Below are positions 1 through 64,000 of a DNA stretch of 64,000 nt, piece after piece. The DNA is from Profundicola chukchiensis (GTDB lineage Bacteria; Bacteroidota; Bacteroidia; Flavobacteriales; Weeksellaceae), in NCBI RefSeq assembly GCF_029664245.1, contig NZ_JANAIE010000007.1, positions 1 through 64,000 on the forward strand, given 5' to 3'. Every line of letters begins with the position of its first letter. Position 1 is the first letter of the stretch. The position numbers and the translations under genes were made by a program. Under the pieces are notes generated by a model. That model saw nothing but the letters and a program-made list of their open reading frames with translations, did not search any database and was not told where the DNA came from.

Positions 1-72
1 TTGTCGTACAAGGTGAATATAACAGCCATAATTCCATTAAGACTTCGTTTATAACTATGTTGTAGTGCATTA
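1..72. repeat. attC-like element, right part only (cut by window edge)
   Basis: The segment before the first gene ends in a 14-bp arm (positions 59-72, GTTGTAGTGCATTA) preceded by TTATAACTA. The end of the element at 4230-4375 has the same layout (GGTTATAC, a few bases, GTTGTGCGTTA). The 59-72 arm is also the inverse complement, at 13 of 14 positions, of the sequence at 1473-1486 on the other side of the first gene. I read it as the right end of an intergenic recombination-site-like repeat whose left part lies outside the window. Confidence 0.45.
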
Positions 73-80
73 AAAAAATC

Positions 81-1475
81 GTGAAAAGAATATTATCAAC
101 ACCATTAAAAATTTGTGGATTTCTAACAATCTTACTTGGAATTGCAGTTGCGATTCTGACTTTAGGGTATTTAATAATTCTTGCTTTATATTTTATTGGA
201 ATTGGACTTCTTCTTTACTTAATTGACTTTGTTCTTAAACGTAATATAAGCAACAAACAGATTTTTAAAATCAGTCAAACCAGTTTAACAATTGTTTATC
301 TGTTATTTTCAGCTTGGACTTATTTAAAATGGCAAGAACATAATGAAATTACATTTCCAAAAGAATTTAGTGGAGAAGCAGGAATTATTTTTGGAATTGA
401 GAATTATCCACAACTTCCTGAAACTGAATTTTGGACTAAAAAAATTACAATTCCAAAAAACGGAATTTTAATTACTTCAACAAAAATCGAAGAAATACCT
501 AACAGATTGCAATTCTATATTGGAAATGAGAAAATAAGAGACTTTAAGCAAGTAGATTGGAATCCAAATTTTGAATTTGATTGTATCGTTAGTGACGCTA
601 AAATTAAAGCGTGGTTATTTACAATTAACGGTTCAAAACAAAAAGGCGCAAGAGAAAAAATTACAGAACTTTGTAATGAAATTGGAGGTAATAAAATTTC
701 AAGTAGTTACAAAAGTGATAATTCAGTTATTTCGACAGACAAAAAAGGTAAATACTTATGGCTTCAAAATAAGGACTTGACTTCATTGCCAAATGGTTTA
801 GAGAAACTTGACATTTATAAAGCTATTCTCACGGGAAATGATTTAACAGAAATCCCAAGCCAAGTTTTAGAAATAAGTTCCTTACAGAATTTGATTGTTG
901 CAGGAAATCCCATTAAAGAATTTCCTTGTAAACTAAACAAACTTGAAAAACTAAAAAGTATTTCTATTGCAGAAACAAAAATTTCAGAAATCAATTGCGA
1001 CTTATCTAAATTAGATAGTTTAGAACATTTTGATATATCAAAGAACAATTTGAATAGTTTACCTGATGAGATTAAAAATGTACCGAATTTAAAATGGCTT
1101 TCTTTAAATGATAATTCATTTACTAATTTATCATTTATAGATAAACGCCTTGAAAATTTAGAAACACTTTATTTGTACACAAACAAGGTAAGTGAGTTAG
1201 GAACTGAAACTAAATATTTAACTAATCTAAAAGAGCTTTTGATTTTTGACAATCAAATTGAGAGTATTCCAAAGAATATTGGAGATTTAATTAATTTACA
1301 AAAATTGGAAATATGGAACAATCCGATTAAATCAATTTCGCCAAATATTAGCAAGTTGACCAACTTAAGAACATTAAGAATTGATGATGATTATCTAACT
1401 GAAAAAGACAAAGAAAACCTGAAGAGTTGGTTGCCGAATTGTGGAATAAAATATCAAACAAGAAGTGAAAAATAA
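81..1475 (+). CDS. Membrane-anchored leucine-rich repeat protein
   Basis: The 464-residue product starts at a GTG nine bases after the attC-like arm. Residues ~12-50 form two hydrophobic segments, followed by ~75 further residues that may include another membrane-proximal helix. After a middle region of unknown fold, residues ~225-455 carry about ten leucine-rich repeats with the L..L..L.L..N.L..IP pattern. LRR stretches usually bind other proteins; no enzymatic motif is visible. The gene stands alone between two attC-like elements in the same orientation as its three neighbours. Its stop codon TAA is the first triplet of the downstream arm, as expected for a compact cassette. The exact function is unknown. 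Confidence 0.8.
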   Translation: MKRILSTPLKICGFLTILLGIAVAILTLGYLIILALYFIGIGLLLYLIDFVLKRNISNKQIFKISQTSLTIVYLLFSAWTYLKWQEHNEITFPKEFSGEAGIIFGIENYPQLPETEFWTKKITIPKNGILITSTKIEEIPNRLQFYIGNEKIRDFKQVDWNPNFEFDCIVSDAKIKAWLFTINGSKQKGAREKITELCNEIGGNKISSSYKSDNSVISTDKKGKYLWLQNKDLTSLPNGLEKLDIYKAILTGNDLTEIPSQVLEISSLQNLIVAGNPIKEFPCKLNKLEKLKSISIAETKISEINCDLSKLDSLEHFDISKNNLNSLPDEIKNVPNLKWLSLNDNSFTNLSFIDKRLENLETLYLYTNKVSELGTETKYLTNLKELLIFDNQIESIPKNIGDLINLQKLEIWNNPIKSISPNISKLTNLRTLRIDDDYLTEKDKENLKSWLPNCGIKYQTRSEK

Positions 1476-1625
1476 CGCACTACAACACCGTATATAAGCT
1501 ATGGCTCGGTCTGTTCTCATTTGGAAAATCTTTGGATTTCCCAAAGTTAGTTTATATTTAGAGAGGTTCGTGCTAAAACACGCCACAGCTCATACACGAA
1601 AGCTTATTATCACCAATTTGAACTG
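1473..1625. repeat. attC-like intergenic element 1
   Basis: The element begins with TAACGCACTACAAC at the stop codon of the LRR gene and continues with GTATATAAGCT. It contains a central hairpin (arms 1520-1530 and 1535-1545, one mismatch, four-base loop) and a GTGCTAAAACACGC box near 1571, and it closes with AAGCTTATTA, which pairs with the ATAAGCT on the left. Order and spacing resemble the elements at 2717 and 4230. The architecture (outer arms, inner arms, variable terminal hairpin) is that of integron attC sites, but I did not find the canonical core in full, so this is an inference. Confidence 0.5.
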
Positions 1626-1669
1626 TAATAAATTAAACAAAAAAGTGTCCTTATCTGAAAACAAGTTGA

Positions 1670-2716
1670 ATGAATAAAGTAATACTACAAATCTTGCTTT
1701 TAGTCTCTTTAAATTGTTTAGGTCAAGAATCAAAACTGAACATCACAATAGACGAAAGAATTGAAACATTATATTCTGTAGCATATTTTAATGATTATTT
1801 TTTGGTTAATAATCACGAAAACCTTTACAAAAACACTTTAAAAAATAAACTACAGGGATTAAAAGAGCATAAGGCTGTTCAACTATTTGACAGTTTATCT
1901 ACAAAATATAATTTTTCATATTATAGAACTGTAGAATGGATACTTCAATTTTCAAATTTTCCTGAATTGCAAAAAATCAAAGAAAAAGCAGATGATTATT
2001 CAACCGTTCCTGAAAACAAAAAATACTTACTTGAAGAATTCAGAAAAGAACTGATTAAATTTAATCAAGATACCCTTTTTCAAAAATACTTAATGGCTAT
2101 AAAACCTTTAAATAAAAAAGTGATTACACAAGTAAGAAACTCTGAAACCATCGACAAATTACCAACATATTTAGAGGAATACTATGGCAAAAAACTAAAC
2201 TCATATAATCTAATTCTTTCACCATTAATTCACGCAGGAGGCTTTAATTCGGAAATAATAAATGAAAAAGGAGAAAGAGAAGTTTATGCGCTTTTAGGTC
2301 CAAATGGAGAAATTGATTTTGTTCCGTATTTTGATAAAGACTTTATAGAAACTGACTTAATTCTTCACGAATTTGGTCATTCATTTGTCAATCCGTTAGT
2401 TGAGAAATATAACAAAGAAGTAGAGGAGTTAAGTTCCAAATACTACACAGAAGAATTGAAAACAACTGGGAATAACCAAGGGTATGGTGAATGGAAATGG
2501 GTTTTCAACGAGCTTCTTTTGAGAGCAACTACGATTCATATAACCGAACAGAGGTTTGAAAAAGAAAAAGCTAAAAAATTACTGGATTTTGAAAAATCAA
2601 TTGGATTTGGGTTGGTCGAAGAAATTTTGGAGATTCTAAAAGATTATGAACTAAATAGAACGAAGTACAAAACTTTTGATGAATTCTATCCAATATTAAT
2701 TGAACGAATGAAATAA
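1670..2716 (+). CDS. DUF4932-type putative secreted zinc metalloprotease
   Basis: The 348-residue protein has an N-terminal signal peptide (residues 1-18, cleavage probably after CLG). A classical zincin motif HEFGH lies at residues 233-237, followed by conserved acidic and aromatic positions (YGEWKWVFNELLLRA). This arrangement matches Bacteroidota proteins annotated as DUF4932, which resemble gluzincin-like peptidases. The catalytic Glu and two zinc His are present; the third zinc ligand would be the Glu of the NELLLR segment. It is likely an exported hydrolase, but no substrate is known. It is the second single-gene unit of the cassette-like array, preceded and followed by attC-like elements. 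Confidence 0.7.
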   Translation: MNKVILQILLLVSLNCLGQESKLNITIDERIETLYSVAYFNDYFLVNNHENLYKNTLKNKLQGLKEHKAVQLFDSLSTKYNFSYYRTVEWILQFSNFPELQKIKEKADDYSTVPENKKYLLEEFRKELIKFNQDTLFQKYLMAIKPLNKKVITQVRNSETIDKLPTYLEEYYGKKLNSYNLILSPLIHAGGFNSEIINEKGEREVYALLGPNGEIDFVPYFDKDFIETDLILHEFGHSFVNPLVEKYNKEVEELSSKYYTEELKTTGNNQGYGEWKWVFNELLLRATTIHITEQRFEKEKAKKLLDFEKSIGFGLVEEILEILKDYELNRTKYKTFDEFYPILIERMK

Positions 2717-2860
2717 AAACTGCTTACAACAACGTATGTAATTTATTGCTAGTTATAGCCTACTTTTGAAAATCCTCGCGGAATTTCCAACTAGATGTGT
2801 ACTTGCAAAGTTAATTGCTAAACCACGCAACTAAACATAGCTGAGACGGTTAGCCAATAT
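2717..2860. repeat. attC-like intergenic element 2
   Basis: The left arm reads TTACAACAACGTATGT. The right part reads AACATAGCTGAGACGGTT, whose complement (AACCGTCTCAGCTATGTT) aligns with the left arm apart from an insertion of a few bases. A central hairpin lies around 2766-2775 and 2780-2790 with a TCGC loop, and a GCTAAACCACGC box near 2818 matches the GTGCTAAA boxes of elements 1 and 4. This supports common descent of the elements. Confidence 0.5.
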
Positions 2861-2871
2861 TAAGAAAAACC

Positions 2872-3261
2872 ATGAAAATACTGACTATAATAACACTTTT
2901 TCTATTTGATTTTTGTAATCTCAATGCGCAACAACTGAACTGTGAAAAGTTTAAAAATGGTGAATTTGAAATTAGAAAAGACTCAATATCCAAAGGAAGT
3001 TTTATCAGCAGAAATGATAGTATTCAAATCGAAAGAAGTAATGGATCAAAAGATGCAACCGAACTAATAGTGAATTGGATTGACAAATGTACATATACAC
3101 TAAAACCAAAAGATATAAACTTGGAAGAGTTTAACGACTTACCTGAAAATGCACTTTTGAAAGTAGAAATTATTGAAGTAAAAGAGGATTCGTATATTCA
3201 AAAAAGTAGTGCAAATTTTGCCGATTACGAAATAATAAAAGAAGTATATTTAATTAAATAA
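2872..3261 (+). CDS. Small secreted protein of unknown function
   Basis: The 129-residue protein starts with a signal peptide (residues 1-20, ending in LNAQ). The mature part is short, mostly beta-prone and hydrophilic, with two cysteines (in NCEKFK near residue 24 and in DKCTY near residue 65) that could form a disulphide outside the cytoplasm. I recognise the general look of small flavobacterial secreted proteins with a CEKFK..GEF start, but no characterised family. It is the third unit of the cassette-like array and is very compact, with the attC-like element starting at its stop codon. Confidence 0.65.
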   Translation: MKILTIITLFLFDFCNLNAQQLNCEKFKNGEFEIRKDSISKGSFISRNDSIQIERSNGSKDATELIVNWIDKCTYTLKPKDINLEEFNDLPENALLKVEIIEVKEDSYIQKSSANFADYEIIKEVYLIK

Positions 3262-3395
3262 CAGTAGCAAAAAAGGTATGCATGGGAAGTACTATACTGA
3301 ATTTTATTCCCTATTGTCTACACCGTGACTTTGCAAAGACTTCTGTATCTATCTGTCGCTGTTGAGTCTATATCCAAACGTAGCTAATTAAATCA
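3259..3395. repeat. Possible degenerate attC-like element 3
   Basis: The stretch between the third and fourth genes is the right length and begins with TAACAGTAGC at the stop codon, as elements 1 and 4 begin with TAAC. It holds a small palindrome CTTTGCAAAG near 3331 and ends with AAACGTAGCTAATTA. The arms pair poorly and the GTGCTAAA box is not evident, so I list it mainly on position and size. It may be a diverged copy. Confidence 0.25.
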
Positions 3396-3401
3396 ATATC
3401 A

Positions 3402-4232
3402 ATGAATAGAGTATTTTGTCTTTTAATCGCTTTGCTGATTTTATCTTGCCAAAATGATGATAAATATGTAAGTTCATATAATGAAACAAACATTGAGTGG
3501 AACAAGTCAGAGAAAATAAAAGTTCTAAATTTTGGAACCTTTCATTTTGGTTATACTCCAGATAAAAATAAAACAGAATTTGATGAGAATAATCAAAATA
3601 ATCAAAAGCAGGCTCATGAAATTGCTCAACTTTTATCAGATTTCAAACCAACAGTTATCATTGTTGAAACAGTACCAAGTTATAATTTAGAATTGCAAGA
3701 AATTTTCAAGCAATATAAGATGAACCCAACAATGGAATTCAAAAATATCAATGAGATTCAACTTATTGCTTTTGAAGTCGGACGTCTTTCCGAATCAAAA
3801 AGAATTTATGGAATAGATCATCAGCTGGGGTATAATTATATGATTGGGGATGAGATAAAGAATAATGATATTGACTCTGTGACATATAATTATTTTAAAT
3901 CAAGTGCGGAAGCCTATAATCAGATTGAGAATATGTCATTGAAGAAAGCACTAACTCTTATGAATACCAATGATTATTTAAATTGGAATATAAATGTTAA
4001 TGCAGATATTCTTACTTATGTTGGAAAGAATAGCGGACATCACGGAGCAGATGAAGCTTCTGAGTTTTATAAACGGAATTTAAGGATGTTTTCAAATTTA
4101 AATAGAATTCCTCTTTCCGAAGATGATAGAGTCTTTATTCTTATGGGAGCTGGACATACAGCATTTTTCAGAGATTTCATTTCAAGAAGTCCAAAATATG
4201 AAGGTGTTCCTGTTGAACACTACTTAAAATAA
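3402..4232 (+). CDS. DUF5694 family lipoprotein (TraB/ChaN-like fold suspected)
   Basis: The 276-residue product has a lipoprotein signal with lipobox LILSC (Cys16). The mature part starts with KVLNFGTFHFGYTPD, continues with a block containing PTVIIVETVPS, and ends with a GAGHTAF segment near residue 249. The pattern (GTFHFG, an E in a beta-strand, GxGH near the end) matches proteins annotated as DUF5694, thought to be distant relatives of the TraB/ChaN/GumN hydrolase-like group. The function is not established. It is the last of four plus-strand single-gene units separated by attC-like elements; the TAA stop overlaps the start of the next element. Confidence 0.7.
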   Translation: MNRVFCLLIALLILSCQNDDKYVSSYNETNIEWNKSEKIKVLNFGTFHFGYTPDKNKTEFDENNQNNQKQAHEIAQLLSDFKPTVIIVETVPSYNLELQEIFKQYKMNPTMEFKNINEIQLIAFEVGRLSESKRIYGIDHQLGYNYMIGDEIKNNDIDSVTYNYFKSSAEAYNQIENMSLKKALTLMNTNDYLNWNINVNADILTYVGKNSGHHGADEASEFYKRNLRMFSNLNRIPLSEDDRVFILMGAGHTAFFRDFISRSPKYEGVPVEHYLK

Positions 4233-4375
4233 CTGGCTTTAACAATGTATAACCGCAGTTTCTAGTGGATTCGATTGCGTTCGAATCCACTAGGAATTGC
4301 TAACGACAGTGCTAAACCGAAAATTAACGCTTATTAACCCGTAACTAAGGGTTATACGAGATCGTTGTGCGTTAT
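4230..4375. repeat. attC-like intergenic element 4 (best preserved)
   Basis: The left arm TAAC...TTTAACAATGTATAACC pairs with the right arm GGTTATACGAGATCGTTGTGCGTTA; TATAACC and the CAA/TTG parts match, separated by a short unpaired insertion on the right. The centre holds a perfect 13-bp hairpin (arms 4262-4274 and 4281-4293, six-base loop). A GTGCTAAACCG box follows at about 4311. Paired arms with unpaired bulges and a terminal hairpin form the hallmark layout of attC sites. It is the last element of the array; no further cassette gene follows. Confidence 0.55.
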
Positions 4376-4638
4376 TTGAGACTCAATATGCTGAATAAAA
4401 ACAACAATTAAGCCGGCTGTAAATTATGAAGATAGAATATAATAAGATCTCTGTTTTAAGCAATTTTGTGGATAAGCAATTATATCGTGAATTAATAAAA
4501 TGGGAAATCTTATTCTCGACACAAATTTTGTTTATTTTAAATCATAAAATTCACCCAAATTCACGAATTTTATAAAACGTATATAATTATTTATTAGGAT
4601 TACGGAATTTAAAATAAGATTATAAAATCATTAACAAG

Positions 4639-4797
4639 TTGAAAAGAAAATTAACGAAATCAATTGTAGCTAGTTTATTAATGTTTTTAGCTTTATATTA
4701 TTTAGCAAATTTTGAAATCTATACCTCCTTGTTTGTTTCAATTGGTGCAAGTGTATTAACATTCTTCATATTCTCTTCTGAAAATCAAAATCAATAG
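4639..4797 (+). CDS. Putative 52-residue two-helix membrane protein
   Basis: A TTG-initiated frame (next in-frame ATG at 4681) encodes 52 residues: a basic start (LKRKLTKS), a first hydrophobic helix (residues ~9-22), a short NFEIYTS turn, a second helix (~30-46) and a polar SSENQNQ tail. The positive-inside charge distribution and clean helical hairpin are more than expected by chance. There is no recognised family, no strong ribosome-binding site and no partner gene. It could be the remnant of a longer gene. Confidence 0.4.
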   Translation: MKRKLTKSIVASLLMFLALYYLANFEIYTSLFVSIGASVLTFFIFSSENQNQ

Positions 4798-5025
4798 TAC
4801 TCGTGAGCCGCATAACTAAAACGCTTAAAATTACCTTATAATTTAAGTTAAAAAATCATGCATTTAGAACAGTTTTTAGAGTCAAAATTTAGTCTAAAAT
4901 CATTCAAAAAAAGAATAAAATAAAGTCAATTTTAGGTATAAAAAGCTAATAAATTGAGAGAAATCTGCAACGAAATATCAATTAAAAGAGCTTGTAATTG
5001 GAGGGAAATTAGATAATTTCACTTC
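4798..5025. other. AT-rich intergenic stretch with no recognised feature
   Basis: This segment lies between the small membrane ORF and the palindrome array. It is very AT-rich, with several short frames and no signal I can support. The phased palindrome array begins at its right edge. Confidence 0.5.
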
Positions 5026-5144
5026 ATCTGCATGAAAAAATATTCCGTCTAGATGAAAAAATCATTTTATGCGCATGATGTTACAACTTTATGCGCATGA
5101 AATGACTAAAAGATGCGGATGAAAAAGTCAAAAGATGCGCATGA
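5026..5144. repeat. Array of short palindromes phased every 22 bp (island A)
   Basis: The octamer ATGCGCAT (or ATGCGGAT) occurs at 5069-5076, 5091-5098, 5113-5120 and 5135-5142, so its centres are exactly 22 bp apart. One 22-bp step to the left the slot is occupied by TCTAGA (centre 5050.5), and one further step by TTCATCTGCATGAA (off by one base). Most units continue with GA plus A-rich spacer, but spacer sequence is not conserved. The regular phase of two helical turns suggests protein binding along one DNA face. A second array with the same period and octamer is at 34207-34376. Confidence 0.7.
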
Positions 5145-5155
5145 TTTTAGGCAAA

Positions 5156-5186
5156 AAAAAGCCTGAAACAAAATTCCAGGCTTTTT
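5156..5186 (-). terminator. Rho-independent terminator
   Basis: A 10-bp perfect stem (AAAAAGCCTG at 5156-5165 and CAGGCTTTTT at 5177-5186) has an 11-base loop. On the minus strand it is followed by a run of eight T, so it best serves transcription coming from the minus-strand ORF at 5223-5483 or the cluster above it. The plus-strand T run is shorter but may also work. Confidence 0.75.
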
Positions 5187-5222
5187 AAAATAGGTTAGTA
5201 ACTATAATTTATATTAAAATGC

Positions 5223-5483
5223 TCAGTTTTTGCATCGAAAACTGATCTTATTTTTCTGATATTTTTTAATTAAAATTCTTGCATTATCTGACTTTAAATT
5301 AACAGTTGAAGAACATTTAGAGTAATTCTCTCGAAGTTGTTTGTTGCTAAAATTCAAAAGAGATGTAAAGTTTAAATTAAAATGTACATTATTCACGAAA
5401 TGCGTGATCAAACAAATCAACAAAACAGCAAACGTATTTGAAAAGTTTATTGATAAAAGATAGCGTTCAAATAGTATCATCAC
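5223..5483 (-). CDS. Doubtful 86-residue protein
   Basis: A minus-strand frame of 86 residues begins with MMILFERYLL, has a hydrophobic segment at residues ~10-30 and a basic tail rich in Lys and Asn (ILIKKYQKNKISFRCKN). I recognise no family. Two facts favour a real gene: a strong minus-strand terminator 37 bases beyond the stop, and no competing frame. Against it are a low-complexity AT-rich setting and no visible promoter or ribosome-binding site. It may equally be chance. Confidence 0.3.
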   Translation of the reverse strand: MMILFERYLLSINFSNTFAVLLICLITHFVNNVHFNLNFTSLLNFSNKQLRENYSKCSSTVNLKSDNARILIKKYQKNKISFRCKN

Positions 5484-5547
5484 TTATAAATTATAGGTTT
5501 AGAGCTAAATTAAAAAGCATTGACTGATAAAACCAGGAGAAAACATA

Positions 5548-5578
5548 GAGTTTACTCGCAAAAACCTTGAGTTTACTC
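5548..5578. repeat. Two copies of the palindrome GAGTTTACTC, 21 bp apart
   Basis: GAGTTTACTC, with arms GAGT/ACTC, occurs at 5548-5557 and 5569-5578, each followed by G and A/T-rich sequence. The 21-bp spacing resembles the 22-bp phase of the neighbouring array, so this may be a short member of the same class of element or a two-site operator upstream of the minus-strand ORF at 5223-5483. Confidence 0.5.
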
Positions 5579-5668
5579 GTCATTTTTCCTAGTGATTGAA
5601 ATACAATAAGTTATGTGTGTTTGTTCTACGGAATTCTATTGAAGAGAATAAAGAGTAAAAAATGAACA

Positions 5669-5724
5669 AACCGAAAACAGAAAACCGAAAACTGAGAACT
5701 GTGAACGGCTAACAGCGAACCGTC
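5669..5724. repeat. Heptamer array, AAC every 7 bp, eight units (island A)
   Basis: From 5669 to 5724 every seventh position starts the triplet AAC, eight times without a gap; the other four positions vary around YGAG (for example AACCGAA, AACTGAG, AACGGCT). The array ends five bases before the stop codon of the minus-strand thioredoxin gene, so it lies in the 3' untranslated region of that transcript, reading as repeated CUCAGUU-like units. Seven is not a codon multiple, so it is not coding. The same structure is at 34473-34549. Confidence 0.75.
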
Positions 5725-5729
5725 AAAGC

Positions 5730-6383
5730 TTACTTCTTCGCCTTGATTTCCTTATCCAACAACATTTCAACCTCCCATAGGGTGTAATTCAACATGCCAT
5801 CGACATAAAGAATCTTTCCGTTTTTGTCTAAAAGCATGTTCATAGGATAACTTCTTACGCCAAAACTACCTAAAGCCGATTTTTGATTGGTGATGTGATT
5901 AAAGTTAATCGGACGTGTTTCTAGAAATTTATCAACCTGTTCCTGTGTGTTGAAAGTAATCGCTACAAATTGAGCTTTATCATCGTATTTGCCGGCTAAT
6001 TCATTTAAAACAGGGATTTCCTTAATGCAAGGAGGACAACTGGTAAACCAAAAGTTGACGAAAATGGGCTGACCATTAGGTTTAATATTAAATAAATCTA
6101 AGGGAAAATCCTCGCCAATCATCTGCATAAATTTAGCATATGGATTTCTCTGTTTACTATAATCTGGCTTGATACCTACACGATAGAAAACTGTGTCATT
6201 TCTTTGAATAGAATCATATAACATGATGATGCCTTTTTGCTCCACAATTTCGGTGGCGACATTCTCGTATATTTCATGAGAAATAATCTGATTACCGGGC
6301 ATTTGATATAATTTAACCTCTTGACCCATCAAGGGCAAAGCAAAAATAGCCAAGGTGAAAATGTATATAATTCTAAAAGACAT
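5730..6383 (-). CDS. TlpA-like periplasmic thioredoxin
   Basis: The 217-residue product has a signal peptide (residues 1-20, ending in LMGQ). An N-terminal module of ~80 residues of unknown fold is followed by a thioredoxin/AhpC-TSA-type domain with the redox motif CPPC (Cys116, Cys119) inside WFTSCPPC. The cis-Pro loop is represented by VRSYPMNML. It probably acts as a periplasmic disulphide oxidoreductase or reductase. It lies 21 bases downstream of the TonB-type outer-membrane gene and is probably co-transcribed with it, so it may keep cysteines of an exported or metal-handling partner reduced. The partner is not shown by the sequence. Confidence 0.85.
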   Translation of the reverse strand: MSFRIIYIFTLAIFALPLMGQEVKLYQMPGNQIISHEIYENVATEIVEQKGIIMLYDSIQRNDTVFYRVGIKPDYSKQRNPYAKFMQMIGEDFPLDLFNIKPNGQPIFVNFWFTSCPPCIKEIPVLNELAGKYDDKAQFVAITFNTQEQVDKFLETRPINFNHITNQKSALGSFGVRSYPMNMLLDKNGKILYVDGMLNYTLWEVEMLLDKEIKAKK

Positions 6384-6404
6384 AACTAGTTATTTGCTTG
6401 AAAG

Positions 6405-9062
6405 TTAAAATTTATATCTAACACTCGCAATAAAATATCTCCCCAAAGTATTGCGGGTATTGATGCTCGTATAGAAATCATTGAAACTATTACTCACAAT
6501 TTTGTTATTGTCTAACAAGTTTCCAGCCATCAGATAAGTATATATTTTCCTAGCTGGTTTGTATCTAACACTAAAACCTAAATCATGGTTTTCGTTGATC
6601 TTTCCACCATTAGAAAATTGGTTATTAAAGTCATAATCAGCCTGTAATAAAATCGCATCCGAAAGCATCCAAGCCGTTTTTAAGAAAGGCTTCCAATTCA
6701 CAAATTGATTTTCGTTTAATTGGTTGCTATAGTCGTTTCTAGCATAGTTTAATCCTGCATCAAGCTCAAATTTCTTTCTAAATTTAAAAGAGTTAGTTAG
6801 TGTTCCAGAATAAAAATCAGACTTATTCTCTAGTGTAATGTTGTTGTTTCTTGACTCAAAATCAGCAAAGCTTAAACTTCCATTTACTTTTAAGGTATAA
6901 ACTTTATTGAATCTTTTAGAAGCATAAATAGAGTAGGACCAAGTGTTCTCAGGCGTTTCTGAGTTAAATGGTGTACTAAATTGAATTTGATCAGCGAAAA
7001 ATCCTTCGGTTCTAATGTTGTCTGACTTTTTAGAATAACTAAGACTCGTCCAAAGGTTGAAGAATTTAAAATAATTAAATATGTTATAGCTCAAATTCAC
7101 CTTTTGATATCTGGTTTCTCTTAAGTTGGCAGAACCTCTGTAAATATCAAAGTAACCTTGAATGTCATAAGCCTCCGTTAATTCTTTTATTTGTGGAATT
7201 TCATAGGTATGTTCGTAATTAAGCCTTAGCGAACTAGCATTACTAAATTTATATTCTCCATTAAAATGTGGTAGAACTCGTGTTAAATCAAGGGAACTAT
7301 AGGTCTGTGTACCCATGTTTTCTGTTTTGAATTTGTGGATTCCAGCACCTAAATCAAATTTAAATTTATCGATTTTACGAGTATAAGTTGCGTCTGCATA
7401 GAGTTCGGTAAAGTCGAATTCCATTTGGGTTGGCGTAAATTCATTTTGAATTAACTCCGTATGGTTAAACAATGAATTCTCTAATTTCTGATCATTTTTA
7501 TTTAAACCTAACTTAATTCTAATATTACTTAAATTGGTAATTAAATGATTGTAAATCGCCAATCCTTGAAACGTATTTGAAACTAATTCTTGGTTTTCGT
7601 TTAAAGTATATAAATCATTTATGGGAGTAAACTCAAAGAATCCAGCGAAGGGTTCTTCGGTAGCTGTTAATTGCAAATCAGGAGATTCTTTTTGGTGTGA
7701 ATGTGTAAAATACAACCCAAAGTTATCATCTTTTCCGACTTTTCGGATATAGCTCAATCGCTGACTCACATTGGTGTTGTCCCTTCTTTGTTTTGTTTTT
7801 CTGATGATGCTTGGCTCGCTGTCATCATTCATAAAACTATTGATATCGCTTAAATTATCTTGGTTCTGCTCATTGAAGTTAATACGATATTTTAAATTTG
7901 AATTTGGGTTGATATTATAGTCTACTCTTAATCTAGAGATAAAAGAAAAAATATCTTGATTATTGGTCTTTTCGTCACGTTGGGTGAAGTCAGAATATAT
8001 TCTTTCGGTACTGGATTCATAATTCAAGTTATTATCTGTTGCCAAGGCAAAAGCCGTAATATTTAATTTCTTGATGGGTTCATATCCAAAGTGAAAAGCA
8101 CCCAAATGATTGCTCATGCTTGTGGCTTTTTGTCCCGAACCGAACATCACGCTCGTCATACTAGAACGCAAAGCATTAGAACCTCCTTCTTCCATAAACT
8201 CAGAGATTCCACCCAAGAATTGAAAGTAATCTTCGTTAGAGAAAACTGTTTTGCCGTAGGTATTGAAATCCGAAATCAATGTAGCATCTGTCTTGCGGCT
8301 AAACCTAAAGAGTTTCTCTTGTAAATCGTAATGCTTATCGGCATCTCCACCCATAGAGACATTCCCAAAAATGAGATTTTTCTTATCTTCCTTTAATACA
8401 ATATTCAGCTCTGGTTGCTCTTCGTCTTGCATGGAATTAGCAAAAGGATTCGCCTTAAACTTTTTATTCAACTGTATTTTATCCACGGCATCTGAAGGTA
8501 GGTTTTTAGTTAAAAGCTTGGTGTTTCCCCCAAAGATTTCTCGGCCCTCTACTTTAATAGAATGAATTTGCTTTCCTTGATAAAATACATTTCCATCTTC
8601 TATTTGAATACCAGGTAATTTTTTTAAAACATCTTCTAAAGTTTCTTCGCTACCGGTTTTAAATGAATCTGCATCAAATTCTATGGTGTCGCCTTTCATT
8701 TTAATAGGAATTCTACCTTGTGCCACAATATCTTGCAGCTTTACGCTAGAGCTTTGGAGTATAATCTCCTCACGCATATTTTTGTTTAAAGAAATTTTCT
8801 TTAAAAGTGGCGCGTAGTTCACATGCTCAATCTCGATTTCATAATCTTTACCACAATCCATTTCTAGTTTAAATTCTCCCTCTTTATCAGAAAAGGTAAA
8901 TCCAGCGCTTTTGTTATTTTCATCAAATGCCGAAATAGAGGCATCATATACCGGAAATTGTAATGAGTCTAAAACCATTCCGCGGTAGTTGCATTTCTCT
9001 TGTGCGGATAAAAAACTAAAAGATAATATTAGAAGTAGGAAGTAAAAATGAGTCTTTTGCAT
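6405..9062 (-). CDS. TonB-dependent-receptor-like outer-membrane beta-barrel protein with CarboxypepD_reg domain
   Basis: The 885-residue product has a signal peptide (residues 1-20, LSAQ). A CarboxypepD_reg-like beta-sandwich spans residues ~22-105, a plug-like segment ~110-225 (with LEDVLKKLPGIQI and a GREIFGG block), and a large C-terminal beta-barrel ends in an aromatic residue (SVRYKF), the usual signature for BAM insertion. It has the layout of Bacteroidota outer-membrane proteins of the OMP_b-brl_3 group, found with GLPGLI genes; some act in metal or peptide uptake. No typical TonB box is obvious. Upstream are GLPGLI genes and downstream a thioredoxin, all on the minus strand, although a terminator separates it from the first GLPGLI gene. 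Confidence 0.85.
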   Translation of the reverse strand: MQKTHFYFLLLILSFSFLSAQEKCNYRGMVLDSLQFPVYDASISAFDENNKSAGFTFSDKEGEFKLEMDCGKDYEIEIEHVNYAPLLKKISLNKNMREEIILQSSSVKLQDIVAQGRIPIKMKGDTIEFDADSFKTGSEETLEDVLKKLPGIQIEDGNVFYQGKQIHSIKVEGREIFGGNTKLLTKNLPSDAVDKIQLNKKFKANPFANSMQDEEQPELNIVLKEDKKNLIFGNVSMGGDADKHYDLQEKLFRFSRKTDATLISDFNTYGKTVFSNEDYFQFLGGISEFMEEGGSNALRSSMTSVMFGSGQKATSMSNHLGAFHFGYEPIKKLNITAFALATDNNLNYESSTERIYSDFTQRDEKTNNQDIFSFISRLRVDYNINPNSNLKYRINFNEQNQDNLSDINSFMNDDSEPSIIRKTKQRRDNTNVSQRLSYIRKVGKDDNFGLYFTHSHQKESPDLQLTATEEPFAGFFEFTPINDLYTLNENQELVSNTFQGLAIYNHLITNLSNIRIKLGLNKNDQKLENSLFNHTELIQNEFTPTQMEFDFTELYADATYTRKIDKFKFDLGAGIHKFKTENMGTQTYSSLDLTRVLPHFNGEYKFSNASSLRLNYEHTYEIPQIKELTEAYDIQGYFDIYRGSANLRETRYQKVNLSYNIFNYFKFFNLWTSLSYSKKSDNIRTEGFFADQIQFSTPFNSETPENTWSYSIYASKRFNKVYTLKVNGSLSFADFESRNNNITLENKSDFYSGTLTNSFKFRKKFELDAGLNYARNDYSNQLNENQFVNWKPFLKTAWMLSDAILLQADYDFNNQFSNGGKINENHDLGFSVRYKPARKIYTYLMAGNLLDNNKIVSNSFNDFYTSINTRNTLGRYFIASVRYKF

Positions 9063-9194
9063 GTTTCTTTTTTTATAAAGCTAACCAACTATTTGATAAG
9101 ACGAACACAAAATAATTCTGTTACATAAATCATCCTAAAATAGGAGGGAAGAAGTTCATTGGGTTTTAATTCGTTTATCCATGGAGTTGGATTT

Positions 9195-9231
9195 AAAAAA
9201 GTGAGTAAATCTCCCTTCGAAAATTTACTCA
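9195..9231 (-). terminator. Minus-strand terminator between GLPGLI and TonB-type genes
   Basis: The stem TGAGTAAAT (9202-9210) with ATTTACTCA (9223-9231) encloses a 12-base loop. On the minus strand it is followed by C and six T (A run 9195-9200). It would end or attenuate the GLPGLI transcript before the outer-membrane protein gene, which implies at least one extra promoter between 9062 and 9195. Confidence 0.6.
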
Positions 9232-9281
9232 TTCTATTGGTTTCTTTTAATTAAAATAATCTTTTGAATGCTTAATATATA

Positions 9282-10043
9282 TTATTCGGTGTCAACGCCG
9301 CCACCCATCATTTCTTGAATTTTCTTTTGTATTTCTAGCATTTCCTTTTCAAAAGCTTCTTGGCTAAGCTGCTTGCCACCTGCAGGTTTAGTAATTTTAA
9401 TTTCTTCATTTTTAACGGCTACCGAAAGAGCAGTAACATTAATATCTACACCATTGGTGTTGAATTCGGCTTTTAGGATTAAGCCTGGTAGTCCCCAAGT
9501 TCTATCCGGACCATCTTTAATAGTGATTTTCGGCGCAAACCAAGCTCTTGCAGAAATAGTATCGTTATATTGTCCCATAGCTTTTCTGGTGCTAAAACCA
9601 GCAATCTCTTCGTTCTCACGCGTGATTTCCCAAGTATATTCTGGTAATTTATCTTTTACCAAATATTTAGTTCCCATGATATCATAGGGTTTCAAGAAAG
9701 TCCCTTCTTTTAGGTCTTTGTAAAAAACACCTTTGTCCTGACTCATCATTTGTTGAGTAATCATTCCAACTGGAGATTGTGCATTGCTAATTTTTTCAAC
9801 CATCTCATAAGTCGACTCCTGACCATTGGTTTTTAAGATATAATTGATTTTGATACCGTCGGCTAATTCTTGTCTAATCTGATCGGCTACCTGTGCACGA
9901 TATTGCTGTGGAATACTTTGAATTACGGTTTCGGCATCCATGTCCATGCGCAATTCGTAGGTAACTTCTACAAATTCTGTAGATTTTTGTGCTTGGATAG
10001 TAATTGCTAAACAAGCAAATAAGAGTAGGAATATGTTTTTCAT
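9282..10043 (-). CDS. GLPGLI family secreted protein (paralogue 1)
   Basis: I take the ATG at 10043, which opens a proper signal peptide (MKNIFLLLFACLAITIQAQ); an in-frame ATG at 10061 adds six residues. The protein carries the family name motif W-GLPGLI at about residue 185, preceded by an ARAWFAPKI block, and ends in GGGVDTE. GLPGLI proteins (TIGR01200/Porph_ging) are exported proteins of Bacteroidota, commonly encoded beside TonB-type outer-membrane proteins; their biochemical role is unknown. This copy is more distant from the two paralogues at 10284-11793 but shares their C-terminal GVDT ending. Confidence 0.85.
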   Translation of the reverse strand: MKNIFLLLFACLAITIQAQKSTEFVEVTYELRMDMDAETVIQSIPQQYRAQVADQIRQELADGIKINYILKTNGQESTYEMVEKISNAQSPVGMITQQMMSQDKGVFYKDLKEGTFLKPYDIMGTKYLVKDKLPEYTWEITRENEEIAGFSTRKAMGQYNDTISARAWFAPKITIKDGPDRTWGLPGLILKAEFNTNGVDINVTALSVAVKNEEIKITKPAGGKQLSQEAFEKEMLEIQKKIQEMMGGGVDTE

Positions 10044-10115
10044 GATAGTAATTTTATACATAAGACGAACAAAACATTTTTATGTTACAACCCTGTATGT
10101 TAAATAAAACTCGAA

Positions 10116-10268
10116 TTAATCGAGGTTTTTAGGTTTGCCAGAAAACAGAAGAGCAATCCCACCACCAATTAAAAATCCTAGCAAAAAATCATACTCACTA
10201 TCCCAAGTAAACATAATTACAGCTCCAATAATGGCTATAATGAGCCCAATAATTCTATAAATATTCAT
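10116..10268 (-). CDS. Small 50-residue membrane protein
   Basis: A compact minus-strand frame encodes 50 residues: MNIYR, a first helix (IIGLIIAIIGAVIMF), an acidic loop (TWDSEYD), a second helix (FLLGFLIGGGIALLF) and a short basic tail. The Gly-rich helix GFLIGGGIALLFSGK is typical of small conserved membrane proteins of Bacteroidota. It begins 16 bases after the stop of the frameshifted GLPGLI gene on the same strand, so it is probably in that transcript. Its role is unknown; its length makes it easy to miss. Confidence 0.6.
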   Translation of the reverse strand: MNIYRIIGLIIAIIGAVIMFTWDSEYDFLLGFLIGGGIALLFSGKPKNLD

Positions 10269-10283
10269 GATTTGTTTTAGTGG

Positions 10284-11029
10284 TTAATCAGAAGTGTCAA
10301 CCCCTTGAGAGTACATTTCTTCCATTTTTTTTGCTTCCTCCATGATTTGTTTTTGATATTCCTCTTGTGAGATAGCTTCAGAATCATCTGGGAATTTAAT
10401 TTTAACATTATTACCTTCTAAATAATCTAGCTCTTTCGCAAAAACATGAATCTCATAATCATTATTATTTAACTTATATTCTAAAATTAACCCTGGAAGC
10501 CCCCAAACATCTTCTGGTCCAGCTTTGTATGGGATTTTAGGAGCATACCATGCTATAATTGAATTATTATCCAATTTCGCTGTTGCCTTTCTTACCTCAA
10601 GTCCTAGTATCTTTTTAGTATCCCTTGTTAATTGCCAGTCATAAGTAGGAAGGTCTTTTTTAACAGTTCTACTCGTTGAGAACATTGTATAAGTTATATA
10701 CTGGATGCCAGTATCATAATCTGAGTAATGTTTGTTATCATCACTTCCAAAAGAAACGATGATGGGGGGCGGGCCATCTTTATCATATTGCTGATTATCT
10801 ATTTTTTTACAAAACTGTATTCAGCTTGATTCCCTAATAGAATCAATTCGACATTTCTAACTTCCTCCATGGCTCTGAGTTCAGCTTCTGCTAACCTTGG
10901 GTCTTTTGCGGACTCTTCATTCATTTCCCATTTCTCTTGCTTACCATACTTAACCTTCAATGCATCTTGGGCAAAGAATGGACTTGATAGTAAAAGTATA
11001 AATGAGAGTAGCGTGATTTTGATTTTCAT
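10284..11029 (-). pseudogene. Frameshifted GLPGLI paralogue 2
   Basis: Two frames, 11029-10799 and the frame ending at 10284, together give a full GLPGLI protein. The first supplies the signal peptide (LLLSSPFFAQ) and residues up to EYSFVKK, then stops at TAG. Shifting by one base in the A7 run (plus strand 10802-10808) restores KIDNQQYDKDGPPPIIVSFG and joins smoothly to PTYDWQLT, WYAPKI and WGLPGLI, matching the intact paralogue at 11041-11793 along its length. One missing A in the homopolymer explains the break. It may be a recent pseudogene, a phase-variable gene, a programmed slippage site or a sequencing error. The C-terminal residues EMYSQGVDTSD are identical to those of the paralogue. 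Confidence 0.8.
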
Positions 11030-11040
11030 AGTTCTTAGAT

Positions 11041-11793
11041 TTAATCAGAAGTGTCAACCCCTTGAGAGTACATTTCTTTTAGCTTTTTCATATATGCTTC
11101 AGTTTCTTCTTTATATTGCTCTGGAGAAATAGCTTTGCTTTCATCGGGTTTTTCTATGTTAACTAAGTTGGCATCCAATTGCTCTATTTCTTGCGCGAAA
11201 ATATGAGTAGTTCTAATTCCTTTAGATGTTTTTCTATCAACCTGATATTCTAAGATTAAACCAGGTAAACCCCAAACATCTTCTGGACCTGCTTTATAGG
11301 TGATTTGTGGAGCATACCAGGCTGTTTCTTCTTTGTTTTCACTTTTTATAATAGCTTTTCTCACTTTAATCCCCAAAATCTCTTTGGTTTCTCGTGTTAA
11401 TTCCCATTCATAGGTGGGTAATTCACTTTTGATAAGGGTATATTTACCATTAGCAGTAAAAGATCTGAAAGTTATCCCCGTATTATAATTGGAATATACC
11501 TTTTCGTCGGGCATACCAAAAGTTACAATTATAGATGAGCCTTCACTCATTTCAGTTTGATCATTTTTTATTTTTTCAACAAAAACGAATTGAGCTTCAT
11601 TGTTATAGACGACCAGTTCATAATCTGTAATATCTTGCATGGCTTTTCTTAAAGCCTCAGCAAGGTCTTTATTTGTTTCTATGATTTTTTGAGAAATGTC
11701 GTATTTAGTTTGTTTCCCATATTTAATCTTCAATGCATCTTGGGCAAACAAACCTGTGCAAAGAATTAAACAGATAAAAGTAAGTACACGCAT
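11041..11793 (-). CDS. GLPGLI family secreted protein (paralogue 3)
   Basis: The 250-residue protein has a signal peptide (MRVLTFICLILCTGLFAQ), followed by DALKIKYGKQTKYD. The central PTYEWELTRETKEILG and WYAPQITYKAGPEDVWGLPGLILEY blocks are the core of the family. The C-terminus EMYSQGVDTSD, and the DNA encoding it, are the same as in the adjacent broken copy, so the two are a tandem duplication. The start of the broken copy lies only 11 bases downstream of this stop, indicating one transcript. The function of the family is unknown; a cell-envelope role linked to the TonB-type protein downstream is inferred from context. Confidence 0.85.
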   Translation of the reverse strand: MRVLTFICLILCTGLFAQDALKIKYGKQTKYDISQKIIETNKDLAEALRKAMQDITDYELVVYNNEAQFVFVEKIKNDQTEMSEGSSIIVTFGMPDEKVYSNYNTGITFRSFTANGKYTLIKSELPTYEWELTRETKEILGIKVRKAIIKSENKEETAWYAPQITYKAGPEDVWGLPGLILEYQVDRKTSKGIRTTHIFAQEIEQLDANLVNIEKPDESKAISPEQYKEETEAYMKKLKEMYSQGVDTSD

Positions 11794-11852
11794 AAATGTA
11801 TTTTTTTAATATTCAAGCGGTAAGTTACAATTTTTCAATAAATAAAGGAAAA

Positions 11853-12836
11853 CTAATCTAAGTCTGTGATTTTTTTTCGGCCTAATATGAAATATTGCCA
11901 AGGAACAAATTTGTGCTTCCAAAAGCTTTTACCGGGGCTTCTTCTTGATTTTAGATAATGTCCCACTTTAGCATAAAAACTAAAATGAGCTTTTAAAATC
12001 GCCATAAAGTGTCCAAAACCTTCATATCGCCAAAACACAAATGCAGTTACGCCATCCAATACCATTCGAGAAAAAACAACCGGTAGAATTTTATAGGTTG
12101 GAAGATTTCTGACCAACATCCATAAACTGTTTCTGAAGTTAAGATAAGTTTTATTTGGACTATTGCTTAAAGTTCCTCCACCCACATGATACACAGAAGA
12201 TTTTCCGGTGTAATATATTTTTCTATCGGCGTTGTTGAGTCGCCAACACAAATCGATTTCTTCCATGTGAGCAAAGAAAGCTTCGTCAAAACCACCTTGT
12301 TCCCAAAAATCTTTGGATCGAATAAACATACAAGCGCCAGTTGCCCAAAATATCTGAATTTCGTCGTCATACTGACCTTTGTCTTCTTCTAAAGTCCAAA
12401 ACACACGTCCTCTACAATATGGATATCCAAAATTATCTAGAAAACCACCTGCCGCACCAGCGTATTCAAATTTGTTTTTATGATGAAAGTCTAAAATCTT
12501 AGGCTGTGCAGCAGCAATTTCTTCATTTTTAAATAAATCAAACATAGGAGCAAGCCAATTCGCCGTAACTTCTACATCTGAATTCAATAAACAATAAATA
12601 TCCGCATCAATGTTTTTTAAACCTTGATTATACCCACCAGCAAAACCATAGTTTTCTGGATTTTGAACAATACGAACCTCTGGAAAATTTTGTTCAACAT
12701 AGTTAATAGAATCATCGGTAGAAGCATTATCTATAATATATACATCAGCATCTTTAGAATGCTCGCAAACGGTCCCCAAAAACTGTTCTAGAAGTTTTCT
12801 TCCGTTCCAATTAAGTATTACAACAGCTATTTTCAA
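11853..12836 (-). CDS. Family 2 glycosyltransferase (rhamnosyltransferase-like)
   Basis: I choose the TTG at 12836: it gives MKIAVVILNWNG, the usual start of this family, and it overlaps the stop of the upstream acyltransferase by four bases (TTGA). A longer in-frame ATG at 12878 would run 46 bases into that gene. The ~327-residue product has a GT-A fold with the start VVILNWNG, the DNASTD motif, the SDVEV metal-binding motif and a GAAGGF..FGYPYCRG region, ending in a basic tail. It transfers a sugar to a lipid or polysaccharide acceptor at the inner membrane. Coupling to an LpxL-type gene suggests an outer-membrane glycolipid. Confidence 0.85.
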   Translation of the reverse strand: MKIAVVILNWNGRKLLEQFLGTVCEHSKDADVYIIDNASTDDSINYVEQNFPEVRIVQNPENYGFAGGYNQGLKNIDADIYCLLNSDVEVTANWLAPMFDLFKNEEIAAAQPKILDFHHKNKFEYAGAAGGFLDNFGYPYCRGRVFWTLEEDKGQYDDEIQIFWATGACMFIRSKDFWEQGGFDEAFFAHMEEIDLCWRLNNADRKIYYTGKSSVYHVGGGTLSNSPNKTYLNFRNSLWMLVRNLPTYKILPVVFSRMVLDGVTAFVFWRYEGFGHFMAILKAHFSFYAKVGHYLKSRRSPGKSFWKHKFVPWQYFILGRKKITDLD

Positions 12837-13702
12837 TAGTGAATTCCTTTTTTGTATTTCCACCTTTTGTGTGTCCACATGTAATTGGCTGGGTCTTGCT
12901 GAATGTTTTTCTCTAATAAATCAAAGAATTTATGAACGACTTCATTCTCTTTAAAATCATCGCCATCGGGTGTGATTTCTATGACTTCGTATTCATATTT
13001 ACCACGTTTGGGTTTGCTGATGTTTAAGTAAACAATTCCCATATTTTTTCGTCTGGCCAATTTATCAAAACCTTGAAATACGGGTGTGGTTTGATTTAAG
13101 AATTGTAAATCATATCTAATGGCTTTCTTATAAGGGCTCTGATCTGCTACCATTAAAAATAGAGAATCTCCATCATTTGGGATTCTTAGAATTCCTTCGG
13201 TTGCCTTTTGCATTGGAATGGTTTCGCCGTTGAATTTTTCTCTACTTTTCTTAATGATTTCGTTTACCAATTCATTTTTAGCAACATGATATACCGCAAA
13301 AATATTTGGTGTTGGAAGATGTACACCTAAACCTTTTAGCCATTCCCAATTAAAAACATGACCACACAAAACCATCACGTTTCGCTTTTCATCATAAATA
13401 CGTTGCATCACCTCTATATTCTTCACAGAGATTCGCTGGTCTATTTCTTCTTGAGAAATAGTGATACCTTTTAAGGTTTCAACCGTAAAATCACAAAAGT
13501 TTTTATTAAACTGCTTAGAAATCTGTTGAATTTCCTTGTCTGACTTCTCAGGAAATGAGTTTTTTAAATTCTCAATAACTACTTTTTTTCTATACTTAAT
13601 CACGTAGTTTTGAAGAAAATACAAAAAATCAGATAATTTATATAAGACTCCTAAAGGTAGAGCCGATAAACCGTAAAGTAGCTTCTTGTAGATTGTATTC
13701 AT
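12833..13702 (-). CDS. LpxL/HtrB-type lipid A acyltransferase
   Basis: The ~289-residue product (start taken at the ATG at 13702; an ATG four codons upstream is possible) has an N-terminal hydrophobic helix and the lysophospholipid/lipid A acyltransferase core. The HxxxxE-type motif is in GHVFNWEWLKG, and later blocks include VADQSPYK and a C-terminal QDPANYMWTHKRWK typical of LpxL/LpxM relatives. It would add a secondary acyl chain to the Kdo-lipid A precursor at the inner membrane. It is translationally coupled to the glycosyltransferase that follows. Confidence 0.85.
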   Translation of the reverse strand: MNTIYKKLLYGLSALPLGVLYKLSDFLYFLQNYVIKYRKKVVIENLKNSFPEKSDKEIQQISKQFNKNFCDFTVETLKGITISQEEIDQRISVKNIEVMQRIYDEKRNVMVLCGHVFNWEWLKGLGVHLPTPNIFAVYHVAKNELVNEIIKKSREKFNGETIPMQKATEGILRIPNDGDSLFLMVADQSPYKKAIRYDLQFLNQTTPVFQGFDKLARRKNMGIVYLNISKPKRGKYEYEVIEITPDGDDFKENEVVHKFFDLLEKNIQQDPANYMWTHKRWKYKKGIHY

Positions 13703-13788
13703 AGTGCTCAACAAAGGTATGATTTCTTTTATAATCAGCGATTTCAGAAGATGGAAAATTAGATTAAAAACGCATCAATTAAAATAAC

Positions 13789-13796
13789 TATATTTG
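13789..13796 (+). promoter_or_regulatory. Putative -7 element of Bacteroidota promoter
   Basis: TATATTTG matches TAnnTTTG and lies 26 bases before the ATG of the DUF937-OmpA gene. No clear TTTG element is seen at the expected -33 distance. Confidence 0.5.
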
Positions 13797-13822
13797 TTTT
13801 AGTTAATTAAAACCAAGAAACT

Positions 13823-15379
13823 ATGAGTTTGAATTTATTAGACAGGGTTAAAAACGAAATTACCACCACGGTAATTGATAAAATTAGTAATTATGTTGGT
13901 GAGAGTAGAGGTAATACCTCTAATGCAGTTACGGGAGCTATTCCAACCATTTTAGGATTTATTACAGAGAAATCTAAAGTGGACAGCAGCGCCAATACTT
14001 TGATAAACTTAGCAACAAAAGGTGACTTAACCGACTTGTTTAAGGATAGTAATTTCACAGATGTTTATGAGCGTAATAGAGATTCGCTTATGGTGCAAGG
14101 AAAAACTTTGCTTACAGGTTTGTTTGGAGATAAAGAAGCTAAATTGAGTCAAGAAATTGCTAATTATGCTAGAATTGAAAAAGATGCCTCTTCTAATATA
14201 TTAGCTGCTATCCTTCCGTTGATTATGAATGTGTTGGGTGGAGAGATTTCTAAACAAGGTTTAACCGCTGAAAGTTTATCAGGTTTATTTGCTGAGCAAA
14301 AAGAATCTATTTTCGCAGCTATTCCTTCTGGTTTAGAATCTTTGGTTGGAGCTTTAGGTCTAGGTAAAATGGGAAGTGTAGTTAGCGAAACTACTACGCG
14401 TGTTGCGCCTAGCATTCAAGGGAAAACTATGGAAACACAAGCAGAAGCGACTAAAAGAGTAAATGATAATATTGACCTTTCTGATGACGACGATGACAAT
14501 GAAGCAAGTGGATTCACTAAGTGGTTATTCCCACTTCTTGGAATTATTGTAGCGCTTGGGTTGTTGTGGTTGTTAATGAAACAATGTAATGACGATACAA
14601 CCGCAGATGCTGCAAAAACTGAAATTAATACAAGTGAAATTCAAAACTTCGCGACTTATACATTAAATGAAAATCAAGAAGTTGTAAACGCGCAAGCTTC
14701 TCCTTTATTAAATGCTGATAGCAATCCTATTGTTATAGATAATGATAATTATAAACTTATCGAAGATGGTTTTGTAGTAGACGCAAATGGTGATCTTGTT
14801 TATGATATGGATGGTGCAGCTATTAAAATCGTAGATAAAATAGCCATAGTTTCAAACGAAGTAAGTGGAGATTATGACGAGGCTAAGAATAGATTTGTAT
14901 ATGATATTGGAGAAACGACTGAAATTACATTAGCAGATGGAACAAAATTAAATGTAGGTAATAAGTCTACCGAATGGAAATTGTATGATTTCATCACAAA
15001 TGAGTCGAATACAGTATCGGATGACAAAACACAAGGTTGGATCACTATGGACAGAGTTTATTTTGAAACTAATCTGAACACCTTAGATGCTGAATCTAGA
15101 CAACAATTAGATAATATTGCTGCCATTTTAAAAGCATATCCAAATGCTCAAGCTAAATTTGGTGGGTATACAGATAATGCTGGTGCAGACGATGTGAATG
15201 TACCTTTATCAGAAGCTAGGGCTAAAGCTGTAATGGCAGATGTTGTAAATGCTGGAATTGATGCAGGAAGATTAACTGCAGATGGATATGGATCTCAACA
15301 TCCAATTTGTCCTGCCAATGATACACCAGCTTGTATGGCACAAAACAGAAGAGTTGATATTAGAGTTACTGCAAAGTAA
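13823..15379 (+). CDS. DUF937 - transmembrane - OmpA fusion protein
   Basis: The 518-residue protein has no signal peptide. Residues ~1-175 form a DUF937 (YidB-like) helical domain, followed by an acidic linker (LSDDDDDNE), one membrane helix (~232-251) and a ~130-residue exported middle part. The C-terminal OmpA-like peptidoglycan-binding domain spans residues ~400-518 (YFETN, GGYTDNAG, LSEARAKAV, NRRVDIRV). The arrangement puts DUF937 in the cytoplasm and OmpA in the periplasm, so the protein may tie a cytoplasmic factor to the wall. Such fusions occur in Bacteroidota; the role is unknown. It has its own promoter and a strong terminator, hence it is monocistronic. Confidence 0.85.
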   Translation: MSLNLLDRVKNEITTTVIDKISNYVGESRGNTSNAVTGAIPTILGFITEKSKVDSSANTLINLATKGDLTDLFKDSNFTDVYERNRDSLMVQGKTLLTGLFGDKEAKLSQEIANYARIEKDASSNILAAILPLIMNVLGGEISKQGLTAESLSGLFAEQKESIFAAIPSGLESLVGALGLGKMGSVVSETTTRVAPSIQGKTMETQAEATKRVNDNIDLSDDDDDNEASGFTKWLFPLLGIIVALGLLWLLMKQCNDDTTADAAKTEINTSEIQNFATYTLNENQEVVNAQASPLLNADSNPIVIDNDNYKLIEDGFVVDANGDLVYDMDGAAIKIVDKIAIVSNEVSGDYDEAKNRFVYDIGETTEITLADGTKLNVGNKSTEWKLYDFITNESNTVSDDKTQGWITMDRVYFETNLNTLDAESRQQLDNIAAILKAYPNAQAKFGGYTDNAGADDVNVPLSEARAKAVMADVVNAGIDAGRLTADGYGSQHPICPANDTPACMAQNRRVDIRVTAK

Positions 15380-15399
15380 TTTTGAAATAATTAAATCAC

Positions 15400-15427
15400 A
15401 GCCCCGAATTTTCGGGGCTTTTTTTTA
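15400..15427 (+). terminator. Rho-independent terminator after DUF937-OmpA gene
   Basis: The GC-rich stem AGCCCCGAA/TTCGGGGCT with a short loop is followed by eight T. It is 20 bases after the stop codon. Confidence 0.9.
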
Positions 15428-15474
15428 GGAATAAATTTAAAGTGTATTCAAAACACTTGCTTTAATTATTTAAC

Positions 15475-15482
15475 TATATTTG
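15475..15482 (+). promoter_or_regulatory. Putative -7 element for transporter gene
   Basis: TATATTTG (TAnnTTTG) lies 20 bases before the ATG at 15503; a TTG at 15457-15459 could serve as an imperfect upstream element. Confidence 0.45.
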
Positions 15483-15502
15483 TTAGACTTAACACGTTTT
15501 TC

Positions 15503-16939
15503 ATGTCAGATTCAATACATACAACATCAAGCAATTCTAAGAAATTACCAAAGCCGGAACTTTCTATTTCTACCATTATCAATATGAGCATGGGGTTTAT
15601 GGGAATTCAGATGGCGTTTGGTTTACAAAATGGAAATGCCAGTAGAATATTGGCCAACTTTGGAGCAGATGTGGGGCAATTATCTTGGTTTTGGTTGGTC
15701 GCACCTATTACAGGTTTATTAGTACAGCCATTAATCGGGCATTTTGGTGATCATACCTGGACATGGTTGGGTAGAAGAAAGCCTTATATTCTAGTGGGCG
15801 CAATTTTATGTGCTATTGGATTAATCTTTTTACCAAATGCGGCTTCGGTGACTCAATTTTTTGGAGCAAGTGTATTGTTGTTAGCCGTTGTCTTTTTAGC
15901 TTTAATGGATGCCTCAGTGAATGTAGCGATGGAACCTTTTAGAGCTTTGGTGGGGGATATGCTACCCAAAACTCAAGGTACAATCGGTTTCTCTGTTCAA
16001 ACGATTTTAATTTGTATTGGTGCAGTGATTGGGTCTTTTTTGCCATGGGCAATGACCAATTGGTTTGGAGTATCTAATGTCGCTCCAGAAGGTTTTGTGG
16101 CTGATAATGTGATATGGTCATTTTATGTAGGTGCAGCTGTTTTGTTGCTAACGATTATTTACACCATTGTTACCATCAAGGAATATTCACCTAAGGAATT
16201 TGAGTTATATGCTGACGATGATAAAGAAGTTGAAAGCATTGAAAATAAAAATTTAAGCGCAATTTGGGATGACTTTAAAGCTATGCCCAATCGAATGAAA
16301 AAGCTTGGTGCAGTGCAGTTTTTCTCGTGGTTTGCTTTATTTACGATGTGGGTGTATACTACATCGGCTTTGGCTACACATCATTATGGGTTATTACCGT
16401 CAGATACTAATTCAGAGACCTTTAATATAGCAGGTGATTGGGTAGGTATATTGTTCGCAATTTATAATTTCGTGGCACTAGGATGGGCGTTTGTTATTCC
16501 CGCTTTTGTGAAAGCTACGAGTAGAAAGTTCGTTCATGCTTTCTCTTTAGTCATGGGTGCATTAGGATTATTTTCGATGTACTTCATTGCAAATCCGGAC
16601 TTATTATGGATTAGTATGATTGGTATTGGTATCGCTTGGGCAAGTATTTTAGCATTGCCTTATGCTTTATTAATAGATAAATTACCATTAAAGAAAATGG
16701 GGGTTTATATGGGTATTTTCAATTTCTTTATTGTAATACCTCAAATTATAAATGGAATTGCGGGAGGCCCAATCGTGAAAAGCTTTTTTGATGATTATGC
16801 TATTCTATACTTGTGTCTAGGAGGGGTCTTCTTTTTAATTGCGGCCTATTTCACGATTCGCGTGGACGAGCCTTTGTTTGGAGAATATGAATATCTACAA
16901 GCTCAAAAAGAAGAAGCAGATAAATCAATAATGGGGTAG
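15503..16939 (+). CDS. SLC45-like major facilitator transporter (sugar:cation symporter type)
   Basis: The 478-residue integral membrane protein has about 12 helices. After a polar start, helix 1 (MSMGFMGIQMAFGLQNGNASRI) and a WLVAPITGLLVQPLIGHFGD loop, with GRRKPYILVG between helices 2 and 3, are typical of the SLC45/GPH-related sucrose and maltose transporter branch of the MFS. The predicted role is uptake of a disaccharide or related sugar with H+ or Na+; the substrate cannot be read from the sequence. No glycosidase gene is adjacent. Its 3' end overlaps the convergent HsdR-domain gene by 15 bases. Confidence 0.85.
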   Translation: MSDSIHTTSSNSKKLPKPELSISTIINMSMGFMGIQMAFGLQNGNASRILANFGADVGQLSWFWLVAPITGLLVQPLIGHFGDHTWTWLGRRKPYILVGAILCAIGLIFLPNAASVTQFFGASVLLLAVVFLALMDASVNVAMEPFRALVGDMLPKTQGTIGFSVQTILICIGAVIGSFLPWAMTNWFGVSNVAPEGFVADNVIWSFYVGAAVLLLTIIYTIVTIKEYSPKEFELYADDDKEVESIENKNLSAIWDDFKAMPNRMKKLGAVQFFSWFALFTMWVYTTSALATHHYGLLPSDTNSETFNIAGDWVGILFAIYNFVALGWAFVIPAFVKATSRKFVHAFSLVMGALGLFSMYFIANPDLLWISMIGIGIAWASILALPYALLIDKLPLKKMGVYMGIFNFFIVIPQIINGIAGGPIVKSFFDDYAILYLCLGGVFFLIAAYFTIRVDEPLFGEYEYLQAQKEEADKSIMG

Positions 16940-17395
16940 TTCATCAATGAATTCTACTTTGCGTTGATTGAAATCAATCTGTACAAAAAGATGTTGAATA
17001 CCATTGGTTAGATAAATGAATGTAGTTTTAAGGACTTGTGCATAACGCATAGCTTGATCTAAAGTTTTTTGATCTATTTCTACTCTAGGTTCTTTGCATT
17101 CGCATAAAATAAAAGGTTGAGTATTTTTATAAACCAAAATATCTGCACGCTGATTAGATTGATTTATATTCACTGGATATTCAGCAACTAAATTGTTTAA
17201 AGGATAACCAAAAGATTTATGAATGAACTGAGCTGCATGTTGTCTAACCCATTCTTCGGGTGTGTTGACAAACCACTTTTTGCGCAAGGGGCAAAAGATT
17301 TGAACGCCATTTTCGGACTTTCTCAAACGAAATTGGTATTTTTCGGGAAAATTTAACGCTGCAATCTGAATGAAGGAATTCGAATCCATACGCAA
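16925..17395 (-). CDS. Solitary HsdR N-terminal-type nuclease domain protein
   Basis: The 156-residue protein matches the type I restriction enzyme R protein N-terminal domain family (HSDR_N_2). It shows a PD-(D/E)xK-like core: an Asp in ADILVY, then ECKEP, with a downstream VEIDQKTLDQAMRY helix. No HsdM, HsdS or helicase domain is nearby, so this is not a restriction system. Its 5' end overlaps the divergent holA start by 26 bases, an arrangement I recall as common in Flavobacteriia, which hints at a replication-linked nuclease role. A later start (ATG at 17389) is possible. Confidence 0.8.
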   Translation of the reverse strand: MRMDSNSFIQIAALNFPEKYQFRLRKSENGVQIFCPLRKKWFVNTPEEWVRQHAAQFIHKSFGYPLNNLVAEYPVNINQSNQRADILVYKNTQPFILCECKEPRVEIDQKTLDQAMRYAQVLKTTFIYLTNGIQHLFVQIDFNQRKVEFIDELPHY

Positions 17396-18380
17396 AGATA
17401 TTAAAAACCGGAAGTTCGCACCTATTTACTTTTTGTGGGGTGATGAGCCTTATTTTATTGATGCTATTACCGAGGATTTACAGAAATATGTATTGAAAGA
17501 AGAAGAAAAAGCTTTTAATGAACATATTTTCTACGGAAATGAAATTGAAATGAAAGATATTGTTTTGCAGGCAAGACAATATCCAATGATGTCTGATTAT
17601 CAGTTAATCATTGTAAAGGAAGCACAAAATCTACGAAAGCAATTAGATCATTTAAGCGCTTATGCGAATGATGCACTGGCTTCTACGATCTTAGTTTTCA
17701 ACTTTAAATTTGCCAAGCCAGACGGACGAAATAGTGCGATTAAAGCTATTAAGAAAAACCATATTTTGGCAGAGTCTGCTAAAATTAGAGATTATCAACT
17801 TCCTCCATATATTGCTAAGTTAGCTAAATCCAAAGGTTTTGATTTAGAAGAAAAAGCCAAAATGTTATTGGCTGAAAACATCGGTCAAGATCTTTCTCGA
17901 ATTCATAATGAGATTGATAAGCTAGCAGTTTTATTAAAGAATGAAAAGAAAATTACTTCTGAGCTAGTAGAGAAATACATTGGTATCAGTAAGGATTATA
18001 ATAATTTTGAGTTAACGAAATCCTTTTCAGAAGGAAACATCAAACGTTCATTTGAAATTATTGAATACTTCGGTAAGAATCCAAAAGATAATTCAATTTT
18101 TGCAACATTGGCGGTGATGTTTAGGTATTTTACTCATGTTATGATTTACCACGCCCTACCGGACAAGAATCCTGCAAAAGTAGCTGCTAAACTTAAAATC
18201 AATCCCTATTTCGTAAATGAATATCAAACTGCAGCAAAAAGATATCCCTTGAGAAAAGTAACTCAAATCATAGGATTCTTAAGAGAAGCCGACGTAAAAG
18301 CTAAAGGTGTTGGTGCTTCGGGTTCAGTTACCGAAGAGGATTTAATGCGTGAGTTGGTTTACAAAATTTATAGACTTTAA
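17370..18380 (+). CDS. holA: DNA polymerase III subunit delta
   Basis: The 336-residue product is the clamp-loader delta subunit, which opens the beta clamp during replication. The start RKDIKNRKFAPIYFLWGDEPYFID is the conserved N-terminus, followed by QYPMMSDYQLIIVKEAQ, and the C-terminal helical domain ends with GSVTEEDLMRELVYKIYRL. The length is normal for the family. The ATG lies inside the 5' end of the oppositely oriented HsdR-domain gene, so the two genes share promoter DNA and cannot both use long leaders. A bidirectional terminator follows. Confidence 0.92.
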   Translation: MKEFESIRKDIKNRKFAPIYFLWGDEPYFIDAITEDLQKYVLKEEEKAFNEHIFYGNEIEMKDIVLQARQYPMMSDYQLIIVKEAQNLRKQLDHLSAYANDALASTILVFNFKFAKPDGRNSAIKAIKKNHILAESAKIRDYQLPPYIAKLAKSKGFDLEEKAKMLLAENIGQDLSRIHNEIDKLAVLLKNEKKITSELVEKYIGISKDYNNFELTKSFSEGNIKRSFEIIEYFGKNPKDNSIFATLAVMFRYFTHVMIYHALPDKNPAKVAAKLKINPYFVNEYQTAAKRYPLRKVTQIIGFLREADVKAKGVGASGSVTEEDLMRELVYKIYRL

Positions 18381-18433
18381 TTTAAAATATAAGGGGCAAT
18401 AAATAAATGCAATTGTGCTTTAATCAGTTGATA

Positions 18434-18482
18434 AAAAAATGGCAAAGTAAAAAGGTTTAACTTAATTACTTTGCCATTTTTT
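18434..18482. terminator. Bidirectional terminator between holA and lipoprotein gene
   Basis: A 17-bp perfect stem (arms 18434-18450 and 18466-18482) with a 15-base loop has A runs on the left and T runs on the right, so it can end transcription from both convergent genes. Confidence 0.85.
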
Positions 18483-18495
18483 ATTTTAAAATTTA

Positions 18496-19236
18496 TCACT
18501 TAAACTTAACTTCAAAATCAAATGCTTTGGGGTCGTCTACAGCTATTGACATCGGTTTTTCGATGTAAACTGTTTTACCATTTGGGCTCAATCTTGCTGA
18601 TTTATCCGAAACAGATTTAATAGGTCGTTCAAAGTGATATTCCAGTTTGAATCTAACCATATCCTTCAGACCTTCCATGCCTTTCATTTGTTCATTCTTA
18701 GAAGACTCTGTTATACTCTTAATAGGACCAGTTCGCTTAAAAGACTTTTTATTATAGCTTAACTTAGGCATTGAAAAAATAGGAATATCAATTAAATCTA
18801 GTTGAGCTGAGTCTGGTAATTTTTCATTTTGCTTCAATCGTTTGGTATTGATTCGCTCGATATCACTCGAAAGATTAGACATAAATGAATTAAATTCATT
18901 TAAGTTTTTCTTATCCAAAATCATATTCATGAAACTTTCGTCATCATCTAATTTTACATGAATTTTGAAGTTTTTCATGAGTTCTTTTTCTTCATCACCT
19001 TCGAAGCCTTTAGAAAACTCTGTTTGTGATTTGGCAATACCATCCACCGTAAAAATGGAATCTATAGGGTAATCATTTTCTTTGAGCTCATCCTTGGGGA
19101 CCATTTCCATCATTTGAGTCAGGTCCATATTAGATGAATAGCTTACATTACCCTGTTTGTCGATGTAGACTTTTTCTGTAATTTCACAGGAAGTCAATAG
19201 GAAAAATCCTAAAAGAAGTATACTTAATTGTTTCAT
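18496..19236 (-). CDS. Lipoprotein of unknown function
   Basis: I choose the ATG at 19236 because it opens a lipoprotein signal (MKQLSILLLGFFLLTSC); the nine codons upstream (from 19263) break it. The mature ~230 residues start CEITEKVYIDKQGNVSYSSNMDLTQMM and are rich in charged residues, with a long central helix-prone region and a beta-rich end. The start resembles lipoproteins of Bacteroidota that begin with an immature-protein-like VYIDKQGNVSY strand; I do not recognise a named family. It is monocistronic and divergent from lysS. Confidence 0.7.
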   Translation of the reverse strand: MKQLSILLLGFFLLTSCEITEKVYIDKQGNVSYSSNMDLTQMMEMVPKDELKENDYPIDSIFTVDGIAKSQTEFSKGFEGDEEKELMKNFKIHVKLDDDESFMNMILDKKNLNEFNSFMSNLSSDIERINTKRLKQNEKLPDSAQLDLIDIPIFSMPKLSYNKKSFKRTGPIKSITESSKNEQMKGMEGLKDMVRFKLEYHFERPIKSVSDKSARLSPNGKTVYIEKPMSIAVDDPKAFDFEVKFK

Positions 19237-19282
19237 AATAGTAGTTTTGACTAATTTAAGCAAAATTCCCTATAAATTGTAG

Positions 19283-19290
19283 TAAATTTG
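19283..19290 (+). promoter_or_regulatory. Putative -7 element for lysS
   Basis: TAAATTTG (TAnnTTTG) lies 20 bases before the lysS ATG. No convincing -33 element was found. Confidence 0.4.
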
Positions 19291-19309
19291 CAGACTTAAA
19301 GATTTTTAT

Positions 19310-20998
19310 ATGGCATTATCGGAGCAGGAACAAATTAGAAGACAAAAATTAGCCGAGCTAAGAAAATTAAATATAAACCCATATCCAGCAGAAGGATTCG
19401 ATGTGGACGCAACTACGGCATCTATAAAATCGAATTTTGAGGAAGGTAAACAAGTGAATATAGCCGGGAGATTAATGGCTAGAAGAATTCAAGGAAAAGC
19501 CTCATTTGCTGAATTGCAAGATAGTGAAGGTAGAATCCAGGTTTACTTTAACCGTGACGAAATGTGTCCGGGTGAAGACAAAACTTTATATAACGAGGTT
19601 TATAAGAAATTAATGGACATCGGTGATTTTGTCGGAATTAAAGGTGAATTATTCAAAACCAAAGTGGGCGAGATGACCGTTATGGTAAAGGATATGCAAC
19701 TTTTAAGTAAATCTTTAAAACCATTGCCATTACCAAAAACAGATGCCGACGGAAATGTTCATGATGGATTTACAGATCCAGAGCAAAGATACCGTCAGCG
19801 TTATGCTGATTTGGTGGTTAATCCACATGTAAAAGAAGTTTTCAAGAAGAGAACTAAATTATATACAGCCATGAGAACTTTCTTTAACGATCGTGGCTAT
19901 TTTGAGGTTGAAACTCCAATTTTACAAGCTATTCCTGGTGGAGCTGCGGCAAAACCATTCATTACGCAACACAATGCATTAGGTATTCCATTATATTTAA
20001 GAATTGCTAATGAGTTATATCTTAAAAGATTGATTGTTGGTGGATTAGATGGAGTTTATGAATTTTCTAAGAACTTTAGAAATGAAGGAATGGACAGAAC
20101 GCATAATCCAGAGTTTACAGCGATGGAAATCTATGTGGCTTACAAAGACTACAATTGGATGATGGAGTTCACAGAGCAGCTTCTAGAGTATTCTGCTAAA
20201 GAAGTGAACGGAACTACCAAAGCGACTTTTGGTGAGCACGAAATCGACTTTAAAGCTCCTTATGCACGTGTAACTATGCGCGATGCTATTTTAGAGCATA
20301 CAGGATTTGATATTAATGGAAAATCTGAAGAGGAATTACGTGCGGCTGCCTTAGAAATGGAAATCGAGGTTGATGAAACCATGGGGAAAGGAAAGTTGAT
20401 TGACGAAATTTTTGGTGAGAAATGTGAGGCTAAATATATTCAGCCAACTTTCATTACAGATTATCCAAAATCAATGAGTCCGTTAACTAAAGAGCACAGA
20501 GATAACCCAGAACTTACAGAACGTTTTGAGTTAATCGTTTGTGGTAAAGAGGTTGCCAATGCTTATTCTGAGTTAAATGATCCAATCGATCAGCGTGAGC
20601 GTTTTGAAGAGCAAATGGCCTTGTTGGACAAAGGTGATGACGAAGCTATGTTCATTGATCAAGACTTCTTAAGAGCGCTAGAATACGGAATGCCACCTAC
20701 TGCAGGATTAGGAATTGGAATGGACCGTTTGATTATGTACTTAACCAATCAGCAGTCGATTCAGGAAGTTTTATTCTTCCCTCAAATGAAGCCAGAGAAG
20801 AAAGCTCCAGAAGTTTCTGAAGATGCTAAAACAGTTTTAGATTTATTGAAGTCAGCAGAGAAAATTGAATTATCAGCTTTAAAAGATCAATCGGGTCTAT
20901 CTAATAAAAAGTGGGATAAAGCTATTAAGGAGTTGACTAAAAATGAGTTAGCTAAAGTAGAAAAAACAGAAGATGGACTTTGGGTTAATTTAATTTAA
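19310..20998 (+). CDS. lysS: Lysyl-tRNA synthetase, class II
   Basis: The 562-residue enzyme charges tRNA-Lys with lysine using ATP. An N-terminal OB-fold anticodon-binding domain (~50-150) is followed by the class II core with motif 1 around EVETPILQ, motif 2 FRNEGMDRTHNPEFT and motif 3 GLGIGMDRLIM. Beyond the usual end (~500) is a C-terminal extension of about 60 residues (VLDLLKSAEKIELSALKDQSG...), winged-helix-like, seen in many Bacteroidota LysRS. It is the first gene of the plus-strand run lysS-recF-dciA-like-obgE. Confidence 0.95.
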   Translation: MALSEQEQIRRQKLAELRKLNINPYPAEGFDVDATTASIKSNFEEGKQVNIAGRLMARRIQGKASFAELQDSEGRIQVYFNRDEMCPGEDKTLYNEVYKKLMDIGDFVGIKGELFKTKVGEMTVMVKDMQLLSKSLKPLPLPKTDADGNVHDGFTDPEQRYRQRYADLVVNPHVKEVFKKRTKLYTAMRTFFNDRGYFEVETPILQAIPGGAAAKPFITQHNALGIPLYLRIANELYLKRLIVGGLDGVYEFSKNFRNEGMDRTHNPEFTAMEIYVAYKDYNWMMEFTEQLLEYSAKEVNGTTKATFGEHEIDFKAPYARVTMRDAILEHTGFDINGKSEEELRAAALEMEIEVDETMGKGKLIDEIFGEKCEAKYIQPTFITDYPKSMSPLTKEHRDNPELTERFELIVCGKEVANAYSELNDPIDQRERFEEQMALLDKGDDEAMFIDQDFLRALEYGMPPTAGLGIGMDRLIMYLTNQQSIQEVLFFPQMKPEKKAPEVSEDAKTVLDLLKSAEKIELSALKDQSGLSNKKWDKAIKELTKNELAKVEKTEDGLWVNLI

Positions 20999-21028
20999 TC
21001 AGTCAAAGCCAAATTCAAGAATATATAA

Positions 21029-22105
21029 ATGTATTTAAATCGCATCCATTTTAATAATTTCAAGAATTTTGAAGAGAAGACTTTTGACTTTTCTCCAAAG
21101 ATCAATGCCTTCGTTGGAAACAACGGTAGAGGCAAGACTAATATCTTGGATGCGATTTATTATTTAAGTCATTTAAAATCTTATTTCAACCATTCAGATA
21201 AGCTGAACATTCGTTTTGGTGAGGAATTCTTTATGGTGGAAGGATGGTTTAATAAAGACGGCGAAGAAGACCATATTCAATGTGGGGTTCATGTAGCTCA
21301 AAAAAAAACAGCCAAAAGAAACCTAAAGGCTTACGACAGACTCTCGGATCATGTTGGGAAGTTTCCCGCCGTTATAATTTCCCCTTACGATAGAGATTTA
21401 ATTAGCGAAGGAAGCGATGTTCGAAGAAAGTTTATAGACAGTATAATTTCGCAATCAGGCGCTACTTATTTGGCGAATTTAATTCGCTATAATAAAGTAC
21501 TTCAACAGCGAAATGCCTTGTTGAAATACTTTGCAGCCAATCGAACTTTTGATGCTGTTCAGCTGGATATTTTTGATCAAGAAATATTGCAATTAGGTGA
21601 GAAAATCTATCATAAAAGAAAATATTTTGTCGAGGACTTCAAACCTATTTTCCAGAATTATTATGAATATATTTCTACAGGAAAAGAAATAGTTGAAATT
21701 GAGTATAAATCTGATTTAGATGAAACAACAACGGATTACTTAAAGCATAACTTAGCTAAAGATAAAGTTTTGCAATACACATCTTCTGGGATTCACAAAG
21801 ATGATTTAAAGTTTAAGATATCAGATCATCCGATTAAAAAATTTGGTTCTCAAGGTCAACAAAAATCCTTTTTGATTTCATTGAAATTAGCTCAATTAGA
21901 AATCATAAAAACTCAATTGAAGGTAACTCCAATTTTGCTTTTAGATGATATTTTTGATAAATTAGATGAAAGCAGAGTAGAGCAGTTAATTAAGTTGGTA
22001 AACGAAGAGCATTTCGGTCAGATTTTCTTATCGGACACACATCCAGAAAGAACTCAAAATGTTTTGTCTAAAATCAACGAGAAACACGCTATCTTTGAGC
22101 TCTAA
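21029..22105 (+). CDS. recF: DNA replication and repair protein RecF
   Basis: This 358-residue SMC-like ATPase loads RecA at single-strand gaps with RecO and RecR. The Walker A motif GNNGRGKT is at residues 30-37, the signature FGSQGQQKS around residue 270, and Walker B ILLLDDIFDKLD near residue 305. The length is normal. It is 30 bases after lysS and followed by a DUF721 gene, a frequent bacterial pairing in the replication-initiation neighbourhood. Confidence 0.95.
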   Translation: MYLNRIHFNNFKNFEEKTFDFSPKINAFVGNNGRGKTNILDAIYYLSHLKSYFNHSDKLNIRFGEEFFMVEGWFNKDGEEDHIQCGVHVAQKKTAKRNLKAYDRLSDHVGKFPAVIISPYDRDLISEGSDVRRKFIDSIISQSGATYLANLIRYNKVLQQRNALLKYFAANRTFDAVQLDIFDQEILQLGEKIYHKRKYFVEDFKPIFQNYYEYISTGKEIVEIEYKSDLDETTTDYLKHNLAKDKVLQYTSSGIHKDDLKFKISDHPIKKFGSQGQQKSFLISLKLAQLEIIKTQLKVTPILLLDDIFDKLDESRVEQLIKLVNEEHFGQIFLSDTHPERTQNVLSKINEKHAIFEL

Positions 22106-22160
22106 AATGAATTACTCAAAGAGCTTTTGCTCTATTCAAATGGTGTAATTTAAAGGCTAA

Positions 22161-22451
22161 ATGAAAAAGAAAAACGAAGTAACCATATCAGAAGCGATTC
22201 GCTATTTCATTAAAGAACATGGAATGGAGGATAAAATTCTGCAAAGTATGGCGATAGATGCTTGGCATGATCAGATGGGTGATTTTTTGAAAAATTATAC
22301 CGATCAGTTATTTGTGCGCAATCAAGTTTTGTTCGTTAAACTGAACTCACCAGCTTTAAAATCAGAATTATCCTACGGGAAATCAAAAATTCTGAATCAT
22401 ATTAATCAGTACATAGGGGAAGAATATATAAAAGAGGTAAAGTTTTTGTGA
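22161..22451 (+). CDS. DUF721 / DciA-like protein
   Basis: The 96-residue protein shows the DUF721 pattern: an N-terminal helix (ISEAIRYFIKEHGM), a W-H-based turn (DAWHDQMG), and VFVKLNSPALKSELSYGKSKIL near the end. DciA proteins of this family load or operate the replicative helicase DnaB in bacteria lacking DnaC; the single KH-like domain is here without extension. Position next to recF supports the assignment. Confidence 0.85.
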   Translation: MKKKNEVTISEAIRYFIKEHGMEDKILQSMAIDAWHDQMGDFLKNYTDQLFVRNQVLFVKLNSPALKSELSYGKSKILNHINQYIGEEYIKEVKFL

Positions 22452-22504
22452 GTAAAACCACCGATTAACTGTATTCAACCTAAAATTTTTACTAAAAGAA
22501 ATCC

Positions 22505-23494
22505 ATGAACAACTTTATAGATCACGTTAAAATTAATGTAACATCCGGTAAAGGAGGAGCAGGCTCGGCTCATTTAAGAAGAGAAAAATATGTAGATAAA
22601 GGAGGTCCCGACGGAGGTGATGGTGGTCGTGGTGGTCATATTATTGTTAGAGCTGATCCTAATAAATGGACTTTATTTCATTTAAGATTTACACGACATT
22701 TAAAAGCCGAAAAAGGTGGAAATGGTGGTAAACAAAGGTCTACTGGTAAGGATGGAAAAGACGTAATTATCGAGGTTCCTTTAGGAACTGTAGTGAATGA
22801 TGAACATGGAAATTTCTTAGGAGAAATCACTAATATAGGTGATGAGTTTGTCGTTTTAGAAGGTGGTAGAGGTGGTTTAGGTAACTGGCATTTTAAGACA
22901 GCAACCAAACAGACTCCTCGTTATGCACAACCTGGTGAACCTGCTAAACAAATGGATATCGTATTTGAGTTGAAAATTTTGGCTGATGTGGGGCTAGTAG
23001 GGTTTCCAAATGCTGGAAAATCAACTTTATTGTCTGTGATTACGGCAGCAAAACCAAAGATTGGTGATTATGAATTTACTACGCTAACACCCAATTTAGG
23101 GATTGTAGATTACAGAGGATTTGGGTCTTTTGTAATGGCTGATATTCCTGGAATTATTGAGGGAGCGAGTGATGGTAAAGGTTTAGGAATTAGGTTCTTG
23201 CGTCACATTGAGCGAAATGCAGCCTTATTATTTATAATTCCTGCCGATAGCGAAGATCACAAGAAAGAGTATGATATTTTACTTAATGAACTTGAGCAGT
23301 ATAATAAAGAATTATTGGATAAAGATCGTGTTTTAGCAATTTCTAAAAGCGATATGCTAGACGAAGAGCTAAAAGCTTTAATCCAAAAACAACTTCCTAC
23401 AGATCTTCCAACTGTGTTTATTTCATCAGTGGCTCAAACAGGACTTAGTGAGTTAAAAGATATTCTTTGGGAAAAGTTGAATCAAGAAGTATGA
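22505..23494 (+). CDS. obgE: Obg-family GTPase, ribosome assembly
   Basis: The 329-residue GTPase has a glycine-rich Obg fold at residues 1-158 ([27 protein letters not shown]). The G domain from ~160 contains G1 [10 protein letters not shown]3 [10 protein letters not shown] and the G4-like SKSD. It binds 50S intermediates and couples ribosome maturation to growth. No C-terminal OCT domain is present, as usual in Bacteroidota. Its last 13 bases overlap the convergent membrane-protein gene. Confidence 0.95.
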
Positions 23495-23904
23495 AGAAAT
23501 TCATGAATATGGATATCTAAAATGGCATCCAAACGCTTGATATCCTTTTCATCTAAAAACATTAAATTAAATTTCTCCTCAGACTCATCTCTGAAGGATA
23601 TTTTTAATTTATTATCGTCAATTTTATACTCTTGAATAGAGCTAAATGAAAATTCACGACTCTTTATCTTATTAATTTTTAAGGCTAAATGATCATGGTC
23701 ATACTTTATGAAGTTATGGCTTAAATGTCTGCAAATTAAGCTGAAAACTAATAAAGATAGTCCAATTTCATTGGCTTTATCAATTGAGAAACCTAAACGA
23801 AATATTCTTCCGTTTAAGAAATGATATGTGATAAATAAAAATGCTACTACAGCAAGGAATGAAAATAGGTAAAGTTGGATGTTTTTAAAAGTAATCTTTG
23901 TCAT
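23482..23904 (-). CDS. Two-helix membrane protein with PH-like domain
   Basis: The 140-residue protein has hydrophobic segments at ~10-27 and ~46-60, followed by a soluble region ([37 protein letters not shown]), the strand pattern of a bacterial PH-like fold. No family name is certain. The gene is two bases after the lipoprotein gene at 23907, so the pair forms a unit. Its 3' end overlaps obgE by 13 bases. Confidence 0.65.
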
Positions 23905-23906
23905 TC

Positions 23907-24455
23907 TTAGTTTAGTTTCTCGATCATTTTAGACCAATATTTCTTGTACTTTTTATCTTTTTCTTGAGGATAGGTGAATTGTAGTGAATAGATAATATTC
24001 ATAGGAGTTCCGTCGGTATATTTACCTGCCGTAGTGTCAGGTTTAATGAAGATTCTCTCCTTGTGTATAAAGCCAGTTTCTAGATCTTTACCTAAGATTT
24101 CGTAACCATTATCAATTTTGTTTTGATTTTCAATCTCTAAAAACTCTTTGTATAAATCTAATTGAGGTTGAAGTCCTTGGTTAGTTTGATCGATAAAACC
24201 ATATAAAACTATCTCAGCCGAGTCTATTTCATTTCTAAAAGTACGACCATCTCCATTGGCAGGCTCGAGTTGAGCACTAAAGTTGCTTGGATAAATCATA
24301 CATACATCAAATCTATCATTACAATAAGTGATGTAATTAATGATTTCATTCCCCGAAATTTCTAAGGGTTTAGATTCAATAACTTCTTGGGGGCCTTTAT
24401 TTTCCGATTTACAGCCGATAATTGCAAGTAAAAGGACGAATATAGCTAAGCGCAT
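23907..24455 (-). CDS. Lipoprotein of unknown function
   Basis: The 182-residue product begins with a lipoprotein signal (lipobox AIIGC, Cys15), followed by a polar linker and a folded part that contains CNDRFDVCMIYPSNF, two cysteines that may be disulphide-bonded in the periplasm, and a conserved-looking C-terminal KYWSKMIEKL. I recognise no defined family. It is followed at two bases by the PH-like membrane protein, so the products may act together at the envelope. Confidence 0.65.
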   Translation of the reverse strand: MRLAIFVLLLAIIGCKSENKGPQEVIESKPLEISGNEIINYITYCNDRFDVCMIYPSNFSAQLEPANGDGRTFRNEIDSAEIVLYGFIDQTNQGLQPQLDLYKEFLEIENQNKIDNGYEILGKDLETGFIHKERIFIKPDTTAGKYTDGTPMNIIYSLQFTYPQEKDKKYKKYWSKMIEKLN

Positions 24456-24549
24456 GTTTATTTAATTATGAATTTACAAAGTTAATAAAACCACGCAAAT
24501 TTAGATTGACATTTTTTTTATTTATCTTTAACTCCTTAAAACAACGAAT

Positions 24550-24861
24550 ATGGATATGATGAAAATGTTGGGGCAACTACAGGAGTCTCAACGCAAAGTA
24601 GAAGAGGCCAAGACTAGATTGGCGAATGAATATTTGACAGAAGCTACCTCTGATAAATTGTTAACGACCAAAGTTTCCAAAAATGGTAGAATCAAAGAAT
24701 TAAATATTGAGGATGAGCTTTTAGAGGATAAAGAGCAGTTGGTTGATTATTTAATTTTAACTCTTAACAAAGCCTTAGATAAAGCACAAAATGAGTTTGA
24801 TACTGAAATAGAAAATGTAGCTAAACAAGGAATGCCTAAGATTCCAGGAATGGGCTTTTAG
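24550..24861 (+). CDS. YbaB/EbfC family nucleoid-associated protein
   Basis: The 103-residue protein shows the YbaB pattern: a long N-terminal helix (MLGQLQESQRKVEEAKTRLANE), a central strand block (KVSKNGRIKELNIED) and a C-terminal helix (NKALDKAQNEFDTEIENV) with a GMPKIPGMGF tail. It binds DNA as a dimer, is often near dnaX or recR, and may affect nucleoid organisation. Here it stands alone with a terminator following. Confidence 0.9.
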   Translation: MDMMKMLGQLQESQRKVEEAKTRLANEYLTEATSDKLLTTKVSKNGRIKELNIEDELLEDKEQLVDYLILTLNKALDKAQNEFDTEIENVAKQGMPKIPGMGF

Positions 24862-24896
24862 TCTTTATTATATTTATTAAACACAAAGTTTAAATA

Positions 24897-24940
24897 AAAA
24901 CCTGTAAGTATTTTTAATACAAAAATTTACGGGTTTTATT
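24897..24940 (+). terminator. Terminator after YbaB gene
   Basis: AAAACCTGTAA (24897-24907) pairs with TTACGGGTTTT (24927-24937) with one G-U pair and a long loop, then T-rich sequence. It is a moderate-strength hairpin. Confidence 0.6.
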
Positions 24941-24968
24941 GTTTGTTTTAATCAAGTAGTTTTTCTAA

Positions 24969-25724
24969 CTAAAATAAATCCTTGAATTTAGGCTTTTCTG
25001 GTTCTGGATCATCTTCTTCTTCCTCGGGATATTTCTCAAGATATCGCTGCCATAATTCTTCATCTTCCATAACATAATCACCACGTCGATGCCAAGAATA
25101 TTTTTTATTTTGGTTACCAACGTTGCGCCAAATGAAAGCAAAGAAAACACCAACCACGGCTCCAAAGAAATGACTTTCCCATGAGATCCTCTCTTGTTCT
25201 TTGGTGTAAACAATTACTTCTTCTGGGAAGATTCCCCATAACATTCCGCCGTATAAAAATACCACGATAAGCGAAACAGCAATCAACGGAAGAGACTTAC
25301 GAATGATACCACTCGCAAAAACAAAAAAGGCGAGCATATAGACAATTCCACTAGCACCAATATGACAACCAATATGGTTGTCAGAGGCAAGTATTCCTAA
25401 ATCAGCAAATAGCCAAACTAAGGCCCCAGTTAATACCCAGCCAACGGTTAGGAGCAGGTAGGCTACTTTTTTGTAAAAGCTAAACACCATAAAGCCTAGC
25501 ACTAGTATAGGTGCAGCATTATTAAAAAGGTGTTCCCAGCTTGAGTGGAAGAGTGGCGCTAAAAGAATTCCTTTGATACCAATTTCATAACGAGGAATAA
25601 TGCCATAGCAGCCCGTAATGTTCATTAAATGAATAATAATCATTATGCTAACTAAGCCGATAGGCACGAAAATAGCCTCCTTATTGATACCTTGATTTTT
25701 CAAAAATCTATGTTTGGTTTTCAA
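24969..25724 (-). CDS. Rhomboid family intramembrane serine protease
   Basis: The 251-residue polytopic protein has six or so helices. The catalytic Ser lies in GASGIVYML (GxSG motif) and the catalytic His in WESHFFGAVVG; an N-terminal HLFNNAAPI block (HxxxN) forms part of the active-site loop. It therefore has both halves of the rhomboid Ser-His dyad. The C-terminal ~50 residues are acidic and cytoplasmic (YPEEEEDDPEPEKPKF). The substrate is unknown. Upstream is the ATP-grasp/DinB pair, also on the minus strand. Confidence 0.9.
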   Translation of the reverse strand: MKTKHRFLKNQGINKEAIFVPIGLVSIMIIIHLMNITGCYGIIPRYEIGIKGILLAPLFHSSWEHLFNNAAPILVLGFMVFSFYKKVAYLLLTVGWVLTGALVWLFADLGILASDNHIGCHIGASGIVYMLAFFVFASGIIRKSLPLIAVSLIVVFLYGGMLWGIFPEEVIVYTKEQERISWESHFFGAVVGVFFAFIWRNVGNQNKKYSWHRRGDYVMEDEELWQRYLEKYPEEEEDDPEPEKPKFKDLF

Positions 25725-25779
25725 TATTCACAATTCGTTCCACAAGATTTTAACTGACAAACTTGCCGAAAGAGTTTGT

Positions 25780-26778
25780 TTAAGCTTTGAATAAGAAGTT
25801 AGCTAATTTAGGAATGAAATGTTTTAAACTCTCTGGTTTATGTCCAGCTTTTATGTTTTCTAATGCAATTTTATGCTGAACTTTCAGATGTCGGTAAACT
25901 TCTTTATATGCATCGATTAGGCTATAATTCTCATCAAATACATGGGTTGCTTCAGAGTTAGAGCCATTAATCTCGAGAATTTTAAAGTTTCCTTTTTCTA
26001 ACTCCTCTAAACTTTGTGTCTTAATATCTACACGTCCAAAATAAAAGCCATCGATAGGTTTTAAGACCTCATTCAATTTCTGTTCGAGTATAGGTGAATT
26101 TAAATCACTTCCATCATAAAAATAGGTTCCTCTATTATGGTTTCCAATTTCTTCTAAAATGATTTTTTCTCCCTCTGGAAGTACTAATTCTTGCTTGTCA
26201 TGAAACTTCATGTACAAATAAGATTTATTAAAATAAGCTCTAGAATCAGATTCAATAAACTCTCTTAAACTTGTTTTGCCATCTCCTACAAAATATAAAA
26301 ATTTCTTAGCTGTAATAGAGATAATTTTTCCTTGTTCCTCATGAGGAAATCGAGCATAGAATAGGCCTAATTCTAAGGGTAATTCAATGTATTCTTGAAA
26401 AAGAATATCCTTTAAGTTGTAATTTAAGTAAGCATCTAATTGCTTTTGGTTTTCAATGATATCTACGTATTTACCTCTTTCGCCAAAGTCAGGTTTAGCA
26501 ATGAAAGGAAACTCAAATTTAACTTTAAAGTTTTCTCTATCCTTTTGACCTAAAAATTGATGTTCGGGCCGATTTTTTAAAGGGATTTGTTCTTGTAGTT
26601 TAAACTTAGAATAATTGAATAAACCACCATGTTCTAACCCAGGATTTGTAGAAGTAAAGTATAACAAGCTTCTAGCTCTTAAACTCATCCACAAATAGAT
26701 TGGAATCATAGGAATGTAAAACACCCAAAATGACCAATATTCATAATGTGTGATCTTTTTTATCTCGTGTTTAATCAT
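25780..26778 (-). CDS. ATP-grasp protein with N-terminal membrane segment
   Basis: The 332-residue protein begins with a hydrophobic helix (~15-33, YWSFWVFYIPMIPIYLWM). The following region fits the ATP-grasp fold: nucleotide-binding Lys in FPFIAKPDFGERG, a second block FQEYIELP, and metal-binding residues in GRVDIK...FKILEINGSNSEATHVFDE. Such enzymes form carboxylate-amine or thioester bonds using ATP. The substrate is unknown. It overlaps the DinB gene by four bases (ATGA), so translation is coupled. Confidence 0.75.
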   Translation of the reverse strand: MIKHEIKKITHYEYWSFWVFYIPMIPIYLWMSLRARSLLYFTSTNPGLEHGGLFNYSKFKLQEQIPLKNRPEHQFLGQKDRENFKVKFEFPFIAKPDFGERGKYVDIIENQKQLDAYLNYNLKDILFQEYIELPLELGLFYARFPHEEQGKIISITAKKFLYFVGDGKTSLREFIESDSRAYFNKSYLYMKFHDKQELVLPEGEKIILEEIGNHNRGTYFYDGSDLNSPILEQKLNEVLKPIDGFYFGRVDIKTQSLEELEKGNFKILEINGSNSEATHVFDENYSLIDAYKEVYRHLKVQHKIALENIKAGHKPESLKHFIPKLANFLFKA

Positions 26779-27263
26779 GAATTCTGAAGATTTGGAGTAG
26801 AATAGGCAACACCTAATTCTTGTAGACTATTGAAGTCGGGATTGAGATTAGAAACACCGATTCTAATACTCGCTAAATGATGGGTTGTATGCTCTAATAA
26901 ATATAAAAGTTCCCTAGAAACGGATGTTTTTAAATTATGTTTCTCACCTAAAATACAAGTTTTAAGCTGAAGTTCTTTATCCTCTAAATTGGAATCAAGT
27001 TGTTGGATAATTTCATCTAGGGCGAAAAGAGCATCATTTATACTGGTTTCTACGTTGATATTTCTACTTCTTTCGTCATAGCATAAATGTAGGCTATCAT
27101 AAGCCTTAAGAAATAATTGGTAAAACTCTATGATGTGGCGGGTATGTTTGCCAATCGTACTATTAAAAACTTTTTCCATTGGGGTGCAATAGTCCTCCTC
27201 ATTTAATTGATTTAACAATTCCCTCAAATCACTTAGTTGTTTAATAGCAAACTTTTGCAGCAT
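26775..27263 (-). CDS. DinB-family (DfsB-like) metal-binding protein
   Basis: The 162-residue four-helix protein carries His residues of the DinB/YfiT-like triad: one in TIGKHTRHIIEF and a pair in EHTTHHLASI near the C-terminus. Family members bind a divalent metal and many are thiol transferases or hydrolases; the reaction here is not known. It overlaps the ATP-grasp gene and is divergent from the NRDE gene, a triplet I recall as recurrent in Flavobacteriia. Confidence 0.8.
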   Translation of the reverse strand: MLQKFAIKQLSDLRELLNQLNEEDYCTPMEKVFNSTIGKHTRHIIEFYQLFLKAYDSLHLCYDERSRNINVETSINDALFALDEIIQQLDSNLEDKELQLKTCILGEKHNLKTSVSRELLYLLEHTTHHLASIRIGVSNLNPDFNSLQELGVAYSTPNLQNS

Positions 27264-27307
27264 ATATTCTCTTTGCTACAAAGATATAATTTTATGACAT
27301 TTGCCCT

Positions 27308-27958
27308 ATGTGTATTCTGAGTATTATAAGAACCGACAATAAGTTCACGCTTACCCATAATAGGGACGAAGACGTGGCGCGTATAACGTCACAAACTTTA
27401 ATTACCAAAGAGATCAATAATCAGCTTGCTACCTTTCCTATGGATATACAATCACAAGGAACCTGGATTTTGACTTCTTCAACTTGGTCCACCGCTATTT
27501 TAAATGGAGGATTCAAATTGCATCAAAGAAAACCGCCTTACAAACATAGTAGGGGATTGTTTCCTTATATGTTGCTAGCCCATGAAAACGCACTAGAATA
27601 TGTAGAAAGTTTAGATTTAAATAAAATAGAACCTTTTACCCAGGTGATGTATAATCATAAAACCAAACAATTGCACCGTTTAGTTTGGGATGGAATTGAG
27701 AAGCATTTAAGTGAAATTCAAGATGATGTATTCGTGATTAGTTCTTCAACCTTATATGATAGAGAGGAGAAAAAATCACATGAAAGCGCCATTAAGGCTT
27801 TAAAATCACCTTCATCTGACGAATTGGCACGTTTGCACAAAGGGCTATCTTGGTCACACAATCCTGATATACCTATGCTAAAAACGACCTCCCAAGTGCA
27901 AATAATATCAAATAATGAAAATAAGAGCATGAAGTTTACGAAGTTCGTAAATGATTAG
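27308..27958 (+). CDS. NRDE family protein (TANGO2-like)
   Basis: The 216-residue protein starts MCIL, which would expose Cys2 after Met removal, as in N-terminal nucleophile hydrolases, and contains THNRDED, the NRDE motif. These belong to the TANGO2/DUF833 group; proposed roles include haem or lipid-related chemistry, none proven. It is divergent from DinB/ATP-grasp and independent of clpC downstream. Confidence 0.85.
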   Translation: MCILSIIRTDNKFTLTHNRDEDVARITSQTLITKEINNQLATFPMDIQSQGTWILTSSTWSTAILNGGFKLHQRKPPYKHSRGLFPYMLLAHENALEYVESLDLNKIEPFTQVMYNHKTKQLHRLVWDGIEKHLSEIQDDVFVISSSTLYDREEKKSHESAIKALKSPSSDELARLHKGLSWSHNPDIPMLKTTSQVQIISNNENKSMKFTKFVND

Positions 27959-28030
27959 GATTATTAATAAAATGTTGAAAGATTGTCTTTATTCATGGCA
28001 TAATTACTGCTTAATGTAGAGCAATACCAT

Positions 28031-28038
28031 TATATTTG
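28031..28038 (+). promoter_or_regulatory. Putative -7 element for clpC
   Basis: TATATTTG (TAnnTTTG) lies 17 bases before the clpC ATG; the leader contains AGAGAGAGA, a possible weak ribosome-binding region. Confidence 0.5.
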
Positions 28039-28055
28039 TTAGAGAGAGATACATT

Positions 28056-30599
28056 ATGAACGATAATTTTTCACAAAGAGTAAAAGATGTCATTGCGTAC
28101 AGCAAAGAAGAAGCCTTGCGCTTAGGCCACGATAATATTGGCACTGAGCATTTGGTTTTGGGCATTTTGCGCGATGGCGAAGGAAAAGCCGTAAAACTTT
28201 TGAAGTCTTTAAACGTAGATTTACAAGAGGTAAGACAGAAAATAGAAGTTTTATCGCCGCCAAAAGAGAAAATTGATACAACCAATAAAAATTTACAATT
28301 AACCAAACAAGCAGAAAGAGCTTTGAAAACTACCTTTTTGGAGGCTAAGTTATTTCATAGCCAATCTGTGAATACGGTTCACTTGCTGTTGTGTATTTTA
28401 CGCAACGAGGGTGATCCGGTTACCAAACTGATCAATAAATTTGATGTGGATTATGATACCTTAAAAGATGAATTTAAATTTCATTTTCAAGAGGATACAA
28501 CGCCACAAAGCCCAAGTATGGATGCATCTTATTCAGAAGATGATGATGACACGCCTAGACGTCCTGGTAGCGGAAGCACAGGAAAAGGTGGTGCAGCAGG
28601 TGCTCCTAAATCTAAGACACCAGTTTTAGATAACTTTGGTAGAGATTTAACCCAATTAGCCCACGAGGGTAAAATGGATCCTGTTGTTGGACGTGAAAAA
28701 GAAATCGAGAGAGTTTCTCAGATTTTGAGTAGACGTAAGAAAAACAATCCATTGTTAATTGGTGAGCCAGGTGTTGGTAAATCTGCGATAGCTGAAGGTT
28801 TAGCTTTAAGAATTATTCAAAGAAAGGTGTCACGTGTTTTATACAACAAGCGTGTGATAACTCTTGATTTGGCTAGTTTGGTAGCAGGAACTAAATATCG
28901 TGGTCAGTTTGAGGAAAGAATGAAAGCCATCATGAATGAGCTTGAAAAGAATGATGATATTATTCTTTTCATTGACGAGTTACATACGATTGTTGGTGCA
29001 GGTGGAGCAACAGGAAGCTTGGATGCTTCTAATATGTTCAAACCAGCCTTAGCGCGTGGAGAAATCCAATGTGTGGGTGCAACAACATTAGATGAGTACC
29101 GTCAGTACATTGAGAAAGATGGAGCTTTAGAAAGACGTTTCCAGAAAGTGATGGTTGAACCAACTTCACCAGAAGAAACGCTAGAAATCTTAAATCAAAT
29201 TAAAGATAAATACGAAAATCACCATAACGTTACCTATACAGATGATGCTCTAAAAGCTTGTGTGAATCTTACGGCACGTTATATTACTGATAGATATCTT
29301 CCGGACAAGGCGATTGATGCTTTAGACGAGGCTGGTTCTCGTGTGCACATCAAGAACATTAAAGTTCCTCAAGAGATTTTAGACTTAGAAGCTAAACTAG
29401 AAGAAGTTAGAGAAGCTAAGGCTAAAGCTGTAAAAGGACAGAAATACGAAGAAGCTGCACGTTTACGCGATGATGAAAAGCAAGTTGAAAGCGATTTAAG
29501 CATTGAACAAGATAAATGGCAAGCAGATGCTAAGGAAAATAGAGAAATCGTTTCTGAGGAGAATGTTGCTGAAGTAGTTTCTATGATGAGTGGAATTCCT
29601 GTTCATAGAGTTGCTGAAGGCGAGATGAAAAAACTTGCTCACATGGCGAAGTCTATGAAGACCAAGTTAATTGGACAAGATACTGCTGTAGAGAAAGTTG
29701 TTAAGGCGATTCAAAGAAATAGAGCCGGATTGAAAGATCCAATGAGACCAATTGGTTCGTTTATCTTCTTAGGTACAACAGGTGTGGGTAAAACACAGTT
29801 GGCAAAAGTTCTTGCAAAAGAATTATTTGATACCGAAGATGCATTAATTAGAATCGATATGTCTGAATACATGGAGAAATTCGCGGTTTCTAGATTAGTT
29901 GGAGCACCTCCGGGATACGTTGGATACGAGGAAGGTGGACAATTAACAGAGCAGGTTAGAAGAAAACCATATTCAGTTGTATTGTTAGACGAGATAGAAA
30001 AAGCGCATCCAGATGTGTTTAATATCTTGCTTCAAGTATTAGATGATGGTCATATCACCGACAGTTTAGGTCGCAAGATTGATTTTAGAAATGCAATCAT
30101 TGTATTGACTTCTAATATTGGTACAAGACAATTAAAAGACTTCGGAGATGGCGTTGGATTCGGTACTTCTGCTAAGTTAGGTTCTACAGATGAAAGAGCT
30201 AAATCTACAATTGAGAATGCATTGAAGAAAACATTCGCGCCAGAATTCTTGAACAGAATTGATGATGTGATTATTTTCAACGCACTTGAGAAAGAAGATA
30301 TCTTAAAGATTATAGATATCGAATTGAACAAGTTATACGAAAGGTTAGAAGCTTTAGGTTATTATCTAGACTTAACTGAGGAAGCGAAGAGCTTTATTGC
30401 GGACAAAGGTTATGATAAGAACTATGGTGCAAGACCGCTTAAGCGTGCTATCCAGAAGTATATTGAAGATCCAATGGCAGAGGAAATTATTAACTCTGAA
30501 ATCCACGAAGGAGATCGTTTATTGTTAGAATTAAACGAAGCTAAAGATGGAATTAGCATCTCTGTTAAGCAGAAATCATCTGCAGAAGAAGAGAACTAA
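28056..30599 (+). CDS. clpC: ATP-dependent Clp protease ATP-binding subunit ClpC
   Basis: This 847-residue AAA+ unfoldase has a double Clp N-domain (1-150), an acidic/glycine linker (~160-190), an AAA1 module (Walker A GEPGVGKS, Walker B ILFIDELH), a UVR-containing middle region ([13 protein letters not shown]) and an AAA2 module ([18 protein letters not shown]) with an IGF/VGFG-type ClpP loop (GDGVGFGTS). It feeds proteins to ClpP for degradation. Its length and domains are normal, it stands alone, and a terminator overlaps the end of the next gene. Confidence 0.96.
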
Positions 30600-30620
30600 T
30601 AAGTTTTACATAAATAGATT

Positions 30621-30656
30621 AAAATCGGTTAGGAGCAGTCTTAACCGATTTTTTTA
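30621..30656 (+). terminator. Terminator after clpC
   Basis: AAAATCGGTTA (30621-30631) pairs with TAACCGATTTT (30642-30652) around a 10-base loop and is followed by T. Its right edge meets the stop codon of the convergent metallophosphoesterase gene. Confidence 0.85.
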
Positions 30657-31475
30657 TGATAGCATATCTTGCATAAAGTCTCTATAATCGAAATCGGTGA
30701 GAGAGGTAGGAGTTTCTTCTTCCTGAATTTTATCTTGCATAGTATCATAGAGAAATAATTTCCACTCACCTAGATCATATTCCAAAGCCGAAAGACTTTC
30801 TATCCAATCTCCAGAATTTAAATATAGAGTTGAACCATTTTTGGTAACAACTTCTCTTTTTTGTGGTTGATGAATATGTCCGCAGATTACATAATCATAT
30901 CCATTTTCAATGGCTAAGTTAGAAGCCGTAATTTCAAAATCAGTAATGTATTTCACTGCATTTTTTACAGAAGATTTAATTTTTTTGGCTAAGGAATACT
31001 TTTCTCTTCCCATTTTAACCAAAGCCCAGTTGGTAACCGTATTAATGCGGATTAAAGTATCATAACCCCAACCACCAAGTCGTGCAAGCCATTTAGAATG
31101 CTGTATAGATGCATCAAACACATCTCCATGGAATATCCAGGCTTTCTTGCCATCAAGCTCTAAAACTACTTTATTGACCAATGAAAAATCCTTCAATTGG
31201 AAGTCTGTAAACTTTCTCAATAGCTCATCATGATTTCCTGTAATATAAATTACTTCAGTTCCTTCTGAAATGAAATTACTTAACTTTTTTAATACTTTGT
31301 GATGAGATTCAGGGAAATAACTTTTCTTGAATTGCCACATATCTATAATGTCTCCATTCAATACCAAGGTTTTGGGTTCTATACTGTCTAAATACTTTAG
31401 TAATTCACTTGCTCGGCAACCATAAGTTCCTAAATGTAAGTCAGAAACCACTACTAATTCTACTTTTCTTTTCAT
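30654..31475 (-). CDS. UDP-2,3-diacylglucosamine diphosphatase-like metallophosphoesterase
   Basis: The 273-residue calcineurin-like phosphoesterase has all five blocks: VSDLHLGT, LNGDIID, GNHDE, FHGDVFD and GHIHQPQ. These resemble LpxH and LpxH-like hydrolases, which remove UMP from UDP-diacylglucosamine in lipid A synthesis. A C-terminal tail of about 30 residues extends past the core. Whether it is the main LpxH or a paralogue cannot be told from the sequence. It is divergent from the Smr gene. Confidence 0.85.
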   Translation of the reverse strand: MKRKVELVVVSDLHLGTYGCRASELLKYLDSIEPKTLVLNGDIIDMWQFKKSYFPESHHKVLKKLSNFISEGTEVIYITGNHDELLRKFTDFQLKDFSLVNKVVLELDGKKAWIFHGDVFDASIQHSKWLARLGGWGYDTLIRINTVTNWALVKMGREKYSLAKKIKSSVKNAVKYITDFEITASNLAIENGYDYVICGHIHQPQKREVVTKNGSTLYLNSGDWIESLSALEYDLGEWKLFLYDTMQDKIQEEETPTSLTDFDYRDFMQDMLS

Positions 31476-31537
31476 ATGTTTCTTGTTGTGCTAATTTATC
31501 CATATTTTATTTTAAATTTGGAAGTATAGATTAAGTT

Positions 31538-32200
31538 ATGATTAAATATAAGATAGGCGACAAGGTGAAGGTTATTGACGACAATACCCATGGCGTTATT
31601 AGAGAGATTAAAGAGAATGAAGTAATCATAGAAAGCGAGGATGGTTTTGATTTCACCTTTTATTTCCACGAAATTCTACCCGATATTGGAATGGAAGAGG
31701 AGATAGAGGAATCGCAAGCCGTAGAAGAGACTAAGAAGCCAAAAAAGAAGAAAAAGAAATCGACGAAGTTCAAAGAGTTCGAAACAAAAGGCGAGAAGGA
31801 AGATAGACTTCATCAAGAAGAGCTCGAGAAACTTATAAATGAAAATTTTGCTAAAAACAGCGATATCTATCGCGAGAAATTAGAAGCTAAGTACAAGAAA
31901 GAAATAAAGGTAAGCAAGAAACGAAAAGGAACTTTTGTACTAGACCTACACTACGGACAATTAGAAAATTATAGCTCGCAATTGCCTACGAATCATATTC
32001 TTAAACGTCAGCTAAATGCTGCCATCAATGGTATTGAAAAAGCTAAGAATGAGAATTATAAGAAAGTGATTTTAATCCATGGAAAGGGTAAAGGTGTACT
32101 TGAAGCTGAAGTTAAGAAATACTTAGACAGCGAAAATTATACACATTATGATGCCGATTTTAGGCAATATAAGCTAGGTGCAACTGAGATAGAATTATAA
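31538..32200 (+). CDS. Smr-domain protein (DUF2027-type)
   Basis: The 220-residue protein has an N-terminal KOW/SH3-like module (residues 1-50, KIGDKVKVIDDNTHG), a Lys-rich linker (KKPKKKKKKS) and a C-terminal Smr domain with LDLHYGQL and the HGKGKGVLEAEV loop. Smr domains nick DNA or RNA or bind branched structures, as in MutS2. No MutS part is present. The Lys-rich linker probably binds nucleic acid. A terminator follows immediately. Confidence 0.85.
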   Translation: MIKYKIGDKVKVIDDNTHGVIREIKENEVIIESEDGFDFTFYFHEILPDIGMEEEIEESQAVEETKKPKKKKKKSTKFKEFETKGEKEDRLHQEELEKLINENFAKNSDIYREKLEAKYKKEIKVSKKRKGTFVLDLHYGQLENYSSQLPTNHILKRQLNAAINGIEKAKNENYKKVILIHGKGKGVLEAEVKKYLDSENYTHYDADFRQYKLGATEIEL

Positions 32201-32204
32201 AAAG

Positions 32205-32233
32205 AAAGCCATTCAATTTGAATGGCTTTTTGT
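32205..32233 (+). terminator. Terminator after Smr gene
   Basis: AAAGCCATTC and GAATGGCTTT form a stem with a short loop, followed by T and G. It lies five bases after the stop codon. Confidence 0.8.
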
Positions 32234-32250
32234 TTACCGTAAGTTATGTA

Positions 32251-32403
32251 TTAAAATCTCTTACCAATATTGATTCCCATATGGGGGTAGGCTTCGATGT
32301 TAGAGTTCGAACCAAAGTTTTTACCTCCTCCTAAATAGATAGAACCTATCCAGTTTGAAGAACTAATTTGCTTATAACCAATGCCTAATCCTAAGGTCTT
32401 GCT
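32251..32403 (-). pseudogene. 3' remnant of an outer-membrane beta-barrel gene
   Basis: On the minus strand a 50-codon open stretch ends in TAA at 32251 and starts right after an in-frame stop near 32404. The residues (KTLGLGIGYKQISSSNW, GSIYLGGGKNFG, YPHMGINIGKRF) alternate hydrophobic and polar and end in Phe, the usual last strands of an outer-membrane barrel. There is no start codon, signal peptide or upstream half, so it looks like the tail of a deleted gene. It lies between the Smr terminator and the lpdA terminator, in a ~300-base gap. Confidence 0.55.
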
Positions 32404-32444
32404 TTAAATTAGGCTGACAGTCTACTTTTCAATATTTAATAAAA

Positions 32445-32477
32445 AAAACCTTGAAGAATTAAGTCCTTCAAGGTTTT
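32445..32477 (-). terminator. Terminator after lpdA
   Basis: AAAACCTTGAAG (32445-32456) pairs with CTTCAAGGTTTT (32466-32477) over 12 bases with a 9-base loop; the minus-strand side is followed by a T run (A8 at 32441-32448). It is 39 bases past the lpdA stop. Confidence 0.85.
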
Positions 32478-32515
32478 GTAATATTTAAAAAAGTATAAAA
32501 CTTTAGTTAATCATC

Positions 32516-33916
32516 TTATGCGTGTAATGCACGTTTATCCGTTGCATCAAGCGCAGCTTCTTTCACAGCTTCCATATAAGTTGGGTGAGCATGTGAAATT
32601 CTAGCGATGTCTTCAGCAGAAGCGCGGAATTCCATTGCCGTAACAGCCTCAGCAATCATATCAGCAGCTCTAGCAGAAACCATATGAACTCCTAATACTT
32701 CGTCGGTTTTAGCATCAGATAATACTTTAACCATACCGTCGATGTCTCCACTCGCACGAGCTCTACCTAATGCTCTAACAGAGAATTGACCTGATTTGTA
32801 CTCAACACCTTCTTCTTTTAATTGCTCTTCAGTCTTACCAACTCCAGCAGCTTCTGGCCAAGTATAAACAACACCTGGAATCAAGTTGTAGTTGATATGT
32901 GGTTTTTGACCTACTAATTGCTCCGCAACTAAAACACCTTCCTCTTCAGCTTTGTGAGCCAACATAGCCCCACGAATTACGTCTCCAATAGCATAGATGT
33001 TGTCAACGTTAGTTTTTAAGTGATCATCAACTTTAATACGACCTCTCTCGTCAACTTCAACACCAGCATTCTCTAAACCTAATCCTTCTGTATAAGGTTT
33101 TCTACCGATAGCTACTAAACAGTAATCTCCTGTAATAGTTTCTAATTCACCTTTTTTATTCTCGAAAGTAACTTCAACTTCGTCACCTTTTCTTTCAACC
33201 TTAGTTACTTTAGAAGATAAGTTGAATTTCATTTTTTGTTTCTTCATCACTTTTAATAGCTCTTTAGAAACTGCTCCGTCCATTCCAGGAACGATTTTAT
33301 CCATAAACTCAACTACAGTTACATCAGCACCAAGTCTTTTGTAAACTGAACCTAACTCTAATCCAATAACACCACCACCAATTACGATCATGTGTTTTGG
33401 AACTTCTTTTAAGTTTAAAGCTTCCGTAGAAGTAATAACTCTTTCTTTGTCTAACTCAATAAATGGTAAGTTAGCAGGTTTAGAACCTGTTGCGATAATG
33501 ATATTTTTAGATTCAATCTCTACATCACCCTCAGCAGTTGCGATAGAAATGTGAGTTTTATCTTTTAAAGTACCTAATCCGTGAAAAACAGTAATTTTGT
33601 TTTTATCCATTAAGAAATCGATACCCTTAGTAGTTGTTTCAACCACACTGTTTTTACGCTCGATCATTTTAGATAAATCAACCTTAAGGTTATCTAAAGT
33701 GATTCCGTGATCTTCAAAATTTTTCTGTGCATTATGAAAATGTTCAGAGGAGTCTAATAATGCCTTTGATGGGATACATCCTACATTTAAACAAGTACCA
33801 CCAAGGGTGTCATATTTTTCAATTAAGGCAGTTTTCAAGCCTAATTGCGCACATCTAATCGCGCTAACGTAGCCTCCAGGACCAGATCCAATTATAGTAA
33901 CATCAAAATTTTGCAT
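32516..33916 (-). CDS. lpdA: Dihydrolipoyl dehydrogenase (E3)
   Basis: The 466-residue FAD flavoprotein reoxidises dihydrolipoamide in 2-oxo acid dehydrogenase complexes with NAD+. Residues show the FAD GxGxxG start (IIGSGPGGY), the redox motif with Cys42 and Cys47 (GGTCLNVGC), an NAD-binding GGGVIGLE, and a C-terminal dimer interface with the catalytic HAHPTYMEA. No E1 or E2 gene is beside it, so it is a solitary E3. The upstream 650 bases hold repeats rather than genes. Confidence 0.95.
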   Translation of the reverse strand: MQNFDVTIIGSGPGGYVSAIRCAQLGLKTALIEKYDTLGGTCLNVGCIPSKALLDSSEHFHNAQKNFEDHGITLDNLKVDLSKMIERKNSVVETTTKGIDFLMDKNKITVFHGLGTLKDKTHISIATAEGDVEIESKNIIIATGSKPANLPFIELDKERVITSTEALNLKEVPKHMIVIGGGVIGLELGSVYKRLGADVTVVEFMDKIVPGMDGAVSKELLKVMKKQKMKFNLSSKVTKVERKGDEVEVTFENKKGELETITGDYCLVAIGRKPYTEGLGLENAGVEVDERGRIKVDDHLKTNVDNIYAIGDVIRGAMLAHKAEEEGVLVAEQLVGQKPHINYNLIPGVVYTWPEAAGVGKTEEQLKEEGVEYKSGQFSVRALGRARASGDIDGMVKVLSDAKTDEVLGVHMVSARAADMIAEAVTAMEFRASAEDIARISHAHPTYMEAVKEAALDATDKRALHA

Positions 33917-34206
33917 ATTTCTTTATTTTGCGTCCAAATTTAAGGAATTCGAACTTAATTGCCTAAAAGAGATGAGAGAAAGATTTTAGAAAAAAATGGA
34001 AAGAAGAGTAATGAACTAAAAGTAAAGAAATGAAGAATTCTAAATTCTAAATTTTGAATCGGGTTAAAGTGAAAGGAGAAAGTATATAATATTTCAAGTT
34101 CTAAATGTGCAATTATTCTAGTCGCTAAAGATCTGAAAATCGCGGACCGTTAACTGTGCGTAATTAACCTAGAGCTTTCAACGCTTTACCAAATGGTCTC
34201 ATACAA
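33917..34206. other. Intergenic DNA with no supported gene
   Basis: The first part of the 653-base gap upstream of lpdA holds AT-rich sequence with small direct repeats (TTCTAAA around 34031). A palindrome-like CGGACCG at 34143-34149 and ACCAAATGGT at 34188-34197 lie roughly on the phase of the adjacent array but off by 0.5-2 bases, so I do not include them in it. No frame or RNA structure was recognised; the lpdA promoter must lie here or in the array. Confidence 0.5.
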
Positions 34207-34376
34207 TTATGCGTATAATTAGAAAAAAAGCTCTTGTACTTTTATAAAAAACCTCTTGAGCTTTTCGGAAAAAGCTTTTGAACTTTTTTGAAAAAGCTTT
34301 TGAGCTTTTATTTAGAAGATGCGCATGTTTAAACAAAAAGCTTTTGAGCTTTTTTCTTAAAGATCTAGATCTTTAA
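34207..34376. repeat. Array of short palindromes phased every 22 bp (island B)
   Basis: Eight slots are centred at 34212.5, 34234.5, 34256.5, 34278.5, 34300.5, 34322.5, 34344.5 and 34366.5, exactly 22 bp apart. The slots hold ATGCGTAT, four variants of GCTTTTGAGC (arms AGCT/AGCT in the best), ATGCGCAT, another GCTTTTGAGC, and a perfect 20-bp palindrome at 34357-34376 around AGATCTAGATCT. Most spacers are A- or T-rich. The period and the ATGCGCAT core match the array at 5026-5144. It lies ~290 bases upstream of lpdA, in no gene. Confidence 0.75.
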
Positions 34377-34472
34377 AATGATTTATTAGGATAATGAAAT
34401 ATTACATCTAGATAATAACTCGTAAAGTAAAGGAAATGATGAATTTTAAATTTAGAAATCTGAATTATTGAG

Positions 34473-34549
34473 AACCGCAAACCGTAAACGTAGAACGGAA
34501 AACTAAGAACTAAGAACTGAGAACTGAGAACTGAGAACTCTGAACCCTA
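34473..34549. repeat. Heptamer array, AAC every 7 bp, eleven units (island B)
   Basis: AAC starts every seventh base from 34473 to 34549, eleven times without a break; the central units are AACTAAG (twice) and AACTGAG (three times), the outer ones diverge (AACCGCA, AACGGAA, AACTCTG). The array ends 20 bases before the stop codon of the minus-strand pseudouridine synthase gene, so it lies in its 3' untranslated region, as in island A. Confidence 0.8.
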
Positions 34550-34569
34550 TACTCTACACCCTAAACCAA

Positions 34570-35250
34570 CTACCCGCAGGCATTCCAAATAGGATCATCT
34601 GGAGTTGGAGCAGTTACATCTACAATTTCTTTGGTAGTTGGATGTTCAAAAACAACTTTTCTAGCATGTAAATGAATTCCGCCATCTGGATTAGAACGTT
34701 TAGCGCCATATTTTAAATCTCCTTTAATCACAGCTCCAATCTTCGCCATTTGTGTGCGAATTTGATGGGACCTACCAGTTTCTAAATTAATTTCAAACAA
34801 CCAATAATTATCTAATTGTTGAATTAATTTATAATGTAAAATTGCTTTTTTAGCTCCATCCGTTGGTTTGGTATAAACCGTTACCAGATTTTTCTTCGCA
34901 TTCTTTTTTAAATAATGCTCTAGCGTATCTATCGTAGGAACATTTTTAGGCAGTGGGGTAGTCACTGCCCAATAAGTTTTGTCTACTTCTCTTTTTTTGA
35001 ACTTTTCGTTCATGCGTGTCAAGGCCTTACTCGTTTTTGCAAAAATTACGATACCACTTGTTGGGCGGTCTAAACGATGCGTTAAACCTAGATAGACATT
35101 ACCCGGCTTATTATCTCTAACTTTAATGAAAGCTTTGATATCATCCATCAGGGTTTTATCCCCAGTTTTATCACCTTGAACCAATTCCCCACATTTCTTA
35201 TTTACAATCATTAAATGATTGTCCTCATATAAAATATCAGGTGATGTCAT
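34570..35250 (-). CDS. RluA family RNA pseudouridine synthase
   Basis: The 226-residue enzyme isomerises uridine to pseudouridine in rRNA or tRNA. The catalytic Asp is in HRLDRPTSGIVIFAK, followed by the KTYWAV and ETGRSHQIRTQM blocks typical of RluA-type enzymes. No S4 domain is present at the N-terminus, so it is of the short RluA/RluC-related type; the exact target base is not predictable. Its 3' end abuts the heptamer repeat; panB is upstream on the same strand. Confidence 0.9.
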   Translation of the reverse strand: MTSPDILYEDNHLMIVNKKCGELVQGDKTGDKTLMDDIKAFIKVRDNKPGNVYLGLTHRLDRPTSGIVIFAKTSKALTRMNEKFKKREVDKTYWAVTTPLPKNVPTIDTLEHYLKKNAKKNLVTVYTKPTDGAKKAILHYKLIQQLDNYWLFEINLETGRSHQIRTQMAKIGAVIKGDLKYGAKRSNPDGGIHLHARKVVFEHPTTKEIVDVTAPTPDDPIWNACG

Positions 35251-35295
35251 AGTAGTATTGATTTTTTTAACTTTTAAGGATATCGAAACTCGATT

Positions 35296-36111
35296 TTAGT
35301 ATTGCTCCTTTTTATTCGGGAAATCTAATGTTTTTACATCCTCCACATATTTAGCTACAGCTCCCGTGATTTGGCTATGAAGTGATAGATATTGTCTTAA
35401 GAACCTTGGGTGGAATTCATGTGTCATACCTAACATATCATGTACCACTAAGATTTGTCCATCTACTTCAGAACCTGCACCAATTCCGATAGTTGGAATG
35501 CTCACAGCAGCAGTAACTTTAGCAGCTAACTTAGCAGGGATTTTTTCTAAAACAATCGCAAAACATCCTAACTTTTCTAAAAGTTTGGCGTCTTCTATTA
35601 GTTTTTGAGCTTCTTCCTCTTCTTTAGCTCTTACTTTATAGGTTCCGAATTGATAAATACTTTGAGGTGTTAAACCTAAATGTCCCATCACTGGAATTCC
35701 TGCATTTACAATTTTAGAAATTGATTTTTTAACTTCAGAACCACCTTCTAATTTAATGGCATGAGCACCACTTTCTTTCATGATTCTAACGGCAGAATCC
35801 AAAGCTTTTTGAGGATCTGATTGATAAGAACCAAAAGGTAAATCAACTACCACCAAAGCTCTCTCTACACCACGAACTACAGATTGTGCATGGTAAATCA
35901 TTTGATCTAATGTGATTGGAAGTGTGGTTTCATGTCCTGCCATAACATTAGAAGCTGAATCACCTACCAATATGGCATCGATACCGCCTTTGTCCACCAT
36001 TTGAGCAATCGTAAAGTCATAAGCCGTAAGCATTGCAATCTTTCGATTTTCAAATTTCATCAATCTTAAGGTCTCTGTAGTGATTCGTTTTATATCTTTG
36101 TTTATGGACAT
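35296..36111 (-). CDS. panB: 3-methyl-2-oxobutanoate hydroxymethyltransferase
   Basis: The 271-residue enzyme makes ketopantoate from 2-oxoisovalerate and methylenetetrahydrofolate, the first committed step in pantothenate and coenzyme A synthesis. The family motifs [33 protein letters not shown] and [21 protein letters not shown] are complete. It lies 45 bases upstream of the RluA gene and may be co-transcribed with it, while the DUF3810 gene is divergent. Confidence 0.95.
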
Positions 36112-36163
36112 GTTTTGTGTTTTAAAGACGTAAAGATAATAAATATAGATATAAGGATAGGAA

Positions 36164-37267
36164 ATGCAGAAACAAATTAATAGCTATAAACCATTAGTGT
36201 TCGCTGGTGTTTTTGTCTTATCCGCTTGGATTTTGGTAAATGCTCTAAGTAATTGGACCTACTTTACCCATGAATTTTACCCCGCTTTCTATAAAATGTT
36301 CTATCCATTATATTCTTTTTTATTCGGATGGATTCCTTTCTCAATAGGTGATATATTCTATGCTTTGCTCTTTATTATTCTCATTGCTTCTTTAGTCATT
36401 ATGATAAGATGCTTTCTGTTAGGTCAGAAATGGAGGGGCATTCGCGTTTTGGCTAGGTTAATTAAGTTTATCTCTTTTCTCTATTTTTTCTTTCATCTAG
36501 TTTGGGGATTTAATTATTACAAACCCAACTTAAGTGAAAAATTAAAAGGTCAGAAATATACTATCGAAGAACTAAAAAGCATTGCCGAGTATAGTTTAGA
36601 AAATAGTATAGCCCTAAGAGGGAATTTAGAAGAGAATAGGGAAGGAGTACTTAAATTTAATAGAAAAGAATTTTATAATCAATTACCTTCTGACTTAGCC
36701 TTAAAGCAAACTAACTTGGACTATGCTAGGATACCCGCTAGGAGTTTAAAGAAATATTCACTCTATAGTTTTATGATGAGATATTTTGGAGTGAGTGGTT
36801 ATTACAATCCATTTTCGGGAGAAGCTCAGGTAACAAGACTTACGCCAACTACTAACTTGCCAGTAACTATGGCTCATGAGCAGGCGCATCAAATGGGTTA
36901 TGCTACAGAATATGAGGCTAATTTTATTGGTTATTTAACATGTATTCAAAGTTCGGATGATAAACTGAAATACACAGCTAATTTCAAGGCATTAAAATAT
37001 ACTCTAATTGAAATTTACCCTAAAGATTCATTGTTTGTACGTGAAAAACTGGATGCATTTAGCGATGCAATGAAAAGGGATTATAAAGCTGAAAGAGATT
37101 TTTATGATAAATATTCGGGTAGAGCAGATAGAATGTTTTCAGCGATGAATAATGCTTACTTAAAAGCAAATAATCAAGAAGAAGGAATAGAGAGCTACAA
37201 TCGTTTTGTAGAACTTTTGGTTGGGTACTTTAGAACTGAACAAGCTTTTGTTTTGGATAAAGATTAA
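36164..37267 (+). CDS. DUF3810 family membrane metalloprotease-like protein
   Basis: The 367-residue product has three N-terminal membrane helices (~14-32, ~60-80, ~95-115). The extracytoplasmic part carries the zincin motif HEQAH (His238-His242) followed by [10 protein letters not shown], giving a third ligand. DUF3810 proteins are common in Bacteroidota and Firmicutes and are presumed membrane-bound zinc peptidases without known substrates. Its stop is three bases before the convergent MerR gene. Confidence 0.8.
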
Positions 37268-37269
37268 AA

Positions 37270-37614
37270 TTAATCTTCTACATCATCAAAGTATGACTTT
37301 AGAGAAAGAATCTCAGCTTTGATTTTCTCTAATCTAAAAACCAATTCTATCTCATCTTCTAAATTCTGATCTTCTTCTAACGCAATACGAGCACCCTCTA
37401 AAGTATAGCCACGTTCTTTCACAAGATGATAGATGATTTTTAAGTTTTTAATGTCGGTAGGCGTAAACAGACGATTCCCTTTCTTGTTTTTCTTGGGTTG
37501 AATAATGTCAAACTCTTTTTCCCAAAAACGGATTAGCGAAGCATTCACGTCAAAAGCACGTGCTACCTCGCCAATCGAATAATATAACTTATCTGGTAAA
37601 TTAATCTGCATCAA
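37270..37614 (-). CDS. MerR-type transcriptional regulator
   Basis: The 114-residue protein has an N-terminal MerR winged helix (YSIGEVARAFDVNASLIRFWEKEF...KKNKKGNRLFTPTDIKNL) and a coiled-coil-like C-terminal helix (EIELVFRLEKIKAEILSLKS) but no metal- or drug-binding cysteines. A later start at the second Met is possible. It overlaps the peptidase gene upstream by four bases (ATGA), so the two are coupled. Coupling to a peptidoglycan hydrolase suggests a cell-wall-related role, a context-based inference. Confidence 0.85.
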   Translation of the reverse strand: MMQINLPDKLYYSIGEVARAFDVNASLIRFWEKEFDIIQPKKNKKGNRLFTPTDIKNLKIIYHLVKERGYTLEGARIALEEDQNLEDEIELVFRLEKIKAEILSLKSYFDDVED

Positions 37615-38588
37615 TCCAAAGATACAGTCATTTTTTGAGATTTTTCAAATAATACTTTAAATTCATCTGGATTTACATCATCATAGAAAAAACTAATCGG
37701 ATCAATCTTCTCTCCATCCTTGTGAACTTCGTAATGTAAGTGTGGTCCAGAAGATAACCCTGTGCTTCCTACATATCCGATTACATCACCACGTTGAACC
37801 TTTTGTCCTTTGCGTGTTTTGATTCGGCTCATGTGACCATAAAGCGTTTCGTACCCATATCCGTGGTCTAAAACAACTACGTTTCCATATCCACCCATGT
37901 TACCTGCTACTTTAACTCTAGCGTTTCCGGTAGCATAAATAGGAGTACCTGTTGGCGCAGCGAAGTCTGTTCCCCAGTGCATTTTTCCAATCTTAAGAAT
38001 TGGGTGTAAACGCATTCCATATCCTGAAGCCATTCTGTTCAATTGTTTGTTAGAAACAGGTTGAATTGCTGGAATGTGTTTAAACATTTCTTCTTTATCC
38101 TTAGCCGCAACCAATACATCATCTAATGATTTTGATTGAACAACTAAACGTTTATTGATGATATCTAAATTCTTAGAAGTCTCTGTTACTAAATCTGAAT
38201 AAGTCAAATCCGAGAAATTAGCATAGCGATCTGTACCACCAAAACCAGCTTTTCTAACTTCGTTAGGAACTGGTGCTAATTCAAAAAAGGAACGATAAAT
38301 ATTATCATCTCTTTCCTCTAAATCTGATAAAACGCTCTGAGTTTGCTCGAATTTTTTATTAAGTAATCTATACTGTAACTCCATTTTCTCTAACTCGTTG
38401 GCCAACTTTGCTTGACCATAAGTTTTGGGTTTTACTAAATAATGATAGCCTAAAGCTGTACCAATAGCTGAGAAAAATAAAGTTAAGAAAACCACTGATA
38501 GAATCAGTTTTGCAGTGTTTCTTTTAGATTTTTTGACCGGAATTAAATCCCCCGTATCTTTGTCGAAATAGAATTTCTTTTTCTTCAT
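37611..38588 (-). CDS. M23 (LytM-type) peptidoglycan endopeptidase
   Basis: I choose the ATG at 38588 (MKKKKFYFDKDTGDLIPV); an in-frame start 18 codons upstream (38642) lacks support. The product of ~325 residues has one membrane helix (~29-48), a coiled-coil region (LEKMELQYRLLNKKFEQTQ) and a C-terminal M23 domain with the zinc ligands in HWGTDFAAP and LHYEVH, plus a YGHMSRI loop. It is an inner-membrane-anchored endopeptidase or activator. The coiled coil resembles that of EnvC-like proteins. It is followed by the MerR gene and divergent from alaS. Confidence 0.88.
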   Translation of the reverse strand: MKKKKFYFDKDTGDLIPVKKSKRNTAKLILSVVFLTLFFSAIGTALGYHYLVKPKTYGQAKLANELEKMELQYRLLNKKFEQTQSVLSDLEERDDNIYRSFFELAPVPNEVRKAGFGGTDRYANFSDLTYSDLVTETSKNLDIINKRLVVQSKSLDDVLVAAKDKEEMFKHIPAIQPVSNKQLNRMASGYGMRLHPILKIGKMHWGTDFAAPTGTPIYATGNARVKVAGNMGGYGNVVVLDHGYGYETLYGHMSRIKTRKGQKVQRGDVIGYVGSTGLSSGPHLHYEVHKDGEKIDPISFFYDDVNPDEFKVLFEKSQKMTVSLD

Positions 38589-38702
38589 ATTGAATGCTGA
38601 AATTGTAGCAACATCCGTATATTTGCGTCCGTTGCGATGCAAAATAATAGAATTTCTATTTAAATGATAGTTAAAAAAATCCTAAATCATTATTAAGTGT
38701 TT

Positions 38703-41306
38703 ATGAAGTCGAATGAAATAAGAGCCAAATTTTTAAATTTCTTTCAATCAAAAGAGCATAAAATTGTGCCATCCGCACCTTTAGTCTTGAAAGATGATCC
38801 TACCTTAATGTTCAGTAATTCAGGTATGACTCAGTTCAAGGATTACTTTTTAGGATATCAAACGCCGGTTGCTAATCGAATCGCCGATACACAAAAATGT
38901 TTGCGTGTTTCGGGTAAGCATAATGATTTAGATGATGTTGGTAAAGATACTTACCACCACACCATGTTCGAAATGTTAGGGAACTGGTCTTTTGGTGATT
39001 ATTTTAAGAAAGAAGCTATTGAATGGTCTTGGGAATTATTGACCAAGGAATTCGGTATCTCCAAAGACAATATATATGTAACTATTTTTGAAGGCGACAA
39101 GTCTGAAAATTTAGAAAGAGATCAAGAGGCTTATGATTTTTGGAAAGAACATATTTCTGAAGATAGAATCTTAAACGGTAACAAAGACGATAATTTCTGG
39201 GAAATGGGAGAGCAAGGACCTTGTGGGCCATGTTCAGAAATACATATAGATATTCGTTCGGATCAGGAGAAAGCAGAAGTGGATGGGAAATCTTTGGTAA
39301 ACATGGACCATCCCCAAGTAATAGAGATTTGGAATCTTGTATTTATGGAGTTTAACCGTAAAGCGAATGGTAGTTTAGAAAAACTTCCACAACAACACGT
39401 TGATACAGGAATGGGCTTTGAGCGTCTTTGTATGGTATTACAAGGAAAAACTTCTAACTATGATACGGATGTTTTTACTGATTTAATTGCTGAGTTAGAG
39501 TCAATTTCAAATAAAAAATACGGAAGTAGCCAACCTATAGATATGGCGATTCGCGTGGTGGTTGATCATGTTAGAGCAGTTGCTTTTGCTATTGCCGATG
39601 GGCAATTACCATCTAATAATGGTGCTGGTTATGTAATTCGTCGAATTTTGCGTCGTGCGATTAGCTATGGTTATAGAAACTTAGGAATGAACGAACCATT
39701 TATTCATAAGTTAATTCCAGTTTTAGCTAAACAAATGGGTGAGGCATTCCCAGAATTGCCAATACAACAGAAATTAATCAATGATGTAATTTTTGAGGAA
39801 GAAAGAAGTTTCTTGCGTACGATTGAACAAGGATTGGTTCGTTTAGATAATTTAATTTCTAATTCAGAAGGAAAAGTATTGAGCGGAGCTGCAGTGTTTG
39901 AATTATATGACACTTTTGGTTTTCCACCAGATTTATCGAGAATTATAGCTGAAGAAAAAGGTTTTTCTATCGATGAAAAAGGCTATGAAGAAGAAATGGC
40001 GAAACAGAAAAAGCGCTCACAAAAAGCTTCAGCTACAGCCACATCGGATTGGGTAGTTGTAGATGCTAATGCCAGCGAATCTTTTGTTGGATACGACCGC
40101 ACAGATGGTGAAGTGAACATTACTCGTTATAGAAAAGTTGAAAATAATAAAGGTGAGTTTTATCAAATCGTATTAGACCAAACTCCTTTCTATGCAGAGA
40201 GTGGTGGGCAAATAGGAGATAGTGGTTTCTTAATCGCAGGAGATGAAAAAGTTGAAGTTCTTGATACCAAAAAGGAGAACAACTTAATTATTCATATTAC
40301 TAAAGATTTACCTGAGGTAAAAGAAGGTTTAACGGCGAAAGTGAATGTTAAGCGCAGAAATGATATCATGAAAAATCACTCTGCAACTCACTTATTACAC
40401 CAAGCGCTTAGAACAGTTTTAGGTGAACATGTTCAGCAGAAAGGAAGTTTCGTTGGTCCAGATTATTTAAGATTCGATTTTTCACATTTTTCAAAGTTGA
40501 CCGAAGAAGAATTAAAACAAGTTAACGACTTTGTTAATAATAAGATTAAAGAACATTTAGACTTAATCGAGGATCGCGCGATGGCATTTAATGATGCTAT
40601 TGATGCGGGTGCTATCGCTCTTTTCGGTGAGAAATATGGCGATGTAGTTCGAATGATTAAGTTTGGTGATTCTGTTGAGCTATGTGGTGGAACTCACGTT
40701 GTAAATACAAGTGATATTTACTTATTCCAAATTGTTTCTGAAAGTTCATCAGCTGCTGGAATTCGTAGAATTGAGGCGATTACAGGAGATAAAGCTTTAG
40801 CTTATTTCAAAAACTTCGAACAACAATTCAGACAGGTTGAAGATAAATTAGGCAAGCCAAAAGATGTTTTAGCTTCTTTAGAAAAACTTCAGAATGAAAA
40901 TGATGCGCTGAAAAAAGAAATTGAAAATTATAAATTACAAGAAGCTAAAAACCAAAAACAAGTTTGGAAAAATCAAGTTCAAACTTATGGTGATGTGAAC
41001 GCTATTTTGGTTGAGACTTCTATGGACAATGCTTTAATTAAAGATTTAGTATTCCAATTAAAAGCTGAGATCGATAATTTATTTATTGTCGTAGCTAATT
41101 CATTCCAGGATAAACCAACGATTTCTGTTGGAATGTCTGATAATGTAGTTAAAGATAAATCTTGGAACGCTGGAAACCTTGTTAGAGAGTGGGCTAAAGA
41201 AATTAAAGGTGGCGGTGGAGGCCAGCCTGTCTTTGCAACTGCAGGAGGTAAGGATGTTAATGGTTTGTCTAAAGTATTAGAGCTTGCCAAAGAATTATTA
41301 GATTAA
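38703..41306 (+). CDS. alaS: Alanyl-tRNA synthetase
   Basis: The 867-residue enzyme charges tRNA-Ala. The ATG at 38703 is better than the GTG two codons upstream (38697), because KSNEIRAKFLNFF is the normal start. The class II core, including EMLGNWSFGDYF, spans the N-terminal half. The editing domain has HxxxH (NHSATHLLHQ) and CGGTHV, and the C-Ala domain ends with the glycine-rich KGGGGGQPVFATAGG. A terminator follows, overlapping the apparent upstream start of the next gene. Confidence 0.96.
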   Translation: MKSNEIRAKFLNFFQSKEHKIVPSAPLVLKDDPTLMFSNSGMTQFKDYFLGYQTPVANRIADTQKCLRVSGKHNDLDDVGKDTYHHTMFEMLGNWSFGDYFKKEAIEWSWELLTKEFGISKDNIYVTIFEGDKSENLERDQEAYDFWKEHISEDRILNGNKDDNFWEMGEQGPCGPCSEIHIDIRSDQEKAEVDGKSLVNMDHPQVIEIWNLVFMEFNRKANGSLEKLPQQHVDTGMGFERLCMVLQGKTSNYDTDVFTDLIAELESISNKKYGSSQPIDMAIRVVVDHVRAVAFAIADGQLPSNNGAGYVIRRILRRAISYGYRNLGMNEPFIHKLIPVLAKQMGEAFPELPIQQKLINDVIFEEERSFLRTIEQGLVRLDNLISNSEGKVLSGAAVFELYDTFGFPPDLSRIIAEEKGFSIDEKGYEEEMAKQKKRSQKASATATSDWVVVDANASESFVGYDRTDGEVNITRYRKVENNKGEFYQIVLDQTPFYAESGGQIGDSGFLIAGDEKVEVLDTKKENNLIIHITKDLPEVKEGLTAKVNVKRRNDIMKNHSATHLLHQALRTVLGEHVQQKGSFVGPDYLRFDFSHFSKLTEEELKQVNDFVNNKIKEHLDLIEDRAMAFNDAIDAGAIALFGEKYGDVVRMIKFGDSVELCGGTHVVNTSDIYLFQIVSESSSAAGIRRIEAITGDKALAYFKNFEQQFRQVEDKLGKPKDVLASLEKLQNENDALKKEIENYKLQEAKNQKQVWKNQVQTYGDVNAILVETSMDNALIKDLVFQLKAEIDNLFIVVANSFQDKPTISVGMSDNVVKDKSWNAGNLVREWAKEIKGGGGGQPVFATAGGKDVNGLSKVLELAKELLD

Positions 41307-41329
41307 AATATTGTTTAAGTTAAATAAAG

Positions 41330-41363
41330 AAAATGCAGTTTTCTACGGAGAAGACTGCATTTT
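41330..41363 (+). terminator. Terminator after alaS
   Basis: Two 15-base arms (41330-41344 and 41349-41363) pair with one mismatch around the loop ACGG and run into T-rich DNA. The ATG at 41333 inside the left arm therefore cannot be the DoxX start. Confidence 0.85.
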
Positions 41364-41380
41364 TATTTCAAATAAATTAC

Positions 41381-41809
41381 ATGAAAATAAATACCAATAG
41401 AGTTGTAGCAGTATGGCTTCTTAGACTTGTTTTAGGCTTTATATTCCTAATGCAAGGCTATGGAAAAGTCTTTACTTGGGGAATGGAAAACGTAATCAAC
41501 GCTGAGTTTTTCAATGGTACTTTTAAGGGGATGCTACCTGACTTCGTTATACAAGCAACTGCCTATTACACCTCCTATATTGAACTAATCGGCGGTCTCA
41601 TGTTGGTCTTAGGATTGCGGGTTAATTATGCATTATATGCCTTAGGATCTGTATTGGTGGTTGTAACTTTTGGTCATGGATTAGCTGAACCTATTTGGAA
41701 TTTATCACATGTTTTTCCTAGAACGGTATTATTAATTGCTTTACTAATTCTACCTCGAGAGTGGGATAAGATTTCATTAGATTCAATTCTTAATAGAAAT
41801 AAGACTTAA
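41381..41809 (+). CDS. DoxX-family membrane protein
   Basis: I take the ATG at 41381 (MKINTNRVVAVWLL); an upstream in-frame ATG at 41333 lies inside the alaS terminator. The ~142-residue product has four membrane helices with the DoxX-type signature of small polar residues between helices 1 and 2 (FLMQGYGKVFTWGM) and an IELIGGLMLVLGL helix. DoxX proteins are linked to redox or sulphur and oxygen chemistry in the membrane; the role here is unknown. Confidence 0.75.
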   Translation: MKINTNRVVAVWLLRLVLGFIFLMQGYGKVFTWGMENVINAEFFNGTFKGMLPDFVIQATAYYTSYIELIGGLMLVLGLRVNYALYALGSVLVVVTFGHGLAEPIWNLSHVFPRTVLLIALLILPREWDKISLDSILNRNKT

Positions 41810-41948
41810 TAGAATCATAAGCTTTCTCATTCTCAAAATAACTGACTTTAATTATTTTTGCCAAGTTTAATTATAATAGATTCCTCTTATTTTAACGGGT
41901 CTTCATAAGGTTTAGAAAAATTATTTAGCGTAAAGGAAAACTTTAAAA

Positions 41949-42509
41949 ATGCGAAAACATAAGACCATTAGGTTTTTTACATTAATCTTTGTTTTAGTCA
42001 TCCAAGTTTGTTTTTTGGTTTTAACCATACTAGAAAATTATGAAGCAAATGTTTGGTCGGTGAGTATTTTAGCTTCCATCGTTACTTTTCTAATTATTTT
42101 GGCTACAAGGTTTTTAGATTTACATCACGAGGAATATGATTATGAGAAATTATCGGTAGCCTTATGGGTGCCTGTCGGAGGGCTTATGTGTTATCAATTG
42201 CACACAACTACAGATTTGTCCAATGTAGTTTCTTCGGCTTTGGTTGGCCTAGGAGCATCTTTTTTACCCAATATTAAATCTAGCTCTGAATATTTAAAGA
42301 AAATCCCTGCAGCCATTTATTGTGGAACATTTATAGGAATGACAAGCATGGCAGTACAAGCCTCTATTCTTATGATACTAGTTGCGGGATTAGTTTCTGG
42401 TTTGCTATATATTTTGTCTAAAAACATATTTGTGGGCGTGGGTGGTAAATTAGGTACTATTGCATTTGTTGGTGTGGTTGTTTTAGTAATAATTAATCGT
42501 TTTCTATGA
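41949..42509 (+). CDS. Membrane protein of unknown function, first of a related pair
   Basis: The 186-residue product has about five membrane helices: two in the N-terminal third (~10-28, ~38-52), a soluble LHHEEYDYEKL loop and several further helices. The second half contains IPAAIYCGTFIGMTS and VGVGGKLGTIAFVG, which recur in the next protein as PLVFFGTSFIGMVS and EGFGGALGALAFIS. The shared GTxFIGMxS and GxGGxLGxxAF blocks indicate a common module. It overlaps the next gene by four bases (ATGA). I recognise no named family. Confidence 0.6.
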   Translation: MRKHKTIRFFTLIFVLVIQVCFLVLTILENYEANVWSVSILASIVTFLIILATRFLDLHHEEYDYEKLSVALWVPVGGLMCYQLHTTTDLSNVVSSALVGLGASFLPNIKSSSEYLKKIPAAIYCGTFIGMTSMAVQASILMILVAGLVSGLLYILSKNIFVGVGGKLGTIAFVGVVVLVIINRFL

Positions 42510-42940
42510 ATATTTTAATATTAATCATATTTGGAATTCTAGGGGCAGTCTTAACTTTCTATGTGAGCGAAAAGTTCAAGATAAGCGCCGTTAAATCTTC
42601 GGCTTTATTATCCTTGGTGTTAGCTTTATTTTTTTATTTCTTTCCTAGTGTTGTAAATTCATTCTTAAGCAAAAATATTCCATTAGTTTTCTTCGGAACT
42701 TCATTTATAGGTATGGTTTCACCACAAATAAAAGTAGGCTATAAACGCTTGGCCATAGCAGGGGCTATTTTTCCTTTATTATTCATTTTTAAAAGTGATT
42801 TTTTCGAAGGATTTGGTGGAGCCCTAGGAGCATTAGCATTTATTTCTTTGTTGGCTACCTTAGGTTTTTCTGATTTATTAATGAACAAGAGAAATATTTT
42901 AAGGAGTATCGTTTATGTTAAAAATAAAGTGAATAAGTAG
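42506..42940 (+). CDS. Membrane protein of unknown function, second of a related pair
   Basis: The 144-residue product consists almost entirely of helices and shares with its upstream neighbour a stretch of about 85 residues (SSAL...PLVFFGTSFIGMVS...FGGALGALAFIS). The start overlaps the stop of the first gene, indicating translational coupling and probably a heteromeric complex. A basic tail (NKRNILRSIVYVKNKVNK) faces the cytoplasm. No partner genes of known function are nearby; htpG follows 180 bases later and is separate. Confidence 0.6.
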   Translation: MNILILIIFGILGAVLTFYVSEKFKISAVKSSALLSLVLALFFYFFPSVVNSFLSKNIPLVFFGTSFIGMVSPQIKVGYKRLAIAGAIFPLLFIFKSDFFEGFGGALGALAFISLLATLGFSDLLMNKRNILRSIVYVKNKVNK

Positions 42941-43053
42941 TTAAGCCTCAATGATGGTCACAATTATCATCTACTTTTAGCTCATTTATCCTGACGCCCA
43001 TTTATCGTTATTCTTTATTCCTTTTTACTTATTCAATTTATACTCGTCCATCC

Positions 43054-43064
43054 GACATTTTGTC
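43054..43064 (+). promoter_or_regulatory. Possible operator upstream of htpG
   Basis: GACA-TTT-TGTC is an inverted repeat of 4-bp arms located 57 bases before the htpG ATG. Its position before a heat-shock gene makes a stress-regulator site conceivable; the evidence is only the symmetry and the place. Confidence 0.25.
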
Positions 43065-43120
43065 ATATTTTCTTGGATTGGTGTTTTATTTGAACTTAGG
43101 CCAATCAAATTAGATTTAAT

Positions 43121-45007
43121 ATGAAAAAAGGAAATATTAATGTTTCGGTGGAGAATATTTTCCCACTCATTAAAAAGTTTTTATACAGCGATCACGAGAT
43201 ATTCTTAAGAGAGTTAATTTCGAACGCAACCGATGCAACGCTTAAATTAAAACACCTTAACAATATTGGAGAGGCTCAAGTTGAGTACGGAAATCCAATC
43301 ATTGAAGTTAAATTAAATAAAGAAGACAAAACTCTTCACATTATCGACCAAGGTATTGGTATGACTGCTGAAGAGGTTGAAAAATATATTAACCAAGTTG
43401 CTTTTTCAGGGGCTGAAGAGTTCTTAAATAAATATAAAGATTCTGCAAGCGACTCAGGAATCATTGGACACTTTGGTCTTGGTTTCTATTCTGCGTTTAT
43501 GGTGGCAGAAAGAGTAGACATCATTACGAAATCTTACCAAGATGGTGCGCAAGCAGTAAAATGGAGCTGTGATGGAAGTCCTGAATTCACGATTGAGGAA
43601 ACTGAAAAAGAAGATAGAGGAACAGAAATCGTTCTACATATTGCAGAGGATTCTACAGAATTCTTAGAAGAAGCAAGAATCAGAGAGCTTCTAATGAAGT
43701 ATAATAAGTTTATGCCGATTCCGATTAAATTTGGAACTAAAACAGAAACTTTACCACTTCCAGAAGATGCTGCTGAAGATGCAACACCAGAAACTAAAGA
43801 AGTTGATAATATTATTAATAATCCTACGCCAGCTTGGACTAAGACTCCAACTGACTTAACAGATGAGGATTATTTAAATTTCTATAGAGAATTATATCCT
43901 ACACAGTTTGAAGAACCACTTTTCTGGATTCACTTGAATGTAGATTATCCGTTTAATTTAACCGGAGTGTTATTCTTCCCTCGTTTAGGAAACAACATCA
44001 ATATCGATCAAGACAAGATCCAATTATACCAAAATCAAGTTTTCGTAACCGATGAAGTGAAAGGAATTGTACCTGATTTCTTGATGTTACTTAGAGGTGT
44101 AATTGATTCTCCAGATATTCCATTAAACGTTTCTAGATCATACTTACAAGCTGATGGAGCGGTTAAGAAAATCTCGCAATACATCACGCGTAAAGTGGCT
44201 GATAAGTTAACTTCATTATTAAAAGAAGACCGAGAAGGTTTTGAGCAAAAATGGAATGACATTAAAGTTGTTTTAGAGTATGGAGTAGTTTCAGAAGAGA
44301 AATTCGCTGATAAATCAGACAAATTTATGCTTTACCCAACGGTGGATGAAACTTATTTCACTTGGGAAGAGTTAAACGAAAAGATCAAGGATAACCAAAC
44401 AGATAAAGATGGAAACTTGGTGATTTTATATGCTTCTGATAAAGACAGCCAGGATACCTATATTTCTACGGCTAAAGAAAAAGGATACGAAGTATTGTTG
44501 TTAGACTCTCCGATTGCATCACACTTTATTCAAAAATTAGAACAAACTAATGAGAAAGTTCAATTGGTGCGCGTGGATGCAGATCACATCAATAATTTAA
44601 TCAAGAAAGATGAAGTAGTAGTTTCAAGATTAACGGATGAGCAAAAAGAAAACTTAAAAGCTACTCTTGAAAACACGATCGACAAGGAGAAATATTCAGT
44701 TCAACTAGAAGATTTAGATAGTTCAGATGCTCCGTTTGTAATTACTCAACCAGAGTTTATACGCAGAATGAAAGACATGCAAAAAACTGGCGGCGGAGGA
44801 ATGTTCGGTATGGGTAATTTCCCAGAAATGTACAATCTTGTGGTAAACGCGAACAGTAATTTAGCAAGCGAAATCTTAGATAAACCTGAAGAACAAAAGG
44901 CAGAAGTTATTAATCAAGCCTTGGATTTAGCTAAACTTTCTCAGAATTTATTAAAAGGAAAAGAGCTAACAGACTTCATTAATAGAAGCTTTGCTTTATT
45001 GAAATAA
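43121..45007 (+). CDS. htpG: Chaperone protein HtpG (bacterial Hsp90)
   Basis: The 628-residue Hsp90 has the GHKL N-terminal ATPase (IFLRELISNATDAT, DQGIGMT, GHFGLGFYSAFMVA), a middle domain starting near 230, and a C-terminal dimerisation domain. It assists refolding of client proteins under stress. A ~30-residue acidic loop (EDAAEDATPETKEVDN) after the N-domain is characteristic of Bacteroidota HtpG. It lies after a 180-base leader and is followed by a terminator, so it is probably monocistronic. Confidence 0.96.
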   Translation: MKKGNINVSVENIFPLIKKFLYSDHEIFLRELISNATDATLKLKHLNNIGEAQVEYGNPIIEVKLNKEDKTLHIIDQGIGMTAEEVEKYINQVAFSGAEEFLNKYKDSASDSGIIGHFGLGFYSAFMVAERVDIITKSYQDGAQAVKWSCDGSPEFTIEETEKEDRGTEIVLHIAEDSTEFLEEARIRELLMKYNKFMPIPIKFGTKTETLPLPEDAAEDATPETKEVDNIINNPTPAWTKTPTDLTDEDYLNFYRELYPTQFEEPLFWIHLNVDYPFNLTGVLFFPRLGNNINIDQDKIQLYQNQVFVTDEVKGIVPDFLMLLRGVIDSPDIPLNVSRSYLQADGAVKKISQYITRKVADKLTSLLKEDREGFEQKWNDIKVVLEYGVVSEEKFADKSDKFMLYPTVDETYFTWEELNEKIKDNQTDKDGNLVILYASDKDSQDTYISTAKEKGYEVLLLDSPIASHFIQKLEQTNEKVQLVRVDADHINNLIKKDEVVVSRLTDEQKENLKATLENTIDKEKYSVQLEDLDSSDAPFVITQPEFIRRMKDMQKTGGGGMFGMGNFPEMYNLVVNANSNLASEILDKPEEQKAEVINQALDLAKLSQNLLKGKELTDFINRSFALLK

Positions 45008-45041
45008 TTCTCTGAAGTTCCTATAACTTTTAGATAAAAAT

Positions 45042-45077
45042 AAAACCTGCTTATTATTAAATGAGCAGGTTTTTTTA
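45042..45077 (+). terminator. Terminator after htpG
   Basis: AAAACCTGCT (45042-45051) pairs with AGCAGGTTTT (45064-45073) around a 12-base loop and is followed by T. The convergent exonuclease gene stops 36 bases beyond it. Confidence 0.85.
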
Positions 45078-45112
45078 TGAGTTAATTTCAAGATTATTTA
45101 ATTTTAAATCAA

Positions 45113-45883
45113 TTAAAGTGATAATTTTCTCAACTGGATGGCTGTTAGAACTTTCTTCGTATATAATGGGAAATCAGCGTTTTGAAGCCAACCAAAATAA
45201 CCTTTATCTTTCTCTAATATATCTTCGACTTTTTTGCCTTTATATTTACCAAACTTAAATATTTCGTGGCCTTCGTCGTCATATCCAATAAAACCTGCAA
45301 AATCAGCATTTTCGAAATGTTGAGAATATTCACTCAAGAAATCGATACTGTTTTCAAGTTCTTCATATTTAGCAATCTGAGCTTTTAAAATTTCATAAGT
45401 AGCTAAAGTATCAGCTTCTGCGCTATGAGCATTTACCAAATCCTTCTCACAATAGAATTTATATGCTGCTGATAAATTTCTTGGTTCCATTTTATGGAAA
45501 ATAACCTGAACATCAATAGGTCTACACTTCTTTAAGTCAAGATCTTGACCCACACGAAGTAATTCTTCCGCCAATAATGGAATATCAAATCGATTGGAGT
45601 TAAATCCAGCCACATCCGATCCTTCAATCATTTGCACCACTTGTGGAGCAAGTTCTTTGAAAGTTGGCTTATCTTCTACATCTTCATCTGTAATGCCGTG
45701 TATAGCTGTTGTTTCAGGTGGAATAGGCATCTCTGGATTTACAAGCCAAGTTCTGCTTTCTTTTTCACCCGACGGATACACTTTTAAAATAGCAATTTCA
45801 ACAATGCGGTCTTTACTCACATTAATTCCAGTGGTTTCTAGATCGAAAAAGCAAATAGGTTTAGTTAGGTTTAATTTACGCAT
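45113..45883 (-). CDS. DnaQ-like 3'-5' exonuclease with ExoX-like C-terminal domain
   Basis: I take the ATG at 45883. The product of 256 residues has a DEDDh exonuclease domain with FFDLETTG, FNSNRFDIPLL and HSAEADTLAT (ExoI, II, III). After about residue 190 a small domain with EIFKFGKYKGKKVEDIL and YFGWLQNADFP matches the exodeoxyribonuclease X-like C-terminal module. It probably trims single-stranded DNA in repair rather than acting as Pol III epsilon. The start overlaps the 3' end of pssA by eight bases, so translation is coupled. Confidence 0.85.
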   Translation of the reverse strand: MRKLNLTKPICFFDLETTGINVSKDRIVEIAILKVYPSGEKESRTWLVNPEMPIPPETTAIHGITDEDVEDKPTFKELAPQVVQMIEGSDVAGFNSNRFDIPLLAEELLRVGQDLDLKKCRPIDVQVIFHKMEPRNLSAAYKFYCEKDLVNAHSAEADTLATYEILKAQIAKYEELENSIDFLSEYSQHFENADFAGFIGYDDEGHEIFKFGKYKGKKVEDILEKDKGYFGWLQNADFPLYTKKVLTAIQLRKLSL

Positions 45884-46616
45884 GTACAAAGGTTTTTTTG
45901 AAGATAATAGATAGAATAATATAGATTAAAATAATAGGAGCAAGGGCTGATAATCCCATGAATATCAATAATAATATAGCCGATGCTAATAAAATGATTT
46001 GTGGAAAAATGTCCTTCAATTTCATTGATTTCATTTTGAAAGAAAACAATGGAATATCTGCCACTAATATGAAACTTGAAATAATGGTTAATGCGATTAA
46101 AGAATTAAAGGCATAAGTATCCATGAAATCATTAGATAAGGTTTGAGTTAAAATAAATAAACCAAATATTAATATGGTATTCGCTGGTGTTGCTAATCCT
46201 TTAAAATAAGTGGTTTGGGTAGTGTCAACATTAAATTTTGCTAATCTTAATGCTGAAAATAAGGTGATTAATAATCCAAAAAATGCCACTAGCGGAAACA
46301 TCACGGAAGTACTTTGACTTGCATCAGCCAACATTTTGGTCATTAAAAAACCTGGGAAAACCCCAAAGGTCACCATGTCGGCCAATGAATCGAGCTGCAA
46401 ACCAATAGGAGAAGCCACATTGAGCCAACGAGCGACCATTCCATCAAGCAAATCAGCTACTAAGGAAATGCCTAATAAAATCATAACGATTTCATTGAAA
46501 TTGAAATCCTCCTTAAACTCAAAAACACTGTAAAATACAGTGAGATAGACCAGTATACATCCACTAAATAGATTAATTAGCGTAAGTAGGTTAGGAATAT
46601 GTCTTTTTATACTCAT
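45876..46616 (-). CDS. pssA: CDP-diacylglycerol-serine O-phosphatidyltransferase
   Basis: I choose the ATG at 46616 (MSIKRHIPNLLTLINLFSG), the usual family start; an alternative nine codons upstream is less likely. This ~246-residue integral membrane enzyme transfers phosphatidyl to serine. The CDP-alcohol phosphatidyltransferase signature DG-x2-AR-x8-G-x3-D-x3-D is complete (DGMVAR...G...DSLAD). Several helices follow. Phosphatidylserine is the precursor of phosphatidylethanolamine. It is coupled to the exonuclease gene at its 3' end. Confidence 0.92.
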   Translation of the reverse strand: MSIKRHIPNLLTLINLFSGCILVYLTVFYSVFEFKEDFNFNEIVMILLGISLVADLLDGMVARWLNVASPIGLQLDSLADMVTFGVFPGFLMTKMLADASQSTSVMFPLVAFFGLLITLFSALRLAKFNVDTTQTTYFKGLATPANTILIFGLFILTQTLSNDFMDTYAFNSLIALTIISSFILVADIPLFSFKMKSMKLKDIFPQIILLASAILLLIFMGLSALAPIILIYIILSIIFKKTFVHA

Positions 46617-46705
46617 ATATGCGAAGATAAGAGTTTTAGGCAATATTAGTTAGAATTTGGTGTTTAATACAAAAGCAACGATTTTTGTGCTTTATTAATC
46701 ACCAT

Positions 46706-47776
46706 ATGCAAAAGTTTAGTTTATTAATTCTACTCATGTGCGCTACTCAGGTGGCAGCACAATTTCGCTCGTATTCAAACGAATTCTTGAACATTGGAGT
46801 AGATGCACGGGCTTTTGGAATGGGAAACGCCGTTGTGGCTAATATTGGTGATGTAAATTCAACTTATTGGAACCCTGCGGGTTTAGCGCAAATGGGAGAT
46901 AGGTGGCAAGGTGCTGCCATGCATGCCGAATATTTTCAATCCATTGCAAAATATGACTACTTAGCAGCAGCAATTCCATTGGATAACAGAAATGCAATCG
47001 GGGTTTCTTTGTATCGTTTTGGGGTGGATAATATACTGAACACGACAGAGTTGATTGATAATCAAGGAAATATTGATTATGATAGAATTTCAACTTTTTC
47101 GGCAGCAGATTATGCATTACAAATGTCTTATGGTGGAAATTTCTTTAACATAGAAGATGTGAATTTTGGTTTAAATGCCAAGTTGGTATATCGAAATGTT
47201 GGAAAATTCGCGAATGCCTTTGGTTTTGGATTAGACGCTGGTGCACAGTATAGAAAAGGTGATTTTGCAGCGGGAATTATGGTGAGAGATATTACTTCAA
47301 CTTTTAATGTTTGGAGTGTCAACCAAGACGAATTAAATCAATTAACCATCGATGGAATTGTTTTAAATGAACCACCAGAAGAAACCATGGAGCTTACTTT
47401 GCCTAAAATTCAATTAGGTGTAAGTCAAAAAGTGCATTTTTCCGATAAATTCACTGGTTTGGGTGAGTTAGACTTAAATTTTAAATTAAGAGAAACCAAT
47501 GATTTAGTTTCTGCATCTAATTTAAGTTTTTCTCCAGCAGCAGGTATTGAGGTAGCATATGATGAAATGATTTTTATTCGTGCGGGTGTAAATAATTTCC
47601 AGAAAGTTGAAAACTTTGATGGAAACCAAGAGTTTCAATTTCAACCTAATATTGGTTTAGGTTTTAAATATAATGGAATCTCAATCGATTATGCCTTGAC
47701 TGATATTGGAGATCAAAGTATCGCGCTTTATTCGAATATTTTCTCTGTTAAAATTGATATGGCAGAGTTCTATTAA
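46706..47776 (+). CDS. PorV/PorQ-like outer-membrane protein
   Basis: I choose the ATG at 46706, opening a signal peptide (MQKFSLLILLMCATQVAAQ); another ATG seven codons upstream is less likely. The mature protein starts FRSYSNEFLNIGVDARAFGMGNAVVANIGDVNSTYWNPAGLA, a FadL-like beta-barrel start shared by the PorV and PorQ type IX secretion proteins and by UPF0164 members. It probably forms an outer-membrane barrel. No sorting-signal protein or other type IX gene is in the window, so its secretion role is open. Confidence 0.8.
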   Translation: MQKFSLLILLMCATQVAAQFRSYSNEFLNIGVDARAFGMGNAVVANIGDVNSTYWNPAGLAQMGDRWQGAAMHAEYFQSIAKYDYLAAAIPLDNRNAIGVSLYRFGVDNILNTTELIDNQGNIDYDRISTFSAADYALQMSYGGNFFNIEDVNFGLNAKLVYRNVGKFANAFGFGLDAGAQYRKGDFAAGIMVRDITSTFNVWSVNQDELNQLTIDGIVLNEPPEETMELTLPKIQLGVSQKVHFSDKFTGLGELDLNFKLRETNDLVSASNLSFSPAAGIEVAYDEMIFIRAGVNNFQKVENFDGNQEFQFQPNIGLGFKYNGISIDYALTDIGDQSIALYSNIFSVKIDMAEFY

Positions 47777-47852
47777 GCTATTTAACATCTTATTTTATTA
47801 GTTTCAATCTGTTTCAGAACGTAGGTTCTGTGATTTTATTTATCTTTAAATC

Positions 47853-48887
47853 ATGAAAAAATTTCTCATAACGGGCGGCGCAGGATTTATAGGCTCACAT
47901 TTGGTAGAAAATTTATTAAATAAGGGTCATCAAGTAGTTGTAGTAGATAATTTCCACGACTTTTATAATTATAAAATTAAGCTCAAAAATTTATCTGAAG
48001 CCGTTGGTGTTTCCTTGAAATTAAGTCATAATAACAAGATTGATGATGTAGCAGAATTTACAAAAGATAGTACATCTGCTAACTTTAAATTAATTTATGG
48101 AGATATTAGGGATGAAGGAATTTTAGGCGATTTATTCGAAACTGAAAACTTTGATATGGTGGTTCACTTAGCTGCCTTGGCCGGAGTTCGTCCTTCTATT
48201 GAAAATCCAATTGCTTATGAATCTGTGAATGTGAAAGGAAGCATGCTCTTGTTCGAAATGTGCAAAAAGTGGAATGTTAAGAAATTTGTTTGTGCTTCGT
48301 CGTCATCAGTTTATGGGAATAATGCGAAAGTTCCATTTGAAGAAACAGATATTGTAGATTTTGCAATTTCTCCTTATGCTGCCACGAAGAAGTCTGTGGA
48401 AGTTTTAGGACATGTTTACCATTCTTTATACGAGATAGATATGTTTCAACTAAGATTTTTCACCGTTTATGGCCCTAGACAACGACCAGATTTAGCTATA
48501 CACAAGTTTACCAGATTGATTGACCACGGAGAGCCTATTCCGTTTTTTGGCGATGGAAGTACAGCGAGAGATTATACCTATGTAGATGATATCATGGATG
48601 GTGTATTGAAATCTATAGATTATTTATTTGAAAATGAAAAAGTCTATGAGATTGTAAATCTAGGTGAAAGTCAGGTGATTAACTTAAAACAAATGTTGAG
48701 CACCATTGAAACTACTTTGGGTAAAAAAGCAATAATCAATCATTTACCCATGCAGCCAGGTGATGTAAACATTACTAACGCAGATATTTCTAAAGCTAAA
48801 AAACTCATCAATTATCAACCAACAACGACTTTCGACGAGGGAATTAAAAAGTTTGTAGATTGGTATAACTCAGAAACTATTTCTTAA
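47853..48887 (+). CDS. NAD-dependent sugar epimerase/dehydratase (UDP-glucuronate 4-epimerase-like)
   Basis: This 344-residue SDR-family enzyme has the NAD-binding GGAGFIG at residues 8-14, an LAALAGVRPSIENP block, the catalytic YAATKKS (Tyr-x3-Lys), and FTVYGPRQRPDLA. The last pattern, with AGVRxS, is that of UDP-glucuronate 4-epimerase and GalE-like sugar epimerases. It would act on a UDP-sugar for polysaccharide or lipid glycan synthesis. Its stop overlaps the next start by one base. Confidence 0.88.
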   Translation: MKKFLITGGAGFIGSHLVENLLNKGHQVVVVDNFHDFYNYKIKLKNLSEAVGVSLKLSHNNKIDDVAEFTKDSTSANFKLIYGDIRDEGILGDLFETENFDMVVHLAALAGVRPSIENPIAYESVNVKGSMLLFEMCKKWNVKKFVCASSSSVYGNNAKVPFEETDIVDFAISPYAATKKSVEVLGHVYHSLYEIDMFQLRFFTVYGPRQRPDLAIHKFTRLIDHGEPIPFFGDGSTARDYTYVDDIMDGVLKSIDYLFENEKVYEIVNLGESQVINLKQMLSTIETTLGKKAIINHLPMQPGDVNITNADISKAKKLINYQPTTTFDEGIKKFVDWYNSETIS

Positions 48888-49519
48888 TGAAAAATTTATT
48901 TAGTGTATCGCTTTTAGCTCTTGTTGGATTTATCTCTGCACAGGAATATTATTTTAATCGCTTGATTCAATATGAGCAAAATGGTAAAGATAAAATTCAG
49001 TTGTTGTTTAACTCAGAGAACAAGGATTACTTCTTATTCTTAAATGATTCTAGTGAAGATGTTTCAGCAGATTTGTTTGATAAAGCTTCAAAGAAAATAC
49101 ATACTTATACGGTAAAACGTCCTCAGGAAGAAAACGGATTGATTTATTCCTATGTTTATGATTCTTCTGATAAGCTATTAAAGTCAACGCCGAATGAGAA
49201 TTTGGTATATGATTTTAAGACCAAAAGAGATGATGGTTATTATAGGTTTACGGATTTAAAGATATATGATGGAGAAAAGGGAACTCAGCCCATTATTTCT
49301 GCTGACTTAACCATGCGCTATACCCACGAAAGTAAATTTGAGATTTTTAACTTATGTTGTTTATTGGGCGCTGATTATTATGACCTGCTTAGGCCAGATG
49401 ATAAATTTGTAGTTGTGCAGGCGAAAATTACAGACCGCTTAAACCAAACTCACGACTACAAATTAATAAGTGAACAGGTTATTCAATTTACATTGAAAGC
49501 TCCTGAGAAGAGAAAATAA
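48887..49519 (+). CDS. Secreted protein of unknown function
   Basis: The 210-residue protein has a signal peptide (residues 1-19, ending in FISAQ), then a beta-rich mature part with LTMRYTHESKFEIFNLCCLLGADYYDLLRP, two adjacent cysteines and a C-terminal basic tail. I recognise no family. The start overlaps the epimerase stop by one base, so translation is coupled; what links a cytoplasmic epimerase to an exported protein is not evident. Confidence 0.65.
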   Translation: MKNLFSVSLLALVGFISAQEYYFNRLIQYEQNGKDKIQLLFNSENKDYFLFLNDSSEDVSADLFDKASKKIHTYTVKRPQEENGLIYSYVYDSSDKLLKSTPNENLVYDFKTKRDDGYYRFTDLKIYDGEKGTQPIISADLTMRYTHESKFEIFNLCCLLGADYYDLLRPDDKFVVVQAKITDRLNQTHDYKLISEQVIQFTLKAPEKRK

Positions 49520-49526
49520 TCCTTTT

Positions 49527-50807
49527 TTAAGGGAAGACACCTCTTTCTATATAGGTTTGCTCAAGTCTCTTTAAAGCTACCACATAAGCTGCTGTACGCA
49601 TATCGGTATCATATTCTTCCATGACAGAAATTACCTTATCAAAAGAAGTTTCAACCTTGTCTTCTAGCTTAACTAAAACATCGCTAATCTTCCAGATTTC
49701 AGATCTTCTATTTTGAAGCCATTCAAAATAGCTTCCAATCACTCCTCCGCTATTGCAAAGAATATCTGGAATAATTGTAATTCCTTTATCGATTAAAATT
49801 TGCTCAGCATCTGATTGAGTAGGTCCATTTGCTCCTTCAGCAATTAGAGGAGCTTTTATGCTGTTTACATTTTCCATGTTGATTTGATTTCCAAGAGCTG
49901 CTGGAATTAGAATATCGCAATCGATTCCAAAAAAGTCTTCATCACTAAACTTGTCCGCACCAGGAAAACCATCGATGCCTTGGTTTTGTTGATTGTATTC
50001 AGTTAATTCTTCTGGATTGATTCCATTTTCATTGTAGATAGTTCCAGTATGATCCTGAACACCGACTAGTATAGCGCCTGTTTTGGCCATAAAATGAGAA
50101 GCCCAATAACCTACATTTCCAAAACCTTGAACTATATATTTCTTACCAATAAGATTGATGTCTTTTAGTTTTGCCCATTTTTTAATGGTAACGACCACTC
50201 CAAAACCTGTAGCGCGATCTCTTCCTTCTAGACCACCTGAAACAACAGGTTTACCTGTAACAACATGATAGTTAGAAAATCTTTGACTTGGTGCTTTATT
50301 AGAAGAAAAAGTATCTGCAATCCATGCCATGATTTGAGAATTAGTTCCCACATCAGGCGCAGGAATATCATAATCTGGTCCAATATTATCTCCCAAAGCA
50401 TAAGTAAACCTTCGTGTAATTCTCTCTAATTCTGATTGAGAATAAGCTTTGGGATCGATTTCAATTCCACCTTTTCCACCGCCATAGGGTAGGCCAGCTA
50501 AGGCAGTTTTCCATGTCATCCATGTGGCTAATGCTCGAGCAGAATCAATGTCTAACGTTGGATGATATCTTAGTCCACCTTTGTAAGGACCTAATGCATT
50601 GTTGTGTTGAACTCGATAGCCCGTAAAAACTTCTATACTTCCGTCGTCTAATCTGGCTGGAAAATGTACTACAATTTCGTTTTGAGTAGTTGCGAGTATT
50701 TTTCTAACCCCAGGGTTTAATTGTATAGTGTCCGCTGCTTTATTAAACTCGGCCATAACGTTTTCGTACATACCGGTTTTTTTCTGGATGGCAGTTTTGC
50801 TTGTCAT
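49527..50807 (-). CDS. Glu/Leu/Phe/Val-type glutamate dehydrogenase
   Basis: The 426-residue enzyme interconverts glutamate and 2-oxoglutarate with ammonia. The family motifs GPYKGGLRYHP, LPYGGGKGGI (catalytic Lys), PAPDVGTNSQIMAWIAD and the dinucleotide-binding VQGFGNVG are complete. The substrate is most probably glutamate. It stands alone; the 584-base upstream gap to sufB contains a 21-bp-phased repeat. Confidence 0.92.
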   Translation of the reverse strand: MTSKTAIQKKTGMYENVMAEFNKAADTIQLNPGVRKILATTQNEIVVHFPARLDDGSIEVFTGYRVQHNNALGPYKGGLRYHPTLDIDSARALATWMTWKTALAGLPYGGGKGGIEIDPKAYSQSELERITRRFTYALGDNIGPDYDIPAPDVGTNSQIMAWIADTFSSNKAPSQRFSNYHVVTGKPVVSGGLEGRDRATGFGVVVTIKKWAKLKDINLIGKKYIVQGFGNVGYWASHFMAKTGAILVGVQDHTGTIYNENGINPEELTEYNQQNQGIDGFPGADKFSDEDFFGIDCDILIPAALGNQINMENVNSIKAPLIAEGANGPTQSDAEQILIDKGITIIPDILCNSGGVIGSYFEWLQNRRSEIWKISDVLVKLEDKVETSFDKVISVMEEYDTDMRTAAYVVALKRLEQTYIERGVFP

Positions 50808-51027
50808 TGATGATAGTTTTAAAATAATATGATATAAATTTAGTTAAAGTTCTAAAGACTATCATTAATATTAATTCATTATTTTAAATAAATTTTATAT
50901 AAACCTAAATTTTATACTATTAAAAATATCGAAAATAAATTAAATGGATGCTTAAAATTGATTTTTGAAAATTAAAGTCGACTAAAGTTTTAAGTAAAAA
51001 CGATTTTTTACTCCAAAAAATGGTGGA

Positions 51028-51103
51028 TGCACTTAATCAGCCAAAAAATGCAGTTTATACAGGAAATCGTGCACTTTATACAATAATTCCTACCGTTCAT
51101 ACA
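51028..51103. repeat. Four imperfect direct repeats with a 21-bp period
   Basis: TGCACTTAATCAG (51028), TGCAGTTTATACAG (51049), TGCACTTTATACA (51070) and TACCGTTCATACA (51091) start exactly 21 bp apart. Copies two and three match at 12 of 13 positions. The period equals two helical turns and also seven codons: the same bases form a 44-residue frame with AVYTGNR/ALYTIIP-type heptads, which may be real or incidental. The gap 50808-51325 otherwise shows nothing supported; it is upstream of the glutamate dehydrogenase gene, so a regulatory role is possible. Confidence 0.55.
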
Positions 51104-51324
51104 TTTCTTGATACAAGCAAGACTTTATTGCAATACATTTGTTCTAAGAAATAAAAGGAATAACAGAATTACTAATTAACCATAATTCCTATTTTTAAAG
51201 AACTAAAAGTCCTTTCATTAGAGAATAATAAACTCAACTTTTATTATTAACATTCTAACTATTCTAATGATTTTGATTACCTCTTCTGAAAGGCTTTAGT
51301 TTAAAATAAAACTCAATTTTTTCA

Positions 51325-51360
51325 TAAAAAAAATCTGCTTGTCATTGACAAGCAGATTTT
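51325..51360 (-). terminator. Terminator after sufB
   Basis: AAAATCTGCTTGTC (51330-51343) pairs over 14 bases with GACAAGCAGATTTT (51347-51360) around a three-base loop, and the minus-strand side is followed by T (A run from 51325). It is 32 bases after the sufB stop and ends the transcript there. Confidence 0.9.
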
Positions 51361-51391
51361 TGATTTTATTAAGCTTTGTTAATCTTAAAAA

Positions 51392-52843
51392 TTAACCAAC
51401 ACTTCCTTCTAAACTAATTTCTAGTAATTTTTGAGCTTCAATGGCAAACTCCATTGGAAGTTTATTTAAAACCTCTTTACTAAATCCGTTTACGATTAAA
51501 GCAATAGCTTTCTCATCGTCGATACCTCTTTGGTTACAATAGAACATTTGATCTTCACCAATCTTAGATGTAGTAGCCTCGTGTTCTAATTGTGCTGTGT
51601 CATTATGAATCTCAATATATGGGAAAGTGTGTGCACCACATTTGTTACCCATTAATAAAGAGTCACACTGAGAGAAGTTTCTCGCTCCGTGAGCATTTTT
51701 AGTCACTTTCACTAATCCTCTATATGAGTTTTGTGAGTAACCAGCAGAAATACCTTTAGAAATAATGGTTGACTTGGTGTTCTTACCTAAGTGAATCATT
51801 TTAGTTCCTGTATCTGCTTGTTGATAGTTATTGGTAACAGCCACAGAATAGAATTCTCCAACTGAGTTATCACCTTTTAAAATACAGCTAGGGTACTTCC
51901 ATGTTACAGCTGATCCAGTTTCAACTTGAGTCCAAGAAATTTTAGAGTTAGTGTATGCAATTCCTCTTTTCGTTACAAAGTTATATACACCACCTTTTCC
52001 TTCACTGTTTCCAGGATACCAGTTTTGAACTGTAGAATATTTAATTTCAGCACCGTCTAAAGCGATTAATTCAACCACAGCAGCGTGTAATTGATTTTCG
52101 TCTCTAGATGGAGCAGTACATCCTTCTAAGTAAGAAACGTAAGAATCTTCATCAGCAATTAATAAGGTTCTCTCGAACTGTCCTGTTCCAGCCTGGTTAA
52201 TTCTGAAATAGGTAGAAAGCTCCATTGGACATCTTACGCCTTTTGGAATATAACAGAAACTACCATCTGAGAATACAGCTGAGTTAAGTGCTGCATAGAA
52301 GTTATCACCTCTAGGAACAACTGTTCCAATATATTTTTTTACTAAATCTGGATGTTTTTGAATAGCATCCGAGATAGACATAAATATAATTCCTTTTTCT
52401 TTTAAAGTCTCTTGAAACGAAGTAGCAACAGAAACAGAGTCTACAACCACATCCATGGCAACACCCGTTAAACGTTTTTGCTCGTTCATAGAAATTCCAA
52501 GACGCTCAAAAGTTCGAAGTAACTCTGGGTCAACTTGATCTAAAGATTCAAGTTCCGGTTTTTTCTTCGGCGCTGCAAAGTATTTAATAGCGTTAAAATC
52601 AGGCTTCTCATACTTAACATTCGCCCAATCCGGCTCTTCCATGTTTTGCCAAATCTCAAATGACTTCAGTCTCCATTCAGTCATCCATTCTGGCTCATTC
52701 TTTCTTGCCGAAATCATACGAATAATTTCCTCATTTAATCCGATGGGGAAATCCTCATACTCAATATCGGTCGTGAACCCATATTCATATTCTTTATTAG
52801 AACTAAGTTCTTCTCTTAAATCGTCTTCTGTATATTTACTCAT
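51392..52843 (-). CDS. sufB: Fe-S cluster assembly protein SufB
   Basis: The 483-residue scaffold subunit of the SufBCD complex has the full SufB domain: [34 protein letters not shown], the conserved Cys in [12 protein letters not shown] and the histidine [31 protein letters not shown] block. It assembles Fe-S clusters with SufC and SufD. Upstream is an A-type carrier; downstream there is a strong terminator and no sufC, sufD or sufS, which usually follow in this class. Confidence 0.95.
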
Positions 52844-52990
52844 TTCTATCTTCTTATTTAAGATTTAAATACAATCCATTCAATTTTTAAAACTTATACA
52901 ATTCTTATGGATTGTTTATTCTTAAATCTTCTTTTCGAATCGTATTTATAATTATTATTTAACCAAACTAAATTGGTTCTATTCTTTGCT

Positions 52991-53320
52991 TTATAGTGCA
53001 AATGACTCACCACAACCGCAAGTTCTATTTGCGTTTGGATTATTAAAAACAAATCCCTTTCCGTTTAGTCCACCTGAAAATTCTAAGGTAGTACCCGCTA
53101 GATAAAGGAATGAACTTTTATCAACCAAGATGCGAACACCATTATCTTCAAACAATTGATCCTCTTCATTACGATTTTTATCAAAGTTTAAATTATAAGA
53201 TAAACCACTGCATCCGCCACTTGTTACACTCACTCTTACATAACTTGTATCTAAAGAAGTTCCTTCTTCAGCAAGTAGTTGTTCTATTTTGGTTTTAGCC
53301 TGTTCAGAAACTTTAATCAT
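52991..53320 (-). CDS. A-type Fe-S carrier (IscA/SufA/HesB family)
   Basis: I choose the ATG at 53320 (MIKVSEQAKTKIEQLL), the usual start; the 20 codons upstream (to 53380) do not look conserved. The 109-residue protein contains the three cysteines of the family, one in SGGCSGLSY and two in CGCGESF near the C-terminus. It delivers Fe-S clusters to apo-proteins. It precedes sufB by about 150 bases on the same strand. Confidence 0.92.
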   Translation of the reverse strand: MIKVSEQAKTKIEQLLAEEGTSLDTSYVRVSVTSGGCSGLSYNLNFDKNRNEEDQLFEDNGVRILVDKSSFLYLAGTTLEFSGGLNGKGFVFNNPNANRTCGCGESFAL

Positions 53321-53483
53321 CTTATTTAGATTTATTCTACAAAAATACAAATTTACTAGGGATTTCAAGGTATTGTCCAAACATTGTATGAATTAGTCTA
53401 TAGATAAAATTTATTAATTAGCTAAAACCTATTGATTATAGTCGGTTAGAACTCTGATTGTGCTTGGTTTAAGATGTTGTATT

Positions 53484-54425
53484 TTAAATGTTTACCAAGT
53501 TGTTTTTAGCTTCATTGAACTCTTTCATCATAGAGTTTACAACTTCCTCAGCAGAGATGATTTCATTAATTAAAGAAGAACCTTGTCCAATTTCTAATTC
53601 ACCTTCAATCAAATCTCCTTCAAACATTCCTTTTTTAGCACGACCACGACCTAATAAAGCTTGTAATTCCTCTTTAGTAGCGCCTTCTGCATAAGCCTGC
53701 TGAACTTGTTGCCAGAAATTATTTTTAATTAATCTTACAGGAGCTAATTCTTTGAGTGTAAGATGTGTATCTCCCTCATTGGCTTTAATGATTTCCTGCT
53801 TAAATGCATCATGAGAAGAGGCTTCGTGTGTTGCGGCGAATCTAGATCCAACTTGAACTCCGTCTGCTCCCAATACCATACAAGCCAACATTTGTTTTCC
53901 AGTAGAAATTCCTCCAGCTGCTAATAAAGGTATATCTATATGTTTAGCAACATCAGGTATTAGACAAAGCGTAGTTGTTTCTTCTCTGCCATTATGACCA
54001 CCTGCTTCAAATCCTTCTGCCACGATGGCGTCTACTCCAGCTTCTTGAGATTTTAATGCAAATTTTACACTGCTTACTACATGGACAACGGTTATTCCTT
54101 CCTTTTGTAGGGTAGAAGTCCATGCTTTTGGGTTCCCAGCGGATGTGAAAACAATTTTAACTCCTAATTTAATAATGTTTTCCATGTGTTCTTCAATCGA
54201 TGGATACATTAAAGGAACGTTAACCCCGAAAGGTTTATCTGTAGCTGCCTGACATTTTTTGATATGTTCAACCAATACATCTGGATACATACTTCCAGAG
54301 CCAATTAAGCCAAGACCACCTGCGTTTGAAACTGCGGAAGCTAGCTTCCAGCCACTATTCCAGATCATTCCACCTTGTATGATAGGATACTTTATATTAA
54401 AAAGAGAGTTAATTCTATTTGCCAT
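53484..54425 (-). CDS. Nitronate monooxygenase / 2-nitropropane dioxygenase-like flavoprotein
   Basis: I choose the ATG at 54425 (MANRINSLFNIKYPIIQGGM). The ~313-residue TIM-barrel protein carries FMN-binding blocks: PIIQGGMIWNSG near the start, EGFEAGGHNGRE in the middle, IPLLAAGGISTGKQ and GADGVQVGSRFAAT. This family includes nitronate monooxygenases and FabK-type enoyl-ACP reductases; the choice cannot be made from the sequence alone. It is monocistronic, downstream of the divergent DUF2795 gene. Confidence 0.88.
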   Translation of the reverse strand: MANRINSLFNIKYPIIQGGMIWNSGWKLASAVSNAGGLGLIGSGSMYPDVLVEHIKKCQAATDKPFGVNVPLMYPSIEEHMENIIKLGVKIVFTSAGNPKAWTSTLQKEGITVVHVVSSVKFALKSQEAGVDAIVAEGFEAGGHNGREETTTLCLIPDVAKHIDIPLLAAGGISTGKQMLACMVLGADGVQVGSRFAATHEASSHDAFKQEIIKANEGDTHLTLKELAPVRLIKNNFWQQVQQAYAEGATKEELQALLGRGRAKKGMFEGDLIEGELEIGQGSSLINEIISAEEVVNSMMKEFNEAKNNLVNI

Positions 54426-54540
54426 TAATTCTATAATTTGATTCAAAAATAACTTAATTTTTAGGAATCAAAAAGTTAGGTTAAAATTTGAATTTGAATA
54501 TGGCAATGAATTTGCTATTTTTGGGAAATAAATAAATTAA

Positions 54541-54571
54541 TTTGAAAATCGAAAGTACTTTGATACTTTTG
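54541..54571 (+). promoter_or_regulatory. Bacteroidota-type promoter (TTTG-N19-TAnnTTTG) for DUF2795 gene
   Basis: TTTG at 54541-54544 and TACTTTTG at 54564-54571 are separated by 19 bases, the standard -33/-7 arrangement of Bacteroidota primary-sigma promoters. The ATG follows 18 bases after. Confidence 0.7.
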
Positions 54572-54588
54572 CAAAAAATAAGAAGATT

Positions 54589-54810
54589 ATGTATTGGACA
54601 CTAGAATTAGCATCATACCTAAGTGACGCACCATGGCCAGCGACAAAAGACGAGTTAATCGACTACGCTATTAGAACTGGAGCTCCTTTAGAAGTTGTAG
54701 AAAATCTTCAGTCAATCGAGGATGAAGGAGATTCATATGAATCTATCCAAGAAATCTGGTCGGATTACCCGACAGACGAGGATTTTTTATGGAACGAAGA
54801 CGAATATTAA
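54589..54810 (+). CDS. DUF2795 small protein
   Basis: The 73-residue protein begins MYWTLELASYLSDAPWPATKDELIDYAIRTGAPLEVVENLQ and ends with an acidic tail. This matches DUF2795, a short all-helical protein highly conserved in Bacteroidota. It is very acidic and has a strong promoter and terminator of its own, so it is a single-gene unit, probably abundant. The role is unknown. Confidence 0.88.
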   Translation: MYWTLELASYLSDAPWPATKDELIDYAIRTGAPLEVVENLQSIEDEGDSYESIQEIWSDYPTDEDFLWNEDEY

Positions 54811-54831
54811 AAATCACATTTTAAATAACTT

Positions 54832-54856
54832 AAAACCCTTATATCAAGGGTTTTTT
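54832..54856 (+). terminator. Terminator after DUF2795 gene
   Basis: AAAACCCTT (54832-54840) and AAGGGTTTT (54846-54854) form a stem with a five-base loop followed by T. Confidence 0.85.
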
Positions 54857-55044
54857 ATTTTTATAAATATAAGTAACTAGACTAGGTCGTTAGACTATGA
54901 ATAGTACTTGTATGCTTCTCTTTGATTTAAATTTCATATGTTTTTAAGTATAACTTTGCTTGAATTATTAAATTTAAAAATTAGTTTCTAAGATCAACTT
55001 TATAATTCATTTCGTATTATAAACTGCAAAAGTGTCATAATTTG

Positions 55045-55052
55045 TAACTTTG
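55045..55052 (+). promoter_or_regulatory. Putative -7 element for secA
   Basis: TAACTTTG (TAnnTTTG) lies 52 bases before the secA ATG, leaving an untranslated leader of about 45 bases. No exact -33 element is visible. Confidence 0.5.
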
Positions 55053-55104
55053 CACGACATTTGAATAAAATCAAACACTTAAACAAAATACACCTACAAA
55101 AAAT

Positions 55105-58100
55105 ATGGGTTTTTTAGATAAAATTTTAAAAGGATTTCTTGGAGATAAGAATGAAAAAGACGTAAAAGAATTACGTAAATATGTTGACCAAGTCCTTCAA
55201 GCTGAGCACGAAAAAATAGAAAAACTTTCTATAGATGAATTAAGAGCAAAAACCGATGAGTTCAAGCAAAAGATTAAAGATGCTGTAAAAGAGCAAGATG
55301 ATCAAATTGCTGACTTAAAAGCAAAAGTTGAAGCTTCTGAACAAATTGAGGAAAAGGATGAGTTCTTCCACCAAATTGATCAGTTAAATAAAGCAAAATA
55401 CGAAATCGAAGAAAAAGTTTTATCGGAATTGCTTCCGGAAGCTTTTGCGGTGGTTAAAGAAACGGCTAAGAGATTCTATCATAATTCAGAAATTGAAGTA
55501 GAAGCAAAACCTTTTGATAGAGAATTAGCTGGACAAAAAGATTATGTTCAACTTGTAGGTGATACCAAAGCTATTTGGAAAAATTCTTGGGATGCTGCCG
55601 GTAAGGAAGTGATTTGGGACATGATCCACTATGATGTTCAGTTGATTGGTGGTACGGTTTTACATCAAGGTAAGATTGCCGAGATGCAAACGGGTGAGGG
55701 TAAAACCTTGGTAGCTACACTTCCAATTTATCTAAATGCTTTAACTGGACGAGGAGTTCACGTAATTACGGTTAACAACTACTTAGCACGTCGTGATGCT
55801 ACTTGGATTGGACCTATTATGGAGTTCCATGGATTGAGTATTGATTGTATCGATAATCACCAGCCTAACTCTGAAGGTAGAAGACAAGCCTATAAAAAAG
55901 ATATTGTTTACGGAACTAACAACGAATTTGGTTTCGATTACTTGCGTGATAATATGGCAACTTCAATGGATAATTTAGTTCAACAAGAATTAAATTATGC
56001 TATTATTGACGAGGTCGATTCAGTTTTAATTGATGACGCAAGAACGCCTTTGATTATTTCTGGACCTGTTCCTCAAGGAGATCGCCAAGAATATGATGCT
56101 TTAAAACCAACTATTGATAAATTAGTTAGAGTTCAACGTGAAGAGTTATCTAAAACATTGAACGATGCTAAGAGATTTTGGAAAGAAGGTAAATCTAAGG
56201 AAGCCGGATTTGAATTATTAAAAGTATTCCGTGGTTTACCTAAATACAAGCCATTAATTAAGTTCCTATCTGAAGACGGTACGCGTACTTTGTTACAGAA
56301 AACAGAGTCACATTATATGCAGGACAACAACCGTGAAATGCATAAAATTGATGACCATTTGTACTTCGTGATTGACGAAAAACAAAATCAAATCAACCTT
56401 ACAGATAAAGGAATTGAATATTTATCTAAAGATAATCAAGACCCTGATTTCTTTGTGTTGCCTGAGATTGGAGAAGAAGTTGCTAAAATTGAGCAATTAG
56501 ATCTTCCAAAAGAAGAAGAATACTCTAAGAAAGAAGAGTTTTTCCGTGAGTTCTCTGTTAAGTCAGAGCGTATTCACAGTATGAACCAATTATTAAAGGC
56601 ATATACTTTATTCGAAAAGGATGTGGAGTATGTTGTAATGGATGGTCAAGTGAAAATCGTTGATGAGCAAACAGGACGTATCATGGATGGTCGTCGTTAC
56701 TCTGATGGATTACACCAATCTATTGAGGCGAAAGAAAATGTGAAAATTGAAGCCGCTACGCAAACATTTGCTACGGTTACTTTACAGAACTACTTCCGTA
56801 TGTATAACAAGTTATCGGGGATGACCGGTACTGCGGAGACGGAAGCAGGTGAATTCTGGGAAATCTATAACCTAGATGTGGTTGTAATTCCAACTAACAG
56901 ACCTATTGCACGTCACGATAAAGAAGACAAGATTTACAAAACCAATCGTGAGAAATTTAATGCAGTAATTGAAGAAGTTACGCGTTTATCTAGAGACGAA
57001 AAACGTCCGGTATTGGTGGGAACAACTTCTGTGGAGGTTTCTGAGCTATTATCAAGAGCCTTACAAATGCGTAAGATTGAACACAACGTACTGAACGCTA
57101 AATTGCATAAGCGCGAGGCAGATGTTGTTGCTGAAGCTGGACAAAGTGGAAGAGTAACCATTGCTACCAACATGGCGGGTCGTGGTACGGATATTAAGTT
57201 ATCAGAAGAAGTTAAAGCTGCAGGAGGTTTAGCAATTATTGGTACAGAACGACATGATTCTCGTCGTGTAGATAGACAGTTGAGAGGTCGTGCGGGACGT
57301 CAAGGAGATCCAGGAAGTTCTCAATTCTTTGTTTCTTTAGAAGATAGTTTGATGCGTTTATTCGGATCAGAAAAAATTTCTAAATTAATGGATAGAATGG
57401 GCCATAAAGAGGGTGATGTTTTACAACATTCTATGGTTTCTAAATCTATTGAGAGAGCTCAGAAAAAAGTTGAGGAAAATAACTTCGGAATCAGAAAGAG
57501 ATTACTTGAGTATGATGACGTAATGAACAAACAGCGTGAAGTAATTTATACTCGTCGTAGAAACGCATTGAATGGTGAAAGATTAGATACGGATATCGCT
57601 AACATGATTTATGATACGGTATTCTCTATTGTGAACATTCATAAATCTACTAATAAGTTCAAGGACTTTGAGATGGATTTAATTAAGCATTTCACGATGG
57701 ATTCGCCGGTTACACCTAAAGAATTCGAAAGTAAATCTGAAAATGATTTAGTGAAACTTGTTTTCAAGGCTGCTATGGCAGATTACAAGATGAAGGTGAA
57801 ATCAACGGCAGAAAAAGTTTATCCTGTTGTAGCGAATATCTTCGAAAATAATACTCAGAATTTCCAAAGAATTCAGGTTCCATTTACTGATGGAGCTAAA
57901 ACGCTAACGGTAGTTTCTGATTTAGAAAAAGCTTACAATACCGAAGGAAGACAATTAATTAAGGATTTCGAAAAGGGTATTACTTTAGCTTTAATTGATG
58001 AGCATTGGAAGGAGCATTTACGTGATATGGATGATTTACGTCGTTCGGTTCAAAACGTAACTTATGAGCAAAAAGATCCATTGGTTGTTTATAAAGAGGA

Positions 58101-58464
58101 ATCATTCTACATGTTCAGAAACATGTTAGATGAAGTGAATAGAGAAACAATTTCATTCTTATTCAAAGGTGAATTACCTGCTCCAGATCCTCGTCAGATT
58201 CAACAAGCTCGTCAGCAAAGAGAGGAGAAAGTTGAAACCAATAGAGGTGAAGACATGAGTCAAAGTTCTCAAGCTAATCAGCAAGCTGCTAATCAACAAC
58301 GTGGTGAGCAAGTAGAAGTTACGGCTCCTAGACAAGTGGTTAAAATTGGAAGAAACGAACGAGTGAACATTAGAAATGTAAATTCTGGAGAGAAACAAGA
58401 ATTAAAATACAAACAAGCAGAACCTATGATCGAATCAGGTGAGTGGGTTTTAGTTGAAGATTAA
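55105..58464 (+). CDS. secA: Preprotein translocase ATPase SecA
   Basis: The 1119-residue motor drives secreted proteins through SecYEG. The Walker A motif is in AEMQTGEGKT, the DEVDSVLID DEAD-like box follows, the second nucleotide fold includes NMAGRGTDIKL, and the helical wing has HWKEHLRDMDDLR. It carries an additional ~90-residue insertion in the N-terminal half, typical of Bacteroidota, and a Gln-rich C-terminus (QQARQQREEK) without the zinc-binding Cys motif of E. coli SecA. It has its own promoter and terminator. Confidence 0.96.
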   Translation: MGFLDKILKGFLGDKNEKDVKELRKYVDQVLQAEHEKIEKLSIDELRAKTDEFKQKIKDAVKEQDDQIADLKAKVEASEQIEEKDEFFHQIDQLNKAKYEIEEKVLSELLPEAFAVVKETAKRFYHNSEIEVEAKPFDRELAGQKDYVQLVGDTKAIWKNSWDAAGKEVIWDMIHYDVQLIGGTVLHQGKIAEMQTGEGKTLVATLPIYLNALTGRGVHVITVNNYLARRDATWIGPIMEFHGLSIDCIDNHQPNSEGRRQAYKKDIVYGTNNEFGFDYLRDNMATSMDNLVQQELNYAIIDEVDSVLIDDARTPLIISGPVPQGDRQEYDALKPTIDKLVRVQREELSKTLNDAKRFWKEGKSKEAGFELLKVFRGLPKYKPLIKFLSEDGTRTLLQKTESHYMQDNNREMHKIDDHLYFVIDEKQNQINLTDKGIEYLSKDNQDPDFFVLPEIGEEVAKIEQLDLPKEEEYSKKEEFFREFSVKSERIHSMNQLLKAYTLFEKDVEYVVMDGQVKIVDEQTGRIMDGRRYSDGLHQSIEAKENVKIEAATQTFATVTLQNYFRMYNKLSGMTGTAETEAGEFWEIYNLDVVVIPTNRPIARHDKEDKIYKTNREKFNAVIEEVTRLSRDEKRPVLVGTTSVEVSELLSRALQMRKIEHNVLNAKLHKREADVVAEAGQSGRVTIATNMAGRGTDIKLSEEVKAAGGLAIIGTERHDSRRVDRQLRGRAGRQGDPGSSQFFVSLEDSLMRLFGSEKISKLMDRMGHKEGDVLQHSMVSKSIERAQKKVEENNFGIRKRLLEYDDVMNKQREVIYTRRRNALNGERLDTDIANMIYDTVFSIVNIHKSTNKFKDFEMDLIKHFTMDSPVTPKEFESKSENDLVKLVFKAAMADYKMKVKSTAEKVYPVVANIFENNTQNFQRIQVPFTDGAKTLTVVSDLEKAYNTEGRQLIKDFEKGITLALIDEHWKEHLRDMDDLRRSVQNVTYEQKDPLVVYKEESFYMFRNMLDEVNRETISFLFKGELPAPDPRQIQQARQQREEKVETNRGEDMSQSSQANQQAANQQRGEQVEVTAPRQVVKIGRNERVNIRNVNSGEKQELKYKQAEPMIESGEWVLVED

Positions 58465-58485
58465 TTCATTAAGTTTTAATAATAT

Positions 58486-58522
58486 AAAAAGGTCAGAGTT
58501 TTTAATTCTGACCTTTTTTTTT
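58486..58522. terminator. Terminator after secA (works from both sides)
   Basis: AAAAAGGTCAGA (58486-58497) and TCTGACCTTTTT (58507-58518) pair over 12 bases with a nine-base loop, followed by T; the A run on the left lets it also end the convergent CHAP gene. Confidence 0.9.
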
Positions 58523-58553
58523 ATTTCTTCAATTGAAATAAGTTAGAGGTTTC

Positions 58554-59144
58554 TTATTTCCTCAACCATCCTATTATTCTTGAGTTCTTAATGTTCCAAA
58601 GTCCATTTACTTTTTTCAACTTAAACTTCTCTCTAGAAGATCCCATCGGACCAGGATTTTGTTGAATAATTTCAATCTCTTTATCCGACACTTTTGAAAC
58701 AATAGCCACATGCCCAAATTTATTGAATAGGGTTGGCTTATAAATCAGTAAATCATTCACTTTTGGTTTTGATTGACTCGGGTTGGTAAATTGTATTAAA
58801 TTTCGTTGTTTATTAATTTGTCCATCTTTGACAGACTTATCAAAGAAATCCTTAGCATGGCCATAGCTGTTCGGCATTTTATGATTTAAGTGTTCATAAT
58901 AATACCTTTTAACAAACTCTACGCATTGGTATTTTAAACCTAAGTTATATCCATCTGCAGTCGTATTTCTTCCCGTTACAGTCCTAACACCACCATTGTA
59001 ATATACATTCACGCCATTAAATTGATCAATTTCTTGTCCGATTTCCAAATTAGGTTTTACATTAACTCGCTGCATTGACCATAGGCCGACAAATAGAGCA
59101 ATATGTAGCCCTATGATTATAAATATCCAATGTTTTAATTTCAA
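58554..59144 (-). CDS. CHAP-domain (NlpC/P60-like) amidase or endopeptidase
   Basis: The 196-residue product has an N-terminal membrane helix (residues ~5-23). The rest matches the CHAP domain: catalytic Cys in KYQCVEFVKRYYYEHL, catalytic His in FGHVAIVSKV, and a polar residue in IIQQNPG. Such proteins cleave peptidoglycan peptides or act on glutathionylspermidine-like amides. The membrane helix keeps it in the envelope. Confidence 0.82.
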   Translation of the reverse strand: MKLKHWIFIIIGLHIALFVGLWSMQRVNVKPNLEIGQEIDQFNGVNVYYNGGVRTVTGRNTTADGYNLGLKYQCVEFVKRYYYEHLNHKMPNSYGHAKDFFDKSVKDGQINKQRNLIQFTNPSQSKPKVNDLLIYKPTLFNKFGHVAIVSKVSDKEIEIIQQNPGPMGSSREKFKLKKVNGLWNIKNSRIIGWLRK

Positions 59145-59430
59145 TTGATGTGTGTTTAGGAGTGAATTATGCTAAAATCGGCATTTTTGGTAAATACATT
59201 TTAATTTTCTTTATTGAATCTAAGTTAGATAAAATTGTTAGAACTCAATATCTCTATATTTAATCTTATGTCGAAAATTAAATTATAATAAATTGAAATC
59301 CATATGAAAGCTAGTATTAATTCCAGTTTAACTCCTCCGGTATTAAAGTTTTTCATAAAAATTAGTTCATTGCATGATATTTGACACATTTAAGATTCAA
59401 TAAGAAGTTTAAAGAAATACATCAATCAAA

Positions 59431-60099
59431 ATGAGTAATTTTACATTAAGAATCCTTAGTTTTCTTTGTTGTATTCCCATGTTGCTGAATTGTCAGCAAG
59501 CACAAAAACCAGAAAAGATTATAAAACAAAATATGAGTCAAATAGATAACAGTAATTTAGAAGTAGCCACTTTTGGTGCAGGATGTTTTTGGTGTATTGA
59601 AGCTGCTTTTGATCAATTAGAAGGAGTTTCTAAGGTTCAATCAGGATATGCAGGTGGTCACCAAGAAAACCCAACTTATAAAGAGGTTTGTACAGGAGAG
59701 ACAGGTCATGCAGAAGTAATTCAAGTTTATTTCGACCCTAAAGTTATTTCATATCAAAAATTGTTAGATGCATTTTGGGTGATTCACGATCCAACGCAAC
59801 TAAACAGACAAGGAAATGACGTAGGAACTCAATATAGATCAGAGATTTTCTATCATAATGAGGCTCAAAAAGAATTAGCTGAAAAAGCGATTGCTGCAGA
59901 GTCAGCTTCAGGAAAGTATGACAAAGCTATTGTAACAAAAATATCTGCCTTAGATGATAACTTTTATCCAGCAGAAGATTACCACACCGATTATTATGAG
60001 TTAAACAAAACTCAACCTTATTGTAGTGCGGTAGTTGCTCCAAAATTGCAGAAATTTTATAAAGTTTTTCAAGCTGATTTGAAGCCAGAATTCCAATAA
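59431..60099 (+). CDS. msrA: Peptide-methionine (S)-S-oxide reductase, lipoprotein form
   Basis: The 222-residue product has a lipoprotein signal (lipobox MLLNC, Cys21), so the enzyme sits in the periplasm or outer-membrane leaflet. The MsrA domain starts with FGAGCFWC (catalytic Cys52) and contains HDPTQLNRQGNDVGTQYRS, with resolving Cys in YCSAVVAP. It reduces the S-form of methionine sulphoxide in oxidised proteins. An internal Met (residue 35) could give a leaderless cytoplasmic form; the longer start fits the neighbouring leader, but both are plausible. Confidence 0.9.
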   Translation: MSNFTLRILSFLCCIPMLLNCQQAQKPEKIIKQNMSQIDNSNLEVATFGAGCFWCIEAAFDQLEGVSKVQSGYAGGHQENPTYKEVCTGETGHAEVIQVYFDPKVISYQKLLDAFWVIHDPTQLNRQGNDVGTQYRSEIFYHNEAQKELAEKAIAAESASGKYDKAIVTKISALDDNFYPAEDYHTDYYELNKTQPYCSAVVAPKLQKFYKVFQADLKPEFQ

Positions 60100-60228
60100 A
60101 TATCTTTAATAATTTCAGAAGGTGTTCATTGCACAAGAAACTTATTATATCTAAAGATTTAAGTAAATAAATTGAATTGTTATTAAGAGGTTTTGCAGTA
60201 AATTTACGCCTTCAAAAATCATTCGTTT

Positions 60229-61395
60229 ATGTCCATATTTGAGAATACAGAAGTAGCTTTTAAATTAAAATCAAACAATGAGCTACGTAAAGCACATGCC
60301 ATGTTTGTGGCGGTTGACAAAAACTGGTTGACCGATTTTGGTGCTTGGAGTTTGCCTTGGGCAATTCATATTCCTGGTGTGAAATCATTGATTAAAAACA
60401 CTGTTTTTGCACATTTTTGTGGTGGAGAGACTAGAAAAGAATCTATGTTAACCATCGATAAGTTATATTCTCAAAATGTAAAAAGCATCTTGGATTATTC
60501 TGTTGAAGGAAAAGAAGATGAAGCTGAATACGAAAACTGCTTTAATGAAATTATGGCGGTTATTGACGATGCGACAGGAAATCCAAAAATTCCTTTTGTT
60601 GTTTTTAAACCAACCGGTTTTGGTAGTATTAAAATATTTACCAAAGTTGGTGCAGGTGAAACGCTGAATGAAAAAGAACAAAAACAATGGGATAATATTC
60701 GTCGTCGTTTTGATGAAGTTTGTAAGAAATCTTATGAAAACGATGTTACGATTATGATTGATGCAGAGCATTCTTGGATGCAAGATGCAGCCGACGATCT
60801 AGCCGTGGAATTAATGGAGAAATACAACAAAAAACGTTGTATTGTAGTGAATACATTACAAATGTATCGCCATGATAGATTAGCTTATCTGAAAGAGCAA
60901 TATGCTAAAGCAGAAAAAGAAAACTATTTTATTGGGTACAAAGTTGTTCGCGGTGCTTATATGGAAATTGAGCGCGAAAGAGCGGCCGAAAATGGTTATG
61001 AATCACCAATTCAACCTGATAAAGCCTCTACAGATAGAGATTATAATGCCGCGATAGAATTTATCTTTCAACATAGAGATAGAATTTCATTATTTGCTGG
61101 AACGCATAATGAATTGAGCTGTAAATTGGTGATGGATAAAATCGAATCTAATAATTTAGAAAAGGACGTTCACAATATTTGGTTTGGTCAGTTATTAGGA
61201 ATGAGTGATAACATTAGTTTCTTGCTTGGATCTAAAGGTTATAACGTTGCCAAATATGTTCCTTATGGTCCTGTGAAAGACGTGATGCCATATTTAATTC
61301 GTCGAGCACAAGAAAATACATCTGTAGCTGGTCAGTCTTCTAGAGAGCTTGGCTTAATTCAAAAAGAGCTTGAAAGAAGAAAATTAGAGAAATAG
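60229..61395 (+). CDS. Proline dehydrogenase
   Basis: The 388-residue FAD enzyme oxidises proline to pyrroline-5-carboxylate. TIM-barrel features include VMIDAEHSWMQDAADDLA, IGYKVVRGAYMEIERERA and the C-terminal YVPYGPVKDVMPYLIRRAQEN with the substrate arginines RR. It is a separate proline dehydrogenase, not fused to the second-step enzyme as in PutA. No promoter with both elements was found. priA follows after 135 bases. Confidence 0.92.
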   Translation: MSIFENTEVAFKLKSNNELRKAHAMFVAVDKNWLTDFGAWSLPWAIHIPGVKSLIKNTVFAHFCGGETRKESMLTIDKLYSQNVKSILDYSVEGKEDEAEYENCFNEIMAVIDDATGNPKIPFVVFKPTGFGSIKIFTKVGAGETLNEKEQKQWDNIRRRFDEVCKKSYENDVTIMIDAEHSWMQDAADDLAVELMEKYNKKRCIVVNTLQMYRHDRLAYLKEQYAKAEKENYFIGYKVVRGAYMEIERERAAENGYESPIQPDKASTDRDYNAAIEFIFQHRDRISLFAGTHNELSCKLVMDKIESNNLEKDVHNIWFGQLLGMSDNISFLLGSKGYNVAKYVPYGPVKDVMPYLIRRAQENTSVAGQSSRELGLIQKELERRKLEK

Positions 61396-61458
61396 ACAGG
61401 TAATTTATACTTGAAAATATTGAGTTTTGATTTAAATTCTGTATTTTCAAATCTTGAT

Positions 61459-61496
61459 AATAATGATTTAGCTTTTTATTAAGTTAAATCATTATT
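61459..61496. terminator. Inverted repeat between proline dehydrogenase gene and priA
   Basis: AATAATGATTTA (61459-61470) pairs with TAAATCATTATT (61485-61496) over 12 bases with a 14-base loop. AT-rich arms and only a weak following T stretch make it a poor terminator; it may be another hairpin-forming element. Confidence 0.4.
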
Positions 61497-61530
61497 GTCT
61501 TTATAAAAACATCTAAAATACACTTCTAAT

Positions 61531-63984
61531 TTGTCTGATAAACAAACATTTGCCGAGATTATTTTACCCTTACCATTAGATGGAACTTTTACTTATGAAG
61601 TTCCCTTAGGTTGGGATTTAAAGGTGGGGCAACGTGTGGCGGTGCAGTTTGGTAAAAGAAAGATTTATACTGGAATCATTCACTCTTTTCATCATAACAA
61701 GCCAGAATTATATAAGACAAAGTTCATAGAATCCATTTTAGAGGAAGAAGTTTTTGTTCTGCCGCAACAAATTAAACTTTGGGAATGGATAGCGGATTAT
61801 TACATGTGTTCGCTAGGAGATGTATTTAAAAATGCTTTCCCTACGGCCTTAAAACTTGAGAGTGATACTTTCGTAAAGTTGGTAAAGGGAAAAGAATTCC
61901 CTGCAGAAGAAGGAATATCAAAAAATGCTTATTTAATTTGGGAAGCTTTACATCACAGGTCCTTAATTTCTGTAGATGAAGCCGCAGATATTTTAGATTT
62001 AAAATCTGTAATTCCTGTATTAAAAGAGCTTTTAGATTATGGTTTAATTGAGCTTGATGAAAGGCTGATAGAGAAATATACACCCAAAATTGAATATTAT
62101 ATTCAAACAGAAATTTCTCTTCAAGATGATTCGTTGCAAGATGTTTTATCTGAATTAGAAAAAGCACCTAAACAAAGAGAATTATTCTTTCAATTGGTGA
62201 TGCGTCAGCAGCAATCTTCTAAACCGGTTTTGGCTTCTAAGTTTATAAAAGAATTCGGAGGTTCATACGCCATTTTACGTTCTTTAGCTGACAAAGGAAT
62301 AATTAAATTCTTCGAAGATACTTCAGATCGAATTCAAGAATTTGATGAAGATTTACATGATATTCATGCTTTATCTGAACATCAACAAAAAGCAATTTAC
62401 GAAATTAGAACGAACCTAAAAGAGCACGATACAGTTCTTTTGCATGGCGTTACTTCCTCTGGGAAAACCGAGATTTATATTAAGTTAATTGAAAGGGTAT
62501 TGGCTAAGGGCAAAAAAGTTCTATATCTCTTACCAGAAATTTCGCTTACTACTCAATTAACTCAAAGACTTCAGAAGCATTTTGGAAATCAAATTGGAAT
62601 TTATCATTCTAAATTTAACCAAAATGAACGAGTTGAATTGTGGCAAAAGACCATCAACAATGACTATCAGATTTTGATAGGAGCGAGGTCGAGTATGTTT
62701 TTGCCGATACAAGATTTAGGTTTAATCATTGTGGATGAAGAACACGAAACTTCCTTAAAACAAAATGATTCAAAACCTAATTTTCATGCTCGTGACACAG
62801 CCTTGGTTTTAGCTAAATTGGAAGGCGCAAAAACTATTTTGGGTTCAGCTACACCTTCGTTGGAAATGTATTTTGCAGCCAAACAAGGAAAAATTGGCTA
62901 TGTAGAGTTATCACACCGATTTGGTGGAGTTCAGCCTCCTGTAATGGAAATTATTGATTTAAGACGCGCTCAGAAAAAGAAAGAATTGAATGGTGATATT
63001 TCTATGCGTTTAGAAAATCAGATTCGCGATACTTTCAAGAATGATAAACAGGTTATTATATTTCAAAACCGACGCGGTTATGCACCCGTTATGGAATGCA
63101 AAAGTTGTGGACATACGCCATATTGCCCCAACTGCGATGTTGCTTTGACTTATCATAGATTGTCTCATCAGCTTAAATGTCATTATTGCGGACATTCCCA
63201 GGCGAAACCGAATAAATGTTATCAGTGTAAAAGCGTTGAGTTAGAAACAAAAGGGATTGGAACTGAGCAAATTGAAGAAGATTTATTGCGAATTTTCCCA
63301 AATAATAGCATTGCACGGATGGATGTTGACAGTATGCGAAAGAAATTTGCTTTCGAAAAGCTAATTAAAGCTTTTGAAAATAGGGAAGTGGACATGCTGG
63401 TCGGAACACAAATGGTCACCAAAGGTTTAGACTTTGAGCATGTAAATTTGGTCGGTATTATACGTGCGGATAGTTTGCTGAATTTCCCTGATTTTAGAGC
63501 CCACGAAAGAGCTTTTCAACGTATTGTACAAGTGGCAGGTCGCGCTGGCAGACGAAAGGATAGAGGTTTGGTTTTAATTCAGGCTTTTTCTGCAGATCAT
63601 AAGATTTTACAATATGCTTCTCAGTTTAAATATCATGAGATGGCACAGGAAATCTTGTACGAAAGACGTGATTTTTTATATCCACCTTTTGTGAAAATGA
63701 TTGAAATTACTTTTCGTCATAAAAATAGAGATAGATGCTACAAAACAGCCAATTATTACGCTGAATCTCTTAGAAAATATTTTGATGAAAAAACTTTGTT
63801 AGGTCCAGAAGCGCCAAGTATCGCAAGAATGAATAACAATTATTACTTCAAAGTTTTGGTCAAAATTCTCCCAAATCAATCGGCGAAAAAAGTAAAGATT
63901 TTATTGAAAGATGCATTAGAAAATCTTCACCAAGTTAAAAGCTTTAGATCAGTAAGAATCGACTTTGATGTAGATCCTTATTAA
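61531..63984 (+). CDS. priA: Primosomal protein N' (replication restart helicase)
   Basis: This 817-residue superfamily 2 helicase starts at TTG (LSDKQTFAEIILPLPLDGTFTY). The N-terminal 3'-DNA-binding domain comes first, then Walker A HGVTSSGKTE, DEEHE (Walker B), a zinc-binding region with eight cysteines (CKSCGHTPYCPNC, CHYCGH, CYQC), and GTQMVTKGLDFEHV and AGRAGRR. It reloads the replisome at stalled forks. The length is normal and the stop is 16 bases before the window end, so it is complete. Confidence 0.95.
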   Translation: MSDKQTFAEIILPLPLDGTFTYEVPLGWDLKVGQRVAVQFGKRKIYTGIIHSFHHNKPELYKTKFIESILEEEVFVLPQQIKLWEWIADYYMCSLGDVFKNAFPTALKLESDTFVKLVKGKEFPAEEGISKNAYLIWEALHHRSLISVDEAADILDLKSVIPVLKELLDYGLIELDERLIEKYTPKIEYYIQTEISLQDDSLQDVLSELEKAPKQRELFFQLVMRQQQSSKPVLASKFIKEFGGSYAILRSLADKGIIKFFEDTSDRIQEFDEDLHDIHALSEHQQKAIYEIRTNLKEHDTVLLHGVTSSGKTEIYIKLIERVLAKGKKVLYLLPEISLTTQLTQRLQKHFGNQIGIYHSKFNQNERVELWQKTINNDYQILIGARSSMFLPIQDLGLIIVDEEHETSLKQNDSKPNFHARDTALVLAKLEGAKTILGSATPSLEMYFAAKQGKIGYVELSHRFGGVQPPVMEIIDLRRAQKKKELNGDISMRLENQIRDTFKNDKQVIIFQNRRGYAPVMECKSCGHTPYCPNCDVALTYHRLSHQLKCHYCGHSQAKPNKCYQCKSVELETKGIGTEQIEEDLLRIFPNNSIARMDVDSMRKKFAFEKLIKAFENREVDMLVGTQMVTKGLDFEHVNLVGIIRADSLLNFPDFRAHERAFQRIVQVAGRAGRRKDRGLVLIQAFSADHKILQYASQFKYHEMAQEILYERRDFLYPPFVKMIEITFRHKNRDRCYKTANYYAESLRKYFDEKTLLGPEAPSIARMNNNYYFKVLVKILPNQSAKKVKILLKDALENLHQVKSFRSVRIDFDVDPY

Positions 63985-64000
63985 AAATTGGCTACTTACA

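Follow-up and report, generated by a model that had tools for sequence, protein, structure and literature searches.

Island B, an array of eight short dyads in the genome of Profundicola chukchiensis, is probably a binding array for two sequence-specific HU-HIG nucleoid proteins whose genes lie elsewhere in that genome, a reading drawn from sequence comparison to which we assign a probability of roughly 0.72. We directly observed the array, its recurrence, the adjacency and co-occurrence of such arrays with HU-HIG genes, the match between distal and HU-adjacent motifs of the same genome, and a correlation between the N-terminal loop of the proteins and the inner core of their sites. The window analyzed comprises positions 1–64,000 of contig NZ_JANAIE010000007.1 (assembly GCF_029664245.1, 2.62 Mb, labeled G000 below).

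The dyad centers of island B lie at 34212 + 22k (k = 0–7), confirming the original prediction of eight slots exactly 22 bp apart. In slot order, the cores are TATGCGTATA, GCTCTTGTAC, CCTCTTGAGC, GCTTTTGAAC, GCTTTTGAGC, GATGCGCATG, GCTTTTGAGC, and GATCTAGATC (Table 1, in which the strand of a core dyad is the one that reads with a central TT). Two further elements of the prediction were borne out: the period is kept while slot content changes, with several dyad types sharing one comb, and the ATGCGCAT type of island B is the type found in island A. The array had also been described as one of palindromes, which holds for the 22-bp comb but not for perfect palindromy, since most GCTCTTGAGC-type dyads deviate from it, as a rule by mismatches in one to three of their nine pairs. 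Which HU-HIG paralogue slot 8 belongs to is uncertain. Degenerate 7-bp tandem repeats (AGAACTG / AAACCGA) occur near islands B and A, at window positions 34492–34563 and 5668–5720.

Table 1. Array features of the 64-kb window, and sdaA-linked arrays of genus g20
Feature	Position in window	Strand	Type or remark
Island A, comb of six ATNNNNAT-type dyads in exact 22-bp phase	5020..5147 (centers 5028–5138)	.	Pure HU-HIG #2 type
Island B slot 1, dyad caatTATGCGTATAatta	34204..34221	.	HU-HIG #2 type; matches the quartet type adjoining HU-HIG #2
Island B core quartet, four 18-bp dyads (GCTCTTGTAC, CCTCTTGAGC, GCTTTTGAAC, GCTTTTGAGC)	34226..34309 (starts 34226, 34248, 34270, 34292)	+	HU-HIG #1 type
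Island B slot 6, dyad agaaGATGCGCATGttta	34314..34331	.	HU-HIG #2 type
Island B slot 7, additional core dyad GCTTTTGAGC	34336..34353	+	
Island B slot 8, perfect 20-bp palindrome TTAAAGATCTAGATCTTTAA around AGATCTAGATCT	34357..34376	.	ATCTAGAT variant
sdaA-linked array loci, genus g20			L102, L105, L108, L109, L113, L115, L116, L118, L172, L173, L178, L185

We scored combs by palindromy summed over five centers (and also over seven slots), using dinucleotide shuffles as controls. The best period-22 score in the window was 35 (five centers), at 34278; other periods from 14 to 39 scored at most 29, with the exception of 33, which is 1.5 × 22, and 30 shuffles of the whole window never exceeded 27 (five centers). 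Over seven slots island B scored 48, above every one of 2,000 local shuffles, whose maximum was 36 at period 22 and 41 when all periods from 18 to 26 were allowed. The view that chance cannot easily give such phase thus stands, as neither the 30 window shuffles nor the 2,000 local ones reproduced the island B score. Across ~450 kb of G000 sampled, high comb scores were confined to arrays.

A pattern search of the whole assembly identified the core dyad (AAAAGCTCTTGAGCTTTT variants) in nine arrays, plus scattered single look-alikes. In each array the core fills four adjacent slots, the exceptions being L055, which has a fifth, weaker core slot, and island B, which has an extra core beyond its ATGCGCAT slot. 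The core slots within an array all share one orientation, every interval is 22 bp, and the dyads mostly consist of AAAA, a 10-bp core, and TTTT (18 bp). Across the nine quartets these 18-bp dyads are conserved and the 4-nt linkers vary. The comb is prolonged on both sides of the core quartets by ATGCGCAT, ATCTAGAT, or ATCCGCAT dyads in the same phase: 27 of the 33 #2-type 8-mers lying up to 110 bp beyond the quartets are in phase modulo 22 (p = 5e-31), at a density far above background. G000 additionally contains five arrays purely of HU-HIG #2 type, including island A and the array adjoining the HU-HIG #2 gene.

The genes flanking the nine arrays are unrelated to each other, and on this ground we rejected a single-gene operator, the sdaA arrays of genus g20 described below being a positional exception. 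We likewise rejected a conserved position beside lpdA, since relatives have no array at their lpdA loci. No similarity of array DNA to plasmids was found, and no transposase match was found among the scanned neighbors of the G000 arrays. A search for the exact sequences in other species returned weak matches only, without arrays, besides one two-unit match: a copy with the GCTTTTGAGC core and 22-bp spacing in a Bacteroidaceae metagenome-assembled genome (L050:1375–1407, JAFTSK010000172.1), which lies right after the apparent end of dnaA.

Arrays of this kind recur in other genomes with other cores. Using a core-blind pattern (AAAAS-N8-STTTT three times at 22 bp) across 299 genomes of the family, we obtained matches in 69 genomes and 14 of 33 genera; the same pattern reversed gave only a handful. 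Cores elsewhere include CGTCCGTATC, CGTCGAAAGG, CGTCTTGATG, and CCTAGTGTAC, and arrays mostly have four slots, some three or five. The congeners G001 and G002 lack both pattern-detected arrays and HU-HIG, encoding shorter HU-like genes only. Among 20 loci examined beyond the family, one (L357) has a good quartet and another (L339) a weaker one, thin evidence hinting that the arrangement reaches beyond Flavobacteriaceae-like relatives. L357:1362–1445 (NZ_OY725757.1, Parabacteroides distasonis) is a quartet of the TTTCAC...GTGAAA type and lies upstream of a gene that is annotated as HU family and situated between mutL and rpsL.

In many species of genus g20, including genomes without HU-HIG, a quartet lies just downstream of a gene that we take, from our own reading of its translation at L113, to be the serine dehydratase gene sdaA. 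These arrays occupy short convergent gaps. Among orthologous sdaA arrays the cores change slot by slot and the comb is kept, and a comparison by eye of G321 with G243 indicates that two slots and their linker appear inverted (GATT to AATC).

To relate the arrays to candidate binders we turn to the 127–130-codon genes that recur next to them, which we identified as HU-HIG (PF18291), a HU/IHF-like family of ~128 amino acids with an N-terminal extension. The full-length PF18291 profile matches G000 HU-HIG #1 with 92.7 bits and six other proteins with 74–125 bits, against a curated cut-off of 26.2. HU is generally seen as packing chromosomes with little regard to sequence, and the sites bound by IHF are single and asymmetric. 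The candidate binders appear to share the HU/IHF (DNABII) core, and they differ in an N-terminal extension of ~25 residues absent from ordinary HU and in the apparent private four-site array of each paralogue. In 2017 Burroughs, Aravind, and colleagues reportedly covered the HU-HIG family in comparing the clades of the HU superfamily; we found no relevant paper on HU-HIG function in the literature searched.

A GCTCTTGAGC quartet lies 88 bp behind the HU-HIG #1 gene (G000 C21:420272), and a ATGCGCAT quartet lies behind HU-HIG #2 (G000 C54:217191). Because quartets of both slot types of island B thus adjoin HU-HIG genes, we interpret island B as carrying putative sites of these two paralogues. 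When loci were chosen by the HU-HIG gene alone, 41 of 75 (a few fetched twice) contained a period-22 quartet, and any other period from 17 to 30 gave at most two; none of 29 lpdA loci and one of 68 random G000 pieces did so. In a larger set, 65 of 112 HU-HIG loci had a quartet no farther than 400 bp upstream or 200 bp downstream of the HU gene, and 47 lacked one by these criteria. Two main layouts account for most cases, with exceptions: the array lies upstream of 127-aa genes, often ~110–150 bp before the HU start, or 3 to ~100 bp downstream of 128–131-aa genes. Paralogues within one genome bear different quartets (G133, G073, and G099).

Several HU-HIG loci have further features. Three more HU-HIG genes of G000 (L221, L222, and L223, at C87:138621, C54:234512, and C43:440152) have no 22-bp quartet; inverted units of the AACTCAC...GTGAGTT or AAAGTCC/AAACTC type occur near them with a period of roughly 44 bp. 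In g20 genomes, XRE-type HTH genes occupy the side of the array opposite the HU-HIG gene (L103, L104, L111, L114, and L174), as does a small alkyltransferase-like gene in G010 and G165 (L166 and L163). At four G099 loci (L246, L248, L253, and L255) the flanks of the HU-HIG gene are >99% identical over several hundred bases, which suggests that these regions were recently duplicated or are mobile.

Arrays and HU-HIG genes also co-occur across genomes. In a first set, 25 of the 26 array-positive genomes had a match to the HU-HIG profile (E ≤ 1e-12), as did 3 of the 24 array-negative ones (p = 7.6e-10). After the addition of 29 array-positive genomes, many of which have few arrays, the counts became 41 of 55 and 3 of 24 (p = 3e-7). 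One of the three array-negative carriers, G046, has a CATGCGCATG quartet (L217) that the AAAA pattern missed. Of the 14 array-positive genomes without HU-HIG, some have retained a well-formed array at sdaA, and a resident HU-HIG is therefore not required for every array. When distal arrays were compared with HU-adjacent quartets, the own genome ranked first of 12 in 27 of 42 cases, with 3.5 expected (permutation p = 1e-4); several of the exceptions are in genomes with further HU-HIG paralogues (G313 and G297).

We found that HU identity correlates with quartet similarity (Mantel r = 0.38, p ≤ 2e-4). When a partial test was slid along the protein for 61 pairs, with the remainder controlled, residues 7–24 tracked the inner core best (partial r 0.19–0.22); residues 6–20 gave a permutation p of 3e-4 for the inner-core correlation, and other windows a partial r of at most 0.15. 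This loop–core correlation is modest (partial r ~0.2), and because the compared sequences share ancestry, the p values make the correlations look firmer than they are. Beyond residue 28 the proteins of L133 and L190 do not differ, all their differences lying earlier, and their quartets are of CAACTTGATG and CTCTCGTGTC type, respectively. NPR followed by D/N and L/P accompanies CTTG/CAAG cores in proteins otherwise only ~35% identical, including HU-HIG #1; HU-HIG #2 has DPRDL and a GCGC core instead. In an AlphaFold model of moderate confidence (mean pLDDT 78), segment 7–24 makes up the tip of a hairpin at the N-terminus, between its two strands (8–13 and 24–29). A fold search with the HU-HIG model gave IHF and HU as the best PDB matches, at a weak E of ~0.05, and sequence matches to solved IHF/HU are marginal.

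Free linkers, conserved dyads, HU-HIG adjacency, and co-variation with the HU N-terminal loop together favor protein-binding sites under selection. The argument that a fixed period with changing slots is not operator-like is consequently not supported as the main explanation. The accompanying proposal, a modular array built by unit exchange, gains something from the orthologous arrays that differ slot by slot and the one pair that reads inverted, and is not supported as the main explanation either. A broader reading, which we hold tentatively and at somewhat under even odds, is that Bacteroidota share orthogonal ‘histone plus address’ modules, in which each HU-HIG would have its own 22-bp quartet, diversifying like a specificity library, and mixed arrays would let paralogues share a register to structure the chromosome. 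As part of this reading, the N-terminal hairpin of a HU-HIG protein would read the core of its quartet.

The same observations bear on other explanations. The arrays could be operators of a conventional repressor, such as the product of an adjoining XRE-type HTH gene or another factor, with HU-HIG merely a regulated neighbor. We consider this unlikely: the XRE genes across the array in several g20 genomes and the frequent position ~110–150 bp upstream of the HU start are operator-like, but no XRE gene flanks the HU-adjacent arrays of G000, G146, or G041, one layout places arrays behind the HU gene, the core sequence follows the HU N-terminus and not a neighbor, and array-negative genomes mostly lack HU-HIG.

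A role as hairpins or cruciforms, with adjacent slots folding together as bidirectional terminators or as RNA or single-stranded DNA elements, is in our judgment very improbable. Neighboring slots are frequently exact inverted repeats with a 4-nt loop (L103–L105, L107, and L114), and flanking genes are more often convergent than divergent (some loci, those of G000, were counted twice), as at the sdaA arrays. However, the co-oriented core slots of G000 pair poorly with their neighbors, the arrays gave no match to an Rfam structured RNA above the gathering score, and the strict 22-bp period and the HU-HIG link would be left unexplained. Two of the nine G000 arrays lie between divergent genes, which led us to reject a terminator-only function, and others lie upstream of promoters. 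Given the lean to convergent gene pairs, some arrays may nevertheless have a terminator role.

Least probable of all is an origin as selfish or neutral repeats, either REP/BIME-like or in the form of mobile cassettes, that multiplied through copying and exchanged slots, a view for which the linker sequence common to the pure ATGCGCAT-type arrays of G000, the common flanks and one-slot difference of the L001 and L005 quartets, and the multi-copy HU-HIG cassettes, some with long similar flanks (G099 L246/L248), can be cited, but against which stand the varying linkers, conserved dyads, and uniform 22-bp intervals of the nine core quartets, the persistence of sdaA quartets across several species with altered cores, the co-variation of cores with the HU N-terminus, and the absence of REP hallmarks. 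REP/BIME elements (GTAG- or CGTC-tagged) are tailed stem-loops with 4-nt tags, usually dimers and in many copies, and resemble the arrays as short palindromes in mosaic intergenic clusters, often as inverted pairs (PMC3733652). In contrast, the arrays here are few, keep a strict 22-bp comb with four slots, and are linked to HU-HIG; the AAAA-core-TTTT dyads of G000 carry no GTAG or CGTC tag and lack the features that define REP families (PMC3733652).

Two other known systems invite comparison with the HU-HIG arrays. In ParB-parS, MatP-matS, and similar chromosome-organizing systems, too, a DNA-binding protein of the chromosome has palindromic sites scattered between genes, but the arrays are not members of these systems: the predicted HU-HIG fold differs, the quartets sit on a fixed 22-bp comb, and there are many putatively orthogonal paralogues. 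Plasmid iterons, which adjoin a rep gene, are direct repeats without palindromic structure, with a spacing of ~22 bp set by the helical repeat. The spacing is alike, but the units here are dyads, and no replication initiator was found among the flanking genes scanned.

For HU-HIG binding at these arrays, its cooperativity, the wrapping of DNA, and the biological role, we infer the following scheme from sequence. One HU-HIG dimer would bind each 18-bp dyad, and since 22 bp is about two helical turns, neighboring dimers would sit on the same DNA face and bind together. Four dimers spanning 88 bp would then make up the usual unit, a nucleoprotein patch with bent DNA. Should each dimer introduce a strong bend, like known HU/IHF, the four bends, being in phase, could wrap about one DNA turn. 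In island B, HU-HIG #1 would occupy the core quartet and HU-HIG #2 the ATGCGCAT-type slots. Because the putative sites of both paralogues fall into a single register, HU-HIG #1 and #2 would probably either assemble into a mixed filament or compete for the sites at its edges; the shared register suggests either contacts between unlike neighboring dimers or edge sites that have drifted between paralogues. A quartet adjoining a HU gene may set the expression of that gene (autoregulation), and dispersed arrays such as island B may fold or insulate intergenic chromosomal DNA.

If confirmed, these arrays would represent a new, diversifying DNA-address system in Bacteroidota. Should many Bacteroidota HU-HIG proteins have private arrays, a widespread family of unclear role would gain a candidate site and a direct assay. 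The many natural protein–site pairs, some near-identical save for the N-terminal loop (L133 and L190), could yield a recognition code. An odd repeat would become a hypothesis of chromosome architecture open to testing, perhaps in gut species that can be cultivated as well, such as P. distasonis (L357).
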